Shown here one piece after another: positions 1 through 64,000 of a DNA stretch of 64,000 nucleotides; position 1 is the first letter of the stretch; every line of letters begins with the position of its first letter. Source of the stretch: Levilactobacillus fuyuanensis. Lineage in GTDB: Bacteria > Bacillota > Bacilli > Lactobacillales > Lactobacillaceae. The stretch is from assembly GCF_003946395.1 (NCBI RefSeq), contig NZ_RHNZ01000006.1, forward strand, positions 116,356 through 180,355, in the 5' to 3' direction. A program made the translations under genes and the position numbers. The notes under the pieces were generated by a model. It worked only from the letters and a program-made list of their open reading frames with translations, ran no database searches and was not told where the DNA came from.

Positions 1-242
1 CTGTGCGTCAGGTTTTCCGTCACGGTATCGTTCATGTCTCGGCTGAATAATTCGAGTTGTAGCGCATTGGCCACTACGGCGGTCAGGGACAGTTCATCGG
101 CGAATTGAGAAACCACGGTTGGATCAACCTGGCGAATCTCGGGGTGGCCGTCCAGCCACCGCCAACAACTATTAGCAGTCCGTTGGCCGACCCCAGTCAC
201 CAAATTCAAGCGCATGAAAAAATCACGAAGTGTCAGTTGCAA
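1..242 (-). CDS. dprA: DNA processing protein DprA, N-terminal part
   Basis: The window edge cuts this gene, so only about 80 N-terminal residues are visible. It starts with TTG, 8 bases after an AGGAGG ribosome binding site, and reads LQLTLRDFFMRLNLVTGVGQ, which fits the N-terminal helical/SAM-like part of lactobacillal DprA. DprA loads RecA on incoming single-stranded DNA during transformation. The call leans on position: directly downstream of rnhB on the same strand, the usual rbgA-rnhB-dprA-topA order of Lactobacillaceae. The conserved Rossmann core lies outside the window. Confidence 0.7.
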   Translation of the reverse strand, partial: MQLTLRDFFMRLNLVTGVGQRTANSCWRWLDGHPEIRQVDPTVVSQFADELSLTAVVANALQLELFSRDMNDTVTENLTH

Positions 243-269
243 GTTAACAACCTCCTAGTCTCTTTAAGA

Positions 270-1055
270 CTAACTCCGTGATTGAGCGGCAATTATTTTT
301 TGAACGGGCGAAAAAGTTTTCCGGTGAATCGGAGTCACACCCCGGTCCGCTAGTCCCGCAAGGTGTTCAGCCGTTCCGTAACCGGCATTTTTTTTGAAGC
401 CGTAGCCCGGGTACAGCCGATCATAGGTGTCCATCAGATGATCTCGATAGACTTTGGCGACGATACTGGCCGCGGCCACACTGGCACTCTTGGCATCTCC
501 CTTGATCAGTCGCGTTTGCGGTAAATCAACCGGAATCTGCATGGCGTCAACAATCAGGTGCTGCGGCGCGACGCCTAGGCCTAAAACGGCACGCTGCATG
601 GCGACCCGCGTTGCCTGATAAATATTGATCTGATCGATTAAGTCACTGCTGCCAATACCAATGCTAACGGCGGTGGCCTGTGCGAGAATCAGCGGATACA
701 GACGTTCACGTTCCTTGGGTGTCAACTGTTTGGAGTCGTTGACCAATGAAATATCGAAGCTTTGCGGCAGAATCACCGCACTCGTGACGACAGGCCCGGC
801 CAATGGGCCCCGGCCAACTTCATCGATACCGGCGACCAGCTTGCCCATCGCCCACAGGTCGCGTTCATAGTGTAAGCGCTCTTGAAAGGCTGCCTCAGCC
901 TCTGCTTGCTTGTTTAAGCGACGTTTGATCTGCGTCAGGAGTAATTGGGCCCCTTTGCGTGAGTCGGCCGCCAGCACGTCAAGACGGGGGTCTGTGAGAC
1001 TGATAACATCTGCCAGATCCTGTTTGAGACTGGTAAGACTGGGTTGCTTAGTCAT
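270..1055 (-). CDS. rnhB: Ribonuclease HII
   Basis: RNase HII cuts the RNA strand of RNA-DNA hybrids and removes single ribonucleotides misincorporated in DNA. The 261-residue product has an N-terminal extension of about 70 residues, usual in Firmicutes, then the catalytic core. [14 protein letters not shown] (residues 75-88) carries the Asp-Glu pair, LIVDA supplies another Asp (about 170), and [14 protein letters not shown] a further one (about 205). Its ATG lies inside the end of rbgA (8-base overlap), so the two are probably translationally coupled; dprA follows 27 bases later. Confidence 0.97.
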
Positions 1056-1911
1056 TGTGGCTGTCGCCTACCTCTGGTGCACGGTCCAGCGTGAAGCCAC
1101 CAAGTTTCTTGTGGCGCGCATCCAGAATCAACCGGTCACTGGCCCGCAGGTAGTCATCACGCATACCCACTTTTTCTGTGATCTTCAAGAGCAAGTCCAC
1201 GTCGCTCAGGTCGAGATCGGCCTCAGCCAGATGGTAACGGTCGATCAGGGCAGCCCGGTGGTACTTGCGGAAAAAGTTGAGGGCAAACAGAGCAACATCA
1301 TCTTTAGCGTAGAGCTTTTCCTTGATAGCGCCAGTCACTGCTAACTTTTGCGCGGTCTCTTGATCCTTGAACTTGGGCCAGAGAATACCGGGGGTGTCGA
1401 GCAGTTCCAAGTGTTTGTTGGAGCGTAACCATTGCTGACTCTTGGTGACACCAGGCGTATCGCCGACCTGGGCGGCCTTACGGTTGACCAGGTGATTCAA
1501 CAAGGTGGACTTGCCGACGTTGGGGACGCCGACCGTCATAGCGCGCATTGGTCGCTCCTTGAGCCCCTTTGCCTGTTCCGCTGCTAGTTTATCAGCCAGA
1601 ATGCTCATAGCAATCTTAGTGATCTGCTTGGGTGTCACGTTAGCTCGCGAATCGATGGCAAACGCCGGTTGATTCTGTGAGCGATAATAGTTTAACCAGG
1701 CCGCCGTTTGCTGTGGGTCGGCCAGGTCTTTTTTCGTTAAAATAATCAAATGTGGCTTGTTCTTCGCAATCCGTGCCACTTCGGGATTACGTGAAGAAGC
1801 CGGAATACGGGCATCGACAAGCTCAAAGACGATGTCGACTAGATGGACGTTTTCTTCCATCTGCCGAATTGCTTTCGCCATATGCCCCGGGAACCATTGA
1901 ATAACTGCCAT
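1048..1911 (-). CDS. rbgA: Ribosome biogenesis GTPase RbgA (YlqF)
   Basis: RbgA is a circularly permuted GTPase needed late in 50S subunit assembly. The permuted order is visible: G4 motif TKKDL comes first, then G1 GVPNVGKST and G3 DTPGI, and the protein opens with the typical WFPGHMAKA. The frame stays open 201 bases further upstream, but ATG 1911 is chosen because AAAGGAG lies 9 bases before it and the resulting 287 residues match the family length. It overlaps rnhB by 8 bases and heads the rbgA-rnhB-dprA operon. Confidence 0.96.
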
Positions 1912-1971
1912 AGTTTGTAACTCCTTTGATACCAAGGATTTGACGCCTCGGTGTTCTTGAATTTGCTGGAA

Positions 1972-2013
1972 TTTGCCCAAAATTTGCCATATGGTGATTC
2001 CATATTGGGCAAA
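1972..2013. repeat. Nested inverted repeat in the rbgA leader
   Basis: A perfect 9-bp inverted repeat (TTTGCCCAA at 1972-1980 and TTGGGCAAA at 2005-2013) encloses a second short palindrome (ATATGG/CCATAT around 1990-2004). It lies 60-100 bases upstream of the rbgA start. There is no T-run after it on the minus strand, so it is not a typical terminator. It could be an operator or a leader RNA hairpin; no role is assigned. Confidence 0.5.
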
Positions 2014-2112
2014 CTTACGCATTACTTTTACTGATTTCTGTCGCGTACAAGTCCGGTTGTGTGTACAACCAATTGTAGTTTGTGTCTTAACATGAAGGTT
2101 TGCTTTTAGCAA

Positions 2113-2250
2113 TTAAGAATTTCTTTGCTCTGCAATTAGCTGAGCAGCCTTGTCCGTTAATTTTCCTTTCGGGCTTGCTCGATATGCGTAATTTTTTACC
2201 CCTTCATTTGCAAGCAAATCGAAAGGTACCAGAGAATCTGAGTAACTAGC
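2113..2250 (-). pseudogene. Possible C-terminal remnant of an unknown gene
   Basis: This 45-codon open stretch lacks a good start codon and ribosome binding site but reads like normal protein, ending in KLTDKAAQLIAEQRNS. It may be the 3' end of a decayed gene. The family is not recognised. The rest of 2114-2406 shows only a GGCTGG/CCAGCC hairpin near 2373-2391 and no other gene. Coincidental open frame is the main alternative. Confidence 0.2.
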
Positions 2251-2399
2251 CTAGTTTACCATTTTTTAGCCATTTCAGATAGTGGTGATATTTTGGGATC
2301 GTATGAACGCTAGCTTTTTCTGTTGGGTGACTTGCATAAAAATATATCGTTCGGTTCAACATGCTTATTGGCTGGATGATTAGACCAGCCGGTTGTCGG

Positions 2400-2436
2400 T
2401 AAATAAACGCCCACTCAAATTAATCTGAGTGGGCGT
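2400..2436 (-). terminator. Intrinsic terminator of the CAP-domain gene
   Basis: An 11-bp perfect stem, ACGCCCACTCA (2407-2417) with TGAGTGGGCGT (2426-2436), is followed on the minus strand by TTTATTTA. It lies 38 bases after the stop of the CAP-domain gene. Confidence 0.85.
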
Positions 2437-2473
2437 TGGTATAAAGATGAAAGAGACGTTGAATTAGTGAGTG

Positions 2474-3421
2474 TTACTTAGTGCCAAGAACAGTGGCGTT
2501 CCAAACAGTTTCACTAACGGTATTTGATTCAGGAACATATGAGCCGCCAACACCGATCACATTGTATGATGGGTTAAGTAGGTTGTTACGGTGACCGTAA
2601 TTGCTGTCGGCATCGTCATAAATGTAACCTAATACTTCGGCTTTACCTGCATTATATGATGAATCGATAACGACATTGATTTTGGCGTTCTTATCGTAAT
2701 CAAGATCTGAGTTTAAGCCATGAGAAATCATGTTAGGAGTTGTGTTTCCGATGTTTTCAGCGTGTGCATAATTGATTCCAGCAGCCTTGGCATCAACGAC
2801 AAAGGCGATTTTGCCATCGCTGGTGTAGTGAGTTGGGTTGGTTAATTGGTCAACTGACCGTTTTTGCGCGACGTTGTTCAATCCTGGGTCTTCGTTCAAG
2901 GCTGAGATACCGCGCTTAGCTCGTTCAGCATTGACAGTATCTAAGAAGCCTTTGCGGTAGTCGCTTAAATTCATTGTGAACTTCTTACCCTTAGATAAAC
3001 GAGCGAAGTCGGATTCATCGTTCCAGTTTGAGCTAGCGTATGGGTTGTAGGTTGAAGTCGTCTTCAGGGACTTGTTGGAAACCTTCTTCAAGTAGCCGTT
3101 CCAGACCCAACCAGTGTGGTTAGAGCCAGTCTTGAATTTGTAGTAGACGCGCTTGTGGCCGTTAACCGTGACGTGAGATGAATAGTAGCCGGTGACGTAC
3201 TTGCCGTATTCGCCTAACTTAGCACCGGTCTTGTGCTTGATCTTGCCGTTTGAGTAAATAACGGCCTTCTTGTTGGTGACCTTGTACGTGCGATCTTTGA
3301 TGTTCTTGTAGTAACGGAATTTGGTGTTAGCTGAGACATTAACTGGGTTGGTGGTGACCATGACCCCGGCGCCCCCGGCAGAAGCTGCGATAATCGCGAT
3401 TAGTTTAGTGATTCTTGTCAT
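2474..3421 (-). CDS. Secreted CAP-domain (SCP/PR-1-like) protein
   Basis: The 315-residue product starts with a signal peptide (about residues 1-32, ending VSANTK). Residues 35-115 form an SH3-like, basic, Tyr-rich surface domain of the kind found on lactobacillal exported proteins (TGWVWNGYLKKVS). Residues 155-315 are a CAP domain: YRKGFLDTVNAERAKRG, then HAENIG and YGHRNNLLNP, matching the conserved His/Glu/His-N motifs. CAP proteins are extracellular; the bacterial substrate is usually unknown. It is probably monocistronic, with its own terminator downstream. ATG 3421 follows AGGAGAAATTT. Confidence 0.85.
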   Translation of the reverse strand: MTRITKLIAIIAASAGGAGVMVTTNPVNVSANTKFRYYKNIKDRTYKVTNKKAVIYSNGKIKHKTGAKLGEYGKYVTGYYSSHVTVNGHKRVYYKFKTGSNHTGWVWNGYLKKVSNKSLKTTSTYNPYASSNWNDESDFARLSKGKKFTMNLSDYRKGFLDTVNAERAKRGISALNEDPGLNNVAQKRSVDQLTNPTHYTSDGKIAFVVDAKAAGINYAHAENIGNTTPNMISHGLNSDLDYDKNAKINVVIDSSYNAGKAEVLGYIYDDADSNYGHRNNLLNPSYNVIGVGGSYVPESNTVSETVWNATVLGTK

Positions 3422-3496
3422 GATAAATTTCTCCTAACAGTAAATTTAATCCATCTGTTCCAATTCTTGAATAATGACAAATAATATTCCCATTGT

Positions 3497-4414
3497 CTAT
3501 TCTTCTTCGCTAACGTGCTTTGTGCCTACCTTGTCAAAGTCAGAAGATGTTTCCTTATTTGTCGTTTTAGTCATCAAAAAAGTCGTATTCGAATCATTTG
3601 TAGGATTTGTATAGCCGGTATACATTTCGTTCAAAATCTTGACAGGTTTGTCGTAAATTAGCTGGAAACCATTAGTCATTGTGTAGTGATAATAAACAGG
3701 TACACCTATCTCTTCAGTATCATCAGTTTTCAGCGGTTTTAATTTTGCTGAATCTGTTTCTAAATCCCAACGTCGGTGTGTAATATTTTCAAAATTCACA
3801 TTATTACCAGAATTATCGGTTTTGACTTTAGCATTTATCAATTTTGCTGTGGGTTTTGCATACTTGGGAGTACGTCCTAAGACTGTATCTTCATTAGCTT
3901 TCAAATAATTCAAATCATCTCGGTACTTCTGCAGAGTTTGTAATGTCACTTTATGTGTGTCACGAAAGTAGTCTGGATGTTTTTTATAATATTTATACTC
4001 GCTCTCTGTCTTTTTAAGAATATTACGTATGTATTCGGTGTTGCTTGTGTCATGTATATATTCTTTGTAATATTCTTTATCCTTTTTTTGCACGATGGTA
4101 ATAACCTGCTTATCACTTTTGCCATTAATATCACGCATACTAAAATCATAATTTGGCATGTTATAAACAGTTGCTTTTCCATTCTTGGTCACTAAGATCT
4201 GTTCGATGTGCGTGTCCTTACTCAACTCGTAATCACTGTCAGCATCCGATTCGGCCATGTACCAAATTCGCTGATTGGATGACTGCGCGTCCTTGATAAA
4301 GGAAACCTTCTTCTCATTAACCTGATTAGCCCCTGATTGCCCACAAGCTGACAATGATAAAATTGCTGTACCTAATAATGCTACGCCCATCAAGCGCTTT
4401 ACATAACGTTTCAT
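3497..4414 (-). CDS. Putative surface lipoprotein of unknown function
   Basis: The N-terminus is a lipoprotein signal: MKRYVKR, a hydrophobic stretch, then LSAC with Cys 24 as the lipidated residue. The rest (to residue 305) is hydrophilic and Lys/Asp/Tyr-rich with no recognised domain. ATG 4414 is chosen because GAGGAG lies 9 bases upstream; an ATG seven codons earlier contains that binding site and is unlikely. Base composition in the middle (3900-4200) is more AT-rich than neighbouring genes. It is the membrane-anchored, outward-facing kind of protein; substrate or partner is unknown. Confidence 0.75.
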   Translation of the reverse strand: MKRYVKRLMGVALLGTAILSLSACGQSGANQVNEKKVSFIKDAQSSNQRIWYMAESDADSDYELSKDTHIEQILVTKNGKATVYNMPNYDFSMRDINGKSDKQVITIVQKKDKEYYKEYIHDTSNTEYIRNILKKTESEYKYYKKHPDYFRDTHKVTLQTLQKYRDDLNYLKANEDTVLGRTPKYAKPTAKLINAKVKTDNSGNNVNFENITHRRWDLETDSAKLKPLKTDDTEEIGVPVYYHYTMTNGFQLIYDKPVKILNEMYTGYTNPTNDSNTTFLMTKTTNKETSSDFDKVGTKHVSEEE

Positions 4415-4445
4415 ATCCGAACTCTCCTCAAACATTTTATTTAAC

Positions 4446-4542
4446 TAGATCAGTCGGCAGAAACGTAAGCTAAGCGACACCAGTCAGTACTGACAGCAAT
4501 GCAAAGCACCTATTCATTATTTACGTTCTCCGTATTGATCTA
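4446..4542 (-). promoter_or_regulatory. Long-range stem in the leader of the lipoprotein gene
   Basis: Ends TAGATCAGT (4446-4454) and ATTGATCTA (4534-4542) pair with one G-U; AACGTAA (4462-4468) pairs with TTACGTT (4521-4527); a 12-bp palindrome GTCAGTACTGAC sits at 4483-4494. Together they give a closed, branched fold 32-128 bases upstream of the lipoprotein start. It may be a structured leader or a small mobile repeat. The rest of 4543-4726 is AT-rich and shows nothing else clear. Confidence 0.4.
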
Positions 4543-4726
4543 ATCTACAAAATAAAGCACCCCAAAATAAGGGATTATAAAATTTATTATACAACAATAG
4601 TGTAATATTTTCCTTGAATATATAAAAATAAGGTATTTTAATCCACTACAAAATTACAGAATTATCTTGTAACGTTGACAATGTTATGAAAGAGAAGATC
4701 AATCATGCAAACCGCCATAAGGCAAA

Positions 4727-4751
4727 TAAAAAAGCCCGTTATACGGACTTT
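4727..4751 (-). terminator. Terminator of the yozE-ypmS-ypmR cluster
   Basis: On the minus strand AAAGTCCG-TATAA-CGGGCTTT is followed by TTTTTTATTT. It lies about 70 bases after the yozE-like stop. Confidence 0.8.
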
Positions 4752-4818
4752 CTCGTTAAATAGACTTCGTAAATCACTTAATAGTTGCGGAGAAATCATC
4801 TGCAATCACGTCACTAGA

Positions 4819-5040
4819 TTAAGCCAATGCCGCCAAATACATCTGCCAAGCGTCATCAAAAATCGTCATTGATGGCAGATAAGGTGCGTTCTCTTCAAGA
4901 TACTTGGATAAGGAGTCAAACTCCGTATCCTGCTTGGGAAACGAGCTGTCGAGAAAGGCATTGTTAGCAAAAGTTGCGACTGGGTCGTAGCTTTCGGGAT
5001 TACGTTGCGTCATTAAATATTGGTAAAACGTCTTGGGCAT
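4819..5040 (-). CDS. yozE: YozE family (UPF0346) protein
   Basis: This small 73-residue acidic protein starts [20 protein letters not shown] and matches the YozE SAM-like family of Firmicutes, whose molecular role is not established. The length is typical. The start follows AAGGAGG with good spacing. It sits 15 bases after the ypmS-like gene on the same strand and ahead of a strong terminator, so it is the last gene of a ypmR-ypmS-yozE transcription unit. Confidence 0.85.
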
Positions 5041-5055
5041 GAAGCGCCTCCTTAG

Positions 5056-5658
5056 TTAGTCTGGAATCCGAGCTTGGAAAACAAACTTACCGGCACCAGA
5101 CATATCGATCTTTTTAGCGGCATACGAGAGTTTCTTCCCGTTACCGATGGCTGTCAAGTGAAGTGTGGCGGTCTGTGCTCTACTGTTCATCGCAACCCAC
5201 TTAGGCAGCGGATAGTTCTTCGCAATATAGCTCATGACGAAGCTCACAGGCACAGGCAATGACCCGATGGAGAGCTTCTCGGCCTTCAACTGCACGTCTC
5301 CTGAGGATAACACGGTCGGCTTCAGGAGTAAAACAAAATTAACGTTAGCGCCTAAGACCTTCGTCGATCCCGTCAGGATGGCGTGGTCGGTCACTTGAAA
5401 CGTGTACTTCACGTCTTGGCCCTTCAGAGACTTATTGACGTAGTAGTCGGCGAGCGCATTGACCTGCTTCTTATTCAGAGTGACATCGATGTTAGTGGTC
5501 TTGGTCGCTGGCGTAGCCGTTGAGGCGACCTTCGTCGTTCCCATGGCTTTGACGCCAACCGTGATCATGGCAATGACCAGGACGGCGACCAGGGCTAGGA
5601 AGCCCCACTTCCACCAATTTCGTTGGGATTTAACTTTCGGAGCTGAATGACGCTGCAT
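5056..5658 (-). CDS. ypmS: YpmS family membrane-anchored protein (DUF2140)
   Basis: The 200-residue protein has one N-terminal transmembrane segment (about residues 15-38, WKWGFLALVAVLVIAMITVG) and an extracytoplasmic remainder. NKKQVNALADYYVNKSL, GANVNFVLLLKP and GSLPVPVSFVMSYI fit the YpmS family. The function is unknown; the conserved partnership with a GDSL hydrolase (ypmR, 55 bases upstream) suggests a cell-envelope role. ATG 5658 follows AGGAGG. Confidence 0.85.
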   Translation of the reverse strand: MQRHSAPKVKSQRNWWKWGFLALVAVLVIAMITVGVKAMGTTKVASTATPATKTTNIDVTLNKKQVNALADYYVNKSLKGQDVKYTFQVTDHAILTGSTKVLGANVNFVLLLKPTVLSSGDVQLKAEKLSIGSLPVPVSFVMSYIAKNYPLPKWVAMNSRAQTATLHLTAIGNGKKLSYAAKKIDMSGAGKFVFQARIPD

Positions 5659-5713
5659 AAATAATTCCTCCTTGTTTCAAACACGTTAAACTTGCCGCAA
5701 GTATGGGTTCACC

Positions 5714-6643
5714 CTACTTTAGCAACCACTGTTCGTGAGCCTGCATTTCCTTGAAAACGTAGCGCGTCATCAGGCGGTAGCCCTTGGCGTTCGGATGGAA
5801 ATGATCTACTGGTGATAAGTAATCATTCAATTCATCACTCGCATCGCTGGCGAGAATGGTTTTCTGGAAAGTCTTCGTTGAAATCTTGCCGTTATTGACG
5901 TCCTGTGACGTACGCTTCAACTTAGCCTGCTGCGTAGCGGACTTGAATTGTCCCACCGATAACGGCCGACTAATGTCGACCATGTAGAGGTCCTTGTAGG
6001 ACTTGGCTGTCTTGGTCGTTGTCGCGTTCCAACCATCGACGGCGTTCGTGATCTGGTCAATATTGGCAAAGTAGACGTAGACCGGATTGTAAATGGTATA
6101 CAGGAAGATCGGTGCGGTCGGATTATACTTGCGAACCGTGTTCAGCAGACTTTTGAGCTTCTTCTGATACGTGGCCTGTGCACTGTCTAGTTGCGTATTG
6201 AGCTTCGACTGCTGGTTGATGGTGACATTCTTGGTTAGCGTCTGCAGGAGGTCGTTACCCCCGACCGTCATCACGATGGCCTGTGACTTTTCAACCTGGC
6301 GTTGCATCGTTTTACTATCGACCAAGCGTTTTTCAATCTGATCACTGCGGTCGCCAGACTTGCCATAGTTGTGCATGATGACCTTGACCTTATCGTGGTG
6401 GTGAATCTTGGTCTTAAGGCGTTGCGTGTACCCGCCCTTATCCTGTTGATCACCGACCCCTTGTGTCAATGAATCTCCCAGTGCCACGACCCGCACGACC
6501 TTCCGCCGGTTCACGGCATTGGGATGTGCGCCGTTGAGCGTGGTCCGGGCGCCCGGATGCCAGTACGTTAAGACTGCCAGCGTGACGAGCACGATCAGTA
6601 GAGCGACCCCTACGATCTTACTGAGTCCTTTTGCATTTTTCAC
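5714..6643 (-). CDS. ypmR: SGNH/GDSL family hydrolase (YpmR-like)
   Basis: A membrane-anchored or secreted lipase/esterase-type hydrolase. A transmembrane signal anchor covers about residues 8-30. Block I is VVALGDSLTQGVGD (catalytic Ser), block III includes VGGNDLL, and block V is SPVDHFHPNAKGY, with the Asp and His of the triad. The start is taken as GTG 6643, which follows a GGGGGA site; an upstream in-frame ATG at 6688 lies across the degV terminator and has no binding site. Substrate is not predictable. Confidence 0.85.
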   Translation of the reverse strand: MKNAKGLSKIVGVALLIVLVTLAVLTYWHPGARTTLNGAHPNAVNRRKVVRVVALGDSLTQGVGDQQDKGGYTQRLKTKIHHHDKVKVIMHNYGKSGDRSDQIEKRLVDSKTMQRQVEKSQAIVMTVGGNDLLQTLTKNVTINQQSKLNTQLDSAQATYQKKLKSLLNTVRKYNPTAPIFLYTIYNPVYVYFANIDQITNAVDGWNATTTKTAKSYKDLYMVDISRPLSVGQFKSATQQAKLKRTSQDVNNGKISTKTFQKTILASDASDELNDYLSPVDHFHPNAKGYRLMTRYVFKEMQAHEQWLLK

Positions 6644-6666
6644 TAAGAATCCCCCCTCGGGATAAA

Positions 6667-6691
6667 GAAAAAGCGGTGGCCGTGCCACCCC
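6667..6691 (-). terminator. Terminator of degV
   Basis: On the minus strand GGTGGC-ACG-GCCACC, then GC and TTTTTC. It lies between degV and the GDSL hydrolase gene and marks the end of the degV transcript. Confidence 0.75.
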
Positions 6692-6707
6692 TTTTCTCGG
6701 TTAACAC

Positions 6708-7559
6708 TTATTTAGTTGGATCGGTGTAGTACATCAATGCGAAGGCGCCTGGGCCCCCATGGGTGGCAATGATAGGTACCGTTTCACGCACCAGCACGTC
6801 TTTATCGGGTAAAATCTCGTGCAGATGGCCCTGAATCTTATCGATCGATTCGAAAGCTTCCACGTGAGAAATTCCGATAGATACGATGTCCGGTGTCTGT
6901 TTGATTTGTTCGTAAACTTTATCAAAGTACCGGTCGATGGTCTTCATACCGCGACCCTTGGCCCGAATCTTCAGCTCGCCGCCAGTTACTTGCAAAACAA
7001 TCTTGATGTTTAACAGTGACGTCAACATACCGGCAGCCCGGCTAAGCCGACCACCCTTTAGAATGTTTTCCAAGGTGACGATGCCCATGAATAACTTGGT
7101 GTGATCACGAACGGCAACGGCACGATCCAGAATGGCCTGCTTGTCGGCACCTTCAGCGGCCAACTTGGCTGCTTCAATCACTTGAAAGGCCATCGCTTGG
7201 TCGGTATACTGCGTGTCAACGACCGTAACATCAGTCTTAGACAACTGCGCAGCCTGTTCGGCGGTGTGCACTGTGCCACTGATAGCGGCTAACATGTTGA
7301 AGCAGATGACGGAACTGCCATCTTCGCCCAACTTGTCAAAGGTTTCCACGAACTTGCCTAATGGCGGCTGGCTCGTCTTGGGTAACGTCTTAGACGTCTT
7401 CATCTTTTCAATGAATTCTTGATTGGTAATTGATTCCCGTTCAACGTAAATGGTGTCATCGATCATGACCGTCAACGGGATAATGGTAATATTGTAATCC
7501 TGGATTTGCTGGTCGGTTAGACCGGCAGAAGAATCCGCAACAATTTTAATTTTAGCCAT
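6708..7559 (-). CDS. DegV family fatty acid-binding protein
   Basis: DegV (EDD-fold) proteins bind fatty acids; in Firmicutes the FakB members present them to the kinase FakA for phosphorylation. The 283-residue product starts IKIVADSSAGLTDQQ and contains KTSQPPLGKFVETF and LENILKGGRLSRAAGM, all hallmark DegV motifs, and ends with the usual THGGPGAFALMYY. No fakA homologue is in the window. It is flanked by its own promoter and terminator. Confidence 0.92.
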   Translation of the reverse strand: MAKIKIVADSSAGLTDQQIQDYNITIIPLTVMIDDTIYVERESITNQEFIEKMKTSKTLPKTSQPPLGKFVETFDKLGEDGSSVICFNMLAAISGTVHTAEQAAQLSKTDVTVVDTQYTDQAMAFQVIEAAKLAAEGADKQAILDRAVAVRDHTKLFMGIVTLENILKGGRLSRAAGMLTSLLNIKIVLQVTGGELKIRAKGRGMKTIDRYFDKVYEQIKQTPDIVSIGISHVEAFESIDKIQGHLHEILPDKDVLVRETVPIIATHGGPGAFALMYYTDPTK

Positions 7560-7629
7560 GGGTATCCCACTCTTTCTGACCAGAGATTTTGGTTTATGCT
7601 ACAATATGCGTAATGGAACATACGGTAAT

Positions 7630-7658
7630 AGTATAGCAGAATTGTTGAAATTTTTCAG
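7630..7658 (-). promoter_or_regulatory. Promoter of degV
   Basis: On the minus strand CTGAAA and TATACT are separated by 17 bases, about 70 bases upstream of the degV start. Confidence 0.55.
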
Positions 7659-7683
7659 TAATTCTACTAACTCGCCGATCTGA

Positions 7684-7703
7684 TTATCAGAATTTTCTGA
7701 TAA
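7684..7703. promoter_or_regulatory. Palindrome upstream of the hemolysin III-like gene
   Basis: TTATCAGAA and TTCTGATAA form a perfect 9-bp inverted repeat around a TT centre, ending 10 bases before the GGAGG binding site of the plus-strand gene. The compact symmetric form suggests a dimeric repressor operator; a short leader hairpin is also possible. Confidence 0.45.
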
Positions 7704-7726
7704 CAGTCAACGAAGGAGGAATTTGT

Positions 7727-8368
7727 TTGGAAAAAGAACGGAGTCGCACGTATCAAATCGTCAATGAAGTCCTTAATGCGGTGACCCACGGAATCGGTGC
7801 GGCGTTGAGCATTGCCGGACTGGTCATTCTGATTCTACAAGCACACGGCGAAGGTGGCAGTCTCCGCATGACGACGTTCCTGGTCTACGGTATCATTTTG
7901 GTCTTGTTCTACCTGGCCTCAACACTGTTTCATAGCTTGTACTTTACCCGCGCCAGCCACGTCTTTCAAATATTTGATCATTGTGCGATCTATCTGTTGA
8001 TTGCGGGAACCTATACCCCATTCAGTTTGTTAGTTGTCGGGGGCAAACTCGGCTGGTGGATGTTCGGCATCATCTGGGCCATGGCCATCGCCGGTATCGT
8101 CTACAAGGCTATCTGGCTAGGAAAGTTCCAGGTTCTCTCCACTGTTATCTACGTGGTGATGGGCTGGATGTGTCTGATGGGGATCGGTCCGCTATATCGT
8201 GGTCTGGGGCCCGTTGGTTTCGTGTTACTATTCCTTGGTGGCGTTGCCTTCACCGCGGGCGCCGTGCTTTATAGTTTCAAGGGCGTCCCGTTTGGTCACG
8301 TCATCTGGCACCTCTTCGTCATGCTCGGGACGGGTCTGATGTATTTTTCAATTCTGTTCTACGCCTAG
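7727..8368 (+). CDS. Hemolysin III / PAQR family membrane protein
   Basis: The 213-residue protein has seven predicted membrane segments. The family's metal-site residues are visible in EVLNAVTHGIGA (His), STLFHSLYFTRA with FDHCAIYLLIAGTYTPF (His, Asp) and FGHVIWHLFVMLG (two His). PAQR proteins are linked to membrane fluidity and lipid homeostasis; haemolytic activity in this group is doubtful. It starts with TTG 11 bases after GGAGG. It is one of two plus-strand genes here and is preceded by a palindrome. Confidence 0.9.
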   Translation: MEKERSRTYQIVNEVLNAVTHGIGAALSIAGLVILILQAHGEGGSLRMTTFLVYGIILVLFYLASTLFHSLYFTRASHVFQIFDHCAIYLLIAGTYTPFSLLVVGGKLGWWMFGIIWAMAIAGIVYKAIWLGKFQVLSTVIYVVMGWMCLMGIGPLYRGLGPVGFVLLFLGGVAFTAGAVLYSFKGVPFGHVIWHLFVMLGTGLMYFSILFYA

Positions 8369-8395
8369 TTTGGCAATAAAATATTAACTATAAAA

Positions 8396-8450
8396 GACGT
8401 TGTCCACGTCCCTTCAATCGCAATTGAAGCACGGTGGCACAACGCCTTTT
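8396..8450. terminator. Bidirectional terminator hairpin
   Basis: Nested stems ACGTTGT/ACAACGC, CCACGT/ACGGTGG and TTCAAT/ATTGAA form one long hairpin, followed by CTTTTCG on plus and by CTTTTATAG on minus. It sits between the converging hemolysin III-like and folA genes and can end both. Confidence 0.75.
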
Positions 8451-8466
8451 CGTTTACATTTTTGGA

Positions 8467-8518
8467 GTCTGAAGCGTCCCCACAGCAGGTGGAATTTCTG
8501 GTAGCCGGAGTGCGACCA
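8467..8518 (-). repeat. Truncated copy of the dispersed structured repeat
   Basis: The block CACAGCAGGTGGAATTTCTG (8480-8499) with AGCCGGAGTGCGA matches the end of the repeat units at 40093 and 40541, and the neighbouring GACTCCAAAAA on minus recalls their CTCCAA loop. The other end of the unit is missing. It abuts the folA stop codon. Confidence 0.5.
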
Positions 8519-8520
8519 AT

Positions 8521-9012
8521 TTACCGCCGTTGATACTGCTCAAAGTGGTAGTCGTAAGGATTTTTATCGTTGCGAATCCCCGGCTGGGTCGCAATCAACT
8601 GGAATTTTTCATAGTCGATGGCGGGCATCCAGGTGTCGCCAGTGAAATTGGCATCAATCACCGTGCGATACAGAAAGTCCACGTCGTCTTGTAACCCGAC
8701 AAACAGCTGAGCACCACCGACAACGAAAATCTTATCGTCCGAGTGCGCTGCTGCATAGGTCCGCACAGCATCCAGCGAGTCCAATACAATGACTGTATCG
8801 GGGAAATTGCCAGCTGGTTGGTGCGTCACTACGATGTTTTGCCGATTCGGTAACGGCCGACCAAAGGATTTGTACGTCCGTGCGCCCGCCACGATGGTGT
8901 TTCCCGTCGTGACCGTTTTGAAGAAGTGCATGTCGGCAGGTAGGTGCCACGGCAACTGACCGTTTTGGCCAATCACACCGTTGTGCCCTTCCGCCCAAAG
9001 AAAGATTAACAT
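8521..9012 (-). CDS. folA: Dihydrofolate reductase
   Basis: DHFR reduces dihydrofolate to tetrahydrofolate with NADPH. The 163-residue product shows VIGQNGQLPWHLPADMHFFK (substrate and cofactor site; Asp 27-type acid), TIVAGARTYKSFGRPLP and KIFVVGGAQLF. It lies 19 bases after thyA, the enzyme that generates dihydrofolate, so the pair forms a dTMP-synthesis unit. ATG follows GGAGG with 6-base spacing. Length is typical for Gram-positive DHFR. Confidence 0.96.
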   Translation of the reverse strand: MLIFLWAEGHNGVIGQNGQLPWHLPADMHFFKTVTTGNTIVAGARTYKSFGRPLPNRQNIVVTHQPAGNFPDTVIVLDSLDAVRTYAAAHSDDKIFVVGGAQLFVGLQDDVDFLYRTVIDANFTGDTWMPAIDYEKFQLIATQPGIRNDKNPYDYHFEQYQRR

Positions 9013-9031
9013 GGCTGTGCCTCCAATCTAG

Positions 9032-9982
9032 CTAAACGGCGACCGGCGCTTTGATGGCCGGTGCCGGATCATAACCCGTGACCTTAATGTCTGCCATTTC
9101 ATAATCAAAGATGCTCGATTTGTCCGGATTTAACCACAGTTGTGGCGCTGCTTTCGGTGTTCGAGCGAGTTGCGTTGTAATCTGCTCAATATGGTTACTG
9201 TAGATGTGTGCGTCACCCAGGGTATGCACGAAGTCGCCCACTTCCAGGCCAACTTCCTTAGCAATTAGGGAGGTCAACAAGGCATAGCTCGCAATATTAA
9301 ACGGCACGCCCAGGAAGATATCCCCGCTACGCTGGTAGAGCTGGCAACTCAACTTGCCATCGTTGACGTAGAACTGGAACAGGGTGTGGCAGGGTGGCAA
9401 GGCCATGGATGGTACATCGACGGGGTTCCACGCTGAGACGATCATCCGCCGGGAATCCGGATGTGTCCGCAGGGTTTCGATAACGTTCGCAATTTGGTCG
9501 ATTGTCTCACCATTCTTGCCCTGCCAAGCCCGCCACTGACTGCCGTAGACCAAACCGAGGTCACCGTAGTGGTCGCCAAAGGCCTGGTCGTTGAGAACAC
9601 GGTCGTCAAAGGCTTTTTTCTCCGCCTGATACTGCTGATTAAAGTCAGCATCAATCAGTGAGCGACGACCAAAGTCGGTCATGTCTGGACCGTGATAGTC
9701 AGGGCTTTCGATGAACCGCTGAAAGGCCCATTCGTCCCAGATATGATTGTGGTGTTGCAGAAGAAACCGAATATTCGTATCACCCTTTAGAAACCACAGT
9801 AATTCCGACTTAATTAAGCCGAAGGGAACTTTTTTTGTGGTCAGTAACGGGAAGCCTTCCTGCAAGTTGAACCGCATTTGGTAGCCAAATAGGCTCAACG
9901 TCCCGGTTCCCGTGCGGTCGGACTTGCGATGGCCCTCGTTTAAAACTTTCTTGGCCAAGTCTAAATAAGCATCTTCTAGCAT
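9032..9982 (-). CDS. thyA: Thymidylate synthase ThyA
   Basis: It methylates dUMP to dTMP using methylene-tetrahydrofolate. The 316-residue length and the insert of about 50 residues in the small domain (residues 85-135) match the L. casei-type enzyme. The catalytic Cys is in [11 protein letters not shown], the phosphate-binding Arg in KSDRTGTGT and [11 protein letters not shown], and substrate residues in [18 protein letters not shown]. It sits between an ABC-F gene (12 bases upstream) and folA. Confidence 0.98.
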
Positions 9983-9994
9983 TCTAGTCAGCTC

Positions 9995-11890
9995 CTATTC
10001 CGCGTACTCGCTAAGATATTCCCAACGTTCCATCTTCTCGTCGAGCTGCTTGTCGAGGCCGTCGAGTTGCGCCTGTAGGTCGGCCAGCTTATCGTAGTTA
10101 GCCCCGTTGGCGTTCATGGCCGTTTGGACCTCAGACTTCTGACTTTCAAGACCGTCAATCACGGCCTCAATGCCTTCCCACTCCTTTTGTTCGGCGTAGG
10201 TCAGCTTAACCTTCTTCTTGGGCTTAGCGGGCGCGTCATCGGCGGGTTTAGTCGTCTTTTCTTTGACCGGCTTGGTCTTGGCCTTGCTAGCCTTCTGAGC
10301 GTCATCCAGGTAAGCACTGAATTGCCCAGAATACCGATCAATTTGACCGTTACCGTCAAAGATCAGTAATCGATCGGCGACCTTGTCCAGAAAGTACCGG
10401 TCATGAGAAACCGTAATGACGGTTCCTGCAAACTGAGAAATGTAGTCTTCCAAGACGGTCAAGGTGCTGATATCCAGGTCGTTGGTCGGTTCGTCCAAGA
10501 GAAGCACGTTCGGCTGTTCCATTAGAAGTTTCAGCAGGTATAGCCGGCGTTTTTCACCACCAGAAAGCTTACGGATCAGCGTCCCGTGCATGAACCGTGG
10601 GAAGAGGAATTGTTCCAAAAGCTCAGTCACGCTGACGGAATTCCCCGCCTTGTCGGTCACGTTTTGCCCCACTTCGGAGAGGTAATTAATCATCCGTTTG
10701 TCATCTGGAATAGGTTCGATCTGCTGGGTGTAGTAAGCCATCTTGACCGTTTCCCCAATCGTGACGATCCCAGAATCCAGTGGCAGTCGTTGTGCAATCA
10801 CATTGAGCAGGCTGGATTTCCCAGCGCCATTCTCCCCACTGATCCCGATGCGTTCACCGCCCTGAATCAGGTCGCTAAAATCTTTGAGGATTGTGTGGCC
10901 GCCCAAGGATAAGTTAGCATCCTTGAGTTCGATGACCTTCTTACCCAGACGCTGTTGCCCTAATGAGATCGACACGTTGCTTTGAACCTGCCGTGTACCG
11001 ACGTTGCTGGCAATATCGTTGAACCGGTTGATTCGGGCCTGTTGCTTAGTTGAACGGGCCTTGGCGCCGGCCTTCATCCAAGCCAATTCCTTTTTATACA
11101 GCTGTTGTTGTTTCTGGTCGGCATCGGCTTCCTGGCTGACACGTTCCGCCTTTTCCTGTACATAAGCTTGGTAGTTACCAGGGTATTGGTAGAGCTTCCC
11201 GAAGTCGAGTTCCCAGATTTGGTTGGCAATTTGATCCAAGAAGTAGCGATCATGGGTGACGACCAGTAAGGCCCCTTTGTAGCTAGCCAAGTACTGTTGT
11301 AGCCAAGCAATGGAATCAAAATCCAAGTGGTTGGTCGGTTCGTCTAACAAGAGTAAATCTGGCGATTGAATCAACACTTGTGCCAGACCGACCCGCTTGA
11401 TCTGTCCACCAGACATGGTCTTAATCGACTGTGACAGGTCGGTGACCTTCAACTGGGTCAGAATCGTCTTCACGTCGCTCTCGGCGGTCCAGGCTTCCTC
11501 TTCGTTCATCTGTGCTTCGGCGTCCAAATAACGCTGTTGGGCCTTCGCATCTTCGGGATGGTCCCCATAGGTCGCCAGTGCCGCCTCATAACGGCGAATC
11601 GTGGCGAAGACAGGCTGATCACCAGAGAATACGGCGTCCATGACTGTCAGATTTTCATCGAGATCGGGCTTCTGCGTCAGGTAGCCAATGGAATAATCCT
11701 TGGGCGTTGACAGCTCGCCGGATTGCTCGTTGCTGATGCCGGCTAAGGTGTCCAGCAGCGAGGTCTTACCGCTCCCGTTAACCCCAATCAAGCCGATCCG
11801 ATCATGTTCGTTAATAATGAAATCTAAATTATCAAATAAGATTTTTTCACCGTAAGTTCGGTGTAAATTTTCTGCGCGTAAGGTTTGCAT
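9995..11890 (-). CDS. ABC-F family ATPase (Uup-like)
   Basis: The 631-residue protein has two ABC ATPase domains and no membrane segments. Walker A GVNGSGKTSL (about 36-45) and GENGAGKSSL (about 355), signature motifs MSGGQIKRVGLAQ and LSGGEKRRLYLL, and two LLLDEPTNHLD/LLLDEPTNDLD Walker B boxes are clear. A Lys/Ala-rich linker and coiled coil (about 545-631) close the protein, as in Uup. ABC-F proteins act on ribosomes or, for Uup, in DNA/ribosome maintenance; a resistance role is not indicated. It lies between cca and thyA. Confidence 0.92.
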   Translation of the reverse strand: MQTLRAENLHRTYGEKILFDNLDFIINEHDRIGLIGVNGSGKTSLLDTLAGISNEQSGELSTPKDYSIGYLTQKPDLDENLTVMDAVFSGDQPVFATIRRYEAALATYGDHPEDAKAQQRYLDAEAQMNEEEAWTAESDVKTILTQLKVTDLSQSIKTMSGGQIKRVGLAQVLIQSPDLLLLDEPTNHLDFDSIAWLQQYLASYKGALLVVTHDRYFLDQIANQIWELDFGKLYQYPGNYQAYVQEKAERVSQEADADQKQQQLYKKELAWMKAGAKARSTKQQARINRFNDIASNVGTRQVQSNVSISLGQQRLGKKVIELKDANLSLGGHTILKDFSDLIQGGERIGISGENGAGKSSLLNVIAQRLPLDSGIVTIGETVKMAYYTQQIEPIPDDKRMINYLSEVGQNVTDKAGNSVSVTELLEQFLFPRFMHGTLIRKLSGGEKRRLYLLKLLMEQPNVLLLDEPTNDLDISTLTVLEDYISQFAGTVITVSHDRYFLDKVADRLLIFDGNGQIDRYSGQFSAYLDDAQKASKAKTKPVKEKTTKPADDAPAKPKKKVKLTYAEQKEWEGIEAVIDGLESQKSEVQTAMNANGANYDKLADLQAQLDGLDKQLDEKMERWEYLSEYAE

Positions 11891-11918
11891 AGTCTCTTCA
11901 CTCTCTTAATTAAGATTC

Positions 11919-13112
11919 TTAAGCAGTTGCTTGGGCCACCAAGGCGTCGTGGGTATTCGCCACGGCACCGGTCACGACCCCGTATTCTAAGTCGCCGAGA
12001 ATGGCTCCCAGTTGCGGGCCCGGTTGAATGCCGGCCTGCATGAGATCCTTCCCAGTGATGGCCAATTCTTTCTTGTGTTGGATCGGTAGCGCCGCTAACT
12101 GTGCCGTCAGAGATGCCAGACGGTCCGGCGCCCCTAAAATAACGGCGACCTCGTTGGCAATTGGCATCAGATCGGCACCACACTGATAGAGTTGCCAAGC
12201 GTTCAGCGTTCCCTGCAGCAGTAGTGCGGCCGTCTTACTGGTCGTTTGGACAGCATTGATGGTTTGATTGGCCGTTTTCCAATGTTTCATAAAGGGCGTA
12301 ACTGCCGCCGCTTCTAGGCCAAACTTGGTAACCAGCAGCGTCCAGGCAGCCGTCTCCGATGACGCACCGTGAACGAGTTGCGTTGTGAGTTCCTTTAAAG
12401 CCGTCTCGTGGGGGGCAAAGTCTGGACAATACTGCCACAAGCCGGTCGCCATGAGATCGGTCAGGCCGCGCTGAGGCGTCTTTCCCTGGAGCAGCTTCAA
12501 CAGTTCTACCTGCGTCCGTTCCACGGCGATCTTCGTCAGGAGTTGCGCGTGGGCCGTAATGGCCGCCAACGTATCCGGTACGATCGTAAAGTCCAATTGA
12601 CTAGCGAATCGGACCGCCCGCATCATCCGTAGAGCGTCTTCATGGAATCGCTCCTGGGCATCGCCCACGGCACGAATCTGTTTATTCTCCAAGTCGGTCA
12701 GCCCATCAAATAGGTCGATGACTTCCCCGTTTTCACGCATAGCTAGTGCGTTGATCGTAAAGTCACGGCGCTTGAGATCCTCGGCCAGTGAGCGGACGAA
12801 GGTCACTTGGTCAGGCCGGCGAAAGTCGGTATAGGTCGATTCGGAGCGGAACGTCGTCGTTTCGTAGCCAGTGCCATGGTCCAAAATCATCACGGTGCCG
12901 TGCTCGATACCCGTGTCGACCGTCCGCTTGAAGAGGTGCTTGATCTCATCGGGGTAGGCACTGGTGGCGATATCGACATCGTGAATGGTCTTGCCCAAGA
13001 TGGTGTCCCGCACGCTGCCGCCAACAAAGTAGGCTTCATAGCCCGCCTGCTCAATCGTCTGTAAGACTGGGCGTGCGTGTTCAAATTCTTCCGGTAACTG
13101 TTCCAACTTCAT
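11919..13112 (-). CDS. cca: CCA tRNA nucleotidyltransferase
   Basis: Class II enzyme that adds or repairs the 3' CCA of tRNA. The 397-residue product shows AYFVGGSVRDTILGKTIHDVDIAT (head domain with GGSVRD and catalytic DVD), RRDFTINALAM and RFHEDALRMMRAVRFASQL, then a less conserved tail. The length fits Firmicute CCA-adding enzymes. It heads the cca-ABC-F-thyA-folA series. The start follows AAAGGTG. Confidence 0.96.
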   Translation of the reverse strand: MKLEQLPEEFEHARPVLQTIEQAGYEAYFVGGSVRDTILGKTIHDVDIATSAYPDEIKHLFKRTVDTGIEHGTVMILDHGTGYETTTFRSESTYTDFRRPDQVTFVRSLAEDLKRRDFTINALAMRENGEVIDLFDGLTDLENKQIRAVGDAQERFHEDALRMMRAVRFASQLDFTIVPDTLAAITAHAQLLTKIAVERTQVELLKLLQGKTPQRGLTDLMATGLWQYCPDFAPHETALKELTTQLVHGASSETAAWTLLVTKFGLEAAAVTPFMKHWKTANQTINAVQTTSKTAALLLQGTLNAWQLYQCGADLMPIANEVAVILGAPDRLASLTAQLAALPIQHKKELAITGKDLMQAGIQPGPQLGAILGDLEYGVVTGAVANTHDALVAQATA

Positions 13113-13312
13113 GTTAAATTCACCTTTCGCCGGCCGAAATAGCCGATTGTTCTACGCGCTTAACGTGATCGGTAGCTGGGGGGGATTCCCTACCAGTCGT
13201 TATCAATCAGTCAGTGTGCTCTATATGCCAGTCTAACAGATTCCTCGAGAGAATTGAATTCAAAGTCACCGCTTCTCCGCGAGTTTGTCGCCTGTTAGCG
13301 CTTGCGCTGTGC

Positions 13313-13318
13313 TATGAT
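13313..13318 (+). promoter_or_regulatory. Probable extended -10 promoter of the yitT-like gene
   Basis: TGTGCTATGAT gives an extended -10 element with TATGAT 40 bases before the start codon. No convincing -35 is seen. Confidence 0.35.
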
Positions 13319-13357
13319 GGAAAAGTAAAAATTTTATTTTGGTTAGGAGAGAACGTC

Positions 13358-14251
13358 ATGACACAAGTTAAGGACGAATCTATCCGGCTGATTGACCTAT
13401 TGATGATTGGGATTGGGTGTGCCACCATGGCTTTTAGCCTGGTGTTCTTCAACATCGCTAATAATTTGGCGGATGGTGGGATCTCCGGGATCACACTGAT
13501 CATCCGGGCGCTATTCCATTTGGACCCAGCCTACTCAACGATTCTGATCAACGCACCCTTATTGTTGATCGGCTACCGGTTTCTAGGTCGGCAATCACTG
13601 ATCTATACCATCTATGGGACGGCCATGTTAGCCCTATTCCTCTGGATCTGGCAACGGGTCCCACTCGCAATTGACCTTCACCACGACCTCTTGCTCGCGT
13701 CTCTGGCAGCCGGATTAACCGGTGGTCTGGGTTCCGGCCTCCTCTATCGGTACGGTGGGACTACTGGGGGAACCGACATCGTTGCAAGAATCATGGAGCG
13801 GTTTTACGGCGTACCCATGGGCCAAACATTGCTGTGGCTGGATGTCGTGATTCTCTTGATTTCACTGGTTTACATCGATATTCAACACATGGCCTACACC
13901 TTGATTTACTCCTACGTCTTCGCCCGGCTCGTGAATTTCACGCAAGAAGGTGCCTACGCTGCTCGGGGGATCATCATCGTTTCCGACCAGTACCAGGAAA
14001 TCACGGACAGTATCATGGATGAGCTACAGCGTGGTGTGAGCTTGGTCAGCGGCGAAGGTGGCTTTTCCCATAAACCCCGGCAAATGATCTACGTGGTCGT
14101 CGCACCCAGTGAGCTTCATCGACTGCGGCAAATCATTGCCCGGCACGATTCGAAAGCCTTCGTTTCCGTCATTAACGTTAATGAGGCTTTGGGTGAAGGA
14201 TTCTCCTTTGCGCGACCGAAAAAGAACTTTCTCAGCAAGTTCAAGCCTTAG
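13358..14251 (+). CDS. YitT family membrane protein
   Basis: The 297-residue protein has five to six membrane segments (residues 10-210: DUF161 region, FNIANNLADGGISGITLI and GGTTGGTDIVARI) followed by a soluble DUF2179 domain (about 220-285, RGIIIVSDQYQEITDSIMDEL). The function of the family is not established. ATG 13358 is used because AGGAGA precedes it by 7 bases; the frame is open 48 codons further up without a binding site. It has its own promoter and a strong terminator. Confidence 0.9.
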   Translation: MTQVKDESIRLIDLLMIGIGCATMAFSLVFFNIANNLADGGISGITLIIRALFHLDPAYSTILINAPLLLIGYRFLGRQSLIYTIYGTAMLALFLWIWQRVPLAIDLHHDLLLASLAAGLTGGLGSGLLYRYGGTTGGTDIVARIMERFYGVPMGQTLLWLDVVILLISLVYIDIQHMAYTLIYSYVFARLVNFTQEGAYAARGIIIVSDQYQEITDSIMDELQRGVSLVSGEGGFSHKPRQMIYVVVAPSELHRLRQIIARHDSKAFVSVINVNEALGEGFSFARPKKNFLSKFKP

Positions 14252-14261
14252 TGCTGGGTTG

Positions 14262-14290
14262 GCAACCGCGGTTTTTGCGGTTGCTTTTTT
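14262..14290 (+). terminator. Terminator of the yitT-like gene
   Basis: GCAACCGC (14262-14269) pairs with GCGGTTGC (14277-14284), followed by six T. Confidence 0.92.
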
Positions 14291-14333
14291 GATAGATTAT
14301 AAGTTAAAGTAATTATTGTGTGCTTGCTCAAGT

Positions 14334-14369
14334 AAAAAAGAATGATCCCTCGGAACCATTCCTTCTTCT
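14334..14369 (-). terminator. Terminator of the TPR gene
   Basis: On the minus strand AAGGAATGGTTCC and GGATCATTCTT pair with a few mismatches and are followed by TTTTTT. Confidence 0.75.
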
Positions 14370-14377
14370 CGTTTCAC

Positions 14378-15640
14378 TTAAATATCTTGATAGCCTTCCA
14401 GCATCAATGCCATTTCAGCGTCATCCGGCACGACCTTCAGATAAGCCTGTAACAGCTTGACGACCTGGTCGCTGGCCCCTTCTTCACGATAGAAGTAGAT
14501 GGCTGGCTTCAAGAAGTCCGGCTGATCCATAAAGAATGGCGCCGCCGCATCATAGTACTTCCGGGCACCGGCAAAGTCTTCTTGATGGTTCGCCGTGACC
14601 GCCAAGTTCCAATACAGCTGGGGATCGGCGTCTTCGGCCTTCACATATGGCTTAGCCAAAGCATCGTTCTCGTCCCAACGCTCTTGCTTGACGTAAAGGT
14701 TACTCAACTGGATCACCGCAGCCAGATCATCGCTGTCAAGCTCGTGGCCCTTCTTCAGGTATTTCTCGGCCAAGGCCTCATCATCCAATTTAGTAGCCAC
14801 GTGAGCCGCCTGGAGCCAGAGCTTCTCGTTATACTGGTCAACACCCAACCCCTCTTGTAAGGCCGTCAGCGCCTCTGGTAATCGGTTTTCCTGCTCCAGT
14901 GCCTGACCCAGGTATGGGTAAAGTGAGGTGTAGTGTTCATCACTGTCCTTCAACTCGTTGAAGAGGTTGATAGCCTCGGTCCGTTCCTTAAGTTGCAGGT
15001 AGGTAAAGGCCGTTTCGAATTTTACGTCCGGCGTCATATCCCCGGTATGAATCTGCTTGAGGTAGCCGATAGCCTGCTCGAAGCGCCCAGCGTTGGCATA
15101 CGCCACACCAAGCCGCTCCACCAAGTTAACCTTGGAGAACTCGGTCGTACCAGCCGTAATTAGGTCTAAATACAGCGGTATGGCCTTTCTGAACTCACGC
15201 ATGGTATTGTAGAGCTCGGCCAAGGCAAACGTGATGACGGGCTCGTCAGGGGCCAATTTTTTGGCCGTCAACAATTTCTGCTCACTAACTTCGAAGAGTT
15301 CCTGCGTCTGGTAAAGGTCAGCTGCCACCATCAAGGCTTCCACGTAGGCTGGGGAGTCCGGGCTGACCTGGTTCAGGTAGTCCAAGGCCTCGTCGTTCTT
15401 ATCTTCATCAATGGCGATGTCGGCCAGGTTCGTCCGCAATTCGTCTTCATCGGGATACTTCTTCAAAAGCTTCTCGTAGATTCGTCGTGATTGGTTCAGG
15501 AATCCCAGGGAGTAAAGCTCCTCGCCTAGGCTAAACAGGGTATCATCGTCATCGTGACGCAGTGACAAGGCATACTGCTTCTTGAAATCGTCGAGCTGTC
15601 CCTTTTCCAATTGGTCAAGTGCCGTTTGTGCGTAACTCAT
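14378..15640 (-). CDS. Tetratricopeptide repeat protein (YpiA-like)
   Basis: A 420-residue acidic cytosolic protein built almost wholly of TPR helix pairs from residue 5 to the end, for example LGEELYSLGFLNQSRRIYEK, FALAELYNTMREFRKAIPLY and LGVAYANAGRFEQAIGYLKQ. TPR proteins serve as protein-interaction scaffolds; the partner is not known. Position before hup and der is conserved in lactobacilli. Start ATG 15640 follows GGAGG. Confidence 0.88.
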   Translation of the reverse strand: MSYAQTALDQLEKGQLDDFKKQYALSLRHDDDDTLFSLGEELYSLGFLNQSRRIYEKLLKKYPDEDELRTNLADIAIDEDKNDEALDYLNQVSPDSPAYVEALMVAADLYQTQELFEVSEQKLLTAKKLAPDEPVITFALAELYNTMREFRKAIPLYLDLITAGTTEFSKVNLVERLGVAYANAGRFEQAIGYLKQIHTGDMTPDVKFETAFTYLQLKERTEAINLFNELKDSDEHYTSLYPYLGQALEQENRLPEALTALQEGLGVDQYNEKLWLQAAHVATKLDDEALAEKYLKKGHELDSDDLAAVIQLSNLYVKQERWDENDALAKPYVKAEDADPQLYWNLAVTANHQEDFAGARKYYDAAAPFFMDQPDFLKPAIYFYREEGASDQVVKLLQAYLKVVPDDAEMALMLEGYQDI

Positions 15641-15816
15641 AACCCGCCTCCATTTAATTCACTGTTAGGTACTGCCCCGCTACGCTTGCGTTCCACGTAG
15701 GTGCAGCACAGTTTCATTCTGTTAAATTCACTAAAATTGACAACTCATTTAATTATACGCAATCCCATCAAACAAGGAAACCATAAACACTCAGTCCGCC
15801 CCAAAATTTGGATAAT

Positions 15817-15846
15817 AAAAAACCAGTCCGACAATTGCCGACCTGG
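15817..15846 (-). terminator. Terminator of hup
   Basis: On minus, CCAGGTCGGC and GTCGGACTGG pair with G-U wobbles around an AATT loop, followed by six T. Confidence 0.75.
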
Positions 15847-15875
15847 CCCTTTACCTATTAAATAATTAATTGTAA

Positions 15876-16151
15876 TTACTTAACAGCATCCTTCAAAGCT
15901 TTACCTGGCTTGAATGCAGGTACTTTGCTTGCTGGGATTTGGATTTCTTGTCCAGTTTGTGGGTTACGGCCCTTACGAGCTGCACGTTCACGTACTTCAA
16001 AGTTACCAAAGCCGATCAATTGAACCTTTTCGCCTTTTGCTAACGTTGCTTGGACAGAATCGAATACTGCATCAACTGCAGCAGTTGCGTCCTTTTTAGT
16101 TAAACCAGTTGCAGTTGCAACGTCGCTAACCAATTGTGCTTTGTTTGCCAT
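15876..16151 (-). CDS. hup: DNA-binding protein HU
   Basis: The 91-residue histone-like protein bends and compacts DNA as a dimer. It starts [20 protein letters not shown] and has [22 protein letters not shown] (the DNA-contacting arm with the RNPQTG motif) and the [14 protein letters not shown] end. ATG 16151 follows GGAGG by 9 bases and gives the standard HU length. The codon use is strongly biased, as for highly expressed genes. It has its own promoter and terminator. Confidence 0.98.
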
Positions 16152-16262
16152 GTTTGAATTCACCTCCTGCAATGAAGATTAGATGAATGCCATCTAGTAG
16201 TCATTTTTGAGTGGTCCAAAAATGATGAAACAAATACGGTCAACCGCATCATTTCTTAATCA

Positions 16263-16291
16263 AAGATAGCACAGGAAGCCTTATATGACAA
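16263..16291 (-). promoter_or_regulatory. Promoter of hup
   Basis: TTGTCA and TATCTT on the minus strand with 17-base spacing, about 110 bases upstream of the hup start. Confidence 0.65.
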
Positions 16292-16393
16292 GGGATAACG
16301 CCATTTTTTAGCAATTATCCCGTAAGATTTATGATTTTTGACGAAAAATGGGTCAAAATCGGCCTTAGAGTAAGACTAAAGCGTTTTTTTTAC

Positions 16394-17701
16394 CTACTTC
16401 CGCGCACGCTCGATCAGATGGATCGGTGTCCCCTCAAAATCGAAATGTTCTCGGATTTGGTTCTCCAAGAAACGTTCGTAAGAGAAGTGCATCATCTTGG
16501 GATCGTTAACGAAGACCACAAAAGTTGGTGGTGCAATGGCCACTTGGGTCGCGTAGTAAACACGCAGCCGTTTCCCATTGTCGGATGGTGTTGGGTTCAG
16601 GGCGATTGCGTCCATGATAACGTCATTCAAGGTAGCGGATTGGACCCGCTTGTTGTGGTTCTCGGAGACCCGCTTGATCATTTCAGGCAGTTGATCGAGT
16701 CGTTGCCCAGTCTTCGCCGACACGAAGATGATTGGAGCATAGCTCAGGTATTGGAACTCGAGACGAATCAGGTTCTTAAAGTCAGTCAGCGTGTGGTTAT
16801 CCTTCTTCAGAGTATCCCACTTGTTGACCAGGATAATGATCCCGCGACCAGCCTCATGGGCGTAGCCGGCGACTCGCTTATCTTGTTCACGAATACCTTC
16901 TTCAGCGTTCATGACCATCAGAACGACGTCGGAATTGTCAATTGCGCGCATGGCCCGCATGACACTGTATTTTTCAGTGTTTTCGTAGACTTTACCACGC
17001 TTACGAATCCCGGCCGTATCGACCATGGTGAACTCGGTGCCGTCAGCGGTAAACTTCGTATCGATGGCGTCACGGGTAGTCCCAGCCACGTCAGAGACGA
17101 TGACCCGGTCTTCACCCAAGATGGCGTTGACCAGAGAGGACTTCCCAACGTTTGGCCGACCAATCAGACTAAAGCGAATGGTATCGTCCTTAGGTGCACC
17201 GGTATCGTCAGGAAATTCCTTAACGACGGCATCCAGCAGGTCACCTAAGCCCAACCCATGGGCCCCGGAAACGGGGTATGGATCGCCTAAGCCTAATGAG
17301 TAGAAGTCATAAATAGACTCCCGCACTTCAGGGTTATCGGCCTTGTTGACCGCTAAGAGAACTGGCTTGTTAGCTCGGTACAAGATTTTAGCCACGTTTT
17401 CGTCAGCATCGGTGACCCCTTCAGGTGCACTCGTAATGAAGACGATGACGTCGGCTTCTTCGATGGCGATTTCCGCCTGTTGCGTAATTTGGGTGATGAA
17501 TGGTTCGTCACTGAGGTCAATCCCCCCAGTATCGATCATCCGAAATTCAGTTCCCAGCCATTCGGCACGCGTATAGATTCGGTCACGCGTAACCCCTGGG
17601 GTATCTTCAACGATTGAGATTCGTTCACCGGCGATCCGGTTGAACAGGGTCGATTTACCAACATTAGGACGACCCACGATTGCGACTACGGGATAAGCCA
17701 C
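16394..17701 (-). CDS. der: Ribosome biogenesis GTPase Der (EngA)
   Basis: Der has two tandem GTPase domains and a KH-like C-terminus and is required for 50S assembly. G1 motifs [11 protein letters not shown] (about 9-19) and [11 protein letters not shown] (about 182), G3 DTGGI and DTAGI, and G4 NKAD and NKWD are all present; the C-terminal KH-like part begins near residue 350. GTG 17701 is chosen because AAGGAGG lies 8 bases before it, giving 435 residues like B. subtilis EngA (an ATG seven codons earlier overlaps that site). Confidence 0.97.
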
Positions 17702-17773
17702 GACAAATCCCTCCTTTTTCAAATCAATTTAATTTTTAATACGAGTTACATAGATGTTACCATCCGCCTTACC

Positions 17774-17939
17774 GGGTGGCAAAAATAAACTGGAACGCTA
17801 GGGCGGACGCTGAAAGCCACAAACCGGTCTTTCAGCTTGTGGTGGAACCTCCAAAACCGAGTTTCCATCACACCAATTCACTAAGCGGTACAAACCACCG
17901 CAAAGTGAATTCCCACAGCTGAGCTTACTTTTGCCACCC
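17774..17939. repeat. Four-helix structured element between rpsA and der
   Basis: A perfect 11-bp stem (GGGTGGCAAAA 17774-17784 with TTTTGCCACCC 17929-17939) closes three internal hairpins: GCTGAAAG/CTTTCAGC (17809-17836), TGTGGTGGAA/TTCCATCACA (17838-17872) and AATTCACT/AGTGAATT with inner GCGGT/ACCGC (17875-17911). It could be an independent RNA, part of the der leader, or a MITE-like repeat; it shares layout (AGCC loop, CTCCAAA after the first hairpin) with the units at 40093 and 40541. A TTGCCA-17-TAACAT promoter for der overlaps its left arm. The rest of 17940-18133 shows nothing clear. Confidence 0.5.
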
Positions 17940-18133
17940 TCACGGCTCACATGGATGACTCACATTCATGTATTAACCATGTAAACCATGCTTCGAGCAC
18001 CAACATCTGCTCACAAGAGTCATAGTCTACACGATAATCGGTTAACTGTCAAAACTGGCGGTCACTGTTTCGCCGTTGCGGGCTTATTCTCAGGCTCATT
18101 GGCGACACAGTTAAACTTACCCCTGATGACATG

Positions 18134-18178
18134 AAAAGGGTTCGGAGCGAAACCAACAAAGTTCCGCGCCAAACCCTT
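18134..18178 (-). terminator. Probable terminator of rpsA
   Basis: On minus, AAGGGTTTGG and CCGAACCCTT pair (one mismatch) with a large loop and are followed by TTTC. The T-run is short. Confidence 0.55.
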
Positions 18179-18199
18179 CTTCAACCAAACGTAAACGTA

Positions 18200-19510
18200 T
18201 TAGTTGTTTTCGTTGTCTTCCATGTCCTTCTTCAGGCTGTCCCCAATGAGGTCACCTAAAGAGAAACCAGTGCTTTCTTCTGGGGCGTTAGCCGTTGAAG
18301 TTTCAGCAGAGTTCCGGTTGTTACGACGACGGTTGTTGTTGCCACCGTTGTTGTTCCGGCTCCGGTTGTTATTGTTGCTACTGTGGCTTTCGGAAGCTTC
18401 GTCACCAGATTGTGGCTTTTCTTCCAAGGCCTTGATAGACAATGCCAAACGGTGGTCATCTGGACGTACATCCAAGACCTTAACCTTGATTTCTTGACCA
18501 ACCTTCAGAACGTCAGCAGGCGTTGCGATGTGTTGGTGAGAAATTTGGGAAATGTGAACTAAACCTTCAACGCCAGGGAATACTTCAACGAAGGCCCCAA
18601 AGCTAGTCAAACGCTTAACAGTACCGTCTAAGACGCTACCTTGTGGTGCCTTTTCTTCAATACCATCCCAAGGTTCTGGTAAGGTTTGCTTGATAGAAAG
18701 GGAGATCCGGTCGCGGTCAGTATCAACAGATAAGACCTTAACCTTAACTTCTTGGCCCACCTTCAAGACATCGCTAGGCTTTTCAACCCGTTCAAAGGCG
18801 ATTTCTGAAACGTGAACTAATCCATCAACACCGCCAAGGTCAACGAAGGCACCAAAGTTGGTCAAACGGGCAACTTTACCTTCGACAACGTCGCCAGCAG
18901 TCAACTTAGCCATGATTTCAGCCTTTTGTGCTGCGCGTTCCTTTTCAACCAATGCACGGTGAGAAAGGATCAGACGGTTTTCGCTAGGTTCGATTTCGAC
19001 AATCTTGAATTCCAGGGTTTGGCCCTTGAATTGAGATAAGTCTTCGACGAAGTGGTCAGATACCATAGATGCAGGAACGAATCCACGCACACCAGCATCA
19101 ACGACTAACCCACCCTTAACCACTTGGGTAACGGGTGCAGTCAACGTATGACCTGCTTCGAATTCCTTTTGGATGTCGTCCCAAACCTTGCGGGCTTCCA
19201 AACGACGTTGTGACAGTAAGTAACTGCCGCCTTCCTTGTCAGTACCAATACGAGAAATTACGACGAGGTCCATAACGTCCCCGACTTTAATTACAGAATT
19301 AATATCATCAACTGGCTTCGTGGAAAGTTCCTTCTTTGGAACAACCCCTTCAATACCAGTATCAGCAATACCGACGATTGCTTGTTGGTCGTCATCGATC
19401 GTTAAGACTTCACCCTTAACGACGTCACCGACTTTAACGTTATCGATGCTGTTTAAAGCATCTAATAGTTCGTTATTTTCATTGTTTTGACTCGTGCCAT
19501 TTTCACTCAT
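18200..19510 (-). CDS. rpsA: 30S ribosomal protein S1
   Basis: The 436-residue protein has four S1 RNA-binding repeats, the Firmicute form: VKVGDVVKGEVLTI (about 22), GHTLTAPVTQVVKGGLVVDAG (about 115), GDVVEGKVARLTNFGAFVDLGG (about 200) and GSVLDGTVKRLTSFGAFVEVF (about 285). An Asn/Ser/Arg-rich low-complexity tail (about 375-420) follows. S1 helps mRNA binding on the ribosome. ATG 19510 after AAGGAGG is preferred over one eight codons earlier. It is downstream of cmk, as usual. Confidence 0.95.
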   Translation of the reverse strand: MSENGTSQNNENNELLDALNSIDNVKVGDVVKGEVLTIDDDQQAIVGIADTGIEGVVPKKELSTKPVDDINSVIKVGDVMDLVVISRIGTDKEGGSYLLSQRRLEARKVWDDIQKEFEAGHTLTAPVTQVVKGGLVVDAGVRGFVPASMVSDHFVEDLSQFKGQTLEFKIVEIEPSENRLILSHRALVEKERAAQKAEIMAKLTAGDVVEGKVARLTNFGAFVDLGGVDGLVHVSEIAFERVEKPSDVLKVGQEVKVKVLSVDTDRDRISLSIKQTLPEPWDGIEEKAPQGSVLDGTVKRLTSFGAFVEVFPGVEGLVHISQISHQHIATPADVLKVGQEIKVKVLDVRPDDHRLALSIKALEEKPQSGDEASESHSSNNNNRSRNNNGGNNNRRRNNRNSAETSTANAPEESTGFSLGDLIGDSLKKDMEDNENN

Positions 19511-19589
19511 GCGAATTTTTCCTCCTTGCGACAACTCTAAATACCATTTTAGCTGATTATGCTGTTAAAAGCTAGTAAAAAGCCCATTT

Positions 19590-20270
19590 CTATAGGGATT
19601 CTTTTTCTTGGATGATTTCAGCGATACGATCGGCCACTTCCTGGATGGACATGGACGTCGTATCGAGCCGAATTGCATCCGCTGCTTGGGTCAGTGGTGA
19701 GATCTTGCGCGTCGAGTCTTTACGGTCCCGTTCCTCGATCTCATACTTCAACGTTTCCAGTGGTGTATTGATACCCTTCGCCGCGTTATCCTTCAACCGA
19801 CGTTGTGCCCGTTCTTCGACACTCGCCACCAAGAAAATCTTGACCTCGGCCTTTGGCAATACGGTTGACCCAATATCTCGACCATCCATGACAATACCGC
19901 CAGCATCAGCAATCTGCCGTTGGCGTTCTGTCAATTCAGCCCGAACGGCTGACTGGGCCGAAATCTGTGAAACGGCATTCGTCACGTCCGGTTGGCGAAT
20001 CGCTAAGGTCACCTCGGTATCGTCGACGAAGACCTTTTGAACGGGAGTCCCGGGTTCAAAACGAATTGTGATCTGATTCAAGAGGGCCTTCACGGCGGCC
20101 TCATCGTCTAACGCCACACCCGCTTGTAAGACTTTCCAAGTAATGGCGCGGTACATGGCACCCGTATCACAGTATATGTAGTGAAAACGCTGTGCAACAA
20201 TTTTCGCCACGGTACTCTTCCCAGCCGAGGCTGGGCCATCAATGGCAACCTGTAATCCTTGTTTATCCAT
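19590..20270 (-). CDS. cmk: Cytidylate kinase
   Basis: Phosphorylates CMP/dCMP with ATP. The 226-residue product has the P-loop [42 protein letters not shown] and the lid region RAQRRLKDN...[14 protein letters not shown] 20270 is preceded by GGGAG; a TTG one codon earlier is possible. It lies between the LysM gene (33 bases) and rpsA. Confidence 0.97.
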
Positions 20271-20303
20271 CAAACCAAACTCCCTATAAATTGAAATTAA
20301 ATC

Positions 20304-20936
20304 CTACTTTACACGTAACTTTTGACCAGGGTGCAATGCAGCACCTGAAGACAGGCCATTTAATTCAAGCAACTTATCAACTGAAATGCCGGCATTCGTT
20401 GCGACCCGGTAGACCCCTTGGCCGGATTCGACGGTCGCATACTTTTGACCAGCGGTGCTGCTTGAACTCGTACTGCTACTAGTTGTTGTACTACTGCTAG
20501 TGGCTGCTGAGCTGCTATGGCTGGTGGTAGCCGAAGAACTGCTAGTCGTCTTAGCCGAACTAGCAGTCGTGGTAGATGTCGTTGATTTTTTGTGGCTCGT
20601 TGAAGCAGCTTGCTTCTTCGATGATGCCTTACTTGATGATTTATGGGAGCTCTTGGCCTTCTTGGAGGACGAGCTAGACAAACTAGCCGCGACCTTCTCG
20701 GTATTTTGAGGCCGGTTGACCGCACTTTGACGGGCTAGGCCGTAGACCAACGAGGCTGCCGCAATCACGATGATAATTGCCACCAAAATGATGGTAACCA
20801 TGGTATTGCTATGATTTTGTCGCCGCATTTTCGTTCGTGACAGGTTTCCCTGATCGTCGCGATCATCGGCAAACGAGGAATCCCATGGATGGGACTCCTG
20901 TTCCTTCGACGTTTGATCGTCACGCTTTTGACTCAT
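20304..20936 (-). CDS. Membrane-anchored LysM protein (YpbE-like)
   Basis: The 210-residue protein has a charged cytosolic N-terminus, one membrane segment (about residues 48-68), an extracellular Ser/Thr/Lys-rich linker of about 85 residues, and a C-terminal LysM domain (about 165-210, YRVATNAGISVDKLLELNGL) that binds peptidoglycan. The low-complexity linker encodes serine runs. It matches in architecture the ypbE gene that sits near recQ and cmk in Bacillus. Two adjacent ATG codons follow GGGAGG; the second has the better spacing. Confidence 0.88.
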   Translation of the reverse strand: MSQKRDDQTSKEQESHPWDSSFADDRDDQGNLSRTKMRRQNHSNTMVTIILVAIIIVIAAASLVYGLARQSAVNRPQNTEKVAASLSSSSSKKAKSSHKSSSKASSKKQAASTSHKKSTTSTTTASSAKTTSSSSATTSHSSSAATSSSTTTSSSTSSSSTAGQKYATVESGQGVYRVATNAGISVDKLLELNGLSSGAALHPGQKLRVK

Positions 20937-21231
20937 CATCTAACCTCCCTGAAAAACTTTCAACCGTAATTGTACCACGCTGAAGATTTTTTAGGTAGCT
21001 ATAATTGTTTGAAGTATCGATATGACGGCATTCTTCAAAATCTCTTAATTATTTTACCTACAGTTAATTATGGATTGTGAATTCTTGTTATAGCTAAACT
21101 AGTCATCGGCGATCTTTCAACATTTATATAGATTCTTGATATTTTTGAAGAAAGTGTCGTGCTGTCTGAATTAGACATAGCGCTTACTCAAGTTTTACTT
21201 ATTATACTTCTAAAATGGGTAAATTTGCGTA
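20937..21231. other. AT-rich intergenic stretch
   Basis: No convincing gene. A short hairpin (TGTCT/AGACA near 21157-21175) is present without a T-run. The composition matches the AT-rich genes that follow and suggests this is the edge of an insertion between the LysM gene and recQ. Confidence 0.4.
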
Positions 21232-21750
21232 TCACTTAAAGAATGCGATTAGTGAGATAATCGCTCCAAAAAAGGATACAACAACTGTTAATCTATCCTT
21301 AGGATTTTGAATTAATACATTCAGAATTTTAATTAAGGCAGACACAATCATTAGCACATTTATCGATAAAGCAAATACAGCGCTCAACACCAAACTATCA
21401 ATTGAGATAATGGGATCTACTTCTAACATTTCTGATGTCAGAAAGGCAAACAATCCTAACGTAAACACAAATATCAAGAAGTGAGCCAAACTAAAAACAT
21501 TTCGATTTGCCACATATGCAAAAACCGTAAGTAAAAACATCATTACTCCAGTTGAAACAAAACTGACTCCAAAAGAAGTATGAATATTTTTAACTAATAT
21601 TTCCTCAAAATTCCAATTTTCAATAGCTGCTATCCCGTAAAAAACCATCATTACACTAAAAGAAAGCGCTATGTAGACAAACGCAGTAACCAGTCTCGTT
21701 TCATATTTTCCTTTAAATATTCTCTTTGTTAAATCCATTTCATCATTCAT
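21232..21750 (-). CDS. Unknown integral membrane protein
   Basis: About 172 residues, with four to five hydrophobic segments (near 25-45, 60-80, 85-105, 115-140 and 155-172) and a short charged N-terminus (DLTKRIFKGKYETR). No family is recognised. The composition is clearly more AT-rich than neighbours. The start is uncertain: AAGGAG lies only 3 bases before ATG 21750 and 15 bases before ATG 21738. It follows the other unknown membrane protein gene on the same strand with an 85-base gap, and the pair is probably one acquired unit. Confidence 0.65.
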   Translation of the reverse strand: MNDEMDLTKRIFKGKYETRLVTAFVYIALSFSVMMVFYGIAAIENWNFEEILVKNIHTSFGVSFVSTGVMMFLLTVFAYVANRNVFSLAHFLIFVFTLGLFAFLTSEMLEVDPIISIDSLVLSAVFALSINVLMIVSALIKILNVLIQNPKDRLTVVVSFFGAIISLIAFFK

Positions 21751-21835
21751 CTTCTCCTTCAACCTTATTTAAACTCATAAAAAGTCTCAAAATAAGCCCT
21801 GGTGTAGCCTAGAAGAATACAATCAATCAGCAAAT

Positions 21836-22669
21836 CTACGTTGTTTTACCATTGCTACTTTCCGCACTATGCAGATTATTTTCTTTCAACACTCTTCGAG
21901 CCCTAGAACGTTCCAGTATAGTTTTGTTCTTGTCACGTTTGATTCCGAATACAAGTTCATCTACAGCTTCGTCTTTATCATCCCAAATTTTTTCCTTTTT
22001 TAACATATTTTCATTATAAACATTAAATGTTTTCAAATCGTTCTCAGTAAAATTGAAAAATTCAAAGTCCGTATCTGCATTATCTTTGAGATTGTTAACT
22101 TTCAGTATTTCTTGATGGTACTCTTTTTTTAAATTTCTCCCCCACGTATATTTTGGAATTAATACTCTTTTTTTCCCAAAGACAAATACCACTTTACCAA
22201 ATTCATCAACATTGGTTTTAAAATAGACTGTTAATTTCCGAAGTGGTCTGACCCCTTCAAAATCAAGAAGAAATTTTTCATTAACAATGCTCCCAGAGTA
22301 TAGATAATCTTGTGCTTGTTTATTCGATTCAGCAATCATAAGTACATCTAGTGCTGGAATATCACCTCTAACTTGAATTAACGGATATGTTCTATAATAT
22401 TTTTTAAAATCCCAAGAATTAGACTTCGAAAGCGCACGGTCTCCGGCTTGAATTGCATTTTTAAAATAGAAGTTAAACCTCGGACGCTGATTCATTCTAA
22501 ATTGTGCAACTTGAATTGAAACTTGATACAATACTCCCCAGAAAGCAAGCAACGCACCGATTGCAGAGAGAAACTGAATTAAATCAGATTCTCCCAACTG
22601 GTCTAAACCAATACCACCAAGAAATATTCCGATAATAAATCCTATAGCTGTTTGAAAAATCCTCTTCAT
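21836..22669 (-). CDS. Unknown membrane-anchored protein
   Basis: The 277-residue product has two N-terminal membrane segments (about residues 5-22 and 32-55), followed by QFRMNQRPRFNF and a soluble, charged domain of about 210 residues. The layout of a short hairpin anchor, RP motif and cytosolic domain is common among accessory-island proteins, but no family is recognised. ATG 22669 follows GAGGAGG by 12 bases; an ATG eleven codons earlier is unlikely because that binding site lies within it. AT-rich; inserted between genes adjacent in relatives. Confidence 0.7.
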   Translation of the reverse strand: MKRIFQTAIGFIIGIFLGGIGLDQLGESDLIQFLSAIGALLAFWGVLYQVSIQVAQFRMNQRPRFNFYFKNAIQAGDRALSKSNSWDFKKYYRTYPLIQVRGDIPALDVLMIAESNKQAQDYLYSGSIVNEKFLLDFEGVRPLRKLTVYFKTNVDEFGKVVFVFGKKRVLIPKYTWGRNLKKEYHQEILKVNNLKDNADTDFEFFNFTENDLKTFNVYNENMLKKEKIWDDKDEAVDELVFGIKRDKNKTILERSRARRVLKENNLHSAESSNGKTT

Positions 22670-22810
22670 ACAATAATTTGCCTCCTCAAATGAATAACGC
22701 ATGCTAAAAAGTATCAGTACTCTAATAGCGTCAGTCCGAATGAGATGTGTCTTGCTAAGTCAAAAGAATATTTGCAACCATACCAGCTAGTCGAATTCTC
22801 TAAAATCTTC

Positions 22811-24232
22811 TTAAAATAACCGCCGTAGTCGCGCAACCCAGTCTCCATTCGGAGCTACCGGGTCAGATTTATGTGACGCCAGTAAGCCTAGTTGGTCGAG
22901 ATCCAGGGGCATCCCCGCCGGTGAACAGCACCGCTCATGATGTGCCGGACTCTGCTCGTCAAACGCCGCAAGCCAATTCTGCCGCAAACAGTGCGGTTCG
23001 CGCACGTACTTCAACATCTGGGCCAGCGCCCTGTTCCGTTCTCGTTCTCGGCGACTGAACAGGCTGATGACTGCCGTCTCACTAATGCCATGCCGTTTGT
23101 AGAATGCCAATAGTGCAATCGCCGCATCATCCTCGCTGAATGCCTGTGGTCGTGCGTAGTACCGATGAATCGTCTCCGGTTCGGGTCGATTGGCCTGTCC
23201 CAGCATCAAAGGGAGCTGTTCATCCCCGCTGGCATAAAGCAGAATAGCCACACTCGGCAGACCATCCCGTCCGGCACGCCCAATCTCCTGCGCATAGCTC
23301 TCAAAGTCCGCCGGTAAATGATAATGAATGACGTAGCGGACATCATTCTTATCGATGCCCATCCCAAACGCGCTGGTCGCACAGATCACGTCGAGTTGCC
23401 CCGCCATGAACTGTTGCTGAATCTTGAAGCGGTCCTCACTACTCAGTCCCGCGTGATAGGCCGCCGCCTTCACGCCGGTCTGCTGCTGAAGCGCTAACGC
23501 CGTATCATCGGCCTGCTGCTTACTGGAAAAGTACACCACGCCCGGGCCCTGTAGCTGACCGACCAACGTCGTCAGGCGTTCCTGTTTTTCCGACTCATCA
23601 GCGACTTGTTCCACATCGAGAAAAATATTGGGCCGATCGACAGACTCCGCCACGATTTCTGGCTGACTCCGCAACTGTTTGGCGATCTCCTGTCGCGTGG
23701 TCTGGCCCGCCGTTGCCGTCAGCATCAACGTTAGTGGCTGCTGCAACTGCGTACGAATGGCTCCCAGCAGCAGATATTCCGGTCGAAAATCCGGGCCCCA
23801 CTGCACGATACAGTGGGCCTCGTCAATCACCAATAGACTCAGCTGAATCTGCTTCACCTGCGCCAGCATCTGCGGTTGCGCCAACATTTCCGGTGACATG
23901 AAGAGAAACTGATATTCCCCGAGGTGGCGCATGATTACTTGCCGCTCCGTATAGCTCGTCAGCGAGTTAATCGCGGCCGCCCGTTTAAATCCCGCCATAC
24001 GCATCCGATTGACCTGATCGTTCATCAGCGACAGCAGAGGGGAGATAATCAGCACACATCCCGGATGACGATACCCATACAGCTGATAGATCAACGTCTT
24101 ACCAGCACCGGTCGGTAGAACGGCCAAGGTGTCCTGACCCGTCTCCAGTGCCGTAAGGGCCGCTTGCTGACCCTCTCTAAATTTTGTAAAGCCAAATACC
24201 TTTTCTAAACTTGTCGTTAAGGGCTCAAGCAT
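22811..24232 (-). CDS. recQ: RecQ-family ATP-dependent DNA helicase (short, RecS-like)
   Basis: A 473-residue SF2 DNA helicase. Motifs: LPTGAGKTLIYQL (I), VIDEAHCIVQWG (II), LMLTATAG (III), ATSAFGMGIDKNDVRYVIHY (V) and QEIGRAGRDG (VI). The zinc-binding region near 415-445 keeps only CLRQNW and ERCCSPAG, so the fourth cysteine seems lost, and no RQC or HRDC domain follows. ATG 24232 overlaps the stop of the ypbB-like gene by 8 bases, indicating coupling. The frame stays open 34 codons further upstream. Confidence 0.92.
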   Translation of the reverse strand: MLEPLTTSLEKVFGFTKFREGQQAALTALETGQDTLAVLPTGAGKTLIYQLYGYRHPGCVLIISPLLSLMNDQVNRMRMAGFKRAAAINSLTSYTERQVIMRHLGEYQFLFMSPEMLAQPQMLAQVKQIQLSLLVIDEAHCIVQWGPDFRPEYLLLGAIRTQLQQPLTLMLTATAGQTTRQEIAKQLRSQPEIVAESVDRPNIFLDVEQVADESEKQERLTTLVGQLQGPGVVYFSSKQQADDTALALQQQTGVKAAAYHAGLSSEDRFKIQQQFMAGQLDVICATSAFGMGIDKNDVRYVIHYHLPADFESYAQEIGRAGRDGLPSVAILLYASGDEQLPLMLGQANRPEPETIHRYYARPQAFSEDDAAIALLAFYKRHGISETAVISLFSRRERERNRALAQMLKYVREPHCLRQNWLAAFDEQSPAHHERCCSPAGMPLDLDQLGLLASHKSDPVAPNGDWVARLRRLF

Positions 24233-25265
24233 CCCCCACACCTCGCTTATCACACCAAATGGCATAGAGTCGAAAATCAAAAAATGTGTAACGATCCTGA
24301 AGTTCCTGCGGTAACGCCGTATACTGCCAGGCATCGATTGGCCCCGTCAGCTGTGACGCAAACGCTGTGCGCATGGCTGGCGTCAATAACCAGTCATAGG
24401 GAAACTGCGCTAACGGTAATAGAATCGCCGCCTCCAGTAAATGCTCGCGCGCCGTCCCCGGCTTGATCTGCCGCACCGAGGCAATCTGTGCCACACTCCG
24501 TCCCTGCGACACCGCCGCTAGAGTCTGCTGTGCACTGCGCGTGACCGGCGACTGCCACAGGGAGCGAAATAGTGGGCGCAATGGATGATCAGCATCTCGG
24601 GCGTCCTGCGCGATCTGCATGACCCCGTCAAACTGCATCAACGTCACCGTCCACGCGGTCCGTTGCTGACTTAACGCCAGCTGATCTGCCGTCAGCCCCG
24701 GCTGGCCATAGCCCGTGAATAAGTCCGTGACGACACCAGCCGTGACTGGGGGTAGCTTTTCAAGGCTACTTTTTAACACATCGAACAGTTGTTCTGGCAG
24801 CTGAGAACTCTTACTTTGATGGAACCAGTTCCGCACCGCCTGACGCGTCTCCAGATCCGTCGCCAAGGGATAATAGCGCTTGGCCGAATGGGCATACTGG
24901 CTAACGACCTGCACCGCCAGTAAGAGCCGTTGGCGAGCGGCCAATAGATTCAACATCCCCCAATTGGCCCACGTCTGCGGGTGCTCGGCATGCGCTGCCT
25001 GTTCAGTGGCACCCGCTGCGGTCAAACGGATCTGATCGGGTGTCTCACCGGTCTCGGCCCATCCCCGCTTAATCAACGCCTGTGCTGGAGCGTCTAGGGC
25101 TCCCCGCAGCATTTTCTTATCCAAGGCAATCAGATAGAGTAACCGGTAGCGCAGTCCCCAGTACAGTGTCGACACCGTCTTCTTCTCCCGCAGGAGGTTC
25201 TCAATCACCCGTAAACGGCGAAACTGTTGCTGATCCAGTAAGGCTAATAAGTCCGCCGCTTCCAT
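24225..25265 (-). CDS. YpbB-like helix-turn-helix protein
   Basis: The 346-residue protein is a partner of RecQ in Firmicutes. The N-terminal 200 residues are Leu/Gln/Arg-rich helices. Near 255-330 is an HTH_40-type domain (GRSVAQIASVRQIKPGTAREHL), the helix-turn-helix class named from helicase-associated proteins. It overlaps recQ by 8 bases, so the two probably act together, but its own biochemical role is unknown. Start follows AAGGGATG. Confidence 0.8.
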   Translation of the reverse strand: MEAADLLALLDQQQFRRLRVIENLLREKKTVSTLYWGLRYRLLYLIALDKKMLRGALDAPAQALIKRGWAETGETPDQIRLTAAGATEQAAHAEHPQTWANWGMLNLLAARQRLLLAVQVVSQYAHSAKRYYPLATDLETRQAVRNWFHQSKSSQLPEQLFDVLKSSLEKLPPVTAGVVTDLFTGYGQPGLTADQLALSQQRTAWTVTLMQFDGVMQIAQDARDADHPLRPLFRSLWQSPVTRSAQQTLAAVSQGRSVAQIASVRQIKPGTAREHLLEAAILLPLAQFPYDWLLTPAMRTAFASQLTGPIDAWQYTALPQELQDRYTFFDFRLYAIWCDKRGVGDA

Positions 25266-25312
25266 GGCTACGCATCCCTTCCGTAATAAGTCTGCACCTA
25301 GTTTACCATACG

Positions 25313-25338
25313 AAAAGGGCTGACAGTCTGCCAGCCCT
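25313..25338 (-). terminator. Terminator of ribU
   Basis: On minus, AGGGCTG and CAGCCCT pair and are followed by TTTCG. Confidence 0.75.
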
Positions 25339-25368
25339 CCATTTCAAGACAATTCATGATTGCATCAT

Positions 25369-25950
25369 TTATGATAGCGTGTGCTTCCGTAGCCCGGGCG
25401 CCATTCGCCGATTCAGTAGAATGAACAGAACCCCTAGGACGATCCCCTTGATCAGGTTAAACGGAATAACCCCGAATAAGATGAGCTTATTGACGGGTAA
25501 GCCCAATGACATCCCCCACACCTTAAGATACAGGGGCGTGATCACCCACCAGTTGGCGAGGGATAACACGATTGTCAAACTCAAGGTCCCCACAATGACT
25601 GCGACTACCTGACGCTTGAACGTCCACTCGTGACGCCGTAACACGGCACTGATGGGCAGTACCAACGCGAGGTCGGCAATGAATGCCGTCAGTACCCCGA
25701 TAAAGTTGACGATATCTAACCCAGTCGTGACGAAGTACAACAACTCCTTAATCGCAGCAATCGTAATCGCCCCCGCAGGACCAAAGACCCCTAACCCAAT
25801 CAACACGACCAGGTCACTCAAATCAAGCTTCATGTACGGCACGATGGGAATGATGGGAATCGACACGAACATCAAGATATAGGAGACTCCGGCAAATAAC
25901 GCCATCTCGACCATAGCGCGAACGCTTAACCCCTTATGACTACTTTCCAT
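25369..25950 (-). CDS. ribU: Riboflavin ECF transporter S component RibU
   Basis: The 193-residue membrane protein has five to six helices. Sequence hallmarks are MVEMALFAGVSYILMF, KLDLSDLVVLIG, GAITIAAIKELLYF and GVIPFNLIKG. It binds riboflavin and works with the shared ECF energizing module, which is not in this window. The FMN riboswitch in its leader supports the substrate. Start follows AAGGAGG. Confidence 0.92.
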   Translation of the reverse strand: MESSHKGLSVRAMVEMALFAGVSYILMFVSIPIIPIVPYMKLDLSDLVVLIGLGVFGPAGAITIAAIKELLYFVTTGLDIVNFIGVLTAFIADLALVLPISAVLRRHEWTFKRQVVAVIVGTLSLTIVLSLANWWVITPLYLKVWGMSLGLPVNKLILFGVIPFNLIKGIVLGVLFILLNRRMAPGLRKHTLS

Positions 25951-25994
25951 GAGACTAATTCCTCCTTGCGGCCATCTCAGTGACGCGACCCACG

Positions 25995-26027
25995 AAAAAA
26001 GGCCTCGCCACAGAAGAGCAAGACCTT
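25995..26027 (-). terminator. Terminator in the ribU leader (riboswitch expression platform)
   Basis: On minus, AAGGTCTTGC and GCGAGGCCTT pair (two G-U) and are followed by TTTTTT. It lies between the FMN aptamer and ribU, so FMN binding would favour termination. Confidence 0.8.
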
Positions 26028-26068
26028 GGAGTTTACGTCAAAATTAAGCTACGCAAAAAGCAACGTCT

Positions 26069-26179
26069 CATCTTCTGCATACCAGACTATACTGTCGGTT
26101 TCGGAGTTGCACCGAATCAACCGCTCGCGCGGGTCGCGGACTTTACCGCCGGTCGGGAATTACACCCTGCCCTGAAGAT
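26069..26179 (-). promoter_or_regulatory. FMN riboswitch (RFN element)
   Basis: The minus strand shows the conserved RFN blocks in order: TTCAGGGCAGGGTG, ATTCCCGACCGGCGGT, AGTCCGCGA, TTGATTCGGTGCAACTCCG, AACCGACAGTATAGTC, and a closing GAAGATGAGA that pairs with the start. It senses flavin mononucleotide. The downstream terminator indicates transcriptional control of ribU. Confidence 0.95.
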
Positions 26180-26243
26180 GAACCATAAATTTTTAGTACA
26201 CCTTTAATGTACTAAACGAACCAACGTCTGTCAACGATTTACC

Positions 26244-26966
26244 TCAGGCTAAACCGGTCAACCGACGAAGTTCTTTGACTTCCTCCGGCTTCAGGTTACG
26301 TGCATCGCCGGGTTGGAGCCCCTTGAGCGTCAAGAAACCATATTCTTCACGCTTTAACTTCTCAACGGGACAGCCAATGGCATTCAGCATTTTCTTAACC
26401 TGATGATTCTTGCCTTCGTGAATCGTTAACGAGACAATGGCAATTTTCTTCTTCTCGTCGGTACTGATGATCTTAGCCTTGGCTGGGGCATACTTGATTT
26501 CATCGACCGTGATGCCCTGACGCAATTCGCGCAACGCATCGTTCGTTGGAATCCCCGTGACCCGAGCCACGTAGGTCTTCTCAACTTCATACTTCGGATG
26601 CGTCAACCGATTGGCGAGTTCGCCGTCGTTGGTCAACAGGATCAATCCTGAGGTATCATAGTCCAACCGACCCACTGGGTAGACCCGTTGGCTAACGTTT
26701 TCGACCAAGTCGACCACCGTCTTACGACCCTTTTCATCATTAGACGTGGAAATCACGCCCCGTGGCTTATACAGCATCACGTAAGCAGGCGCTTCGGTAG
26801 TGATTGGGACACCATCCACGAGAATCTTATCGTGCACGCCGACCTTGGTCCCCAATTCCGTCACAACGCTGCCATTGACCTTGACGCGGCCGCTCATGAT
26901 TAATTTTTCTGATTGACGCCGTGAAGCCACGCCATCATGTGCTAAAACTTTTTGTAGTCGTTCCAT
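26244..26966 (-). CDS. rluB: rRNA pseudouridine synthase RluB
   Basis: It makes a pseudouridine in 23S rRNA. The 240-residue product begins with an S4 domain (MERLQKVLAHDGVASRRQSE) and has the RluB/RsuA catalytic GRLDYDTSGLILLTNDG (Asp nucleophile) and NHQVKKMLNAIG motifs. Its ATG directly follows the scpB stop, with an AGGAG site inside scpB. The scpA-scpB-rluB order is conserved in Firmicutes. Confidence 0.96.
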   Translation of the reverse strand: MERLQKVLAHDGVASRRQSEKLIMSGRVKVNGSVVTELGTKVGVHDKILVDGVPITTEAPAYVMLYKPRGVISTSNDEKGRKTVVDLVENVSQRVYPVGRLDYDTSGLILLTNDGELANRLTHPKYEVEKTYVARVTGIPTNDALRELRQGITVDEIKYAPAKAKIISTDEKKKIAIVSLTIHEGKNHQVKKMLNAIGCPVEKLKREEYGFLTLKGLQPGDARNLKPEEVKELRRLTGLA

Positions 26967-27575
26967 TTACGTTTCATCTCCTGTTTCTCCTGATTGGTTC
27001 AGTTGCTGGTTAAAGGCCTGCAAGAACAAGTCGCCGCCATCCCCATCGCCTTGTTCGCTGGGATTAGCCGCAGCGGGTAACGGTGGTAATTCGGTGAGCT
27101 GCTTTAAGCCGAAATAGTCGAGGAAGTAGGCGCTGGTCCGGTAGAGCTTGGGCCGTCCCGGTTCATCGAGACGCCCGGCATCTTCTACCAGCCGGCGCAA
27201 GACCAATTTCTGCACGGTGGATGCACTCTGGACCCCACGAATCTCATCGACTTCGATCCGTGTAATCGGTTGACGATACGCAATGATCGCCAACACTTCC
27301 AGTGAAGCCGGTGAGAGGCTCGTGCTCAAGGGGTTCTCGAAGTACCGCTTGATCAAGTCGCCTGCCGCTTCCTTCGTGACTAACCGATAGGTGGTATCGT
27401 TGACCATCAACTCCAACGCCGAGTCCTGGTCAGCCGCATACTTCTGGGCCAGCCGTTCCAAAGAGGCTAGAATTGCCGGTCGCAATAATCCCGTAGCCGC
27501 CGCTAAGTCGGCGACCGTGATGCCTTCGTCACCGCTGACGAATAATAAACTTTCAATCTGTGCTAGGGGTGACAT
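26967..27575 (-). CDS. scpB: Segregation and condensation protein B
   Basis: ScpB is a winged-helix kite subunit of the SMC-ScpAB condensin. The 202-residue product shows [49 protein letters not shown] and [17 protein letters not shown]. The start ATG is inside scpA (23-base overlap), so translation is probably coupled. Confidence 0.96.
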
Positions 27576-28341
27576 CCGTGGGATACCTACCTTTCAACCG
27601 TAAAAAATTAATCTGCAAGGGCACTAAGCGACTGACCTGCTGTAAGGCGACCTGGCGCTGCCGGGCGAGCTCTAGGACGGCCAAAAAGGTCGTGACGATC
27701 TCATCGAGCACCGGCGTCTGCCCCAGCAACTTCTCAAAGCTGACCGGACCCTTACTGTGCGCCAAGCGCGTCAGTACCGTTTGCATCTGTGCTTTAATCG
27801 TATAGTGTTCCTGCTGAATACTCTGGGTGACCGGCTTGGCCACCATAGCGCGATGAATCAGCTTGGCCAGTGCGGCCTGTAGATCAGCTGGTTCAATGCC
27901 TGGGGCCACCGACAAGGCCACCGAATCCGGCACCGCCATGGCGGGGCGGGTAAAGTGTTGTTGACGCGCCTGCGCCCGTTCCTTAAGCACCTGCGCCGCT
28001 TGCTTATAGCGCTGATACTCCAGCAACTGATTGACCAGGTCTTCCCGGGGATCACTCATGTCATCCTCATCGCTGGGTTCCAGCGTCTGGGGCTTCGGCA
28101 ACAAGAGCTTGGCCTTGATGGCCATCAAGTTCGCCGCCATCACAAAGTATTCCCCAGCAATGTCGAGGCGTAGCGTCTGCATCTGATGCAGGTAATCCAG
28201 ATACTGACTGGTAATGGTTGCAATGCGGATATCGTAAATATCCATCTCGTTGGTTTTAATTAGATGTAACAGTAGATCCAGTGGGCCTTCAAAATCACTG
28301 ACCTGAATCAGCGGTTGCCCGGTTGCTGTGGCTTTGTCCAT
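27553..28341 (-). CDS. scpA: Segregation and condensation protein A
   Basis: Kleisin subunit of the SMC complex. The 262-residue product has [26 protein letters not shown] at the N-terminus, an acidic linker near 95-110, and a C-terminal winged helix. ATG 28341 follows GGGAG and lies inside ribT, 47 bases before its stop. An ATG seven codons earlier has no binding site. Confidence 0.96.
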
Positions 28342-28690
28342 GGTGATACTCCCATTTTGCAATAGTCTTGGCCGTGGAGAGGGTCCCCATCAGCCGTTTG
28401 TTTGGTAGTGTCGTAGCGAGTTGATCCAACAACTGCCACGTGTTTTCAATGACATCCTTATCCGGCATCAATGTAATCAGCCGCACGATCAGGTAGTTCC
28501 CCTGAACCTGCGTCCCCACGACACCGGCAAAGTCATCGTACGCATCCTTCCACAGGTAGAGCGTCCGGTCGGTGCCGCCCTGATACCAGGCCAGTTCCCG
28601 CTGCAGCCGGTCCCAGTCCTTAAAACTCGGCATCAGGCTCAGTAAGCCCATGGCGATCTTCTGATAATCGCTACGATATTTCAATAACAT
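28295..28690 (-). CDS. ribT: RibT-like protein
   Basis: The 131-residue product starts MLLKYRSDYQKIAMGLLSLMP, the conserved opening of RibT, the small acyltransferase-like protein of the Bacillus rib operon and of the scpAB locus in lactobacilli. No riboflavin synthesis genes are in the window. It overlaps scpA by 47 bases. Its biochemical role is not established. Confidence 0.8.
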   Translation of the reverse strand: MLLKYRSDYQKIAMGLLSLMPSFKDWDRLQRELAWYQGGTDRTLYLWKDAYDDFAGVVGTQVQGNYLIVRLITLMPDKDVIENTWQLLDQLATTLPNKRLMGTLSTAKTIAKWEYHHGQSHSNRATADSGQ

Positions 28691-28732
28691 GGTTTACCTC
28701 CGTTTAATCGTCTCCACACACGCTACAATTGG

Positions 28733-29629
28733 CTAGGCTCGGGGATGATACTGATCATAGACCGAAACCAGCCGCTTCTTAGAAATGTGCGTGTAGATCT
28801 GCGTCGTCGTAATGTCCGCGTGTCCCAAGAGTTCCTGCACCACCCGCAAGTCCGCCCCGTTCTCCAAGATATGGGTGGCAAACGAATGCCGCAGGGTGTG
28901 GGGCGTCACGTCCTTTTGAATGTCAGCTAGCGCCACGTAATGCTTAATTTTCTGCCAAATGGCCTGCCGTGACAGTCCACCGCCGTGCGCATTGAGAAAG
29001 AGATAGGGACTGGTCCGTTGTTTCAATAGGACCGGCCGGCTGTGCGCCAGATACCGGTTGATCCAGTCGGTCGCCACGTCCCCAATCGGAATAATGCGTT
29101 CCTTATCGCCTTTACCCAGCGTCTGAATCAGGCCCATCTCAAGGTGTAGGTCGGCCAGCTTCAAGTGAACCAGCTCGCTGACCCGCAGCCCAGTCGCGTA
29201 CATCACTTCCAGAATGGCGCGGTCACGCAGACCGTATTTGTTCGCCGTATCCGGCGTAGCTAGTAACCGATCGACCTCGGCCACCGTCAGTACCGCCGGC
29301 AAATGTTCTGCGTGCTTGGGTGCGGCGATGTTTGCCATCGGGTTGTCGGTCAGCTGATGCGTTTGCACCAGATAGCGATAAAATTTTCGTAAAGCTGACA
29401 CGGCATGAATCACAGAATTTCGCGATTTTCCACTGGCCGTCAGCGCGCTCAGGTAGTTCATGACCGTCAGTCGGTCGACTTTGAGAAAGCTTGTGAGCTG
29501 CTGTTCGGTCAGATACGCCTCAAAGTTATGGAGTTCTTGGGTGTAACTCGTCACCGAATTCTTGGCCAATCCCTGCTCCACGGTAAGGTAGTGCGCAAAG
29601 TCCAGCGTCTGATCTGCCAATTCGGTCAT
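28733..29629 (-). CDS. xerD: Tyrosine recombinase XerD
   Basis: Site-specific recombinase that resolves chromosome dimers. The 298-residue product has an N-terminal SAM-like domain (DFAHYLTVEQGLAKNSVTSY) and a catalytic domain with Arg in ATGLRVSELV, HTLRHSFATH (His-Arg) and LGHADITTTQIYTH (His, Tyr nucleophile). ATG 29629 (7 bases after AGGAGG) is preferred to the ATG touching that site. It is 11 bases after cvfB. Confidence 0.95.
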   Translation of the reverse strand: MTELADQTLDFAHYLTVEQGLAKNSVTSYTQELHNFEAYLTEQQLTSFLKVDRLTVMNYLSALTASGKSRNSVIHAVSALRKFYRYLVQTHQLTDNPMANIAAPKHAEHLPAVLTVAEVDRLLATPDTANKYGLRDRAILEVMYATGLRVSELVHLKLADLHLEMGLIQTLGKGDKERIIPIGDVATDWINRYLAHSRPVLLKQRTSPYLFLNAHGGGLSRQAIWQKIKHYVALADIQKDVTPHTLRHSFATHILENGADLRVVQELLGHADITTTQIYTHISKKRLVSVYDQYHPRA

Positions 29630-29640
29630 GAGCATACCTC

Positions 29641-30537
29641 CTAGTCTTGGGTCTCCTCAGTCGTGTCGGTGGCTTCAGTCGGCACTAACCAGAGTTGCCC
29701 ATCGTGTTGCGTGATTTTCCGGGCCTTCAAGAGGTGCCCGATGGCCCGCTTGAATTGACCCTTGCTGATCCCAAAGTAAGCCTTGATAGCGGCTGGATCA
29801 CTCTTGTCGCTGAAGTCCAAATGGCCGTCCTCACTGTGTTCCAGTGCGGCTAACAGCATCGCTGAATCGTCATCAATGGCTTCGTACGTCCGTGGACGTA
29901 GGGATAGGTTCAACGTCCCATCGTCGTGGACCCCGATAACTCGTGCATGGAGTTCTTCACCTAAGCGGGGTTCGCGTTCCCGTTCGGATGGGTGAATGAA
30001 TCCTAATTCGTAATGATCGGTCATCACCCGCGTGCCGACCAGCTTCAGTTGATACGAGCGGGCAATCACGTTGGAGTTCTGCAGGATCTTCTTGGCGGGT
30101 TGGGCAATGGCGGCATAAATGTCACCGTCGGCCAGCACACCCCAAAGCCGCTGCTTGGCATCTTCACGCAAAGCAATCAGCAGGCGGTCGCCCTGTTGGG
30201 GCCACAATTCCATCATGTCTGGCAGGTCATCCAAGGAAACCACAATATCCTTGTTAGGCAAGCCAACATCGACAAAAACCCCTAACGTCCGTTGCGTCCG
30301 AACAACCGTCCCGAAGCCATAGTGATCGACTTGAACTTGTGGTGCGTCCCGTGTGATCTGCATTTCGTGATTTTCATTTTCATAGGTAAACCCTTTGAAG
30401 TTTGACCCTAATTTTAAAGGTTTCTTGATTTCTGATTTGTCCAGCCGAAAGGTCGTTCCGGCAATCTGAACGTAGTAATCATTTTCATTTTCATCGGTAA
30501 CTTTTCCCGCGATGACGCGGCCTAATAGTTCTTCCAT
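29641..30537 (-). CDS. cvfB: CvfB-family S1 RNA-binding protein
   Basis: The 298-residue product has three S1-type domains (about 3-60, 70-135 and 150-215, VDHYGFGTVVRTQRTLGVFVDVG and HARVIGVHDDGTLNLSLRPRTY) and a C-terminal winged helix (about 225-285, IKAYFGISKGQFKRAIGHL). CvfB proteins bind RNA and affect virulence and metabolism regulation in staphylococci and streptococci. It lies just upstream of xerD. Confidence 0.9.
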   Translation of the reverse strand: MEELLGRVIAGKVTDENENDYYVQIAGTTFRLDKSEIKKPLKLGSNFKGFTYENENHEMQITRDAPQVQVDHYGFGTVVRTQRTLGVFVDVGLPNKDIVVSLDDLPDMMELWPQQGDRLLIALREDAKQRLWGVLADGDIYAAIAQPAKKILQNSNVIARSYQLKLVGTRVMTDHYELGFIHPSEREREPRLGEELHARVIGVHDDGTLNLSLRPRTYEAIDDDSAMLLAALEHSEDGHLDFSDKSDPAAIKAYFGISKGQFKRAIGHLLKARKITQHDGQLWLVPTEATDTTEETQD

Positions 30538-30750
30538 AATCTCCTCAATTCTACTGGTTTCCCAGTCAACCGTTCAAAAGTGTCTAACCTTTATTTTACA
30601 CGGAAACCGCCCAACTAGCGAGAGTTATTCTTTACAAATTTACTTATGACGCCTGTCACGCCATTACCGTCACCCGTGATGTCCGAAACGACAGGTAACA
30701 ATCCCCGCGTAGCAACGCTTTCGAGCAGTCTAATTCCTCCATAAGCCACA

Positions 30751-30782
30751 AAAAACGGACCCCCGACAGAGGGTCCGTTTTT
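30751..30782 (-). terminator. Terminator of pyk
   Basis: AAACGGACCC and GGGTCCGTTT pair perfectly (30753-30780) with an 8-base loop; T-runs on both strands make it potentially bidirectional. The gap up to cvfB (30538-30750) shows nothing else clear. Confidence 0.92.
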
Positions 30783-30802
30783 AATAACAGGTTTATCTCG
30801 TA

Positions 30803-32560
30803 TTAAAGCGCGTTGGAAGCACCGTGGTAAACGATACCGCGACGTGAGTCAACGGTGATCAATTCGCCATCGGAGATCTTTTCGCTGGCACCAGTAGCGC
30901 CAACGATAACAGGAATCCCCATGGAAATCCCAACAACAGCCGCGTGAGAAGTCAACCCACCGTTTTCAACGATAACGGCGCTAGACTTTTCGATAGCTGG
31001 CAAGTAGTCCTTGTCGGTGTTCTTGGCAATCAAGATACCACCTTCAACAACCTTTGCATTTGCGTCAGCAGCGGAGTTTGCGATAACGGCCTTGCCGATT
31101 ACCGTGTCATCACCGACACCTTGGCCTTGAACTAACTTTGAGCCGATCAATTGGATCTTCATCAAGTTAGTCGTGCCGCGTTCGCCAACGGGAACACCGG
31201 CAGTGATTAAGATCAAGTCGCCTTCCTTGGCCAAACCAGTTTCAACGGCCTTGGCAGCAGCTAAATCAAACATTGCGTCAGTGTTAGCAGGCTTTTCGGT
31301 AACGATTGGGTATACACCCCAGTTAACCATCAAGCCACGACGAGTACGGTCGTCAAAGGTAACAGCTAAGATATCAGCATTTGGGCGGTACTTAGAAATC
31401 ATCTTTGCAGTGTAGCCGGATTCCGTAGCAGCAACGATGGTCTTAACGCCCAATTCGTTAGCAACACGGGCAACGGAAGCACCAATGGATTCAGTAACGT
31501 CACCGTTATCGAAGTCCAAGTTGTCACGGCCAAATTCTGCCAAAGCATTTTCAGCCTTGATGTCAATCCGGTTCATAGTTGCAACGGATTCTACAGGGTA
31601 TTCACCGTTAGCACTTTCACCAGAAAGCATGGTTGCGTCAGTACCATCAAAGACGGCGTTGGCAACGTCAGAAGCTTCGGCACGCGTAGGACGTGGGTTT
31701 TCTTGCATGGAGTCCAACATTTGGGTAGCAGTAATAACTGGCTTGCCTAAGATGTTACACTTCTTGATCAAAGCCTTTTGTACCAAAGGAACGTTTTCCG
31801 TAGGAATTTCGACACCCATGTCACCACGAGCAACCATCAAACCATCGGAAACCTTGATGATGTCATCAAAGTTGTTGATTCCTTCTTGGGATTCGATCTT
31901 AGGGAAGATTTGGACATGTTCCATGTGCTTTTCTTCGAGGAGTTCACGGATGTCCATGACATCTTGTGGCTTACGAACGAATGAAGCAGCGATGAAGTTG
32001 ATTTCGTGGTCCAAACCAAAGCGAATGTCATCGGAGTCCTTTTCAGTGATCCCAGGTAAGTTGATGGAAACGCCAGGAGCGTTAACACCCTTACGGGAAC
32101 CTAAGACACCATCGTTTTGAACCTTAACAACTAATTCCTTAGTTGCGTCATCTTTGGATTCAACGACAGTATCTAATAAACCATCATCGAATAAGACGTG
32201 GCCGCCTTCGTGGACATCGTCGAATAAGCCAGGGTAAGTAACAGCGATCTTTTCCTTGGTTCCTTCGAGTGAGTCATCCATGGAGATCCGGAATACGTCG
32301 CCGGTATGGAAGTCAAGCTTGCCACCCTGTTCAACAGTCGTCCGAATTTCGGCACCCTTAGTATCTAACATGATACCAACGGTCTTACCAGTAATCTTTT
32401 CAGCCTTGTGGACCTTTTCCAAACGGTCTAAATGTTCTTCATGGTCACCGTGTGAAAAGTTGAACCGGAAGATGTTGGCGCCAGATTCGATTAATTTAAC
32501 AATCGTATCAACGTCAGTACTTGCAGGACCAAGGGTACTTACGATCTTGGTTTTCTTCAT
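30803..32560 (-). CDS. pyk: Pyruvate kinase with C-terminal PEP-utilizing domain
   Basis: Catalyses phosphoenolpyruvate plus ADP to pyruvate plus ATP. The 585-residue form has the TIM barrel with KIVSTLGPAS, FPKIESQEGI and VARGDMGVE, the allosteric C domain, and an extra domain (about 500-580, GGLTSHAAVVGISMGIPVIVG) related to PEP-synthase mobile domains, as in bacilli and lactobacilli. No pfkA neighbour. Codon bias is strong, as for a highly expressed gene. A 12-bp palindrome lies in its leader. Confidence 0.97.
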   Translation of the reverse strand: MKKTKIVSTLGPASTDVDTIVKLIESGANIFRFNFSHGDHEEHLDRLEKVHKAEKITGKTVGIMLDTKGAEIRTTVEQGGKLDFHTGDVFRISMDDSLEGTKEKIAVTYPGLFDDVHEGGHVLFDDGLLDTVVESKDDATKELVVKVQNDGVLGSRKGVNAPGVSINLPGITEKDSDDIRFGLDHEINFIAASFVRKPQDVMDIRELLEEKHMEHVQIFPKIESQEGINNFDDIIKVSDGLMVARGDMGVEIPTENVPLVQKALIKKCNILGKPVITATQMLDSMQENPRPTRAEASDVANAVFDGTDATMLSGESANGEYPVESVATMNRIDIKAENALAEFGRDNLDFDNGDVTESIGASVARVANELGVKTIVAATESGYTAKMISKYRPNADILAVTFDDRTRRGLMVNWGVYPIVTEKPANTDAMFDLAAAKAVETGLAKEGDLILITAGVPVGERGTTNLMKIQLIGSKLVQGQGVGDDTVIGKAVIANSAADANAKVVEGGILIAKNTDKDYLPAIEKSSAVIVENGGLTSHAAVVGISMGIPVIVGATGASEKISDGELITVDSRRGIVYHGASNAL

Positions 32561-32995
32561 TAGAAAAATCTCTCCTTTAGAATTGGCCGAAGCAGTCCGC
32601 CCATCTCGTTAAAAATTGGCATGCCAAAAGTTTCGGCTCAAATTTGATTCCAAAATTATTCTATCACTTTTGAAATTTAATGTCTGCTATGTTTATCGAT
32701 TTTTCGACACTTTGTACACAATTTCTCAAAGTAAGCGTTTTCCCTTGCCTGCCGGCACTGAAAACCCACAGAAATCGATTTGTTTTATAACCAATCAGTT
32801 ATTGAAAAAATAATTGTCGATTTATTTTGGCCACGCAAAAATAGCAGACAATCCGAACACTTTTGAGACAAAATCTCTCTGTTCAACTAAAAAGAGGTCA
32901 GCTCGTGCTCACATCAGAACACAACACTCGCTTCTCTTAAAATCAATTTTTAAACTATTTTGACACAATATTTAGCCACAGGCAAAAACCAGTGT
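32561..32995. other. Intergenic region between the transaldolase-family gene and pyk
   Basis: No gene. It holds a palindrome TTGGCATGCCAA (32616-32627) in the pyk leader, an imperfect hairpin GAACA...TGTTC near 32853-32883, and a weak AAGAG/CTCTTTTT hairpin near 32890-32940 that may end the upstream gene. No clear -35/-10 for pyk was found. Confidence 0.4.
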
Positions 32996-33715
32996 CTATC
33001 CAACTTCAACTGGAATCGTGAAGCCCAATTCGGCGATGTCTTGGTCAAAGGTCTTAACCGTGTCAACGGAGACTTGAAAGGCATCCTTACCAAACTTGTC
33101 CAGCTTGTTCAAGATCTTTGGGGGCACAGTGATGATGTCACAGCCGGTCTCGTTGGCTTGAATCACGTTAATTGATTCACGCGTACTAGCCCACAGAAGT
33201 TCCACATTAGCCTTCGCGTGGCAGAGCTCTGCTGACTGCTTCATCATTGGCATTGGGTCGACACCGGTGTCGGCGATCCGACCGGCGAATACGGACACGA
33301 TGCCGCCAGTCTTCGGGTTCAACGCATCCACCGCTAGCTTAACCTCTTGTAACGTCGTAATAGCAGTCACGTTGACCTGGACCCCAGCATCGGAAAGCGC
33401 CGTGATCACAGCCGTGTTGTCATCTCCGCTGGCCCGAATAATCGGGACCTTAACGGCAACGTGTTTGCCCAACGCTGCGAGCACCTTAGCTTCAGCTAAC
33501 ATCCGTTCCGGCGTGTTGCCGAAAACTTCGAAACTGATCGATTGGTCGGGGAACGTTGCAACGGCTTCCTTGGCGAAGGCCAGGTAATCCGTGATTCCGG
33601 CAGCCTTCATCAAGCTAGGATTCGTGGTGAAGCCTTCGACGAGTCCCTTCGCCGCAACCGCCTTCATGTCGGCCAACTTGGCCCCATCGGAATAAACTTT
33701 AACGTTTAATTTCAT
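32996..33715 (-). CDS. Transaldolase / fructose-6-phosphate aldolase family protein
   Basis: The 239-residue TIM-barrel enzyme has the Schiff-base lysine in HVAVKVPI (Lys 89), substrate residues in VYSD and GFTTNPSL, and the family pattern FEVFGNTPERML. Members act on sugar phosphates as transaldolases or as fructose-6-phosphate aldolase. In a heterofermenter it may connect pentose and hexose phosphates, but the exact reaction cannot be told. Its leader has an inverted repeat covering the ribosome binding site. Confidence 0.88.
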   Translation of the reverse strand: MKLNVKVYSDGAKLADMKAVAAKGLVEGFTTNPSLMKAAGITDYLAFAKEAVATFPDQSISFEVFGNTPERMLAEAKVLAALGKHVAVKVPIIRASGDDNTAVITALSDAGVQVNVTAITTLQEVKLAVDALNPKTGGIVSVFAGRIADTGVDPMPMMKQSAELCHAKANVELLWASTRESINVIQANETGCDIITVPPKILNKLDKFGKDAFQVSVDTVKTFDQDIAELGFTIPVEVG

Positions 33716-33717
33716 TA

Positions 33718-33798
33718 AAAAATACCTCCAAAGTAGAATATCTCGTTCATTGGTATATATAATACAGAACTTGGTATAAATAGTCTAGAGGTATTTTT
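33718..33798 (-). promoter_or_regulatory. Inverted repeat masking the ribosome binding site of the transaldolase-family gene
   Basis: On minus, AAAAATACCTC (33798-33788) is exactly complementary to GAGGTATTTTT (33728-33718), which contains the Shine-Dalgarno. A candidate promoter TTGAAA-17-TATACC overlaps the upstream arm, so only transcripts starting further upstream would carry both arms. Confidence 0.45.
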
Positions 33799-33810
33799 CA
33801 ATAAATTGGT

Positions 33811-36800
33811 CTATCCATTTTCGTAGACAACATTGCCAGCACCCATTAGGCGCTCTAACGCTGCTTTTAAGGCCACATCTGCTCGTAACCATTGTGTCTT
33901 AGGCAACAATCGTTTTTGATCGGTCTGCGGTTGATACACGATTACTGGGACCGGTCCCGCGTTCACCGTCAGAAATTGGGCGAGTTGCTGGGCGACCGGC
34001 CGCTGGTCGTGATCCGCATCGACCCGAATGAACCAGCGATTCCCTTGCTTGGCCTGTTGCTCACCAGCCGGCTGCAAACTTTCGGCCAGATCTAGTCGGT
34101 CGGCCACAATCTGCAGTCCCCGTTGCTGTTCAACTTTGCCCCGAACGACGATGACCTGGTCCGTTTTCAACCACTCACTCACCGTACGATACTGATTAGG
34201 AAAAATGGTGATGCTGACATCAGCGGTCTCATCGCTCCCGGTGACAAAGGCCATCGGCTCGCCGCGCTTGGTCCGAATCGTCCGGATCCGCGTGACATAA
34301 ACGACGACCGTAACCCGGTTGTTCTCCGCCAGGTCACTGATGGTCACGGCATGCAGTCGCTGGGCTAGCGGCCGGTACTGCTCCACCGGATGCCCCGACA
34401 GATAGGCCCCCAGCACAGCCTCTTCCTGGGTCAGCTTGGTCATGAGATCCAGGTCAGGCCGATGATCGACCTTAGGTGCCAGCGCAGCAAAGAGCTCGAC
34501 GTTCCCGCCAGAGAGTTCAACACTGCTGAGAAATTCCGGCAATGCCGCAATCAATTCCGCGCGATTATAGCCGAAGTTGTCAAACGCCCCGGCATAGACC
34601 AATGCGTTCAGGAGATCGGCCTTTCGATATTTGTCGGCAATCCGTTGCAGGAACTGATGCAAATCCTGATACGGTCCATTCTCGTGACGGTCAGCCAGTA
34701 ATTCCCGCAGGAAGTCGCGCCGCACACCCTTGATTGAGCTCAAGCCAAAGATAATGGCCGCGCCACGCAGGTTAAAGTACGCCGACGACTGGTTGATGTC
34801 TGGCGGTAAGATGGTGACTCCGTGGCGCTTGGCCTCGGTCAGGTAAAGCTTGGTCTTCTCTGGCACGTTGATCACCGAATTCAACAACGCTGCATAGAAC
34901 GGTCCCGGATAGTGGGCCTTCAAATATGCCAGCTGAAAGGCTAGCTTGCTATAGGCCACGGCATGGGAGCGATTGAACCCATAATTAGCGAACCGGTCCA
35001 TGTAAGCAAAGACCTGCTGGGCCGTCTCGGTGGCGTAGCCTAGTTGTTGGGCGCCGCTGACAAACTTCTTCTGCATGGCATCCATAGTCTGCTTCTTCTT
35101 TTTACTCATGGCCCGCCGCAACAGATCGGCTTCACCTAACGTAAAGCCCCCCATGGCGCTGGCCACTTGCATGACCTGTTCCTGGTAGACCAGAACCCCA
35201 TAGGTCGGCCCCAGGATTGGTTTGAGGGCGTCGGCCGCATAGGTCACCTGCTCCTGCCCGTCCTTGCGTTTGATAAAGGTATCGATGTTTTCCATTGGGC
35301 CCGGTCGGTACAGGGCGTTGACCGCAGCGACCAGTTCAAAACTGTTGGGTTTTAATTGGCGCAGGACCCGCTTGATCCCAGAGGATTCAAACTGGAAGAC
35401 CCCGTTGGTTTCCCCCTGTGCAAAGAGCTTGAGGGTCGCCGCGTCATTGAGGTCAATTGCGTTGATATCCAGGACTTGTCCCGTCTGCTTTCTGACTAAC
35501 GCTAGGGCGTTGGCGAGAATGCTTAAGTTACGTAGACCCAAGAAATCCATCTTTAGTAGGCCGACCGCTTCAACAGTGTCCTTAGGGTACTGTGTCATCA
35601 ACAGGCTGCCAGCCCCCGGTTGTAGGGGCACGAGATCCGTCAATGGCCCCTGGCTCAACACGATTCCGGCCGCATGGGTCGAATAATTGCGGGGTAAACC
35701 TTCCAGCTTGCAGGCGGTCTCATAGAGTAATTTATTTTTATCACTATCAGCCACCAGATTGCGTAGCTTCTGGGACTGCTTATAGGCGTCCGCCAGCGTG
35801 ATGTGGAACTGGTTGGGAATCGCGGCACTCCAATCACTCATCTGATACGGCGCCATCCCCAAGGCCCGACCGACATCACGCAGAGCCGCCTTAGTGGCCA
35901 GCGTCCCAAAGGTGATGATCTGACCGACCCGGGAGTGGCCGTACTTGTCGTGCACGTACTGCAGGACCTGTTCGCGCTTATCGTCCGGAATATCCAGGTC
36001 GATATCGGGCATCTGGGCCCGTTCTTCATTCAAGAAACGTTCAAATAACAGATTATAAGTCAACGGATCGACCTCGGTGATTGCCAAGACGTAGGCGACC
36101 AACGATCCGGCCGCGGACCCCCGGCCTGGCCCCGTCTGGATGTGGGCCCGGTGCGCGAAGTTCATGACGTCCCAGACAATCAGGAAATAGTCATCAAACC
36201 CCATCCGATGAATGGTCCCTAGTTCGCGTTCTAAGCGTTGCTGGTAAGGCTGGCTATCCGCAATGCCATTTGCCGTTAAACGACGCTGCAACCCCTCTTG
36301 ACACAGCTGACGCAGATAACTCTGGGAGTCCTGCTGGTCAGGCGTTGGAAATTGTGGCAGTTGGGGCTGCTGAAACTTCAGCGTCACCTCACACGCCGCG
36401 GCTACCTTTTCCGTTGCCGTGATGGCATCCGCCAAACCCGCGTGGGTAAACCGTTCCGCCTCCTCGGCGGCTGGCCGTAGCCAGTGGGTCCCCATAGTCT
36501 CCTGCGCGGCCGGTAAGTCTTCGATGACCTCGCCCGCCCCGATTGCGCGGAGAACCGTCACGGCAAAGTGGTCCTCGCGATTCAGGTATTCTACCGGTGC
36601 GAGACCCACGAGAGGAACTTGCGTCGCCGTTTGCACCTCTTGTAGCTGTTGCTGGATCGTCGCGTCCAAATCCGGACTGATTCCTACGGCAACATTATCC
36701 GGTGCCCACGCCTGTAACTGCTGGACGGTCTTCGTTGCCGCCGCAACATCCCCAATTGCCAGCAGTTTCCCCACTTCGCTATGCAGTGGCGTAATCACAC

Positions 36801-37158
36801 TCAGATGGGTCAGATTAGCCGTCTGTTGGCTAAGATCGACCGGTGCTTCGGCGACCTGATAGGCCGTGGACAGCTGCATGAGCTGTTGGTAACCGGTGAA
36901 ATCCTTGGCCAAGAAGACCAGCTCACTCGGCTGCGTTGGCTCCCCAATCGCTTGGGTGGTCAGCGTCAGTCCCAAGATTGGCTTAATGCCCGCCGCACGA
37001 CAGGCGTTGTAGAAGGCCACGACCCCGTACATCACATTTTTATCGGTTAGAGCCAGCGTGGTATAGCCGCGGTCCTTGGCCGTTTGCACCAGGTCGGGGA
37101 TGCGATTGGTACTCTGTAGCAAGCTGTAGGTACTCATGACCTGTAACGGGACAAACAT
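33811..37158 (-). CDS. dnaE: DNA polymerase III alpha subunit DnaE
   Basis: The 1115-residue replicative polymerase has an N-terminal PHP domain (about 1-200), the catalytic palm with PDIDLDIPDDKREQV (about 385), a fingers region, a tandem helix-hairpin-helix and an OB fold (about 970, VTVVVYVTRIRTIRTKRGEP). The PHP domain reads QVMSTYSLLQS where metal-binding family members have a His-x-Asp, so it is probably inactive. ATG 37158 follows AGGAG by 8 bases; the frame stays open 33 codons further upstream. In Gram-positives DnaE works beside PolC, extending primers. Confidence 0.95.
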   Translation of the reverse strand: MFVPLQVMSTYSLLQSTNRIPDLVQTAKDRGYTTLALTDKNVMYGVVAFYNACRAAGIKPILGLTLTTQAIGEPTQPSELVFLAKDFTGYQQLMQLSTAYQVAEAPVDLSQQTANLTHLSVITPLHSEVGKLLAIGDVAAATKTVQQLQAWAPDNVAVGISPDLDATIQQQLQEVQTATQVPLVGLAPVEYLNREDHFAVTVLRAIGAGEVIEDLPAAQETMGTHWLRPAAEEAERFTHAGLADAITATEKVAAACEVTLKFQQPQLPQFPTPDQQDSQSYLRQLCQEGLQRRLTANGIADSQPYQQRLERELGTIHRMGFDDYFLIVWDVMNFAHRAHIQTGPGRGSAAGSLVAYVLAITEVDPLTYNLLFERFLNEERAQMPDIDLDIPDDKREQVLQYVHDKYGHSRVGQIITFGTLATKAALRDVGRALGMAPYQMSDWSAAIPNQFHITLADAYKQSQKLRNLVADSDKNKLLYETACKLEGLPRNYSTHAAGIVLSQGPLTDLVPLQPGAGSLLMTQYPKDTVEAVGLLKMDFLGLRNLSILANALALVRKQTGQVLDINAIDLNDAATLKLFAQGETNGVFQFESSGIKRVLRQLKPNSFELVAAVNALYRPGPMENIDTFIKRKDGQEQVTYAADALKPILGPTYGVLVYQEQVMQVASAMGGFTLGEADLLRRAMSKKKKQTMDAMQKKFVSGAQQLGYATETAQQVFAYMDRFANYGFNRSHAVAYSKLAFQLAYLKAHYPGPFYAALLNSVINVPEKTKLYLTEAKRHGVTILPPDINQSSAYFNLRGAAIIFGLSSIKGVRRDFLRELLADRHENGPYQDLHQFLQRIADKYRKADLLNALVYAGAFDNFGYNRAELIAALPEFLSSVELSGGNVELFAALAPKVDHRPDLDLMTKLTQEEAVLGAYLSGHPVEQYRPLAQRLHAVTISDLAENNRVTVVVYVTRIRTIRTKRGEPMAFVTGSDETADVSITIFPNQYRTVSEWLKTDQVIVVRGKVEQQRGLQIVADRLDLAESLQPAGEQQAKQGNRWFIRVDADHDQRPVAQQLAQFLTVNAGPVPVIVYQPQTDQKRLLPKTQWLRADVALKAALERLMGAGNVVYENG

Positions 37159-37292
37159 CCTGTCCACTCCTCTCAACATTATCTTTATCGCTATTATACC
37201 AGAAAAATCGCCAAATACTCGTAAGACGAACAAATGTTCTCTGGTCAATTTAGGCACTTTCCCGCATACTCGAAAACACCCAGTAATCAGCC

Positions 37293-37326
37293 GTAATTGG
37301 ACGTTACCATGGCAACGTCCAATTAC
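37293..37326. repeat. Perfect 13-bp inverted repeat between clpB and dnaE
   Basis: GTAATTGGACGTT (37293-37305) and AACGTCCAATTAC (37314-37326) flank an 8-base loop. It lacks a T-run on the minus strand and lies just after the clpB terminator and 135 bases before dnaE. Function unknown; it may be a transcription-factor site or a leader hairpin. Confidence 0.5.
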
Positions 37327-37374
37327 AAAAAGACTGCACTGTTACGGCGCTCAAAGCACCGTGACAGTACAGTC
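37327..37374 (-). terminator. Terminator of clpB
   Basis: On minus, GACTGTACTGTCACGG and CCGTAACAGTGCAGTC pair with two mismatches, followed by TTTTTG. Confidence 0.85.
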
Positions 37375-37413
37375 ATCGACTCATTTTTTATTCAATTCAC
37401 TATTAACCCGCAA

Positions 37414-40032
37414 TTAATCCGTCGCTGGAATCGTCTTCGCCTGAAGCTCGTGCGTGAAGGTCAATTGGTCATCCACCACGTCAATTGTAATCAGGCTGTT
37501 AACCGGGATATCACCGGCAATCAACTGGCGAGCCAACGGTGTTTCAACGTGCGTCGTGATGAAGCGTTGCAGTGGTCGAGCACCGTACGCCGGCAGGTAC
37601 CCCTTCTGCGCGATCCAGGCCTGTGCGGCGGGCGTAATCGTAAGATCCAACTGCTGCTCGTGCAACCGGTCGGCGAGATGCCCGACCAACTTAACCACGA
37701 TCTGTTGAACATCGGCCAACGTCAGTGGCGTGAACATGATGGTGTCGTCGATCCGGTTCAGAAATTCTGGCCGGAAGTGGGCTTGGAGCAATTTCGCCAC
37801 CTGTTCCTGGGCTGCGGTCGTAATGTGCCCCTGGTCATCGGTTCCCTGCAATAACAGATCGGACCCCAGGTTAGACGTCATGATTAGGATCGTATTCTTG
37901 AAGTCAACGGTCCGGCCCTGACTATCGGTCAGCCGGCCATCGTCCAAGACCTGTAGCAACAGGTTAAAGACGTCGGGATGGGCCTTCTCCACTTCATCGA
38001 AGAGCACGATGGTATACGGATTACGCCGCACGGCTTCGGTCAGCTGGCCACCTTCTTCATAGCCCACATATCCTGGTGCCGCCCCGACCAACCGGGACAC
38101 GGATTCCTTCTCCATGTACTCACTCATGTCGATTCGAACCATGTGATCTTCGCTATCAAATAAATTCTCGGCGAGGGCCTTGGCCAATTCGGTCTTCCCA
38201 ACCCCAGTTGGTCCCAAGAACAGGAAGGACCCGAGTGGCTTGGTGGGATCTTGTAGGCCGGCTCGTGACCGCAGAACGGCATCGGCTACGGCTGAAACCG
38301 CTTGGTCTTGACCAACGACCCGGTCGTGCAGACGATCAGCCAGCTTCAGCAGCTTTTCCCGTTCGCCCTGGACCAGCTTCGTCACGGGAATTCCCGTCAT
38401 CCGACTGACCACGCTAGCGATTTCGTTTTCGGTGACGGACTCGGAGACCAACCAGTCCTGTTGCTGATTCTGTTTTTCCAGGTCAGCCAATTCCTGCTCC
38501 AACTTCGGAATCGTGCCGTGCTGGAGTTCGGCAGCCTTATTCAGATCGTATTGAGCCTCGGCGTTTTCCAAATCACGCTTGGCCTTGTCCAGTTCCGTCT
38601 TCTTGGTCCCGACACTCTTGATGGCCGTCTTCTCTTGATTCCAACGGGCACTCAGCTTGTCGACCTTTTCCTTGATGTCGGCCAGTTCTTTCGTCAGCTC
38701 CTTGAGCCGTGCTTGAGAAGCCGCATCCGTTTCCTGCTTCAACGCGGTCTGTTCGACCTGCATCCGCATCATTTGCCGGCGTTCCTGATCCAATTCGGTT
38801 GGCGCGGAGTTCATTTCCACCCGGATAGAAGCCGACGCATCGTCAACCAGGTCAATCGCCTTATCGGGTAAGAACCGGTCGGTCAGATAGCGGTCAGAAA
38901 GTTTGGCGGCCGCAATCAGGGCGTTGTCGTGAATCTTAACCCCGTGGTGAATTTCAAAACGTTCACGCAATCCCCGTAAGATGGTGATGGTGTCGTCAAT
39001 GCTTGGTTCGTTGACCACGACCCGTTGGAACCGCCGAGCCAACGCCTTGTCCTGTTCCAAATACTTGCGGTACTCGTCCAGCGTAGTGGCCCCAATCAGG
39101 TGAAGCTCGCCACGAGCCAGCATGGGTTTCAGCAGATTCCCGGCGTCCATGCTGCCTTCGGCCTTACCGGCACCCACGATGTTGTGGATTTCATCGATAA
39201 ACATGATGATCTGCCCGTCACTCTTGGTGACCTCTTTCAGGACTGCCTTGAGCCGTTCCTCAAATTCACCTCGGTACTTGGCCCCGGCAATCAGGGACCC
39301 CATGTCCAGGGAGAAAATCGTCTTGTCCTTCAAGTTGTCTGGCACATCCCCACGAACGATCCGTTGGGCCAAGCCTTCAACGATGGCGGTCTTCCCGACA
39401 CCGGCTTCCCCGATCAGCACGGGATTATTCTTGGTCTTGCGTGACAGAATCCGAATGACCGACAGGATTTCATCATCCCGGCCAATAATTGGGTCGATCT
39501 TGCCACTGCGCATAGCCTTAACGAGGTCAGTCCCGTATTTTTCGAGAGCCTTGTACTGGTCCTCCTGATTCTTAGAGGTGACACGTTCGCCGCTACGCAA
39601 CTTATCAACGGCGTTACGAACCATCTGTTCCGTGATGCCCTGACTCTTGAGATAATCCGTCAGGTTCTCGCCACCCAGTTGCATCAGGGCGATCAGCACT
39701 GTATCGATGGCTAGAAAGTCGTCGCCGTACTTGTTCTTGATGGCGTCGGCCTTCTGCAGTAGGTCGCTCAGGTTATGTGAAAATTCCTGCCCGTACTGAA
39801 TCCCACTGCCGGAGACCGTACTGATGCCGTCCAGTTCTCGGTCCAATTCACTGTCCATGGCGGTAATGTCCACGCCGGCATTGGCAAAGATCTCGCGACC
39901 CAGTTCCCCGGGTTGAATCAAATATTTAAAGAGGTGCGCCACCGTGACCGCTTGGTGCTTGCGGGTCATGGCAATGCGTTGCGCCTCGCTTAACGCACTG
40001 GTCAGTGCTTCAGTCATTTTTTCTGGATTCAT
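37414..40032 (-). CDS. clpB: ATP-dependent chaperone ClpB
   Basis: The 872-residue disaggregase rescues aggregated proteins with DnaK. It has a Clp N domain (about 1-150), NBD1 with [16 protein letters not shown] (about 205) and [14 protein letters not shown], the coiled-coil middle domain (about 405-530), and NBD2 with [14 protein letters not shown] (about 605) and [18 protein letters not shown] 40032 is 9 bases after GAGGAGG. No CtsR box is visible directly upstream; the nearest CtsR-like site is about 800 bases away, beyond two structured repeats. Confidence 0.97.
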
Positions 40033-40092
40033 AGATTGCATCCTCCTCGGTTAAAATTAATTTTGAATTTTTATTATATCGGTTAACAGTTG

Positions 40093-40290
40093 TCGCCTGC
40101 GGCTGTCAGAAATTCCGTCTGCTATGGGCACCGCCTTCAGCCAAAATACGGGCTTCCAGCTCGGTTTGAAGCCTCACAAAGCTCACGTGAGTCTCCAAAC
40201 ACGTCCCATGATGTAACTCCGGGAGAAAACCACCCGGACTAACATCATCGTCACAGCCGACTCCATTCCTGACCTCCTCCGGCTAGGTGA
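40093..40290 (+). repeat. Structured dispersed repeat, copy 1
   Basis: The ends TCGCCTGCGGCTGTCAG and CTGACCTCCTCCGGCTAGG are imperfect inverted repeats of each other. Inside are GGCTTC/GAAGCC (40151-40173), the palindrome CTCACGTGAG (40181-40190) and GATGT...TCCGGG/CCCGGA...ACATC (40210-40248). A second copy in opposite orientation lies at 40541-40727. It separates clpB from its upstream region. Confidence 0.6.
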
Positions 40291-40540
40291 ACGTTTATCC
40301 ATAAATATTCACCTAGTAATGTGGCACCCATTCCTCATGATTGGCACAATAATCTTGCCTAATTAATTCGTCAGATTTCTACGCTTTCAACATTTTTTCA
40401 GTTCGAACTTTTAATTAACAACATAAAGACAATGGTTCGAATAAACGACAACTAATTGCGACATTAAAACATGAAAGAGACTAAAACCGCAGTCTATCAG
40501 CAAAATTTCAGGCTCGCTCAACTGCCACTGCTTAAAACTA

Positions 40541-40727
40541 GCTTAGCCGCAGGATGTCAGGGATGGAGCCAGCCGTGTCAATGGCGTTGGCTACCGTTCT
40601 TGGGTAGCCTAGGCCATCGGACGTCTTGGAGATGCACGACCTTTGCAGCTTTAAGACGAGGTGAGAGACCGCTCTTCGGCTCTCACCGGTCCTCACAGCA
40701 GGTGGAATCCCTGACAGCCGGAGGCGA
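40541..40727 (-). repeat. Structured dispersed repeat, copy 2 (opposite orientation)
   Basis: Read on minus it starts TCGCCTCCGGCTGTCAGGG and ends CCCTGACATCCTGCGGCTAAG, matching copy 1 at both ends over about 190 bases. Internal hairpins are GGTGAGAG/CTCTCACC (40660-40687), CGTCTT/AAGACG (40622-40658) and GGCTACC/GGTAGCC (40589-40609) inside ATGGC/GCCAT. The interior sequence differs from copy 1 while the plan is kept. The 250 bases between the copies show nothing else. Confidence 0.6.
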
Positions 40728-40758
40728 TAATTTTAAATCAAGTCGCGTTGAGCTGTTC

Positions 40759-40787
40759 AAAAAAGAGGCAACCATTAGGTTAACCTC
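40759..40787 (-). terminator. Terminator of pepT
   Basis: On minus, GAGGTTAACC-TAAT-GGTTGCCTC (one bulge) is followed by six T, about 70 bases after the pepT stop. Confidence 0.8.
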
Positions 40788-40801
40788 CATTTTTCATTCA
40801 T

Positions 40802-40851
40802 ATTCTAACTGATTTTGACCAAAATTCAAAATAATTTGACCAATTTTGACT
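40802..40851 (-). promoter_or_regulatory. CtsR-like heptad repeats overlapping a promoter-like sequence
   Basis: On minus, AGTCAAA-ATT-GGTCAAA (40851-40835) fits the CtsR consensus of two direct RGTCAAA heptads with a 3-base spacer, and a third GGTCAAA lies at 40820-40814. TTGAAT-16-TAGAAT (40829-40802) overlaps them. The site is between the pepT stop and its terminator, about 800 bases upstream of clpB. Activity is uncertain because the terminator follows at once. Confidence 0.4.
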
Positions 40852-40858
40852 AATTAAT

Positions 40859-42100
40859 TTAAGCCTGTTGTTCGGCGAGTTCGGCAATCTTGATAACGAC
40901 GTCGGTTGCCTGTTCCATGGTTTGTTCGGAGACGTATTCGAACCGACCGTGCATGTTTTCCCCACCGGCGAACAAGTTAGGCGTTGGTAAGCCCAAGTAA
41001 GAGATCTTGGAACCATCAGTCCCCCCACGTACTGGGAAGATCAGTGGCTTGATGTTCAATTCTTCCAAGGCTTCCTTGGCCAAGTCAACGACAGTCATAT
41101 CCTTCTCGATGACCTCACGCATGTTGTAGTACTGGTCCTTAATGGTAACTTGGACGCGGTCGCTACCGTATTCCTTGTTCAATTGATCGGCGACCCCTTG
41201 GAAAAGCTTCTTGCGGTCTTCGAAGATCTGACGGTCATGGTCCCGGATGATGTAGCTCAGGTGCGCACTGTCAACGGTCCCGTTCATGCTGTAAAGGTGG
41301 AAGAAACCTTCGCGTCCTTCAGTATGTTCTGGCCGATCGTGTTCTGGCAAAGCTGCGTGGAAGTCCATTGCCACTTGCGAAGCATTGACCATGACGCCCT
41401 TGGCTTCGGCCGGGTGCACGTTGGTCCCGGTAATTTCAACCTGAGCATCGGCAGCGTTAAAGGTTTCGTATTCCAATTGACCTAATGGGCCACCATCGAC
41501 CGTGTAGGCAATATCCGCACCGAAGTCTTTAACATCGAAGTGGTCGGCACCGGAACCAATTTCTTCATCGGGTCCCAAACCAATTTCAATTTCACCATGC
41601 TTGATTTCAGGATGGGCCAACAGGTATTCTGCGGCGGCCATGATTTCAGCGACCCCGGACTTGTCATCGGCACCTAGTAAGGTACTGCCGTCCGTGGTGA
41701 TCAAGGTGTGACCCTGATAGTTCTTCAAGTTCGGGAACACAGCTGGATCCAGCGTGTACTTGCCGGCGTCGTCCAACTTGATGACGGACTTGCCATCATA
41801 GTTTTCCACGAATTGGGGGTTAATGTTTTCACTGTTAAAGTCAGCAGTGTCAAAGTGAGAAATAAAACCGATCTTCTTCACTTGCTTATCTGTATTGGCT
41901 GGTAAGGTGGCATATACATAAGCACATTGCTTGTTGATATGCACATTGTCCAGACCGATCTCCTTCAGGTCCTTCACCAAGCCCTCAGCGAATTCAGTCA
42001 GCTGCGGCGTTGATGGGATCGTGCCAGAGTTGGGATTGGAACGCGTGTTGATCTTGACGTACTTCAGGAACCGGGGAATCAGGTTTTCATACTTTGCCAA
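40859..42100 (-). CDS. pepT: Peptidase T (tripeptide aminopeptidase)
   Basis: A cytosolic M20 zinc tripeptidase. The 413-residue product has the metal ligands in [11 protein letters not shown] (His), [12 protein letters not shown] (bridging Asp), [11 protein letters not shown] (catalytic and ligand Glu), YTVDGG, and a C-terminal [31 protein letters not shown] (His). It starts with TTG after GAGGAG. PepT feeds amino acid supply from peptides in lactic bacteria. Probably monocistronic. Confidence 0.96.
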
Positions 42101-42155
42101 AATAAATCACTCCTCAAATGAATTAACTACATTTTTAGTGTACCCGTTTTCACGC

Positions 42156-42962
42156 CTAAATAAAAGTGAAGGGGTCGGTATTTAATTGTGAGGCCACCAC
42201 GGTGATCGGCCACTGGTTCTCGGCCGCCCACTGCGTAAACAGCGCCAGTAAGTGAGGCTTGCAAATGCTCTCGATATGGTGGCCGGGATCGACAACGTTT
42301 AATCCCGCCGCAATCATGTCATGTCCGGGATGATACGAGATATCCCCGGTCACGTAGACATCGGCACCCTTGGCCAACGCTGTTTGGTAGAACGGCCCGC
42401 CACTACCACCGAGAACGGCGACCCGCTTGACGGGGGCATCCGGGGTGTGACTGATCAACCGCAAGCCCTTCACGTTGAAGATGCGCTTACAGTCCTCAGC
42501 AAATTGCCGAATAGTTGTAGCCGTCGGTAAACACCCGATTCGACCCATGGTAATGGCGGGCGTCGCGGTCACGCCATTGCTGGGGACCAAGCCCTCGACA
42601 TCCTGAAGATTCAGGGCGGCTGCCAACCAGTCATTCATGCCACCAGGGGCACTGTCGAGGTTGGTGTGGGCACCGTAGACCGTGATGTGATGCTGTAATA
42701 AGGTCGCATACATCTGATTCTGAGGCACCGCTAAATCCAAGTTCTTAGCGGGATGGAACATCATGGGGTGATGGGCAAAGATAAAATCGGCGCCAACTGC
42801 GATTGCCTCATCGACGACCTCAGGCCGCACGTCCAAGGTCACCATGACCTTGTGCACCTCAGCATTCAGACTCCCCAGCTGCAACCCAACCGGGTCACCG
42901 GGTTCCGCCCACGTCTTCGGGGCGAACTGCTCGAACCGTTCAACTAACTCACGCACCAACAC
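42156..42962 (-). CDS. Nif3-like dinuclear metal center protein
   Basis: The 268-residue protein opens LVERFEQFAPKTWAEPGDPVGLQLG and has metal ligands in FIFAHHPMMFHPAKN, VYGAHTNLDSAPGGMND and a late DPGHHIES, typical of the Nif3/YqfO family (GTP cyclohydrolase I type 2 homologues). The function is not settled. GTG 42962 follows GAGGAGG by 9 bases and overlaps the trmK end by 14 bases; the trmK-nif3 pair is conserved in Firmicutes. Confidence 0.93.
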   Translation of the reverse strand: MLVRELVERFEQFAPKTWAEPGDPVGLQLGSLNAEVHKVMVTLDVRPEVVDEAIAVGADFIFAHHPMMFHPAKNLDLAVPQNQMYATLLQHHITVYGAHTNLDSAPGGMNDWLAAALNLQDVEGLVPSNGVTATPAITMGRIGCLPTATTIRQFAEDCKRIFNVKGLRLISHTPDAPVKRVAVLGGSGGPFYQTALAKGADVYVTGDISYHPGHDMIAAGLNVVDPGHHIESICKPHLLALFTQWAAENQWPITVVASQLNTDPFTFI

Positions 42963-43656
42963 GTTGCAAGACCTCCTCAATCTCCTTGATCTCAGCTGTC
43001 AGCTCCGCAACCTTTGCCGCGGGGACTTCCTTGGCCGACTGTACCTGCGCCAAGACCTGCTTGGTTCGGGCCAGCTCACGCCGCCACTTGGCCATAAAGA
43101 TGGCGTTGTGTTCCGCCAGCAAATACGGACCGAATCGCAATTCTTCCGCATTGTACTGCTGAGGTGCATCCGCTCTGTCGGCCACCAAGATCTCGTAATC
43201 ATGGCCGTCTTCGGTCACGATCTTTTCCGTGACCAGTTGGAACCCGTGAGTCATTAAAAACTGGCGGACGTTCTTCTCACCCACATTGGGTTGTAAGACC
43301 AGGCGGTTAACCCCGGTAAGACGATCGAAGTCCTGCGTGAGAATCTGGGTGATGAGGGTGCCCCCCATCCCCGCAATCGCAACGGTATCAATGTGGTCAT
43401 CGACTTCAATCGCCTGAAGGCCGTTGGCGAGTCGCGCCGTAATCCGGTCGGACAGGCCCTCTTTGTTAATTTCATGTTGGGCATTTTCAAACGGGCCCTT
43501 AACGACCTCACCAGCCACACCGCCGGCAATCTTGCCGCGCTTGGCTAAATTGACTGGTAGGTACGCGTGGTCGGTCCCAATATCAGCCAACCGGCTCCCC
43601 ATGGGAACGTAGTCGGCAACGGTGGCAAGGCGCACCGATAAATGGTCTGCATCCAT
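42949..43656 (-). CDS. trmK: tRNA (adenine-N1)-methyltransferase TrmK
   Basis: Methylates A22 of tRNA using S-adenosylmethionine. The 235-residue product has the SAM site ADIGTDHAYLPVNLAKRG, IAGMGGTLITQIL (the family's GMGG) and LVLQPNVGE, then a C-terminal coiled coil (about 195-235). It overlaps the nif3-family gene. The promoter is not clear; TATACT near 43700 could be a -10. Confidence 0.95.
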   Translation of the reverse strand: MDADHLSVRLATVADYVPMGSRLADIGTDHAYLPVNLAKRGKIAGGVAGEVVKGPFENAQHEINKEGLSDRITARLANGLQAIEVDDHIDTVAIAGMGGTLITQILTQDFDRLTGVNRLVLQPNVGEKNVRQFLMTHGFQLVTEKIVTEDGHDYEILVADRADAPQQYNAEELRFGPYLLAEHNAIFMAKWRRELARTKQVLAQVQSAKEVPAAKVAELTAEIKEIEEVLQRVGA

Positions 43657-43940
43657 TCGTCAAATCTTCCTTTCTAACTTCCTGATTACTCTAAGTATAA
43701 GCTAGTCCGCCCATCTTGGATAGCGTGAAAATGCGTGCGGTGCAAATGCTTAGATGTTGAATTGACAAATGTCTATTGCTAGATTAGTTCCAGCTATCAG
43801 AATTCTACTAGTTACCAGCCAGCACAAATTCGGCATTAAAACGAATTCCTGTTTATTTTTAAAAAAAGTGAGACAGATCTCGCAAATTTTACATTAGTAC
43901 TAGTATAGGGCTAATTTCAAATGAGCCATCCTTTATACAC
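43657..43940. other. Intergenic region upstream of trmK
   Basis: No gene seen. AT-rich from 43760 on, with a possible trmK -10 (TATACT on minus, about 43697-43702). Nothing else recognised. Confidence 0.35.
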
Positions 43941-43966
43941 AAAAGGCGCCGGACCAGCCGACGCCT
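43941..43966 (-). terminator. Terminator of the small secreted protein gene
   Basis: On minus, AGGCGTCGG and CCGGCGCCT pair (one mismatch) and are followed by TTTTG. Confidence 0.75.
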
Positions 43967-43974
43967 AAAGACAT

Positions 43975-44445
43975 CTATGATTTGAAATTTAAAGCTTCAC
44001 GGTTCAGCTTCGCGTTGTGTGTCAAGTGTGCAGCCTGCCCGGTGACATGCTTAAAGGGCTTACCGACATGCCGCCGACCGTATTCCTGCAACGTCATCTT
44101 CTGACCATTCCGCGTGATCTTGGTGTAGTTCCAGACTTTCTCACTACTGTTATAATCCCGCAGACGATAGACCCCATGACTCAAGCGATACCCAACTTGC
44201 TTCCCCCCGTAGGCCTGACTGCCGAATTCAGTCTCGATCAGCACCGTCTTCTTCGTCGCCACCAGCTCGTTCCAATAGACAATTGTGTCGTGGCCCTTGT
44301 GTTGAACGCGATACTGCGTCCAGGTTCCCCTGAGTGACTGGGGTGTCCCCGCCGTCCACTTTGTCTGCGCGTGCGCCGTGGTTCCCCAACCAAAGCCGCC
44401 CGCGATGCCTAAAGCGATTGCCGTACTGATAACAAATTTGTTCAT
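43975..44445 (-). CDS. Small secreted protein of unknown function
   Basis: The 156-residue product has a signal peptide (FVISTAIALGIAGGFGWGTTAHA, cleavage after AHA near residue 26) and a basic, Tyr/Trp-rich mature part of about 130 residues beginning QTKWTAGTPQSLRGTWTQYR. It lacks cysteines and membrane segments. Such domains occur on many lactobacillal exported proteins, but no family is named here. ATG 44445 follows CGGAGGGG; upstream in-frame codons to 44544 lack a binding site. Confidence 0.75.
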   Translation of the reverse strand: MNKFVISTAIALGIAGGFGWGTTAHAQTKWTAGTPQSLRGTWTQYRVQHKGHDTIVYWNELVATKKTVLIETEFGSQAYGGKQVGYRLSHGVYRLRDYNSSEKVWNYTKITRNGQKMTLQEYGRRHVGKPFKHVTGQAAHLTHNAKLNREALNFKS

Positions 44446-44552
44446 AAAATCCCCTCCGATGCTTATCAGTATATCCTTACATGAAATAGATAACCAGATT
44501 GCCCGTATATCATTTACACTGACAATCACTCTAAATTTCAACACTTACAACG

Positions 44553-44586
44553 CAAAAACACGGCCCACCGCATTGGTGAGTCGTGT
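44553..44586 (-). terminator. Terminator of the MMPL gene
   Basis: On minus, ACACGACTCACC and GGTGGGCCGTGT pair (two mismatches), followed by TTTTG. Confidence 0.75.
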
Positions 44587-44607
44587 CTTGGATCACTTTA
44601 AAGTAAA

Positions 44608-47600
44608 TTATTTTCTTTGCCGACGGAAGGGACGCTTTTTCTCTTGCGCCTCATCTTCGTCGTTTTGCGCCTGCGCCATCTTAGAATATGGGTACGGGTA
44701 GGTAATCTTCATGACAGCTGGCATCACGATTGGCAGCAGGATGACCAGCAGGATAATCCCGATGATCACGGCTAACGCAATCTGAATCAGTGTCATGACG
44801 CCGGATGGAATCAAAGCGGCGAACGTTCCACTCAGGATGACCCCAGCGGAGAGGACGACCGTCCCGATAACCGTTGCGGCCCGCAGCATCTTGGTGCTGG
44901 TAGCCCCCGGTTCGTGCAGGTACTCACGGTACTTCCGCATCAGGAAGATCGAGTAATCGACCCCTAAGGAGATCAGCATGACAAACGTGAAGAACGGTGT
45001 GTTCCACGTCAGCATGTTCGTCCCCAACACTGGATCGACCAACCAGTGAACGATGGTCAAGGCCCCGGAGTAAGCGACGATCAAGATTCCTTCGATCACA
45101 ATCGGTTGAACCAGCGAACGGGTAACAATCATCAAGGCGATGAAGAGCCCGGCTAACATGATGATGACCGTTCGCGTAAAGTCACTGGAAGCCATGTTAT
45201 TGATATCATTGGTCTGCGACGTGTTCCCACCAAATGCTACTTCGGCATTCTTCAGACTCGTCCCAGCCAAGGCCCCGTTAACGACCTTTTCCAGCTTCGG
45301 TAGCCGCGCCATGGCCGCTGCAGAACTTGGATCATCGTTCAGGACGACCGTGATCTTGGTGATCTTCCGGTCGGGTGACATGTAGGTCTTCAGTGCTGGC
45401 TTAAACGAACTGCCGTGCAATTGCTTGGTTGGAATGTAGAAGGTCGACGACGCTGCAGATTTCTGCAGGCCCTTCAGGTAGGTATTCGCCGAACCAACCC
45501 CGGTGGAGACTTGCGTCAGCCCAGTGGATGCGGAGGTCAAGCCCTTCCGTAAGGCCGTCAATTGCTTACTCATTGCGGCCAATTTTTCAGCCATCGTCTG
45601 GTTGCCGGCAGCGACTTGGTTCGCCCCGGAGACCAGTGCGGGCATCTTACCATTAATGGTAAACATTGCGCCGGATAACTGACTCGTCGCACTAGCCAAC
45701 TGACTGGATTGTGCACTAGCCGATTGCAAGGCGGTTGCCGCCCCAGGTAGCACGACGTTAGACTTCTGGGCTAACTCGGCAACGGCGCCCTGTAATTGAC
45801 TCGTGGAACTCTGAAGCGATTGCAGTTGACTCGCCACAGTCTGGTCGGCAGCCCCGATTGACTTGGCATCGCCCCCGATTTGGGTCAGAGACGTGCTCAG
45901 CGTGCTCTTTAACGCACTCTGCGCGGCACTTTGCTTCTGCAAGATACCAGCCAAGACCGTCTTCTGAGCGGCAGACAATGGGACACCCTGCGCACTGAAG
46001 GCCGCAGCGACCGTGCTAGCACTCATGCTTGGCAAATTAGACGTGGCACTTTGCAATTTAGCCAATTGTGAGGCAATGTCTTGTGTGCTGGTCTTGATCG
46101 TCGTCAAGGACGTCGTGACACCGCTGGTACTGGTTGAACTAGCCGAAACCTGCGAGTTCAATTGCTGAATCGCAGCGTTTAACTGTGGTAAAGCCGCTTC
46201 CAGCTGTGCCAACTGTGCCGCCTGTTTGCCCCCAGAAGCGGAGGAAACTTGACTGTTTAACGAATTGACCCCGGTAGAGACTTGAGAAATGGCGCTCTGT
46301 AACTGCGTCGTCCCGGTGCTGACTTGCTTAGCCCCAGTGGCTAATTTGTCAGCGTCCTTAACCGCGCCATTCACGTTTTGCTTGCTCAATGAGCTGTTGG
46401 CGGATTTCAATCCCTTGTTGACCGTGTTGACACCCTTTTGGGCCTTGGCTAACCCGGTCGTGACCGAACTCATTTGATTGCGGACGTATAACTTGTTGAT
46501 GGCCTTCCCACCCGGTTGAGTGACGGAAGCAACCGTCTTAACGCCGTCAGTCTGTTGGAGCTGCTTGGTCAAGCGGTCAACGATCAGTAGCGTCTTCTCA
46601 TTATCCATCTTGTTCTTACTCTGAATGTAGATTGTGGTTGGTTCCGCGGTTCCTTCGGAGAAGTGTTTCTGAACAACCTTGAACCCTTGCTTGGCCGGCA
46701 CGTTATCGCCAATTTCTACCAAGTTATCGTAGTTCAACGCGCCATGTGAGGTCAGGGCGAGTGGAATAAACACGATTCCCGTCACAATCAGCGTAATCAC
46801 TGGACGGATCATAGCATGTTTAGCCATCCCGTGCCAGAGGCGACTGTCACCTTCACCCTGGAACTTCTTGATTGGCCAGAACATGTGAGGCCCACAGATT
46901 GCCATGAAGAATGGGTTCAGCGTCAGAAGCACGGCCAGTAAGACCACGACCCCAACGGCGATGCCGACCGCTGAACGGTACAGTGAGAAGTTGGCAAAGC
47001 CCAGCACACTCATCCCGATTAAGACAGACAGACCGGAATATAGAACCGTTCGACCACCGACCCGAGTGGCTTCCTTCGTGGCGGTGTACCTATCCTTACC
47101 GCTGGCCAGCCGTTCTCGGAACTCGTTATACAGGAGGATGTTATAGTCAGTCCCAATCCCGAATAACACGATGACGATGAAGACTTCCGTAAAGTTGGAA
47201 AATGGGAAGTTGAAGCGGTCAACCAGATTAGCCACCACAGAAATGGAAGTAATCACGGAGACAGCCACTGTTAGCAGTGAGAATAACGGCGTGACTGGCG
47301 ACCGGAAGACCAGCCACAGGACCAAGAAGATAAAGATGGCGGCAATGATTTCCGTCTTCTGCACCCCAGCTTGTGTGGCATCGGAGAAGTCTTGATTCAG
47401 GACGTCCGCCCCGGTCACGTAAGTCTTCACGTCACTCGTCTTCGACAGTTTTGTAATCTGATCACGAATATGCGTGACCGAATGGCTGGAAGATTTATGC
47501 ACATTTAGTTGTAAGAGTTGCGTACTCTTATCCTTTGAGATCAGTTGGGAAGCGGCGGTTGAGCTGTCACTGGCCGCGGTGATCGACCGAATCTCATACT

Positions 47601-47895
47601 TACTCTTATTGTTTTTGATTCGGTTGATGGTCTTATTGATATGGTCATTCTGCGAGCTGGTCAGCTTCGCATTACCATTGTTGAAAACGACGACAACCGC
47701 CGTAGTGCCACGTTGCGAACGGCCCCACTGATCTTGCATCTTAGTTGCTCGCGTACTTTGGTAACTGCTAGGGACGGTGATCTGTCCCTTATCCGCCACC
47801 AATTTACTCATGTTTGGAATCGTCACGATAGCTAAGATCACGATGATCAGCCACCCAATGACGTTCCAGATGTAGTGTTTATTCATCCAGCGCAC
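44608..47895 (-). CDS. MMPL-family (RND superfamily) transporter
   Basis: The 1095-residue membrane protein has the MMPL plan: a first segment (about 12-30), an extracellular loop (35-170), six segments with GIGTDYNILLYNEFRE (about 245), a very long extracellular region (about 400-880) rich in Ser/Gln/Ala/Val heptads that probably form coiled coil, and six segments with SLGVDYSIFLMRKYREYL (about 975). Members export lipids or antimicrobials; the cargo is unknown. It starts with GTG after AAGGAGG. The Rrf2 gene just upstream suggests regulated expression. Confidence 0.92.
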   Translation of the reverse strand: MRWMNKHYIWNVIGWLIIVILAIVTIPNMSKLVADKGQITVPSSYQSTRATKMQDQWGRSQRGTTAVVVVFNNGNAKLTSSQNDHINKTINRIKNNKSKYEIRSITAASDSSTAASQLISKDKSTQLLQLNVHKSSSHSVTHIRDQITKLSKTSDVKTYVTGADVLNQDFSDATQAGVQKTEIIAAIFIFLVLWLVFRSPVTPLFSLLTVAVSVITSISVVANLVDRFNFPFSNFTEVFIVIVLFGIGTDYNILLYNEFRERLASGKDRYTATKEATRVGGRTVLYSGLSVLIGMSVLGFANFSLYRSAVGIAVGVVVLLAVLLTLNPFFMAICGPHMFWPIKKFQGEGDSRLWHGMAKHAMIRPVITLIVTGIVFIPLALTSHGALNYDNLVEIGDNVPAKQGFKVVQKHFSEGTAEPTTIYIQSKNKMDNEKTLLIVDRLTKQLQQTDGVKTVASVTQPGGKAINKLYVRNQMSSVTTGLAKAQKGVNTVNKGLKSANSSLSKQNVNGAVKDADKLATGAKQVSTGTTQLQSAISQVSTGVNSLNSQVSSASGGKQAAQLAQLEAALPQLNAAIQQLNSQVSASSTSTSGVTTSLTTIKTSTQDIASQLAKLQSATSNLPSMSASTVAAAFSAQGVPLSAAQKTVLAGILQKQSAAQSALKSTLSTSLTQIGGDAKSIGAADQTVASQLQSLQSSTSQLQGAVAELAQKSNVVLPGAATALQSASAQSSQLASATSQLSGAMFTINGKMPALVSGANQVAAGNQTMAEKLAAMSKQLTALRKGLTSASTGLTQVSTGVGSANTYLKGLQKSAASSTFYIPTKQLHGSSFKPALKTYMSPDRKITKITVVLNDDPSSAAAMARLPKLEKVVNGALAGTSLKNAEVAFGGNTSQTNDINNMASSDFTRTVIIMLAGLFIALMIVTRSLVQPIVIEGILIVAYSGALTIVHWLVDPVLGTNMLTWNTPFFTFVMLISLGVDYSIFLMRKYREYLHEPGATSTKMLRAATVIGTVVLSAGVILSGTFAALIPSGVMTLIQIALAVIIGIILLVILLPIVMPAVMKITYPYPYSKMAQAQNDEDEAQEKKRPFRRQRK

Positions 47896-47993
47896 GGTGA
47901 AACCTCCTTGACGATTGAAATATTTTTAAGCGTTGCGGCCAACAAGCGGCCCAACACGATTGCTCAATTTTTGTAAATCTTCTATTCTGCTGC

Positions 47994-48500
47994 TTAACGC
48001 GTAAGCCACTTGGTCCAATCCAGTTGGAGGGGTTGGTCCCCAGTGGTCGGTAGGACATCACCGATGGATAGTGTCGCAAGTTGTTGCCGGAATTCCTCCT
48101 CAGCTTGGGCGAACACGGCCAGGACGTTGGCGACCGGCCGGGTATCTTTGAAATCTTCAAGCTGATACGTTTCCATGAAAGCTACCTTCTGATTCAAACC
48201 GAACACCTTGGAAACTACCCCCGTTCCTTGAACGAATGGGTCAGTTCCTTCGATCGCATTGAAAACATCCAACAAGGTGATTTTCAATGGATCTTTCATC
48301 AAAACAATGCCGCCATCACGCCCTGAAACTGTTTTAACAATCTTTGCAACCGCTAATTTTTGCACGATTTTTTTTAAATAGCTGGTCGAAATTTCTAACC
48401 GTTCCGCCACCAGACGACTATGTAGAGGTATCTTTCGGTCTTGAATTCCGAGTAAAGCAACAATGCACAAGGCCTGCTCCAAACTTGGCTTTGACTTCAC
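47994..48500 (-). CDS. Rrf2 family transcriptional regulator
   Basis: The 168-residue protein has an N-terminal winged helix (SRLVAERLEISTSYLKKIVQKL, then VSGRDGGIVLMKDP as wing) and a dimerisation helix. The three cysteines that bind Fe-S in IscR/NsrR types are absent, so it is a cluster-free member. It starts with GTG after AGGAGG and precedes the MMPL gene by 98 bases; autoregulation and control of that exporter is the likely job. Confidence 0.88.
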   Translation of the reverse strand: MKSKPSLEQALCIVALLGIQDRKIPLHSRLVAERLEISTSYLKKIVQKLAVAKIVKTVSGRDGGIVLMKDPLKITLLDVFNAIEGTDPFVQGTGVVSKVFGLNQKVAFMETYQLEDFKDTRPVANVLAVFAQAEEEFRQQLATLSIGDVLPTTGDQPLQLDWTKWLTR

Positions 48501-48547
48501 AAATGTGCCTCCTTTCCCTTATCTCCCTTAGTTTTTAAACGAGATAC

Positions 48548-48576
48548 ATCATATCCCCTTTAAAACACTTTTTCAA
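48548..48576 (-). promoter_or_regulatory. Promoter of the Rrf2-MMPL unit
   Basis: On minus, TTGAAA and TATGAT with 17-base spacing. An inverted repeat GATA-N5-TATC overlaps the -10, and TATCTC/GAGATA arms follow, either of which could be an operator. Confidence 0.7.
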
Positions 48577-48961
48577 GGCTTTTGACCCAATAAATTAACC
48601 TCATAATAACAAGTCTTCACTGTAAACGGTTTCAATCGTCTGATGACACTATACTATAAACGAGTATCGATGGAAACTAATTTTATTCGCTAATTTATGA
48701 GTGAGTATGCGGCGATGGTGCAATGAGAATAAGCTTATTCAAATGATTATTATTTTCCATACTTTCTCATGCTTTCCGGTTATGTTTCAGTCTATTTTCA
48801 AAGTATCGTCTAAAAATGTAACTAAATATTTTAGGACGACCATTCGCCTATCTTTTTACAAAAAAAGAGAATTTAGCAGAACCTTTCCATTAATGTCTTT
48901 TATGACAAGATTTCTGCAATTGGTTTTTTGAACACACTCCGATCAATTCCCTTTTTTCAAT
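48577..48961. other. AT-rich intergenic region without a recognised gene
   Basis: No supported coding region or RNA gene is seen. A 76-codon plus-strand open frame (48701-48931) lacks a ribosome binding site and family features. Confidence 0.4.
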
Positions 48962-49011
48962 AAAAAAAGTCCCTCAGAGCTTCAGACAATCTGTCTAAAG
49001 TCCTGAGGGAC
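48962..49011 (-). terminator. Terminator of rpoD
   Basis: On minus, GGTCCCTCAG pairs with CTGAGGGACT, with a second internal pairing, and is followed by TTTTTTTA. Confidence 0.92.
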
Positions 49012-49031
49012 CATCGTAGTGTTAAGTTAAA

Positions 49032-50156
49032 TTATTCCAAGAAATCCTTCAGTTGCTTGCTCCGTGATGGGTGGCGCAACTTCCGTAAAGCCTTGGCTTC
49101 GATCTGACGAATCCGTTCACGGGTAACCCCGAAGACCTTGCCGACTTCTTCCAAAGTCCGCGTCCGGCCATCGTCTAACCCGAACCGTAACCGCAGTACG
49201 TTTTCTTCCCGATCAGTCAAGGTGTCCAGGACACTTTCCAACTGTTCCTTCAGAAGTTCGTAAGCGGCGTGATCGGCAGGACTCGTGGCGTCTTGGTCTT
49301 CGATGAAGTCACCTAAGTGAGAGTCATCTTCCTCACCAATAGGCGTTTCCAAGGAAACGGGTTCTTGCGCGATCTTCAAGATCTCACGAACCTTTTCCGT
49401 TGGCATGTCCATTTCAGCCCCAATTTCTTCTGGCGTTGGTTCCCGCCCTAAGTCTTGGAGTAATTGCCGTTGAATCCGAATCAACTTGTTGATTGTTTCG
49501 ACCATGTGCACAGGAATCCGAATGGTCCGTGCTTGGTCAGCGATTGCCCGTGTAATCGCCTGACGAATCCACCAAGTGGCGTACGTCGAGAACTTGAACC
49601 CTTTACGGTAGTCGAACTTTTCGACGGCCTTCATCAGACCCATGTTTCCTTCTTGGATCAAGTCCAGGAATTGCATCCCCCGACCCACGTAACGCTTAGC
49701 GATGGAAACCACCAACCGCAAGTTAGCTTCGGCCAACTCTTGCTTAGCTTCTTCTTCGCCCTTTTCAATCCGTAAGGCTAAGGCAACTTCTTGGTCAGCC
49801 GTTAACAGGTTGACCCGACCGATTTCCTTCAGGTACATCCGGACTGGGTCATTGATCTTGACCCCGGTTGTTGTGCCGGCATCCTTTAATTCCTTCTTTG
49901 AAACGGCCTTTTGGGCTTTGACGGCCCGTGGGTCTGGCTCACCCTTAGCATCAACCACACTGATCCCAGAATCGGAGATCGTTTCGAGTAACTTGTCCAT
50001 CTGCTTAGCATCCAACGTATAAGGTGTAGCGACCTTGTCAGCCAGGTCATCATACGTGATGTGCCCAACCTTCTTGTTGTTTTTAATCAAAGCGCGCACC
50101 GTTTTGTTGTATGCTTTTTGATCAAACATTGGTTGATCCGTGGTCTTTTTTGCCAT
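49032..50156 (-). CDS. rpoD: RNA polymerase primary sigma factor RpoD (SigA)
   Basis: The 374-residue sigma-70 factor has a short region 1.1 (about 10-70), region 1.2-2 with [22 protein letters not shown] and [16 protein letters not shown], region 3, and region 4 with [36 protein letters not shown] 50156 after AGGGGG is used; the upstream open part overlaps dnaG. It is 16 bases after dnaG in the classic macromolecular synthesis order. Confidence 0.98.
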
Positions 50157-50172
50157 TAAAATACCCCCTAGA

Positions 50173-52020
50173 TTAAACTTGTTTGTTCGCCTGGCGCTGT
50201 CGTTCCAACTGCACAATCTCAACGACGAGTTGGCGTTGTTGGTCGGCATCGCCTAGTCGCGAAGCTTCCGCCAGCTGATTTTTCTTCTGCCGGAGCTTCG
50301 CCTCGACCGGCGCCTCATCCATAATCACCGCTAAATAGTCATCGATCTCCCGCGGGGTTACCGCCGCGGCCATATTAGGTGTTGTCTCGAGATCGATCAC
50401 AAGCTGTTGCAGGCGGTCTTCTTGAATGAAGTCCGTGAACTGCGCGGTTTGATACACTTGATGCGTTTGAAAATAGCCCTGGGCCAAGGTATAAATAATT
50501 TGATAGTCGTCATGCACGAAACTGAAGTCGGCAACGCTGGTTACTTTTGCCCAGACGTTCCGGTCGTGCAAGCAACGGTAGAGCAGATTGCGTTCCGCCC
50601 GTTCCAAGCGATTCAGCGGTCGCTGCTGTTGATGCACAGTGACCGGTGGCGCGTTGGTCGGTGCAGGCGCTGGCGTGGTTGGCCGTTGACGTTCTTGCTG
50701 GGCCGCGGTATCGCGTTGGACCTGTTTGAGTTGCGCCGCCAGTGCCGCCTTGTCGATGTGAAACTCGCTGGCCAGTTGATTCAGGTACATGTCCAGTTCG
50801 ACCGGCTCATTGACCTGCGCCAAGAGTGGCATGATCTGATTCACGTATTCCAACCGTTCACTGTCCGTCTCCAATGCCCGGTTCCGCCGCAAGAAGCGCA
50901 TTTGAAAGCGCAGCGGCGGTTCCTTAGCGGAGACCAACATTTGCCGGAACGCCTCGTCACCGTGAGCCTTACGGTATTCATCGGGATCTTGGCCCTCGGG
51001 CAGCTGAATCACGCTGAGTTGCAGGTGACTGTGCTCGCCCAATAACCGTAATGCCCGGTCGATGGCCCGTTGTCCGGGTTCATCTCCATCGTAACACACG
51101 TTGAGCTTATCCGTGGTCCGCTCAATGGCGTAGATCTGCTCGGTCGTTAGGCTCGTTCCCATGGAAGCAATCCCATTGTTGACGCCCGCTTGGGTCGCCG
51201 AGATGACATCCATGTAGCCTTCAAACAAGGTGACTTCTCCAGCCTGCCGAATCGCTGGTCGTGCCAAATCGAAGTTAAACAACAGCTTACTTTTATTAAA
51301 TAATGTGGTTTCAGGGCTGTTTAAATACTTCGGTTGGTCGTCGGCCTTCTTGAGCAGTCGGCCAGAAAAGGCGGCTACGTGCCCACTCGCATTTCGCAAG
51401 GGGAACATGACCCGCTCGGTGAAGCGGTCACGCAACTCACCCTGTGCATTTTCGATGAACAGTCCGGACTGCCGAAGTAACTGGTAGTCGCTCTGTCGCT
51501 GATCAAAGAATGGTTTGAGTAGGCGCTGGCCCGGGGCAAACCCCAACTGATAAGTTTCAATCGTCTCATCGGTCAGACCCCGGTCATGCAGATAATCCAA
51601 TGCCGGCTGCCCCATCTCGGTGTTAACCAGGATGTGGTGATACAGCTTGGCAGCCTGCTCATGCAGATCGAGCAGTTGGCCCGTCTTGGAATCCACGGCG
51701 GGACCCGCGGCATCTTGCCGATACTCACTGTCGAGATCAACGTGACTAAAATCAGCCACCTTGACCACGGCTTCGGGGAAGGTCACATGTTCCAGCTCCA
51801 TCAGGAACTTGAAAACATTGCCCCCTCGGCCACAGCTAAAGCAGTGAAAAATCTGCTTATCCTCCGAAACGGAAAACGAGGGTGTCCGTTCCTCATGGAA
51901 GGGACATAAACCAAATAAATTCTTACCGGATTTCTTCAGTTGCACGTACTGGCCGACAACGTCCGCAATATTTGTGGCCGTCCGAACCGTCTCAATCACG
52001 TCTTCGGGTATCTTCGCCAA
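50173..52020 (-). CDS. dnaG: DNA primase DnaG
   Basis: Makes RNA primers at replication forks. The 615-residue product has a zinc-binding domain ([11 protein letters not shown] and [11 protein letters not shown], residues 39-66), the TOPRIM core with [15 protein letters not shown] and [15 protein letters not shown], and a C-terminal helicase-interacting domain (about 470-615). TTG 52020 follows AGGGAG by 7 bases. It leads directly to rpoD. Confidence 0.97.
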
Positions 52021-52290
52021 CCAATCACTCCCTTACGTGTTCCCGTTTGCTCACCATAGCCTTGAAAAGTCGCACCCCGGAAACCCGAAAAGTGCGACTC
52101 TTTAATTAGAAATCGTGCGCAAAAATACACTATATATGATACCACCTATGGGGGCGTTGTCAACTTTTATAGCTCACCCGGATCTTTTAAAAACCTTATT
52201 TCCAATTTACACCTTCCCCGCTCAGGATAAAAGTTAAACGACTTACTAACCTCATTGGAAGGCTAAAGATTCCACAAGTCTTTCGGCGAA

Positions 52291-52791
52291 TCACCCTGTT
52301 CTGGCACCCAGTAGCTGACCGACAATGCCTAAACCTACCAGAATTCGCCCCTGGTTAATCAACAAGCGTTGAACGAGCGGAGAGTTTCTCCTACTCATGT
52401 GAAAAACATGAACTTCTTGCGGTGGCACATACGCCAACATTAGGCCCGCCACGGTGCAAATCAGACCGGCTCGCCCCGACGGACTGGCCAATGCAGCGGC
52501 ATCTAGCGCTTGCGGCAATAGGAGTAAAATACCCGCGTAGATGGTAAAGACGGCATTCAGATCTAACAACAAGTTATCCCGTCTGTCCCACGCCGTCTGC
52601 TTGAGAACTAAGGCCAGCAATACCAGACTTAATGCCAGCAGCGTAAAAACAATCAACACCTGTAGCGACCGATTCGGTTGGATCGACCGCCAGCTAACAT
52701 TTAACACTTGAAGAATCCAGGCTAGACACACCAATAACCGGCCCAGATTGGCGTAAACGGCTAGCTTTCGTTGCGAGTAATTAGGCAGCAT
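52291..52791 (-). CDS. Unknown integral membrane protein
   Basis: About 166 residues with four hydrophobic segments (near 15-32, 45-65, 82-100 and 110-128) and a charged C-terminal part containing MSRRNSPLVQRLLINQGRILVG. No family is recognised. ATG 52791 follows AGGGGGAGG; the upstream open part up to 52911 has no binding site. It lies between glyS and dnaG, a spot without this gene in many lactobacilli. Confidence 0.7.
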   Translation of the reverse strand: MLPNYSQRKLAVYANLGRLLVCLAWILQVLNVSWRSIQPNRSLQVLIVFTLLALSLVLLALVLKQTAWDRRDNLLLDLNAVFTIYAGILLLLPQALDAAALASPSGRAGLICTVAGLMLAYVPPQEVHVFHMSRRNSPLVQRLLINQGRILVGLGIVGQLLGARTG

Positions 52792-52894
52792 TAACCCTCC
52801 CCCTTTTCTCAACGACTGTACCCCCTGTATAATCGCACATTTTTCAAGTTCTAGCGACCAGAATACCCCCCGTTTGTTCACGAATGGTGGACAA

Positions 52895-52929
52895 GAAAAA
52901 GCCAGCTCCAATTAATCGGAGCTGGCTTC
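52895..52929 (-). terminator. Terminator of glyQS
   Basis: On minus, AAGCCAGCTCC and GGAGCTGGCTT pair perfectly around GATTAATT, followed by TTTC. Confidence 0.9.
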
Positions 52930-52952
52930 AAAATTACTTCTATTAAAAACGG

Positions 52953-55028
52953 TTATTTAACGATCAACTGGTCCAAGTCACCCAGGCCCATGGCTAAGTT
53001 CGCCAACTTGCTGAGTTCCGTCAGACGGTTGTTCTTAACGGCTTCGTTCTTATCCATCACCATCGTGGCTTCGAAGTAAGCGGCAATCGTTGGTTGGATG
53101 TCAGCTAAGGCAGCGTACAGGTCGTTCAGACCCTTGTCGGCTGCGGCAGCAACTTCGGCAACACCTTGGTCCAAGGCACCTTCGCTGTCATTTTCAAACA
53201 ACTTGGCGTCAACCGTGGCATCGGCCAATTCGGCTGGGGCCTTTTGAGCCAAACGGATAACCCGCGTCAAGGACTCGATAACGTCCTTGAAGTTGTCATC
53301 GTTGGCGTGACTAGCCAAGATATCGGCGGCCGTGAAGAGCCGTAAGACATCGCTACTGCTTCCGTTGGTCACGGCATCGATGATATCGTGACGTTGCTTA
53401 GCGGAACGCAAGATCTTCCGAATCCGGTCCTTGATGAAATCAACGACGGCTTGGATTTGGCTAGCTTGGTCCAGATCTGGGGCAACCTTAGCATCCGTTT
53501 CGGCAGCGATGAAATCACTAGCCAATTCGGCAACAGGTAAGGCCCAGTTCTGGTCCTTAGCAATCCGCACGATCCCGGTAGCCTGACGCCGCAAAGCGTA
53601 AGGGTCATTGGAACCACTAGGAATCATCCCGGCAGCGAAGAACGTCAGGATGCTATCGAACTTGTCGGCTAGGGCCAAAACGGCACCGGGAACAGATTCT
53701 GGCAACGCGCCATCGGCTGAGATTGGTTCGTAGTGTTCGCGAATAGCTTGGGCAACGGCAGGATCTTCGCCGCCAAGTAAGGCGTACTTTTCACCCATGA
53801 CCCCTTGCAGCTCGGCGAATTCACCGACCATACCGGTAACCAGGTCAAACTTGTAGATTTCGCTGGCACGCAGAGCAGCCTTAGTCTGAGCATCGTTTAA
53901 GTTCAGGTGCTTAGCCAAGACGGCAACGATGGCCTTTACCCGGTCCATCTTCTCTGCCATGGTACTGATCTTATCGTGGAAGCTAACGGTCTTCAGACGG
54001 TCAACGAAGTCGGCAATCGTCTTCTTCTGGTCTTCCGTGTAGAAAAACATGGCGTCTTCCAAACGGGCGGTCAGAACTTTTTCGTTTCCGGCAACCACGT
54101 TTTGCAGATCATGATCGGTTCCGTTTCGAACGGAGATGAAGACTGGCAAGAGCTTGCCGTTGGCGTCACGAGCGTAGAAGAACCGTTGGTGGTCCCGCAT
54201 GGACGTAATCAGGACTTCATCTGGAATCGTCAGGTACTTGTCGTCGAAGCTCCCGGCAAAGGCAGTTGGCCATTCAACCAGGTTGTTAACTTCTTCCAAC
54301 AAACCAGCATCAACGTCGACCGTCCAGTCGTTGTCAGCGGCCAGCTTGTCGATCTGTTGCTTGATCAATTGCTTACGCTTGTCGGCATCGGCAATCACGA
54401 ATTGACTGGTTAAGTTTTCTTCGTAATCGGCGGCCGTGGCCAAGTCAATTTCTTTACCTAAGAAGCGGTGACCGCGCGTGCTACGCCCAGTCGTCACGTC
54501 CAGAATGCTAAATGGAATCACTTGGTCATCGAGTAAGGCAACCATCCAGCGAATTGGCCGGATGTATTGGAAGTGGTGAGTGCTCCACTTCATCATGGTT
54601 GGGAAGGTCATGGCCATGATGATGTCGCGCAGACCAGCCAGTACGGAAGCAACGGGTTCACCGGCAATAAACTTGTCGACGTAGACGTATTCCGTTCCCT
54701 TAATTTCCTTAAAGGTAATGTCGTCAGGCGTCAGACCTTGGCCACGGGTAAACCCGATAGCGGCCTTGCTCCAGTTACCATCGGCATCTTGGGCGATCTT
54801 CTTAGCGGGACCCTTAACGGATTCGCTAATATCTTCTTGCTTGTCAGCTAAGCCGCTGATCAGGACGGCCAACCGGCGAGGCGTGGAGAATGGCTTGATG
54901 TCATCGTAATCCACGCGTTGTTCCTTTAAGTAGTCTGCCGTGCGCTTAACCAGTTGCTTGATAGCTGGTGTGACCACGTGGGCGGGCATTTCTTCCAAAC
55001 CAATTTCAAGTAAAAATGTGTGTGCCAT
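52953..55028 (-). CDS. glyS: Glycyl-tRNA synthetase beta subunit
   Basis: The 691-residue subunit carries tRNA binding and related domains of the alpha2-beta2 enzyme. It begins [21 protein letters not shown], has [14 protein letters not shown] and an HD-like region [23 protein letters not shown], and [16 protein letters not shown] near 490. Its ATG overlaps the glyQ stop by one base, with GAGGAGG upstream, so the subunits are translated together. Confidence 0.97.
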
Positions 55029-55951
55029 TATTTGGCCTCCTCATCAGCTAATAGTTTTTCCCGTAACTTGTCATCCTTGACCAACGGGAATCCACGCTTC
55101 TTCCGTTCAGCAACGAAGGCCCGCGCCACGGCACGTGCCATGTTCCGAATCCGAGAAAGGTAGCCGGCCCGTTCCGTCACGGAAACGGCACCACGAGCGT
55201 CTAACAGGTTGAAGGTGTGGCTACACTTTAAGATGTAGTCGTAGGCCGGGTGAACCAGGCCATTGGCAATCTGCTTCTTGGCTTCGGCTTCAAATTCGTC
55301 GAAGTGGCGGAGCAACATGTCTTGGTCACTTTCTTCAAAGCTGTACTTAGAGTGTTCGTATTCTGGTTCCTTGAAGATGTCGCCGTACTTAACGCCATCG
55401 GCCCATTCCAGGTCAAAGACGGAGTTGACATCTTGAACGTAGGAAGCCAGACGTTCCAAACCGTAAGTAACTTCAGAGGTCACGGGATCAACTTCCATTC
55501 CCCCAACAACTTGGAAGTAGGTGAACTGGGTGATTTCCATCCCGTCCAACCAGACTTCCCAACCAACACCGGCACAACCCATGGATGGGTTTTCCCAGTT
55601 ATCCTCAACGAAACGAATATCATGTTCCAAAGGATCGATACCCAATTCACGCAAACTGTTCAAGTAAAGTTCCTGGATGTTGTCGGGTGAAGGCTTCATG
55701 ACCACTTGGAATTGATGATGTTGGTACAACCGGTTGGGGTTTTCCCCGTAACGACCATCTGCTGGTCGACGAGAAGGTTCAACGTAAGCGGCATTCCAAG
55801 GTTCTGGACCGATTGCGCGTAAGAACGTGTAGGGACTCATGGTACCGGCCCCTTTTTCAGTATCGTAAGCTTGCATCAGCATGCAACCTTGTGCAGACCA
55901 ATACTGTTGTAACTTTAAAATGATTGCTTGCATGGACAGTTTTTCTGTCAT
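55028..55951 (-). CDS. glyQ: Glycyl-tRNA synthetase alpha subunit
   Basis: The 307-residue class II catalytic subunit: motifs include [51 protein letters not shown] and [23 protein letters not shown] 55951 follows AAGGAGG. It is controlled by a T-box leader. The region up to 56318 holds that leader and its promoter only. Confidence 0.97.
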
Positions 55952-56048
55952 GGGTGCAGTTCCTCCTTGTGTGGTTGCCAGCTTGTCTTGACCCAACGAA
56001 ATTCAAGTCGACGACAAACTGATCAACCGATTAAACAAATAAGCGCGC

Positions 56049-56265
56049 AAAAAAATCCCTACGAGAATTCACTAAGGCAAATTCACGTAGGGACGAATTT
56101 TAATTTCGCGGTTCCACCCTACTTCTAGTCAATGACTAGCAGCTTACTTGGAAACGACTCCGAATGTGCCAACTCACGCTGGATTGGATTCGGCTTCCAC
56201 TACCCCGAACTCGCTAAACCAATGACACCATGACTCTCATTCATCATAATCGACTTATTTAACTG
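56049..56265 (-). promoter_or_regulatory. Glycine T-box riboswitch of glyQS
   Basis: The minus strand carries the T-box GGGTGGAACCGCG (56107-56119), a stem I region with AGCGAG and GGGGTAGTGGAA, and a candidate GGC specifier (56170-56168). The terminator TCCCTACG.../CGTAGGGA with seven T (56049-56093) competes with the antiterminator. Uncharged glycine tRNA should allow readthrough into glyQS. Confidence 0.92.
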
Positions 56266-56271
56266 TGTTTC

Positions 56272-56300
56272 ATGATAGCCGTCTGGCCCGGGGATGTCAA
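56272..56300 (-). promoter_or_regulatory. Promoter of the glyQS T-box leader
   Basis: TTGACA and TATCAT on minus with 17-base spacing, 18 bases after the stop of the preceding 688-residue gene. Confidence 0.8.
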
Positions 56301-56317
56301 TGTGTTTCGTACATTTA

Positions 56318-58384
56318 TTACCGGGTTTTATGTTTATTTAAGCTGGCCTCTTCTTTCGCTAGATGTGCCTCCAGATCGAGATATTCACGAATATACTTGA
56401 ATGGAAATGGAATCACCGTATAGCGATTGAAGCGAACGAAATCAACCTGTAAGAGGGATTCAAAAGCTTGAAAGATTGCCTGGATATCTGCCTTAGGCCG
56501 AGAGCTGTTCAGAACTTCAATTTGCTTGAGGGGAATAGCCCGTGCTTGTTTTCCCTTAATCAACTGATGATTGCCCACAAAATAATAGTGCCGTCCCTGC
56601 AACTCCAGCAGGCCCATCCCATACGTGCCGGCCCAGTAGGCATCAAACCGTTTTTGACGAACCGGAATATGCAACCAAATACCTGTATCTTCGAAAAATT
56701 GGTTATTAAAGGCTTGCATAAGTTTTGTTTTCCAATTGAGTTTGAGCACAGTATTAGCCTGCCGGACCGTCAGTGTGGCCTGATCAAGTGTCCTTAATTT
56801 TTGAACGAGCTGTTCGCGCCCGGTTTCGTCAACGGTCACAGTTGCCTGTGCAGCAGTGATGAGCTCACTACGTGAAAGTCTATTTTCACCATCAGCTGCG
56901 ACCAAGTGTGCCTTTAACTTGGCGCTATCGGGCACAGTAATTAGGTACGTACCATAAATGATAAAAAGGTTTGTGTCACTCTGAATGGCGCCCACCAAGT
57001 AACTGTGTCTACGCGTCGATGACGCCCAAATCTGGTGGGCCGTCTTCAGAAGTTCAGTATTCGCCACATCAGACTCCCTAAAAATCCCTTTTTCAAAGGA
57101 CAACTTTCCGGTAGCAGAGACCGTTAAACGGGTGACGCGAATAAGCGATTCTGATTTCTTGTCGGCCAAATTATCCAGCATTAGGTATCGAAATTGTGAC
57201 GCAGCGGATATCTCCACCTCTGAGGGAATCTGTAGCTGTGCGGTCATCACTTCTCGTTTAATCCCCAACTGATACAACATCATTTGAAATGCCGTATCGT
57301 CCAACAAATCCCACTTTTCATCCTTCAACATCAGTTTTGAAAAATTGGTCAAGGTCAGATGTTGAACGACCCGCTTACCAGAACCACAAATATAATGACT
57401 GTCATCCAAGTCCGCGACAACTTGAATATTCAAACCATCGACTGGCTGCTTGCCTACCGTACTACTTATTTTGAGTTCCTTGAACCGCGAACTCTGGACC
57501 GTCTTTGCTTGCAAAAACTGTGTCATTTTAAGGACATCCGGTTGTTCATAATTAGCAAAAAAGTGAAGCTGATTTTCACCTAACACCTGCCATACCTGAC
57601 TGGTTGACGACAGCTTAGGTCGCTGATAATAGGCTAATGGTACCTCGCACGGTGTTGGAAACATTTTAAAGTACTCGGGAAATTGCTCACCTAAGCCAGT
57701 AATCAAATCATTCATAATTCCCAATTTTGTTTTCTCAAACTGATCTAGTTCTTCTACCGATAAGAAGGGCGTCAAGTTTCGATGGTTCTTGATGCCACCT
57801 ACTTTGAATAAGGGTTGCCCATTACTCTTGGGCAGCCATTTAAAACAACCATCCACCAATCCAAATCCCTGTTTATCCAGCGTCTTTTTGAACGTCTCAG
57901 TACGTAATCGCAAGACGTGATTCTTGACTTCAACTTTAACGGCCACCTGAAAGTTCCCTCTTGCCGACCATTTTGGTACCAGATACAGGTCGCTAGTTGC
58001 GTAGTCATTTCTATAACTACCGTTAGTATCTACCTGCCCCTGTTTCATCTGTTTGATGAGTAGCATCAGTAACATGTCTGTAGAAATTCCAGTCGTAATT
58101 GCCTGATCAAAAGTAAGAACCGTTTGCTTGAGCGCTTTGACTTCAGTCAGTGGTGCCGTTCTTTTACGCAAGGACACCAAATAGCGAAAACTGGTTTTAC
58201 CATCTGATAAAGGTTCCTTTCCTAAACTTTTAATAGCTAAGACCGCATTCTGTTCGGACCAGTGTGCTATTTCCCCTGGTCGCGTAGTCTCCACGACAAC
58301 CAATCGGATATGCTGATCAAACCCCACTTTATCGAACTCATACTCCACATAATTCGTTTTGACTAGCCCATGATCATCACCCAT
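56318..58384 (-). CDS. Unknown protein, possible PIWI-like partner of the helicase-nuclease
   Basis: A 688-residue soluble protein of no recognised family. Seen directly: two weakly conserved-looking stretches, DGLNIQVVADLDD followed by VVQHLTLTNF (residues 316-348) and a C-terminal VRFNRYTVIPFPFKYIREYL (650-669). The latter recalls the Arg-x-Pro-x-Pro-x-x-Tyr end of PIWI domains and the former the MID/PIWI junction of some bacterial pPIWI proteins; this is inference from pattern memory. A complete DEDX catalytic tetrad is not apparent. Its ATG overlaps the helicase stop by 8 bases with GGGAGAG upstream, so the two are coupled. Confidence 0.55.
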   Translation of the reverse strand: MGDDHGLVKTNYVEYEFDKVGFDQHIRLVVVETTRPGEIAHWSEQNAVLAIKSLGKEPLSDGKTSFRYLVSLRKRTAPLTEVKALKQTVLTFDQAITTGISTDMLLMLLIKQMKQGQVDTNGSYRNDYATSDLYLVPKWSARGNFQVAVKVEVKNHVLRLRTETFKKTLDKQGFGLVDGCFKWLPKSNGQPLFKVGGIKNHRNLTPFLSVEELDQFEKTKLGIMNDLITGLGEQFPEYFKMFPTPCEVPLAYYQRPKLSSTSQVWQVLGENQLHFFANYEQPDVLKMTQFLQAKTVQSSRFKELKISSTVGKQPVDGLNIQVVADLDDSHYICGSGKRVVQHLTLTNFSKLMLKDEKWDLLDDTAFQMMLYQLGIKREVMTAQLQIPSEVEISAASQFRYLMLDNLADKKSESLIRVTRLTVSATGKLSFEKGIFRESDVANTELLKTAHQIWASSTRRHSYLVGAIQSDTNLFIIYGTYLITVPDSAKLKAHLVAADGENRLSRSELITAAQATVTVDETGREQLVQKLRTLDQATLTVRQANTVLKLNWKTKLMQAFNNQFFEDTGIWLHIPVRQKRFDAYWAGTYGMGLLELQGRHYYFVGNHQLIKGKQARAIPLKQIEVLNSSRPKADIQAIFQAFESLLQVDFVRFNRYTVIPFPFKYIREYLDLEAHLAKEEASLNKHKTR

Positions 58385-61300
58385 TTAAGAACTCTCCCAC
58401 CCTTCGTTGCTCTGCCACCGTTAACGCAAATTTACCATCCCGGTCCAGCAAAAATGGGACCTCCATAACTCGCCCGTTCACTAATTCCTGTTGAATGAAG
58501 TTCTGCGACCCTGCTGGCACAATTAAATTGACCATTAACACCCGCCAATCTGACTGTCCCGTTCGTCGACTGATCTCATCTAATTTATCCATGACATGTT
58601 GTCGTTCTGAGGCCACCTCGCGTTGATGAGGCTGCCGCCAATTCTTGAGATCAATCAAAACGTGGTTAGCTGTTTGAAAGTCAAAAAGTTCATGATTTAA
58701 TTGCTTCAAGTCGTATAGCTGGGTTGACCAATACTTTTCAATCAAAAATTTTCCGCATTTTTCGCCCAGAATCCCTTGATAACTGTCGAATTGAACTGGA
58801 TTAAGAATATAATCCAGCACCTTCCAAGATACTGGCCATTGATTGGCCTCAAAAAGTTCCCGCAAGTCAGGATTCTTGGAAATAATTGACAATCCAGCCG
58901 TTTCTGCCGAAATTTCCACATTTCCTTTATCATCTGATGGAAAGGTAAAATCATCTCTCTCGCGTTGGACGCGATAGCTCACTGATTTCAGATCCAAATA
59001 AGAAAATTCCGACCGGATCTGATGACTGTCATATTGATGGGCCGTCATCGTTGGATATTTTAATAGTGTCTCGCGATATGTTTGAAAATACCCGGCCGCG
59101 GCAACCGAGGTTTGCAATTGGCCGACCATTCGTAAAACTGCGTCCTTCGTTTCCTGCGTCTGATTCCGGAACCTGATTCGTCGCGTATGTGCTGCTGTTG
59201 GTATGATATGTTTTTTCTGTAACTGATGGTCGCGAATCGCTTGCGCAACTGGCCCTAACTGATAATCCTGCATCATTGTGACATTAAAATAATCAATCAC
59301 ACCAGTCCCTAACAAAACCATGGTCTCCGGCACCTTATTAAATGCCCGGTCCAACCGCCCAACTGCCTGCAAAATAAGCCGTGTATGCGCGCCAACGTAG
59401 CTGATAGTGTCTCGAAATTGACGAACTGGTTGCCCATTGCTCTGCTTGCGCGCATACTTTGCCATCTGCGCTAAATTAATCTCACCATTGTCCACGAGCC
59501 CTGCTAATTCATAATAGCCTGTGAGCCATTCTTTACGATTATTAGGTCTAGCCTGAGCAGGAATCTGGGTAAATATTTGGGTAACGCGTCCCAAATAAAT
59601 ACCAGCAATATCCACCATTTGACGCCGCTCGTCGTCAGCCGATACTGCTTTTGGTGCAATATCGATGAGTTGCGCGCTTTCTACGTTGTCCACGTAATAC
59701 TGTAGATTTTGCCCAACCCCCAGAGTGGCGTAACTGCTCAGCAAGTACACTCTAGTTGCTTTAACCGCCGGCAAATCTAACGCCTCATCCACTTGTTTTT
59801 TAACAGCCAAATGTTGAGACGATAACTTCTTAGCAATCATTCGTATCTGTGGGCGTGAGTTTTCCGTCGCACAAAGGATGGCAACCAACTTCTCCCACAC
59901 CTGCTCTATAAATTTCCGATCCATGACTAAATGACGAATATCGTCATCTTCTTTTGGCAGGATACTCTGCAGCCCTAAAAATGTTGGTAGTTTCTTGTTA
60001 CCTAAAAAACAGACGAAACTATCGAATAATTCTAAATAACGCAACTGAATATACTGATATTCTTTAGGATTATCTTTCTTCTGAAAATGCTGATGAATCT
60101 GGGTCATCGTCTGTTTAACAAATTGCTCCAAGTTTTTTAAGTTCTCGCCTTGCTCCGACGACAGTTTCAACTCCTGTAAACGTGCTTGAATTAAATCACG
60201 CATACAGTGTCCACCCTCACTAGTCGCAGCCTGTGATGTCGTTTCCAAAACCTTAACTGTCCCGCCATTTTTACGATAGCGCCGACTAACGTCAAAACTT
60301 TCCTTAATCGCTTCCGGTAAATTTTCGAGACCATAAAGCAATCGTTCTCCCAGCTGCTCTCGTAAAAAATTAAAATCAAAATTACTGAGCACCGTTTCAA
60401 CATCGACTGTTGCCGACATTCCCAAAACCATCCCCCGCTTCACGAGCTTCAAGAGAAACTTTTCCGGAGTCGTCTGAACTGTGGCAATTTCAATCTGCGT
60501 TCGATTTAAATGATCGTCACTATCTGTTAAAGAGACCAACTGTAAGCCATAGCGCTGCAGATGACGGCCGTAATAATTTTCAAACTTAATCTTAGCAACC
60601 TCATGTCGGCGCCCACCAAGCTGCTGAAACATCGCCGTTATAATATTCTTGGCATCTTGTGACAGCCATAACGTGTCACAAACCGTTCGCAGAGCACTCT
60701 CTAACTGCAATTGATTGTCTAAGTCTTCACGCTGTCCGTTGATCTGAAGTTGATAGAGTTCTGCCCACTTTCCCATTAAAGATGTGAACGTCTCTAAGAA
60801 GCACCCAATCTGCTGCACCATTTCATAAAAGTGGAGATCATGAATTTTGGGTTTCAGATTGGTCAAAATCACCTTTTTTTCTTCCGGATTATCTTGACTC
60901 CACCAAGCATGACTACTGGTTATTGTTAAGCTCGATAGATTGAAGATGAAATTTGTCTTTGCTGCCGAGTTAACTGTTTTATAGTCCTCAGTTAACTTAT
61001 ACTTTTGATCCAGATAATTGACACGTTGTTTTAATTGACTAAACCGTTGCTTCTGTCGAAGAATTGCCATAATATCCGCTGGTCGTCTCTTCTGAAGATT
61101 AGTCGTCGCCGCGTGAATTTCTCGAAAAAGCGCTAAAAAATCTATCGGTAATCGCAAACCACCATCAATGATTTGATCACTCAGAATGCGCTTCATTTCA
61201 TCGATTTCGTCCAACACAATCAAGGAATCACCGAGTTCCTCATCACGACTAATCGTGATCGACTGTGAACCGAAAAATGATTGATAGCTCCTCGTAAACT

Positions 61301-61988
61301 TGGCCCACGTCAGAAGTACCAATTGGTGTTGGTTTAAATTAATTTCTGGAAAATACTGATTGAGATAATGGGCAGCAGGTGTCTCATCAGCGGCAACATA
61401 AGTACAAAAACGGACCCGATTCCCATGATCCAACGGCACATCGAGTCCAAGCTCATCAGCTAATACCCCAATTAGTGCCCCCTTAAACTCAGTAAAAGCT
61501 TGCGCCATATTTTGGTAATCCTTGATTCGTCCGCCGCTTAAAACTTGATCCGGCTGATTATGAAAACGTTGGTAATACGTCTCTAATCGCTCTAGGACCC
61601 GTGAAAGTTCCTCAGATCGTAAACTCGCTGGAATATCGTGTCGATGATTTAAAACAATGGCAATCGTTTCCTCTAACGACCGCAGAACTGCTAACGTTCG
61701 ATAGAAATATTGCTGACGTGTCTCCGTAGACGTAAAAGCCCCATTCTCTGCCACGTATTTAGCGAGTAGTGTTTTGCCAAAAGTCTCCGGATAGAGATTA
61801 TTCTTCTTTGTGGCGACAAAATATGCGCGAAACTTTGGATTCTCGGCAACACGTTTACATAGGTAATTAATAACCCCAAACGTTTTTCCACTACCTGTTG
61901 GTGCAGGAACCGTCACGAGTGCCCCTGGTTGCTCGGTGGTTATCATATCGTAAGCCGGTTTCAATATCTCAGAAAATTTCAGACCCAT
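58377..61988 (-). CDS. Large SF2 helicase with C-terminal nuclease-like domain
   Basis: The product is about 1203 residues. Helicase motifs: Walker A VPAPTGSGKTFGV (about 27-39), II VLDEIDEMKRI (about 258), III LGMSATVDVE (about 522), V-like SSYATLGVGQNL (about 751) and VI LQAVGRLDRAF (about 873). Residues 1060-1120 hold FDSYQGILGEKCGKFLIEKYW and then FDFQTANHVLIDLKNWR, which fits a PD-(D/E)xK fold (Asp, Asp-x-Lys). A Fe-S cysteine cluster of DinG/XPD type is not seen. ATG 61988 is chosen (GGGAG 12 bases upstream, weak); ATG 62015 is possible. Likely acts on nucleic acid with the overlapping downstream protein. Confidence 0.75.
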   Translation of the reverse strand: MGLKFSEILKPAYDMITTEQPGALVTVPAPTGSGKTFGVINYLCKRVAENPKFRAYFVATKKNNLYPETFGKTLLAKYVAENGAFTSTETRQQYFYRTLAVLRSLEETIAIVLNHRHDIPASLRSEELSRVLERLETYYQRFHNQPDQVLSGGRIKDYQNMAQAFTEFKGALIGVLADELGLDVPLDHGNRVRFCTYVAADETPAAHYLNQYFPEINLNQHQLVLLTWAKFTRSYQSFFGSQSITISRDEELGDSLIVLDEIDEMKRILSDQIIDGGLRLPIDFLALFREIHAATTNLQKRRPADIMAILRQKQRFSQLKQRVNYLDQKYKLTEDYKTVNSAAKTNFIFNLSSLTITSSHAWWSQDNPEEKKVILTNLKPKIHDLHFYEMVQQIGCFLETFTSLMGKWAELYQLQINGQREDLDNQLQLESALRTVCDTLWLSQDAKNIITAMFQQLGGRRHEVAKIKFENYYGRHLQRYGLQLVSLTDSDDHLNRTQIEIATVQTTPEKFLLKLVKRGMVLGMSATVDVETVLSNFDFNFLREQLGERLLYGLENLPEAIKESFDVSRRYRKNGGTVKVLETTSQAATSEGGHCMRDLIQARLQELKLSSEQGENLKNLEQFVKQTMTQIHQHFQKKDNPKEYQYIQLRYLELFDSFVCFLGNKKLPTFLGLQSILPKEDDDIRHLVMDRKFIEQVWEKLVAILCATENSRPQIRMIAKKLSSQHLAVKKQVDEALDLPAVKATRVYLLSSYATLGVGQNLQYYVDNVESAQLIDIAPKAVSADDERRQMVDIAGIYLGRVTQIFTQIPAQARPNNRKEWLTGYYELAGLVDNGEINLAQMAKYARKQSNGQPVRQFRDTISYVGAHTRLILQAVGRLDRAFNKVPETMVLLGTGVIDYFNVTMMQDYQLGPVAQAIRDHQLQKKHIIPTAAHTRRIRFRNQTQETKDAVLRMVGQLQTSVAAAGYFQTYRETLLKYPTMTAHQYDSHQIRSEFSYLDLKSVSYRVQRERDDFTFPSDDKGNVEISAETAGLSIISKNPDLRELFEANQWPVSWKVLDYILNPVQFDSYQGILGEKCGKFLIEKYWSTQLYDLKQLNHELFDFQTANHVLIDLKNWRQPHQREVASERQHVMDKLDEISRRTGQSDWRVLMVNLIVPAGSQNFIQQELVNGRVMEVPFLLDRDGKFALTVAEQRRVGEFLNG

Positions 61989-62169
61989 GTATTCTGTCAG
62001 CTCCCAGCACAGCATTTCTTTCTAAACTAGCAAACAATGGGTTGATTTACAATCTCCTTTACACAATTTGTACAATGTTTACCGACATTTTACTGGAAAG
62101 CCATCTCATTCAAATTTTTACGCGAGTCAGACTCTGCAACATGACGCCATCTCAATTAGCAATTTCCAC

Positions 62170-62200
62170 AAAAAATAGGCCTCCCAACTGGCAGACCTAC
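62170..62200 (-). terminator. Terminator of the MFS gene
   Basis: On minus, TAGGTCTGCC-AGTT-GGGAGGCCTA (two mismatches) followed by six T. The remaining 62016-62169 would hold the helicase promoter; TTGTAC-18-TGTAAA is a weak candidate. Confidence 0.8.
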
Positions 62201-62219
62201 ATTTATTATCCAATTCAAT

Positions 62220-63377
62220 TTAAGCCAATTTCCGGCGGTTCCGCCAGTACACCACCACGAGTAGCGGAAGTGTAACCGCCATCATCGGGTAGAGCGAGAC
62301 CCATGGCAGGTAGGTCGTGATGACCCCCGCCAGCATGGGGCCGAGCGTCATCCCCAGGTCGATGCCAATATAGAATGTGCTGTTGGCCAGGCCTCGGTCT
62401 GACTTGGGAACCAGCGTGAGCGACTTCGCCTGACAGATAGAAAACATCAGGCCGTACCCAGCGGCAAGCCCCACGGCGCCAACAACCAGCATCAGCCAGT
62501 TGGTCATATCCGTCAGCCCGATAATGCCAATCAGATTACACCCCAGACAGACCCAGAAGAATTTGCCAAAGGGAATCCGGTCAAAAGCGTCCCGTAAAAG
62601 TAACCGCATCGCTAACAGCACCAACGCATAGACCGGAAAGAAGGCCCCAGCCGGGATCGCAAAGCCCCGGTGTTCGACGTAGCTCACGATATAGGTCTGC
62701 GTCGCAAAATACGGCAGAGAGAAGAGTAAGAGAATCACGGCAACCGGGATGACCTTGGGCTGAACCAGCCGAAATTTCGGCTGCTGGGCTTTACTCTTCC
62801 GGTATTCGGGATGCGGGACACTTCGGTTACCCACGAACTGAATAATGATGAGCAAAAGCGTCACGCAAATCGCGGCAACCCAGAAAACACTGCGATAGCC
62901 TAAATGGTGATAGAGATAAACACTCACCGCGGGACCAATCGCCATCCCCAAAGCGTTGGCGATTCCGTAGATTCCCATGCCGGCACCAATTCGGTCGGCC
63001 GGTAACAGGCTGGCCATCCAGGTCGACATACAAACGGTACAAAGCGTATAGCCCAGGCCGTTCACGACCCGCCACACCATAATCAAGGGAACGGACGTGG
63101 TTAAACCATAGCCTACACAGGCGACAAGGATCAGAGTTCCTCCAATCAAAGTCAGCCGATACTTAGAGAAACGATCGGTCAGATTCCCAGCTAGTGGCCG
63201 TAAGACCAGTGAGGTCAGGTTCATCATCCCGGCGACGACCCCGGCTAACACACTGTTTGCCCCGACATTACTCGAAAATCCCGCAATAATGGGATTCACC
63301 AGCATTGGACTCATCAGGAAGAAGAAGCTGGCGGCTAAAACTAATTTCACATCTTTTGTATACAAATGGGTCTTCAC
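62220..63377 (-). CDS. Major facilitator superfamily transporter
   Basis: The 385-residue protein has twelve membrane segments. Between segments 2 and 3 is RPLAGNLTDRFSKYR, the MFS loop motif (G-x-L-x-D-R). Segment 5 has GIYGIANALGMAIGPAVSVYL, similar to antiporter motif C of drug exporters. The substrate is unknown. It starts with GTG seven bases after the marR stop, so both are one operon; expression is probably derepressed by a ligand of that regulator. Confidence 0.9.
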   Translation of the reverse strand: MKTHLYTKDVKLVLAASFFFLMSPMLVNPIIAGFSSNVGANSVLAGVVAGMMNLTSLVLRPLAGNLTDRFSKYRLTLIGGTLILVACVGYGLTTSVPLIMVWRVVNGLGYTLCTVCMSTWMASLLPADRIGAGMGIYGIANALGMAIGPAVSVYLYHHLGYRSVFWVAAICVTLLLIIIQFVGNRSVPHPEYRKSKAQQPKFRLVQPKVIPVAVILLLFSLPYFATQTYIVSYVEHRGFAIPAGAFFPVYALVLLAMRLLLRDAFDRIPFGKFFWVCLGCNLIGIIGLTDMTNWLMLVVGAVGLAAGYGLMFSICQAKSLTLVPKSDRGLANSTFYIGIDLGMTLGPMLAGVITTYLPWVSLYPMMAVTLPLLVVVYWRNRRKLA

Positions 63378-63383
63378 ACGACC

Positions 63384-63809
63384 TCAGTTCCTTTCCAAAT
63401 TCTGGCTGATGCGATCCAGCATCGCCAAAAGTTCTTGTTGTTCGGTCGGTGTAAAGTCGGTGAACAGTGCCTGACTGGTATCTTCAATGTGCGCATCTAA
63501 CTGCCGGCATTTCGCAACCCCGGCCGTCGTGAACCCCACCAGCTTAGCACGACCATCGTTAGGATTAGGGTCTAATCGTAACAACTGCCGGTTAACCAGT
63601 CGCTTCACAATCATGCGGGCGGTCTGGTGGGTAACCTGCTGATGATCTTTAAAATCCGTAATCGTACTCTGTGGAAAGTCTTCAAAGAACCGCAGCGCAT
63701 CGGCCTGCTCACTGGTCAATTCCAGTTGGCCCGCGAATAAATTTCGCTTGTGTCTGATTCGCCGCCCCAAAATAACCAGCTTGCGAGAAATCATTTGATC
63801 ACCGTTCAT
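63384..63809 (-). CDS. MarR family transcriptional regulator
   Basis: The 141-residue winged-helix repressor has the recognition region FPQSTITDFKDHQQVTHQTARMIVKRLVNRQLLRLDPNPNDGRAKL, the wing DGRAKLV being the MarR hallmark, and N/C-terminal dimerisation helices. ATG follows GAGGTGATTCC. It precedes the MFS gene and lies just after a TACAG-N4-CTGTA palindrome. Confidence 0.92.
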   Translation of the reverse strand: MNGDQMISRKLVILGRRIRHKRNLFAGQLELTSEQADALRFFEDFPQSTITDFKDHQQVTHQTARMIVKRLVNRQLLRLDPNPNDGRAKLVGFTTAGVAKCRQLDAHIEDTSQALFTDFTPTEQQELLAMLDRISQNLERN

Positions 63810-63831
63810 GGAATCACCTCTATAGCCATTG

Positions 63832-63845
63832 TACAGCTAACTGTA
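63832..63845. promoter_or_regulatory. Candidate MarR operator
   Basis: TACAG-CTAA-CTGTA palindrome 23 bases upstream of the marR start, in the position expected for an autoregulatory site. Confidence 0.55.
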
Positions 63846-63923
63846 TAGTTTTGGAAGCCTTCACCCAATTTTCTTCTACCCACGCAGCTATGAAATGAGT
63901 CAAATTGATTTCCACAAAAAAAG

Positions 63924-64000
63924 GGTTCTATGTCAACTGTTGTTGGTAATTCTATTTATAAAGTTGTCTAATCCATTGAGATTAGGCAATTTTTTTGAGT
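63924..64000. mobile_element. Probable end of an ISL3-like insertion sequence
   Basis: GGTTCTATGTCAACTGTTGT (63924-63943) resembles the terminal inverted repeats of ISL3-family elements of lactic acid bacteria (recalled, not matched to a database). A plus-strand terminator follows (TGTCTAATC/GATTAGGCA then seven T, 63965-63996). The transposase would lie outside the window. Confidence 0.4.

Follow-up and report, generated by a model that had tools for sequence, protein, structure and literature searches.

A two-gene cassette beside glyQS in Levilactobacillus fuyuanensis is most likely a DdmDE anti-plasmid pair

A two-gene cassette in the window (the whole 64,000-nucleotide stretch of Levilactobacillus fuyuanensis DNA analyzed here) is, with a probability that we put at roughly 0.93, a DdmDE pair that most likely protects this Levilactobacillus from plasmids. 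Judged by sequence comparison, its two proteins belong to the DdmD and DdmE families; the protective role, and with it the anti-plasmid activity of this particular copy, we infer by analogy to the pairs of V. cholerae and L. casei. That DdmDE is an anti-plasmid pair is known and published; what is new here is the Levilactobacillus member and the observation on its insertion site. A literature search of incomplete coverage found no published report on this Levilactobacillus ddmDE locus.

The ddmD homologue (58377–62015, minus strand) encodes 1212 residues, with an SF2-type helicase and a C-terminal PD-(D/E)XK-type nuclease, and the ddmE homologue (56318–58384, minus strand) encodes a 688-residue Argonaute-like protein that is predicted to be catalytically inactive. 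By the ORF coordinates, the end of ddmD and the start of ddmE share 8 bases (58377–58384, minus strand), just as the original prediction of a large helicase overlapping a 688-residue partner had it. The overlap is 8–50 bases in homologous pairs, with ORFs called mechanically, and the short overlap here suggests that the two genes are translationally coupled. Their order, ddmD and then ddmE, is that of the two-gene DdmDE operon, and the genome (2.72 Mb in 54 contigs) carries a single copy of each. Pfam places glyQ and glyS downstream of the pair and MFS transporter and MarR regulator genes upstream of it, in agreement with the predicted site between glyQS and an MFS operon.

The larger protein matches DdmD in PADLOC (E = 1.7e-27) and, in a PDB sequence search, L. 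casei DdmD 9ix4 over residues 31–1212 (E = 1.8e-139); L. casei DdmD is also matched when the family profile is used. DdmD is defined by an SF2 helicase joined to a PD-(D/E)XK nuclease at its C-terminal end, in about 1190 residues, and the 1212-residue protein has this architecture. Its nearest named relative is from L. hammesii (81% identity), and a scan of genome contigs led to one locus, also in L. hammesii. We aligned 22 DdmD-type sequences, including two fragments and one distant DdmD-like protein (genome G340). In the rows that reach them, the invariant positions comprise K44 (in TGSGKT, 40–45), D269-E270 (DEID), and A535 of SAT in the helicase; Q883, A884, G886, R887, and R890 of QAVGRLDR; and E1085, E1109, D1112, D1122, and K1124 in the nuclease. 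A separate alignment of 16 rows gave agreeing invariant residues, and L. casei DdmD carries identical nuclease residues. We name the motifs after the description of ApsA and in line with the established motifs of SF2 helicases and PD-(D/E)XK nucleases. The helicase and nuclease residues of this DdmD are intact. A PDB match to 9e5c in the nuclease-residue comparison is regarded as chance.

The 688-residue protein matches DdmE in PADLOC. In the PDB sequence search it finds L. casei DdmE with E = 6.7e-22 on its own and 3.6e-210 as a family profile, which covers DdmE over its whole length. V. cholerae DdmE is matched weakly by the single sequence (E about 0.09) and at E about 4e-12 by the profile; 9dt9, at the bottom of the profile list, we regard as a chance match. 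Being Argonaute-like, related to the solved DdmE proteins, and close to them in size (about 690–715 residues), the protein has the defining features of DdmE. Its predicted structural model is of moderate quality (mean pLDDT 72.1, pTM 0.48). In the fold ranking of this model, the DdmE structures of L. casei and V. cholerae (9ixm_B, 9iw3, and 8u3k) come first, followed by Ago and Piwi proteins, with an rmsd to the DdmE structures of about 9–10 Å and, in the structural alignments, 19–20% of residues identical to those of L. casei DdmE; by this ranking, the predicted model has the DdmE fold. Pfam contains no family for DdmE at E values up to 1, and neither Pfam nor NCBIfam has one above cut-off for the cassette proteins. 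The nearest named relative, from L. parabrevis, is 87% identical. Protein searches reached close relatives only, with six hits for the window DdmE, the same six for the A1 profile, and five for the DdmE of G009. All five DdmE homologues with a source name are labelled hypothetical protein, and UniRef lists one of the five as DUF2357 domain-containing as well.

A slicing Argonaute family is expected to retain an acidic tetrad. We assessed slicer residues from conservation alone. No Asp is invariant in the DdmE family, either in 19 or in 23 homologues. One Glu, E667, is invariant in the 19, and the only columns that are acidic in at least 70% of the 23 are 325, 359, 378, 444, and 667. Asp residues 3, 103, 119, 328, and 359 do not vary among 11 nearer homologues, with D486 and D633 nearly constant as well, and this counts against inactivity. 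Because no Asp is invariant across the family, this Argonaute is nonetheless predicted to be inactive and unable to cut by itself, as V. cholerae DdmE is described to be (PMC12409362). The sequence shows neither a guide source nor a target.

PMC12409362 gives the role of DdmDE as plasmid elimination: guided by single-stranded DNA, DdmE locates plasmid DNA and draws DdmD out of an autoinhibited dimer, and DdmD then engages the non-target strand, travels 5′ to 3′, and cuts. By analogy, DdmE in our system would hold a short single-stranded DNA guide and pair it with plasmid DNA. The guide-paired DdmE would then recruit DdmD out of its autoinhibited dimer, and DdmD would load on the displaced non-target strand, translocate 5′ to 3′, and cut, so that the plasmid would be lost. 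We name the two proteins as the structural records do; in a review (PMC12904381), one sentence has the names DdmD and DdmE swapped.

The closest known system is the L. casei pair (PDB 9ix4, 9iw3, 9ixm), reportedly the work of Huang et al. in Cell Res in 2024. Its chains of 1192 and 715 residues are comparable in length to ours, the homology extends across most of both proteins, the DdmD nuclease residues are the same, and its DdmE is the closest fold match, although the identity between the DdmE proteins is low, as noted above. In our trees, which do not include the L. casei protein, the Levilactobacillus copies branch by themselves. To the V. cholerae pair (PDB 8u3k, 9bgk, 9ezy), in contrast, sequence similarity is weak. 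The setting differs as well, because V. cholerae DdmDE shares an island with other defence systems (PMC12409362), whereas here the pair sits between glyQS and the MFS/MarR genes.

Of 35 genomes of the genus, 10 have DdmD, and these are also the 10 that have DdmE, leaving 25 without the pair. The genes are adjacent in nine of the 10; in G010 each sits at the end of a separate contig. Both reading frames are conserved down to 43% (DdmD) and 34% (DdmE) identity among genus homologues, and because this conservation recurs in the same 10 of 35 genomes, we regard the two as real genes, far beyond chance. A DdmD profile search in a sample of 397 genomes of the family found 24 genomes in 9 of 40 genera and none of 14 controls; 24 is a lower bound, as it lacks G001 and G008, which the window protein does detect and which may lie outside the sample. 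Even so read, the figure speaks against single core genes in most lactobacilli, the finding that would have refuted the original prediction. Outside the genus 16 genomes were positive, and we examined the loci of all but G244 (a weak, partial match). A DdmE-type neighbour is present in 14 of the 15 (G340 has none), so that the pair that was to be sought in other genomes is indeed found there.

The left edge of the cassette lies at 56301–56311, where similarity to ddmDE-free relatives stops, 7–17 bases before the ddmE stop codon. It was placed from alignments to five such relatives that retain the MFS gene: with G028 the alignment stops at 56309 (279/295 identical), with G022 at 56311 (264/285), and with G031, G032, and G027 at 56301 (231/260, 229/260, and 233/262, respectively). 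On the right, similarity picks up again only inside the MFS gene in four of the five; in G022, nothing longer than 9 bases aligned there. Just outside the cassette lies the T-box leader of glyQS (56086–56256, minus strand; Rfam RF00230, E = 2.2e-12), whose 63.2 bits are below the Rfam gathering score of 93.

The original prediction held that relatives usually carry recO and era at this site, and this is partly right. Reading upstream from glyQ in the 35 genomes, we meet recO as the first ORF in 9, ddmE in 8, and other cargo in 16. In G005, recO follows one small opposite ORF and makes a tenth recO genome, and in G019 the upstream region is unreadable because of a contig end. This last genome has a GlyQ 99–100% identical to the window's over the compared part and has no DdmD or DdmE match. 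Pfam confirmed RecO and an Era-like GTPase in one genome, and the cargo types (MFS, MarR, aldo-keto reductase, and a BspA-type LRR surface protein) in one or two examples each. recO itself is present in all 35 genomes. Eight of the 10 ddmDE copies lie directly upstream of glyQ, the copies of G001 and G008 being elsewhere. Six of the eight (G014, G016, G029, G009, G025, and G010) have recO on the same contig, past ddmD; in G000 and G002 the contig breaks off before recO is reached. The recO of the window's genome is on a different contig because the window ends at a contig end.

The pair is far more divergent than the housekeeping genes with which we compared it. Against six congeners (G014, G016, G029, G009, G025, and G002), the window is 87% identical in DnaG and 88–90% in GlyS, but 47–49% in DdmD and 36–38% in DdmE. 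The nearest copy, in G010, stands at 96% in DnaG, 95% in GlyS, 81% in DdmD, and 74% in DdmE. The adjoining cargo also falls short of the housekeeping genes in conservation (MFS 74–92% and MarR 62–74%, where compared), so part of this divergence belongs to the site. Across 21 genomes, the pairwise identities of DdmD and DdmE correlate with r = 0.988, a value that none of 2000 label permutations reached; since genome relatedness contributes to it, the correlation supports travel as a pair but is not proof of contact.

In the DdmD tree, the 10 Levilactobacillus copies group together (support 100/100), with the eight glyQ-site copies grouped inside them (98/97). The 10 stay together in the DdmE tree as well (100/99), yet there G000 and G010 join G001 and G008 (89/82), so that the two trees disagree on where the window's branch joins. 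Taken as it stands, the DdmD tree is better explained by a single arrival at glyQ and later losses than by repeated replacement; with the DdmE tree considered too, this course of descent is tentative. More tentatively, and with the odds somewhat against it, the glyQ–recO interval may be a chromosomal exchange site that gains, loses, and replaces DdmDE, and the joint divergence may mark pairs that recognize or process different plasmids.

Several other readings of the cassette deserve consideration. The undescribed anti-phage system originally proposed, a helicase with a novel partner, draws on the lack of any Pfam or NCBIfam family above cut-off and on the uninformative labels of the named DdmE homologues (hypothetical protein, DUF2357). 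It was to be given up if both proteins closely matched a named system, and both do: because the near-full-length match of DdmD and the whole-length profile match of DdmE are to an anti-plasmid system with solved L. casei members, the claim fails, and we give it hardly any weight. Much else in the proposal was borne out, as DdmDE is a defence-type two-gene cassette with a helicase–nuclease fusion and a partner that lacks a Pfam match and is PIWI-related in principle. Its comparison to pPIWI_RE holds insofar as there, too, a PIWI-type protein works with a helicase and a nuclease. That PIWI protein is of another PIWI family, however, and the nuclease has a gene of its own, the module comprising at least three genes. 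Here, the stretch from the left breakpoint to the MFS gene holds just two genes, the nuclease is fused to the helicase, and the partner has no Pfam match, so a module of the pPIWI_RE type does not describe the locus.

A nearer relative is E. coli ApsAB, which acts against plasmids and combines a helicase–nuclease of the same broad family with an Argonaute-like partner (PMC11096173). The ApsA motifs DE, SAT, QAVGR..R, and D..DxK recur in this DdmD, and according to that paper the ApsA–DdmD family forms a continuum. ApsA is nonetheless larger than our protein, with its nuclease Lys at 1435, and ApsB has a MID-type motif, Y-x3-K..QG..K (PMC11096173), that, sought with limited spacings, is absent from this DdmE (one of 23 DdmE-type proteins, from G237, fits a loose pattern). 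As the partner matches DdmE by both sequence and fold, an ApsAB-type system is very improbable. A decaying remnant without function is also improbable: ddmD or ddmE is split in 6 of the 15 loci outside the genus (G158, G342, G327, G261, G044, and G082), where sequencing errors could be the cause, and 25 genus genomes lack the pair, but both frames are intact here and the DdmD active-site residues are conserved. It is somewhat easier to imagine a DdmDE-family pair whose main target is not small plasmids but the DNA of phages or conjugative elements. The fast divergence of both proteins beside conserved neighbours would suit an arms race, whatever the invader; plasmids, however, are what DdmDE and the related ApsAB are published to act against (PMC12409362 and PMC11096173), and phages or conjugative elements seem unlikely as the main target.

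Worked-out DdmDE in the literature and structures considered here comprises V. cholerae and one L. casei pair. Levilactobacillus would offer a natural series of intact, divergent pairs, mostly at one locus, with ddmDE-free sister species, as a comparative system for guide acquisition by DdmE and for the matching of the two proteins. The pair may also help to explain strains that resist plasmid transformation.

Two minor observations concern the surroundings of these loci. We scanned 10 neighbouring proteins with PADLOC: seven flanking ORFs of five ddmDE loci (three from G001 and one each from G008, G349, G230, and G235) and three genes of the G340 locus. Two of the seven flanking ORFs match, a SWIM-domain ORF in G001 (PDC-S62, 2.2e-20) and an ATPase ORF in G008 (mad3, 2.7e-22). 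The sample is too small and too selectively chosen by hand to demonstrate enrichment; both matches adjoin the two Levilactobacillus copies that lie away from glyQ. Promoter-like sites (16 found versus 10.2 expected, sd 3.2) and terminator-like sites (6 versus 5.8) were not used as evidence because their counts are near expectation. The exception is the best promoter match, at 56300–56272 on the minus strand, which suits glyQS.

A genome outside the genus Levilactobacillus, G340, carries a DdmD-like locus (L065; contig C3, 4324-12327) in which the gene for a 1474-residue helicase-nuclease is preceded by a DUF3800 gene and followed by one for a 777-residue partner. The DE, QALGR, and D..DxK residues are conserved in the larger protein, which the PADLOC DdmD model matched at E 5.5e-9 in the genome search and for which hmmscan returned no family at E values up to 0.001. 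The match of the partner to the DdmE profile is marginal (E 0.0016 and 2.9 bits by hmmsearch --max, with 9.6 bits for the best domain), and the ApsB motif of the Escherichia coli anti-plasmid pair ApsAB (Y-x3-K..QG..K), as sought with limited spacings, is absent from it. Judged from these sequences, the G340 pair is possibly ApsAB-like, or possibly a third branch of the family.

In six genomes outside Levilactobacillus, the ddmD or ddmE frame is split (loci L052, L057, L062, L063, L064, and L066), which suggests that the system has been lost repeatedly or that sequencing introduced errors.

Across the 35 Levilactobacillus genomes, the interval between glyQ and recO is a site of variable cargo, holding nothing, an MFS/MarR pair, an aldo-keto reductase, a BspA-type LRR surface protein, an ABC-type ATPase gene set (assigned by eye), or ddmDE. 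Close to each of the two Levilactobacillus ddmDE copies located elsewhere lies one PADLOC-matching ORF, to PDC-S62 in one case (L073, 946-2667) and to mad3 in the other (L072, 4047-5507).

Elsewhere in the window, the minus strand bears an FMN riboswitch (26066-26183; E 3.8e-25) and, between glyS and dnaG, a 206-residue ORF (52291-52911), also on the minus strand. No Pfam family matched the latter; its homologues occupy the equivalent position in five of the seven other genomes for which the stretch was fetched.
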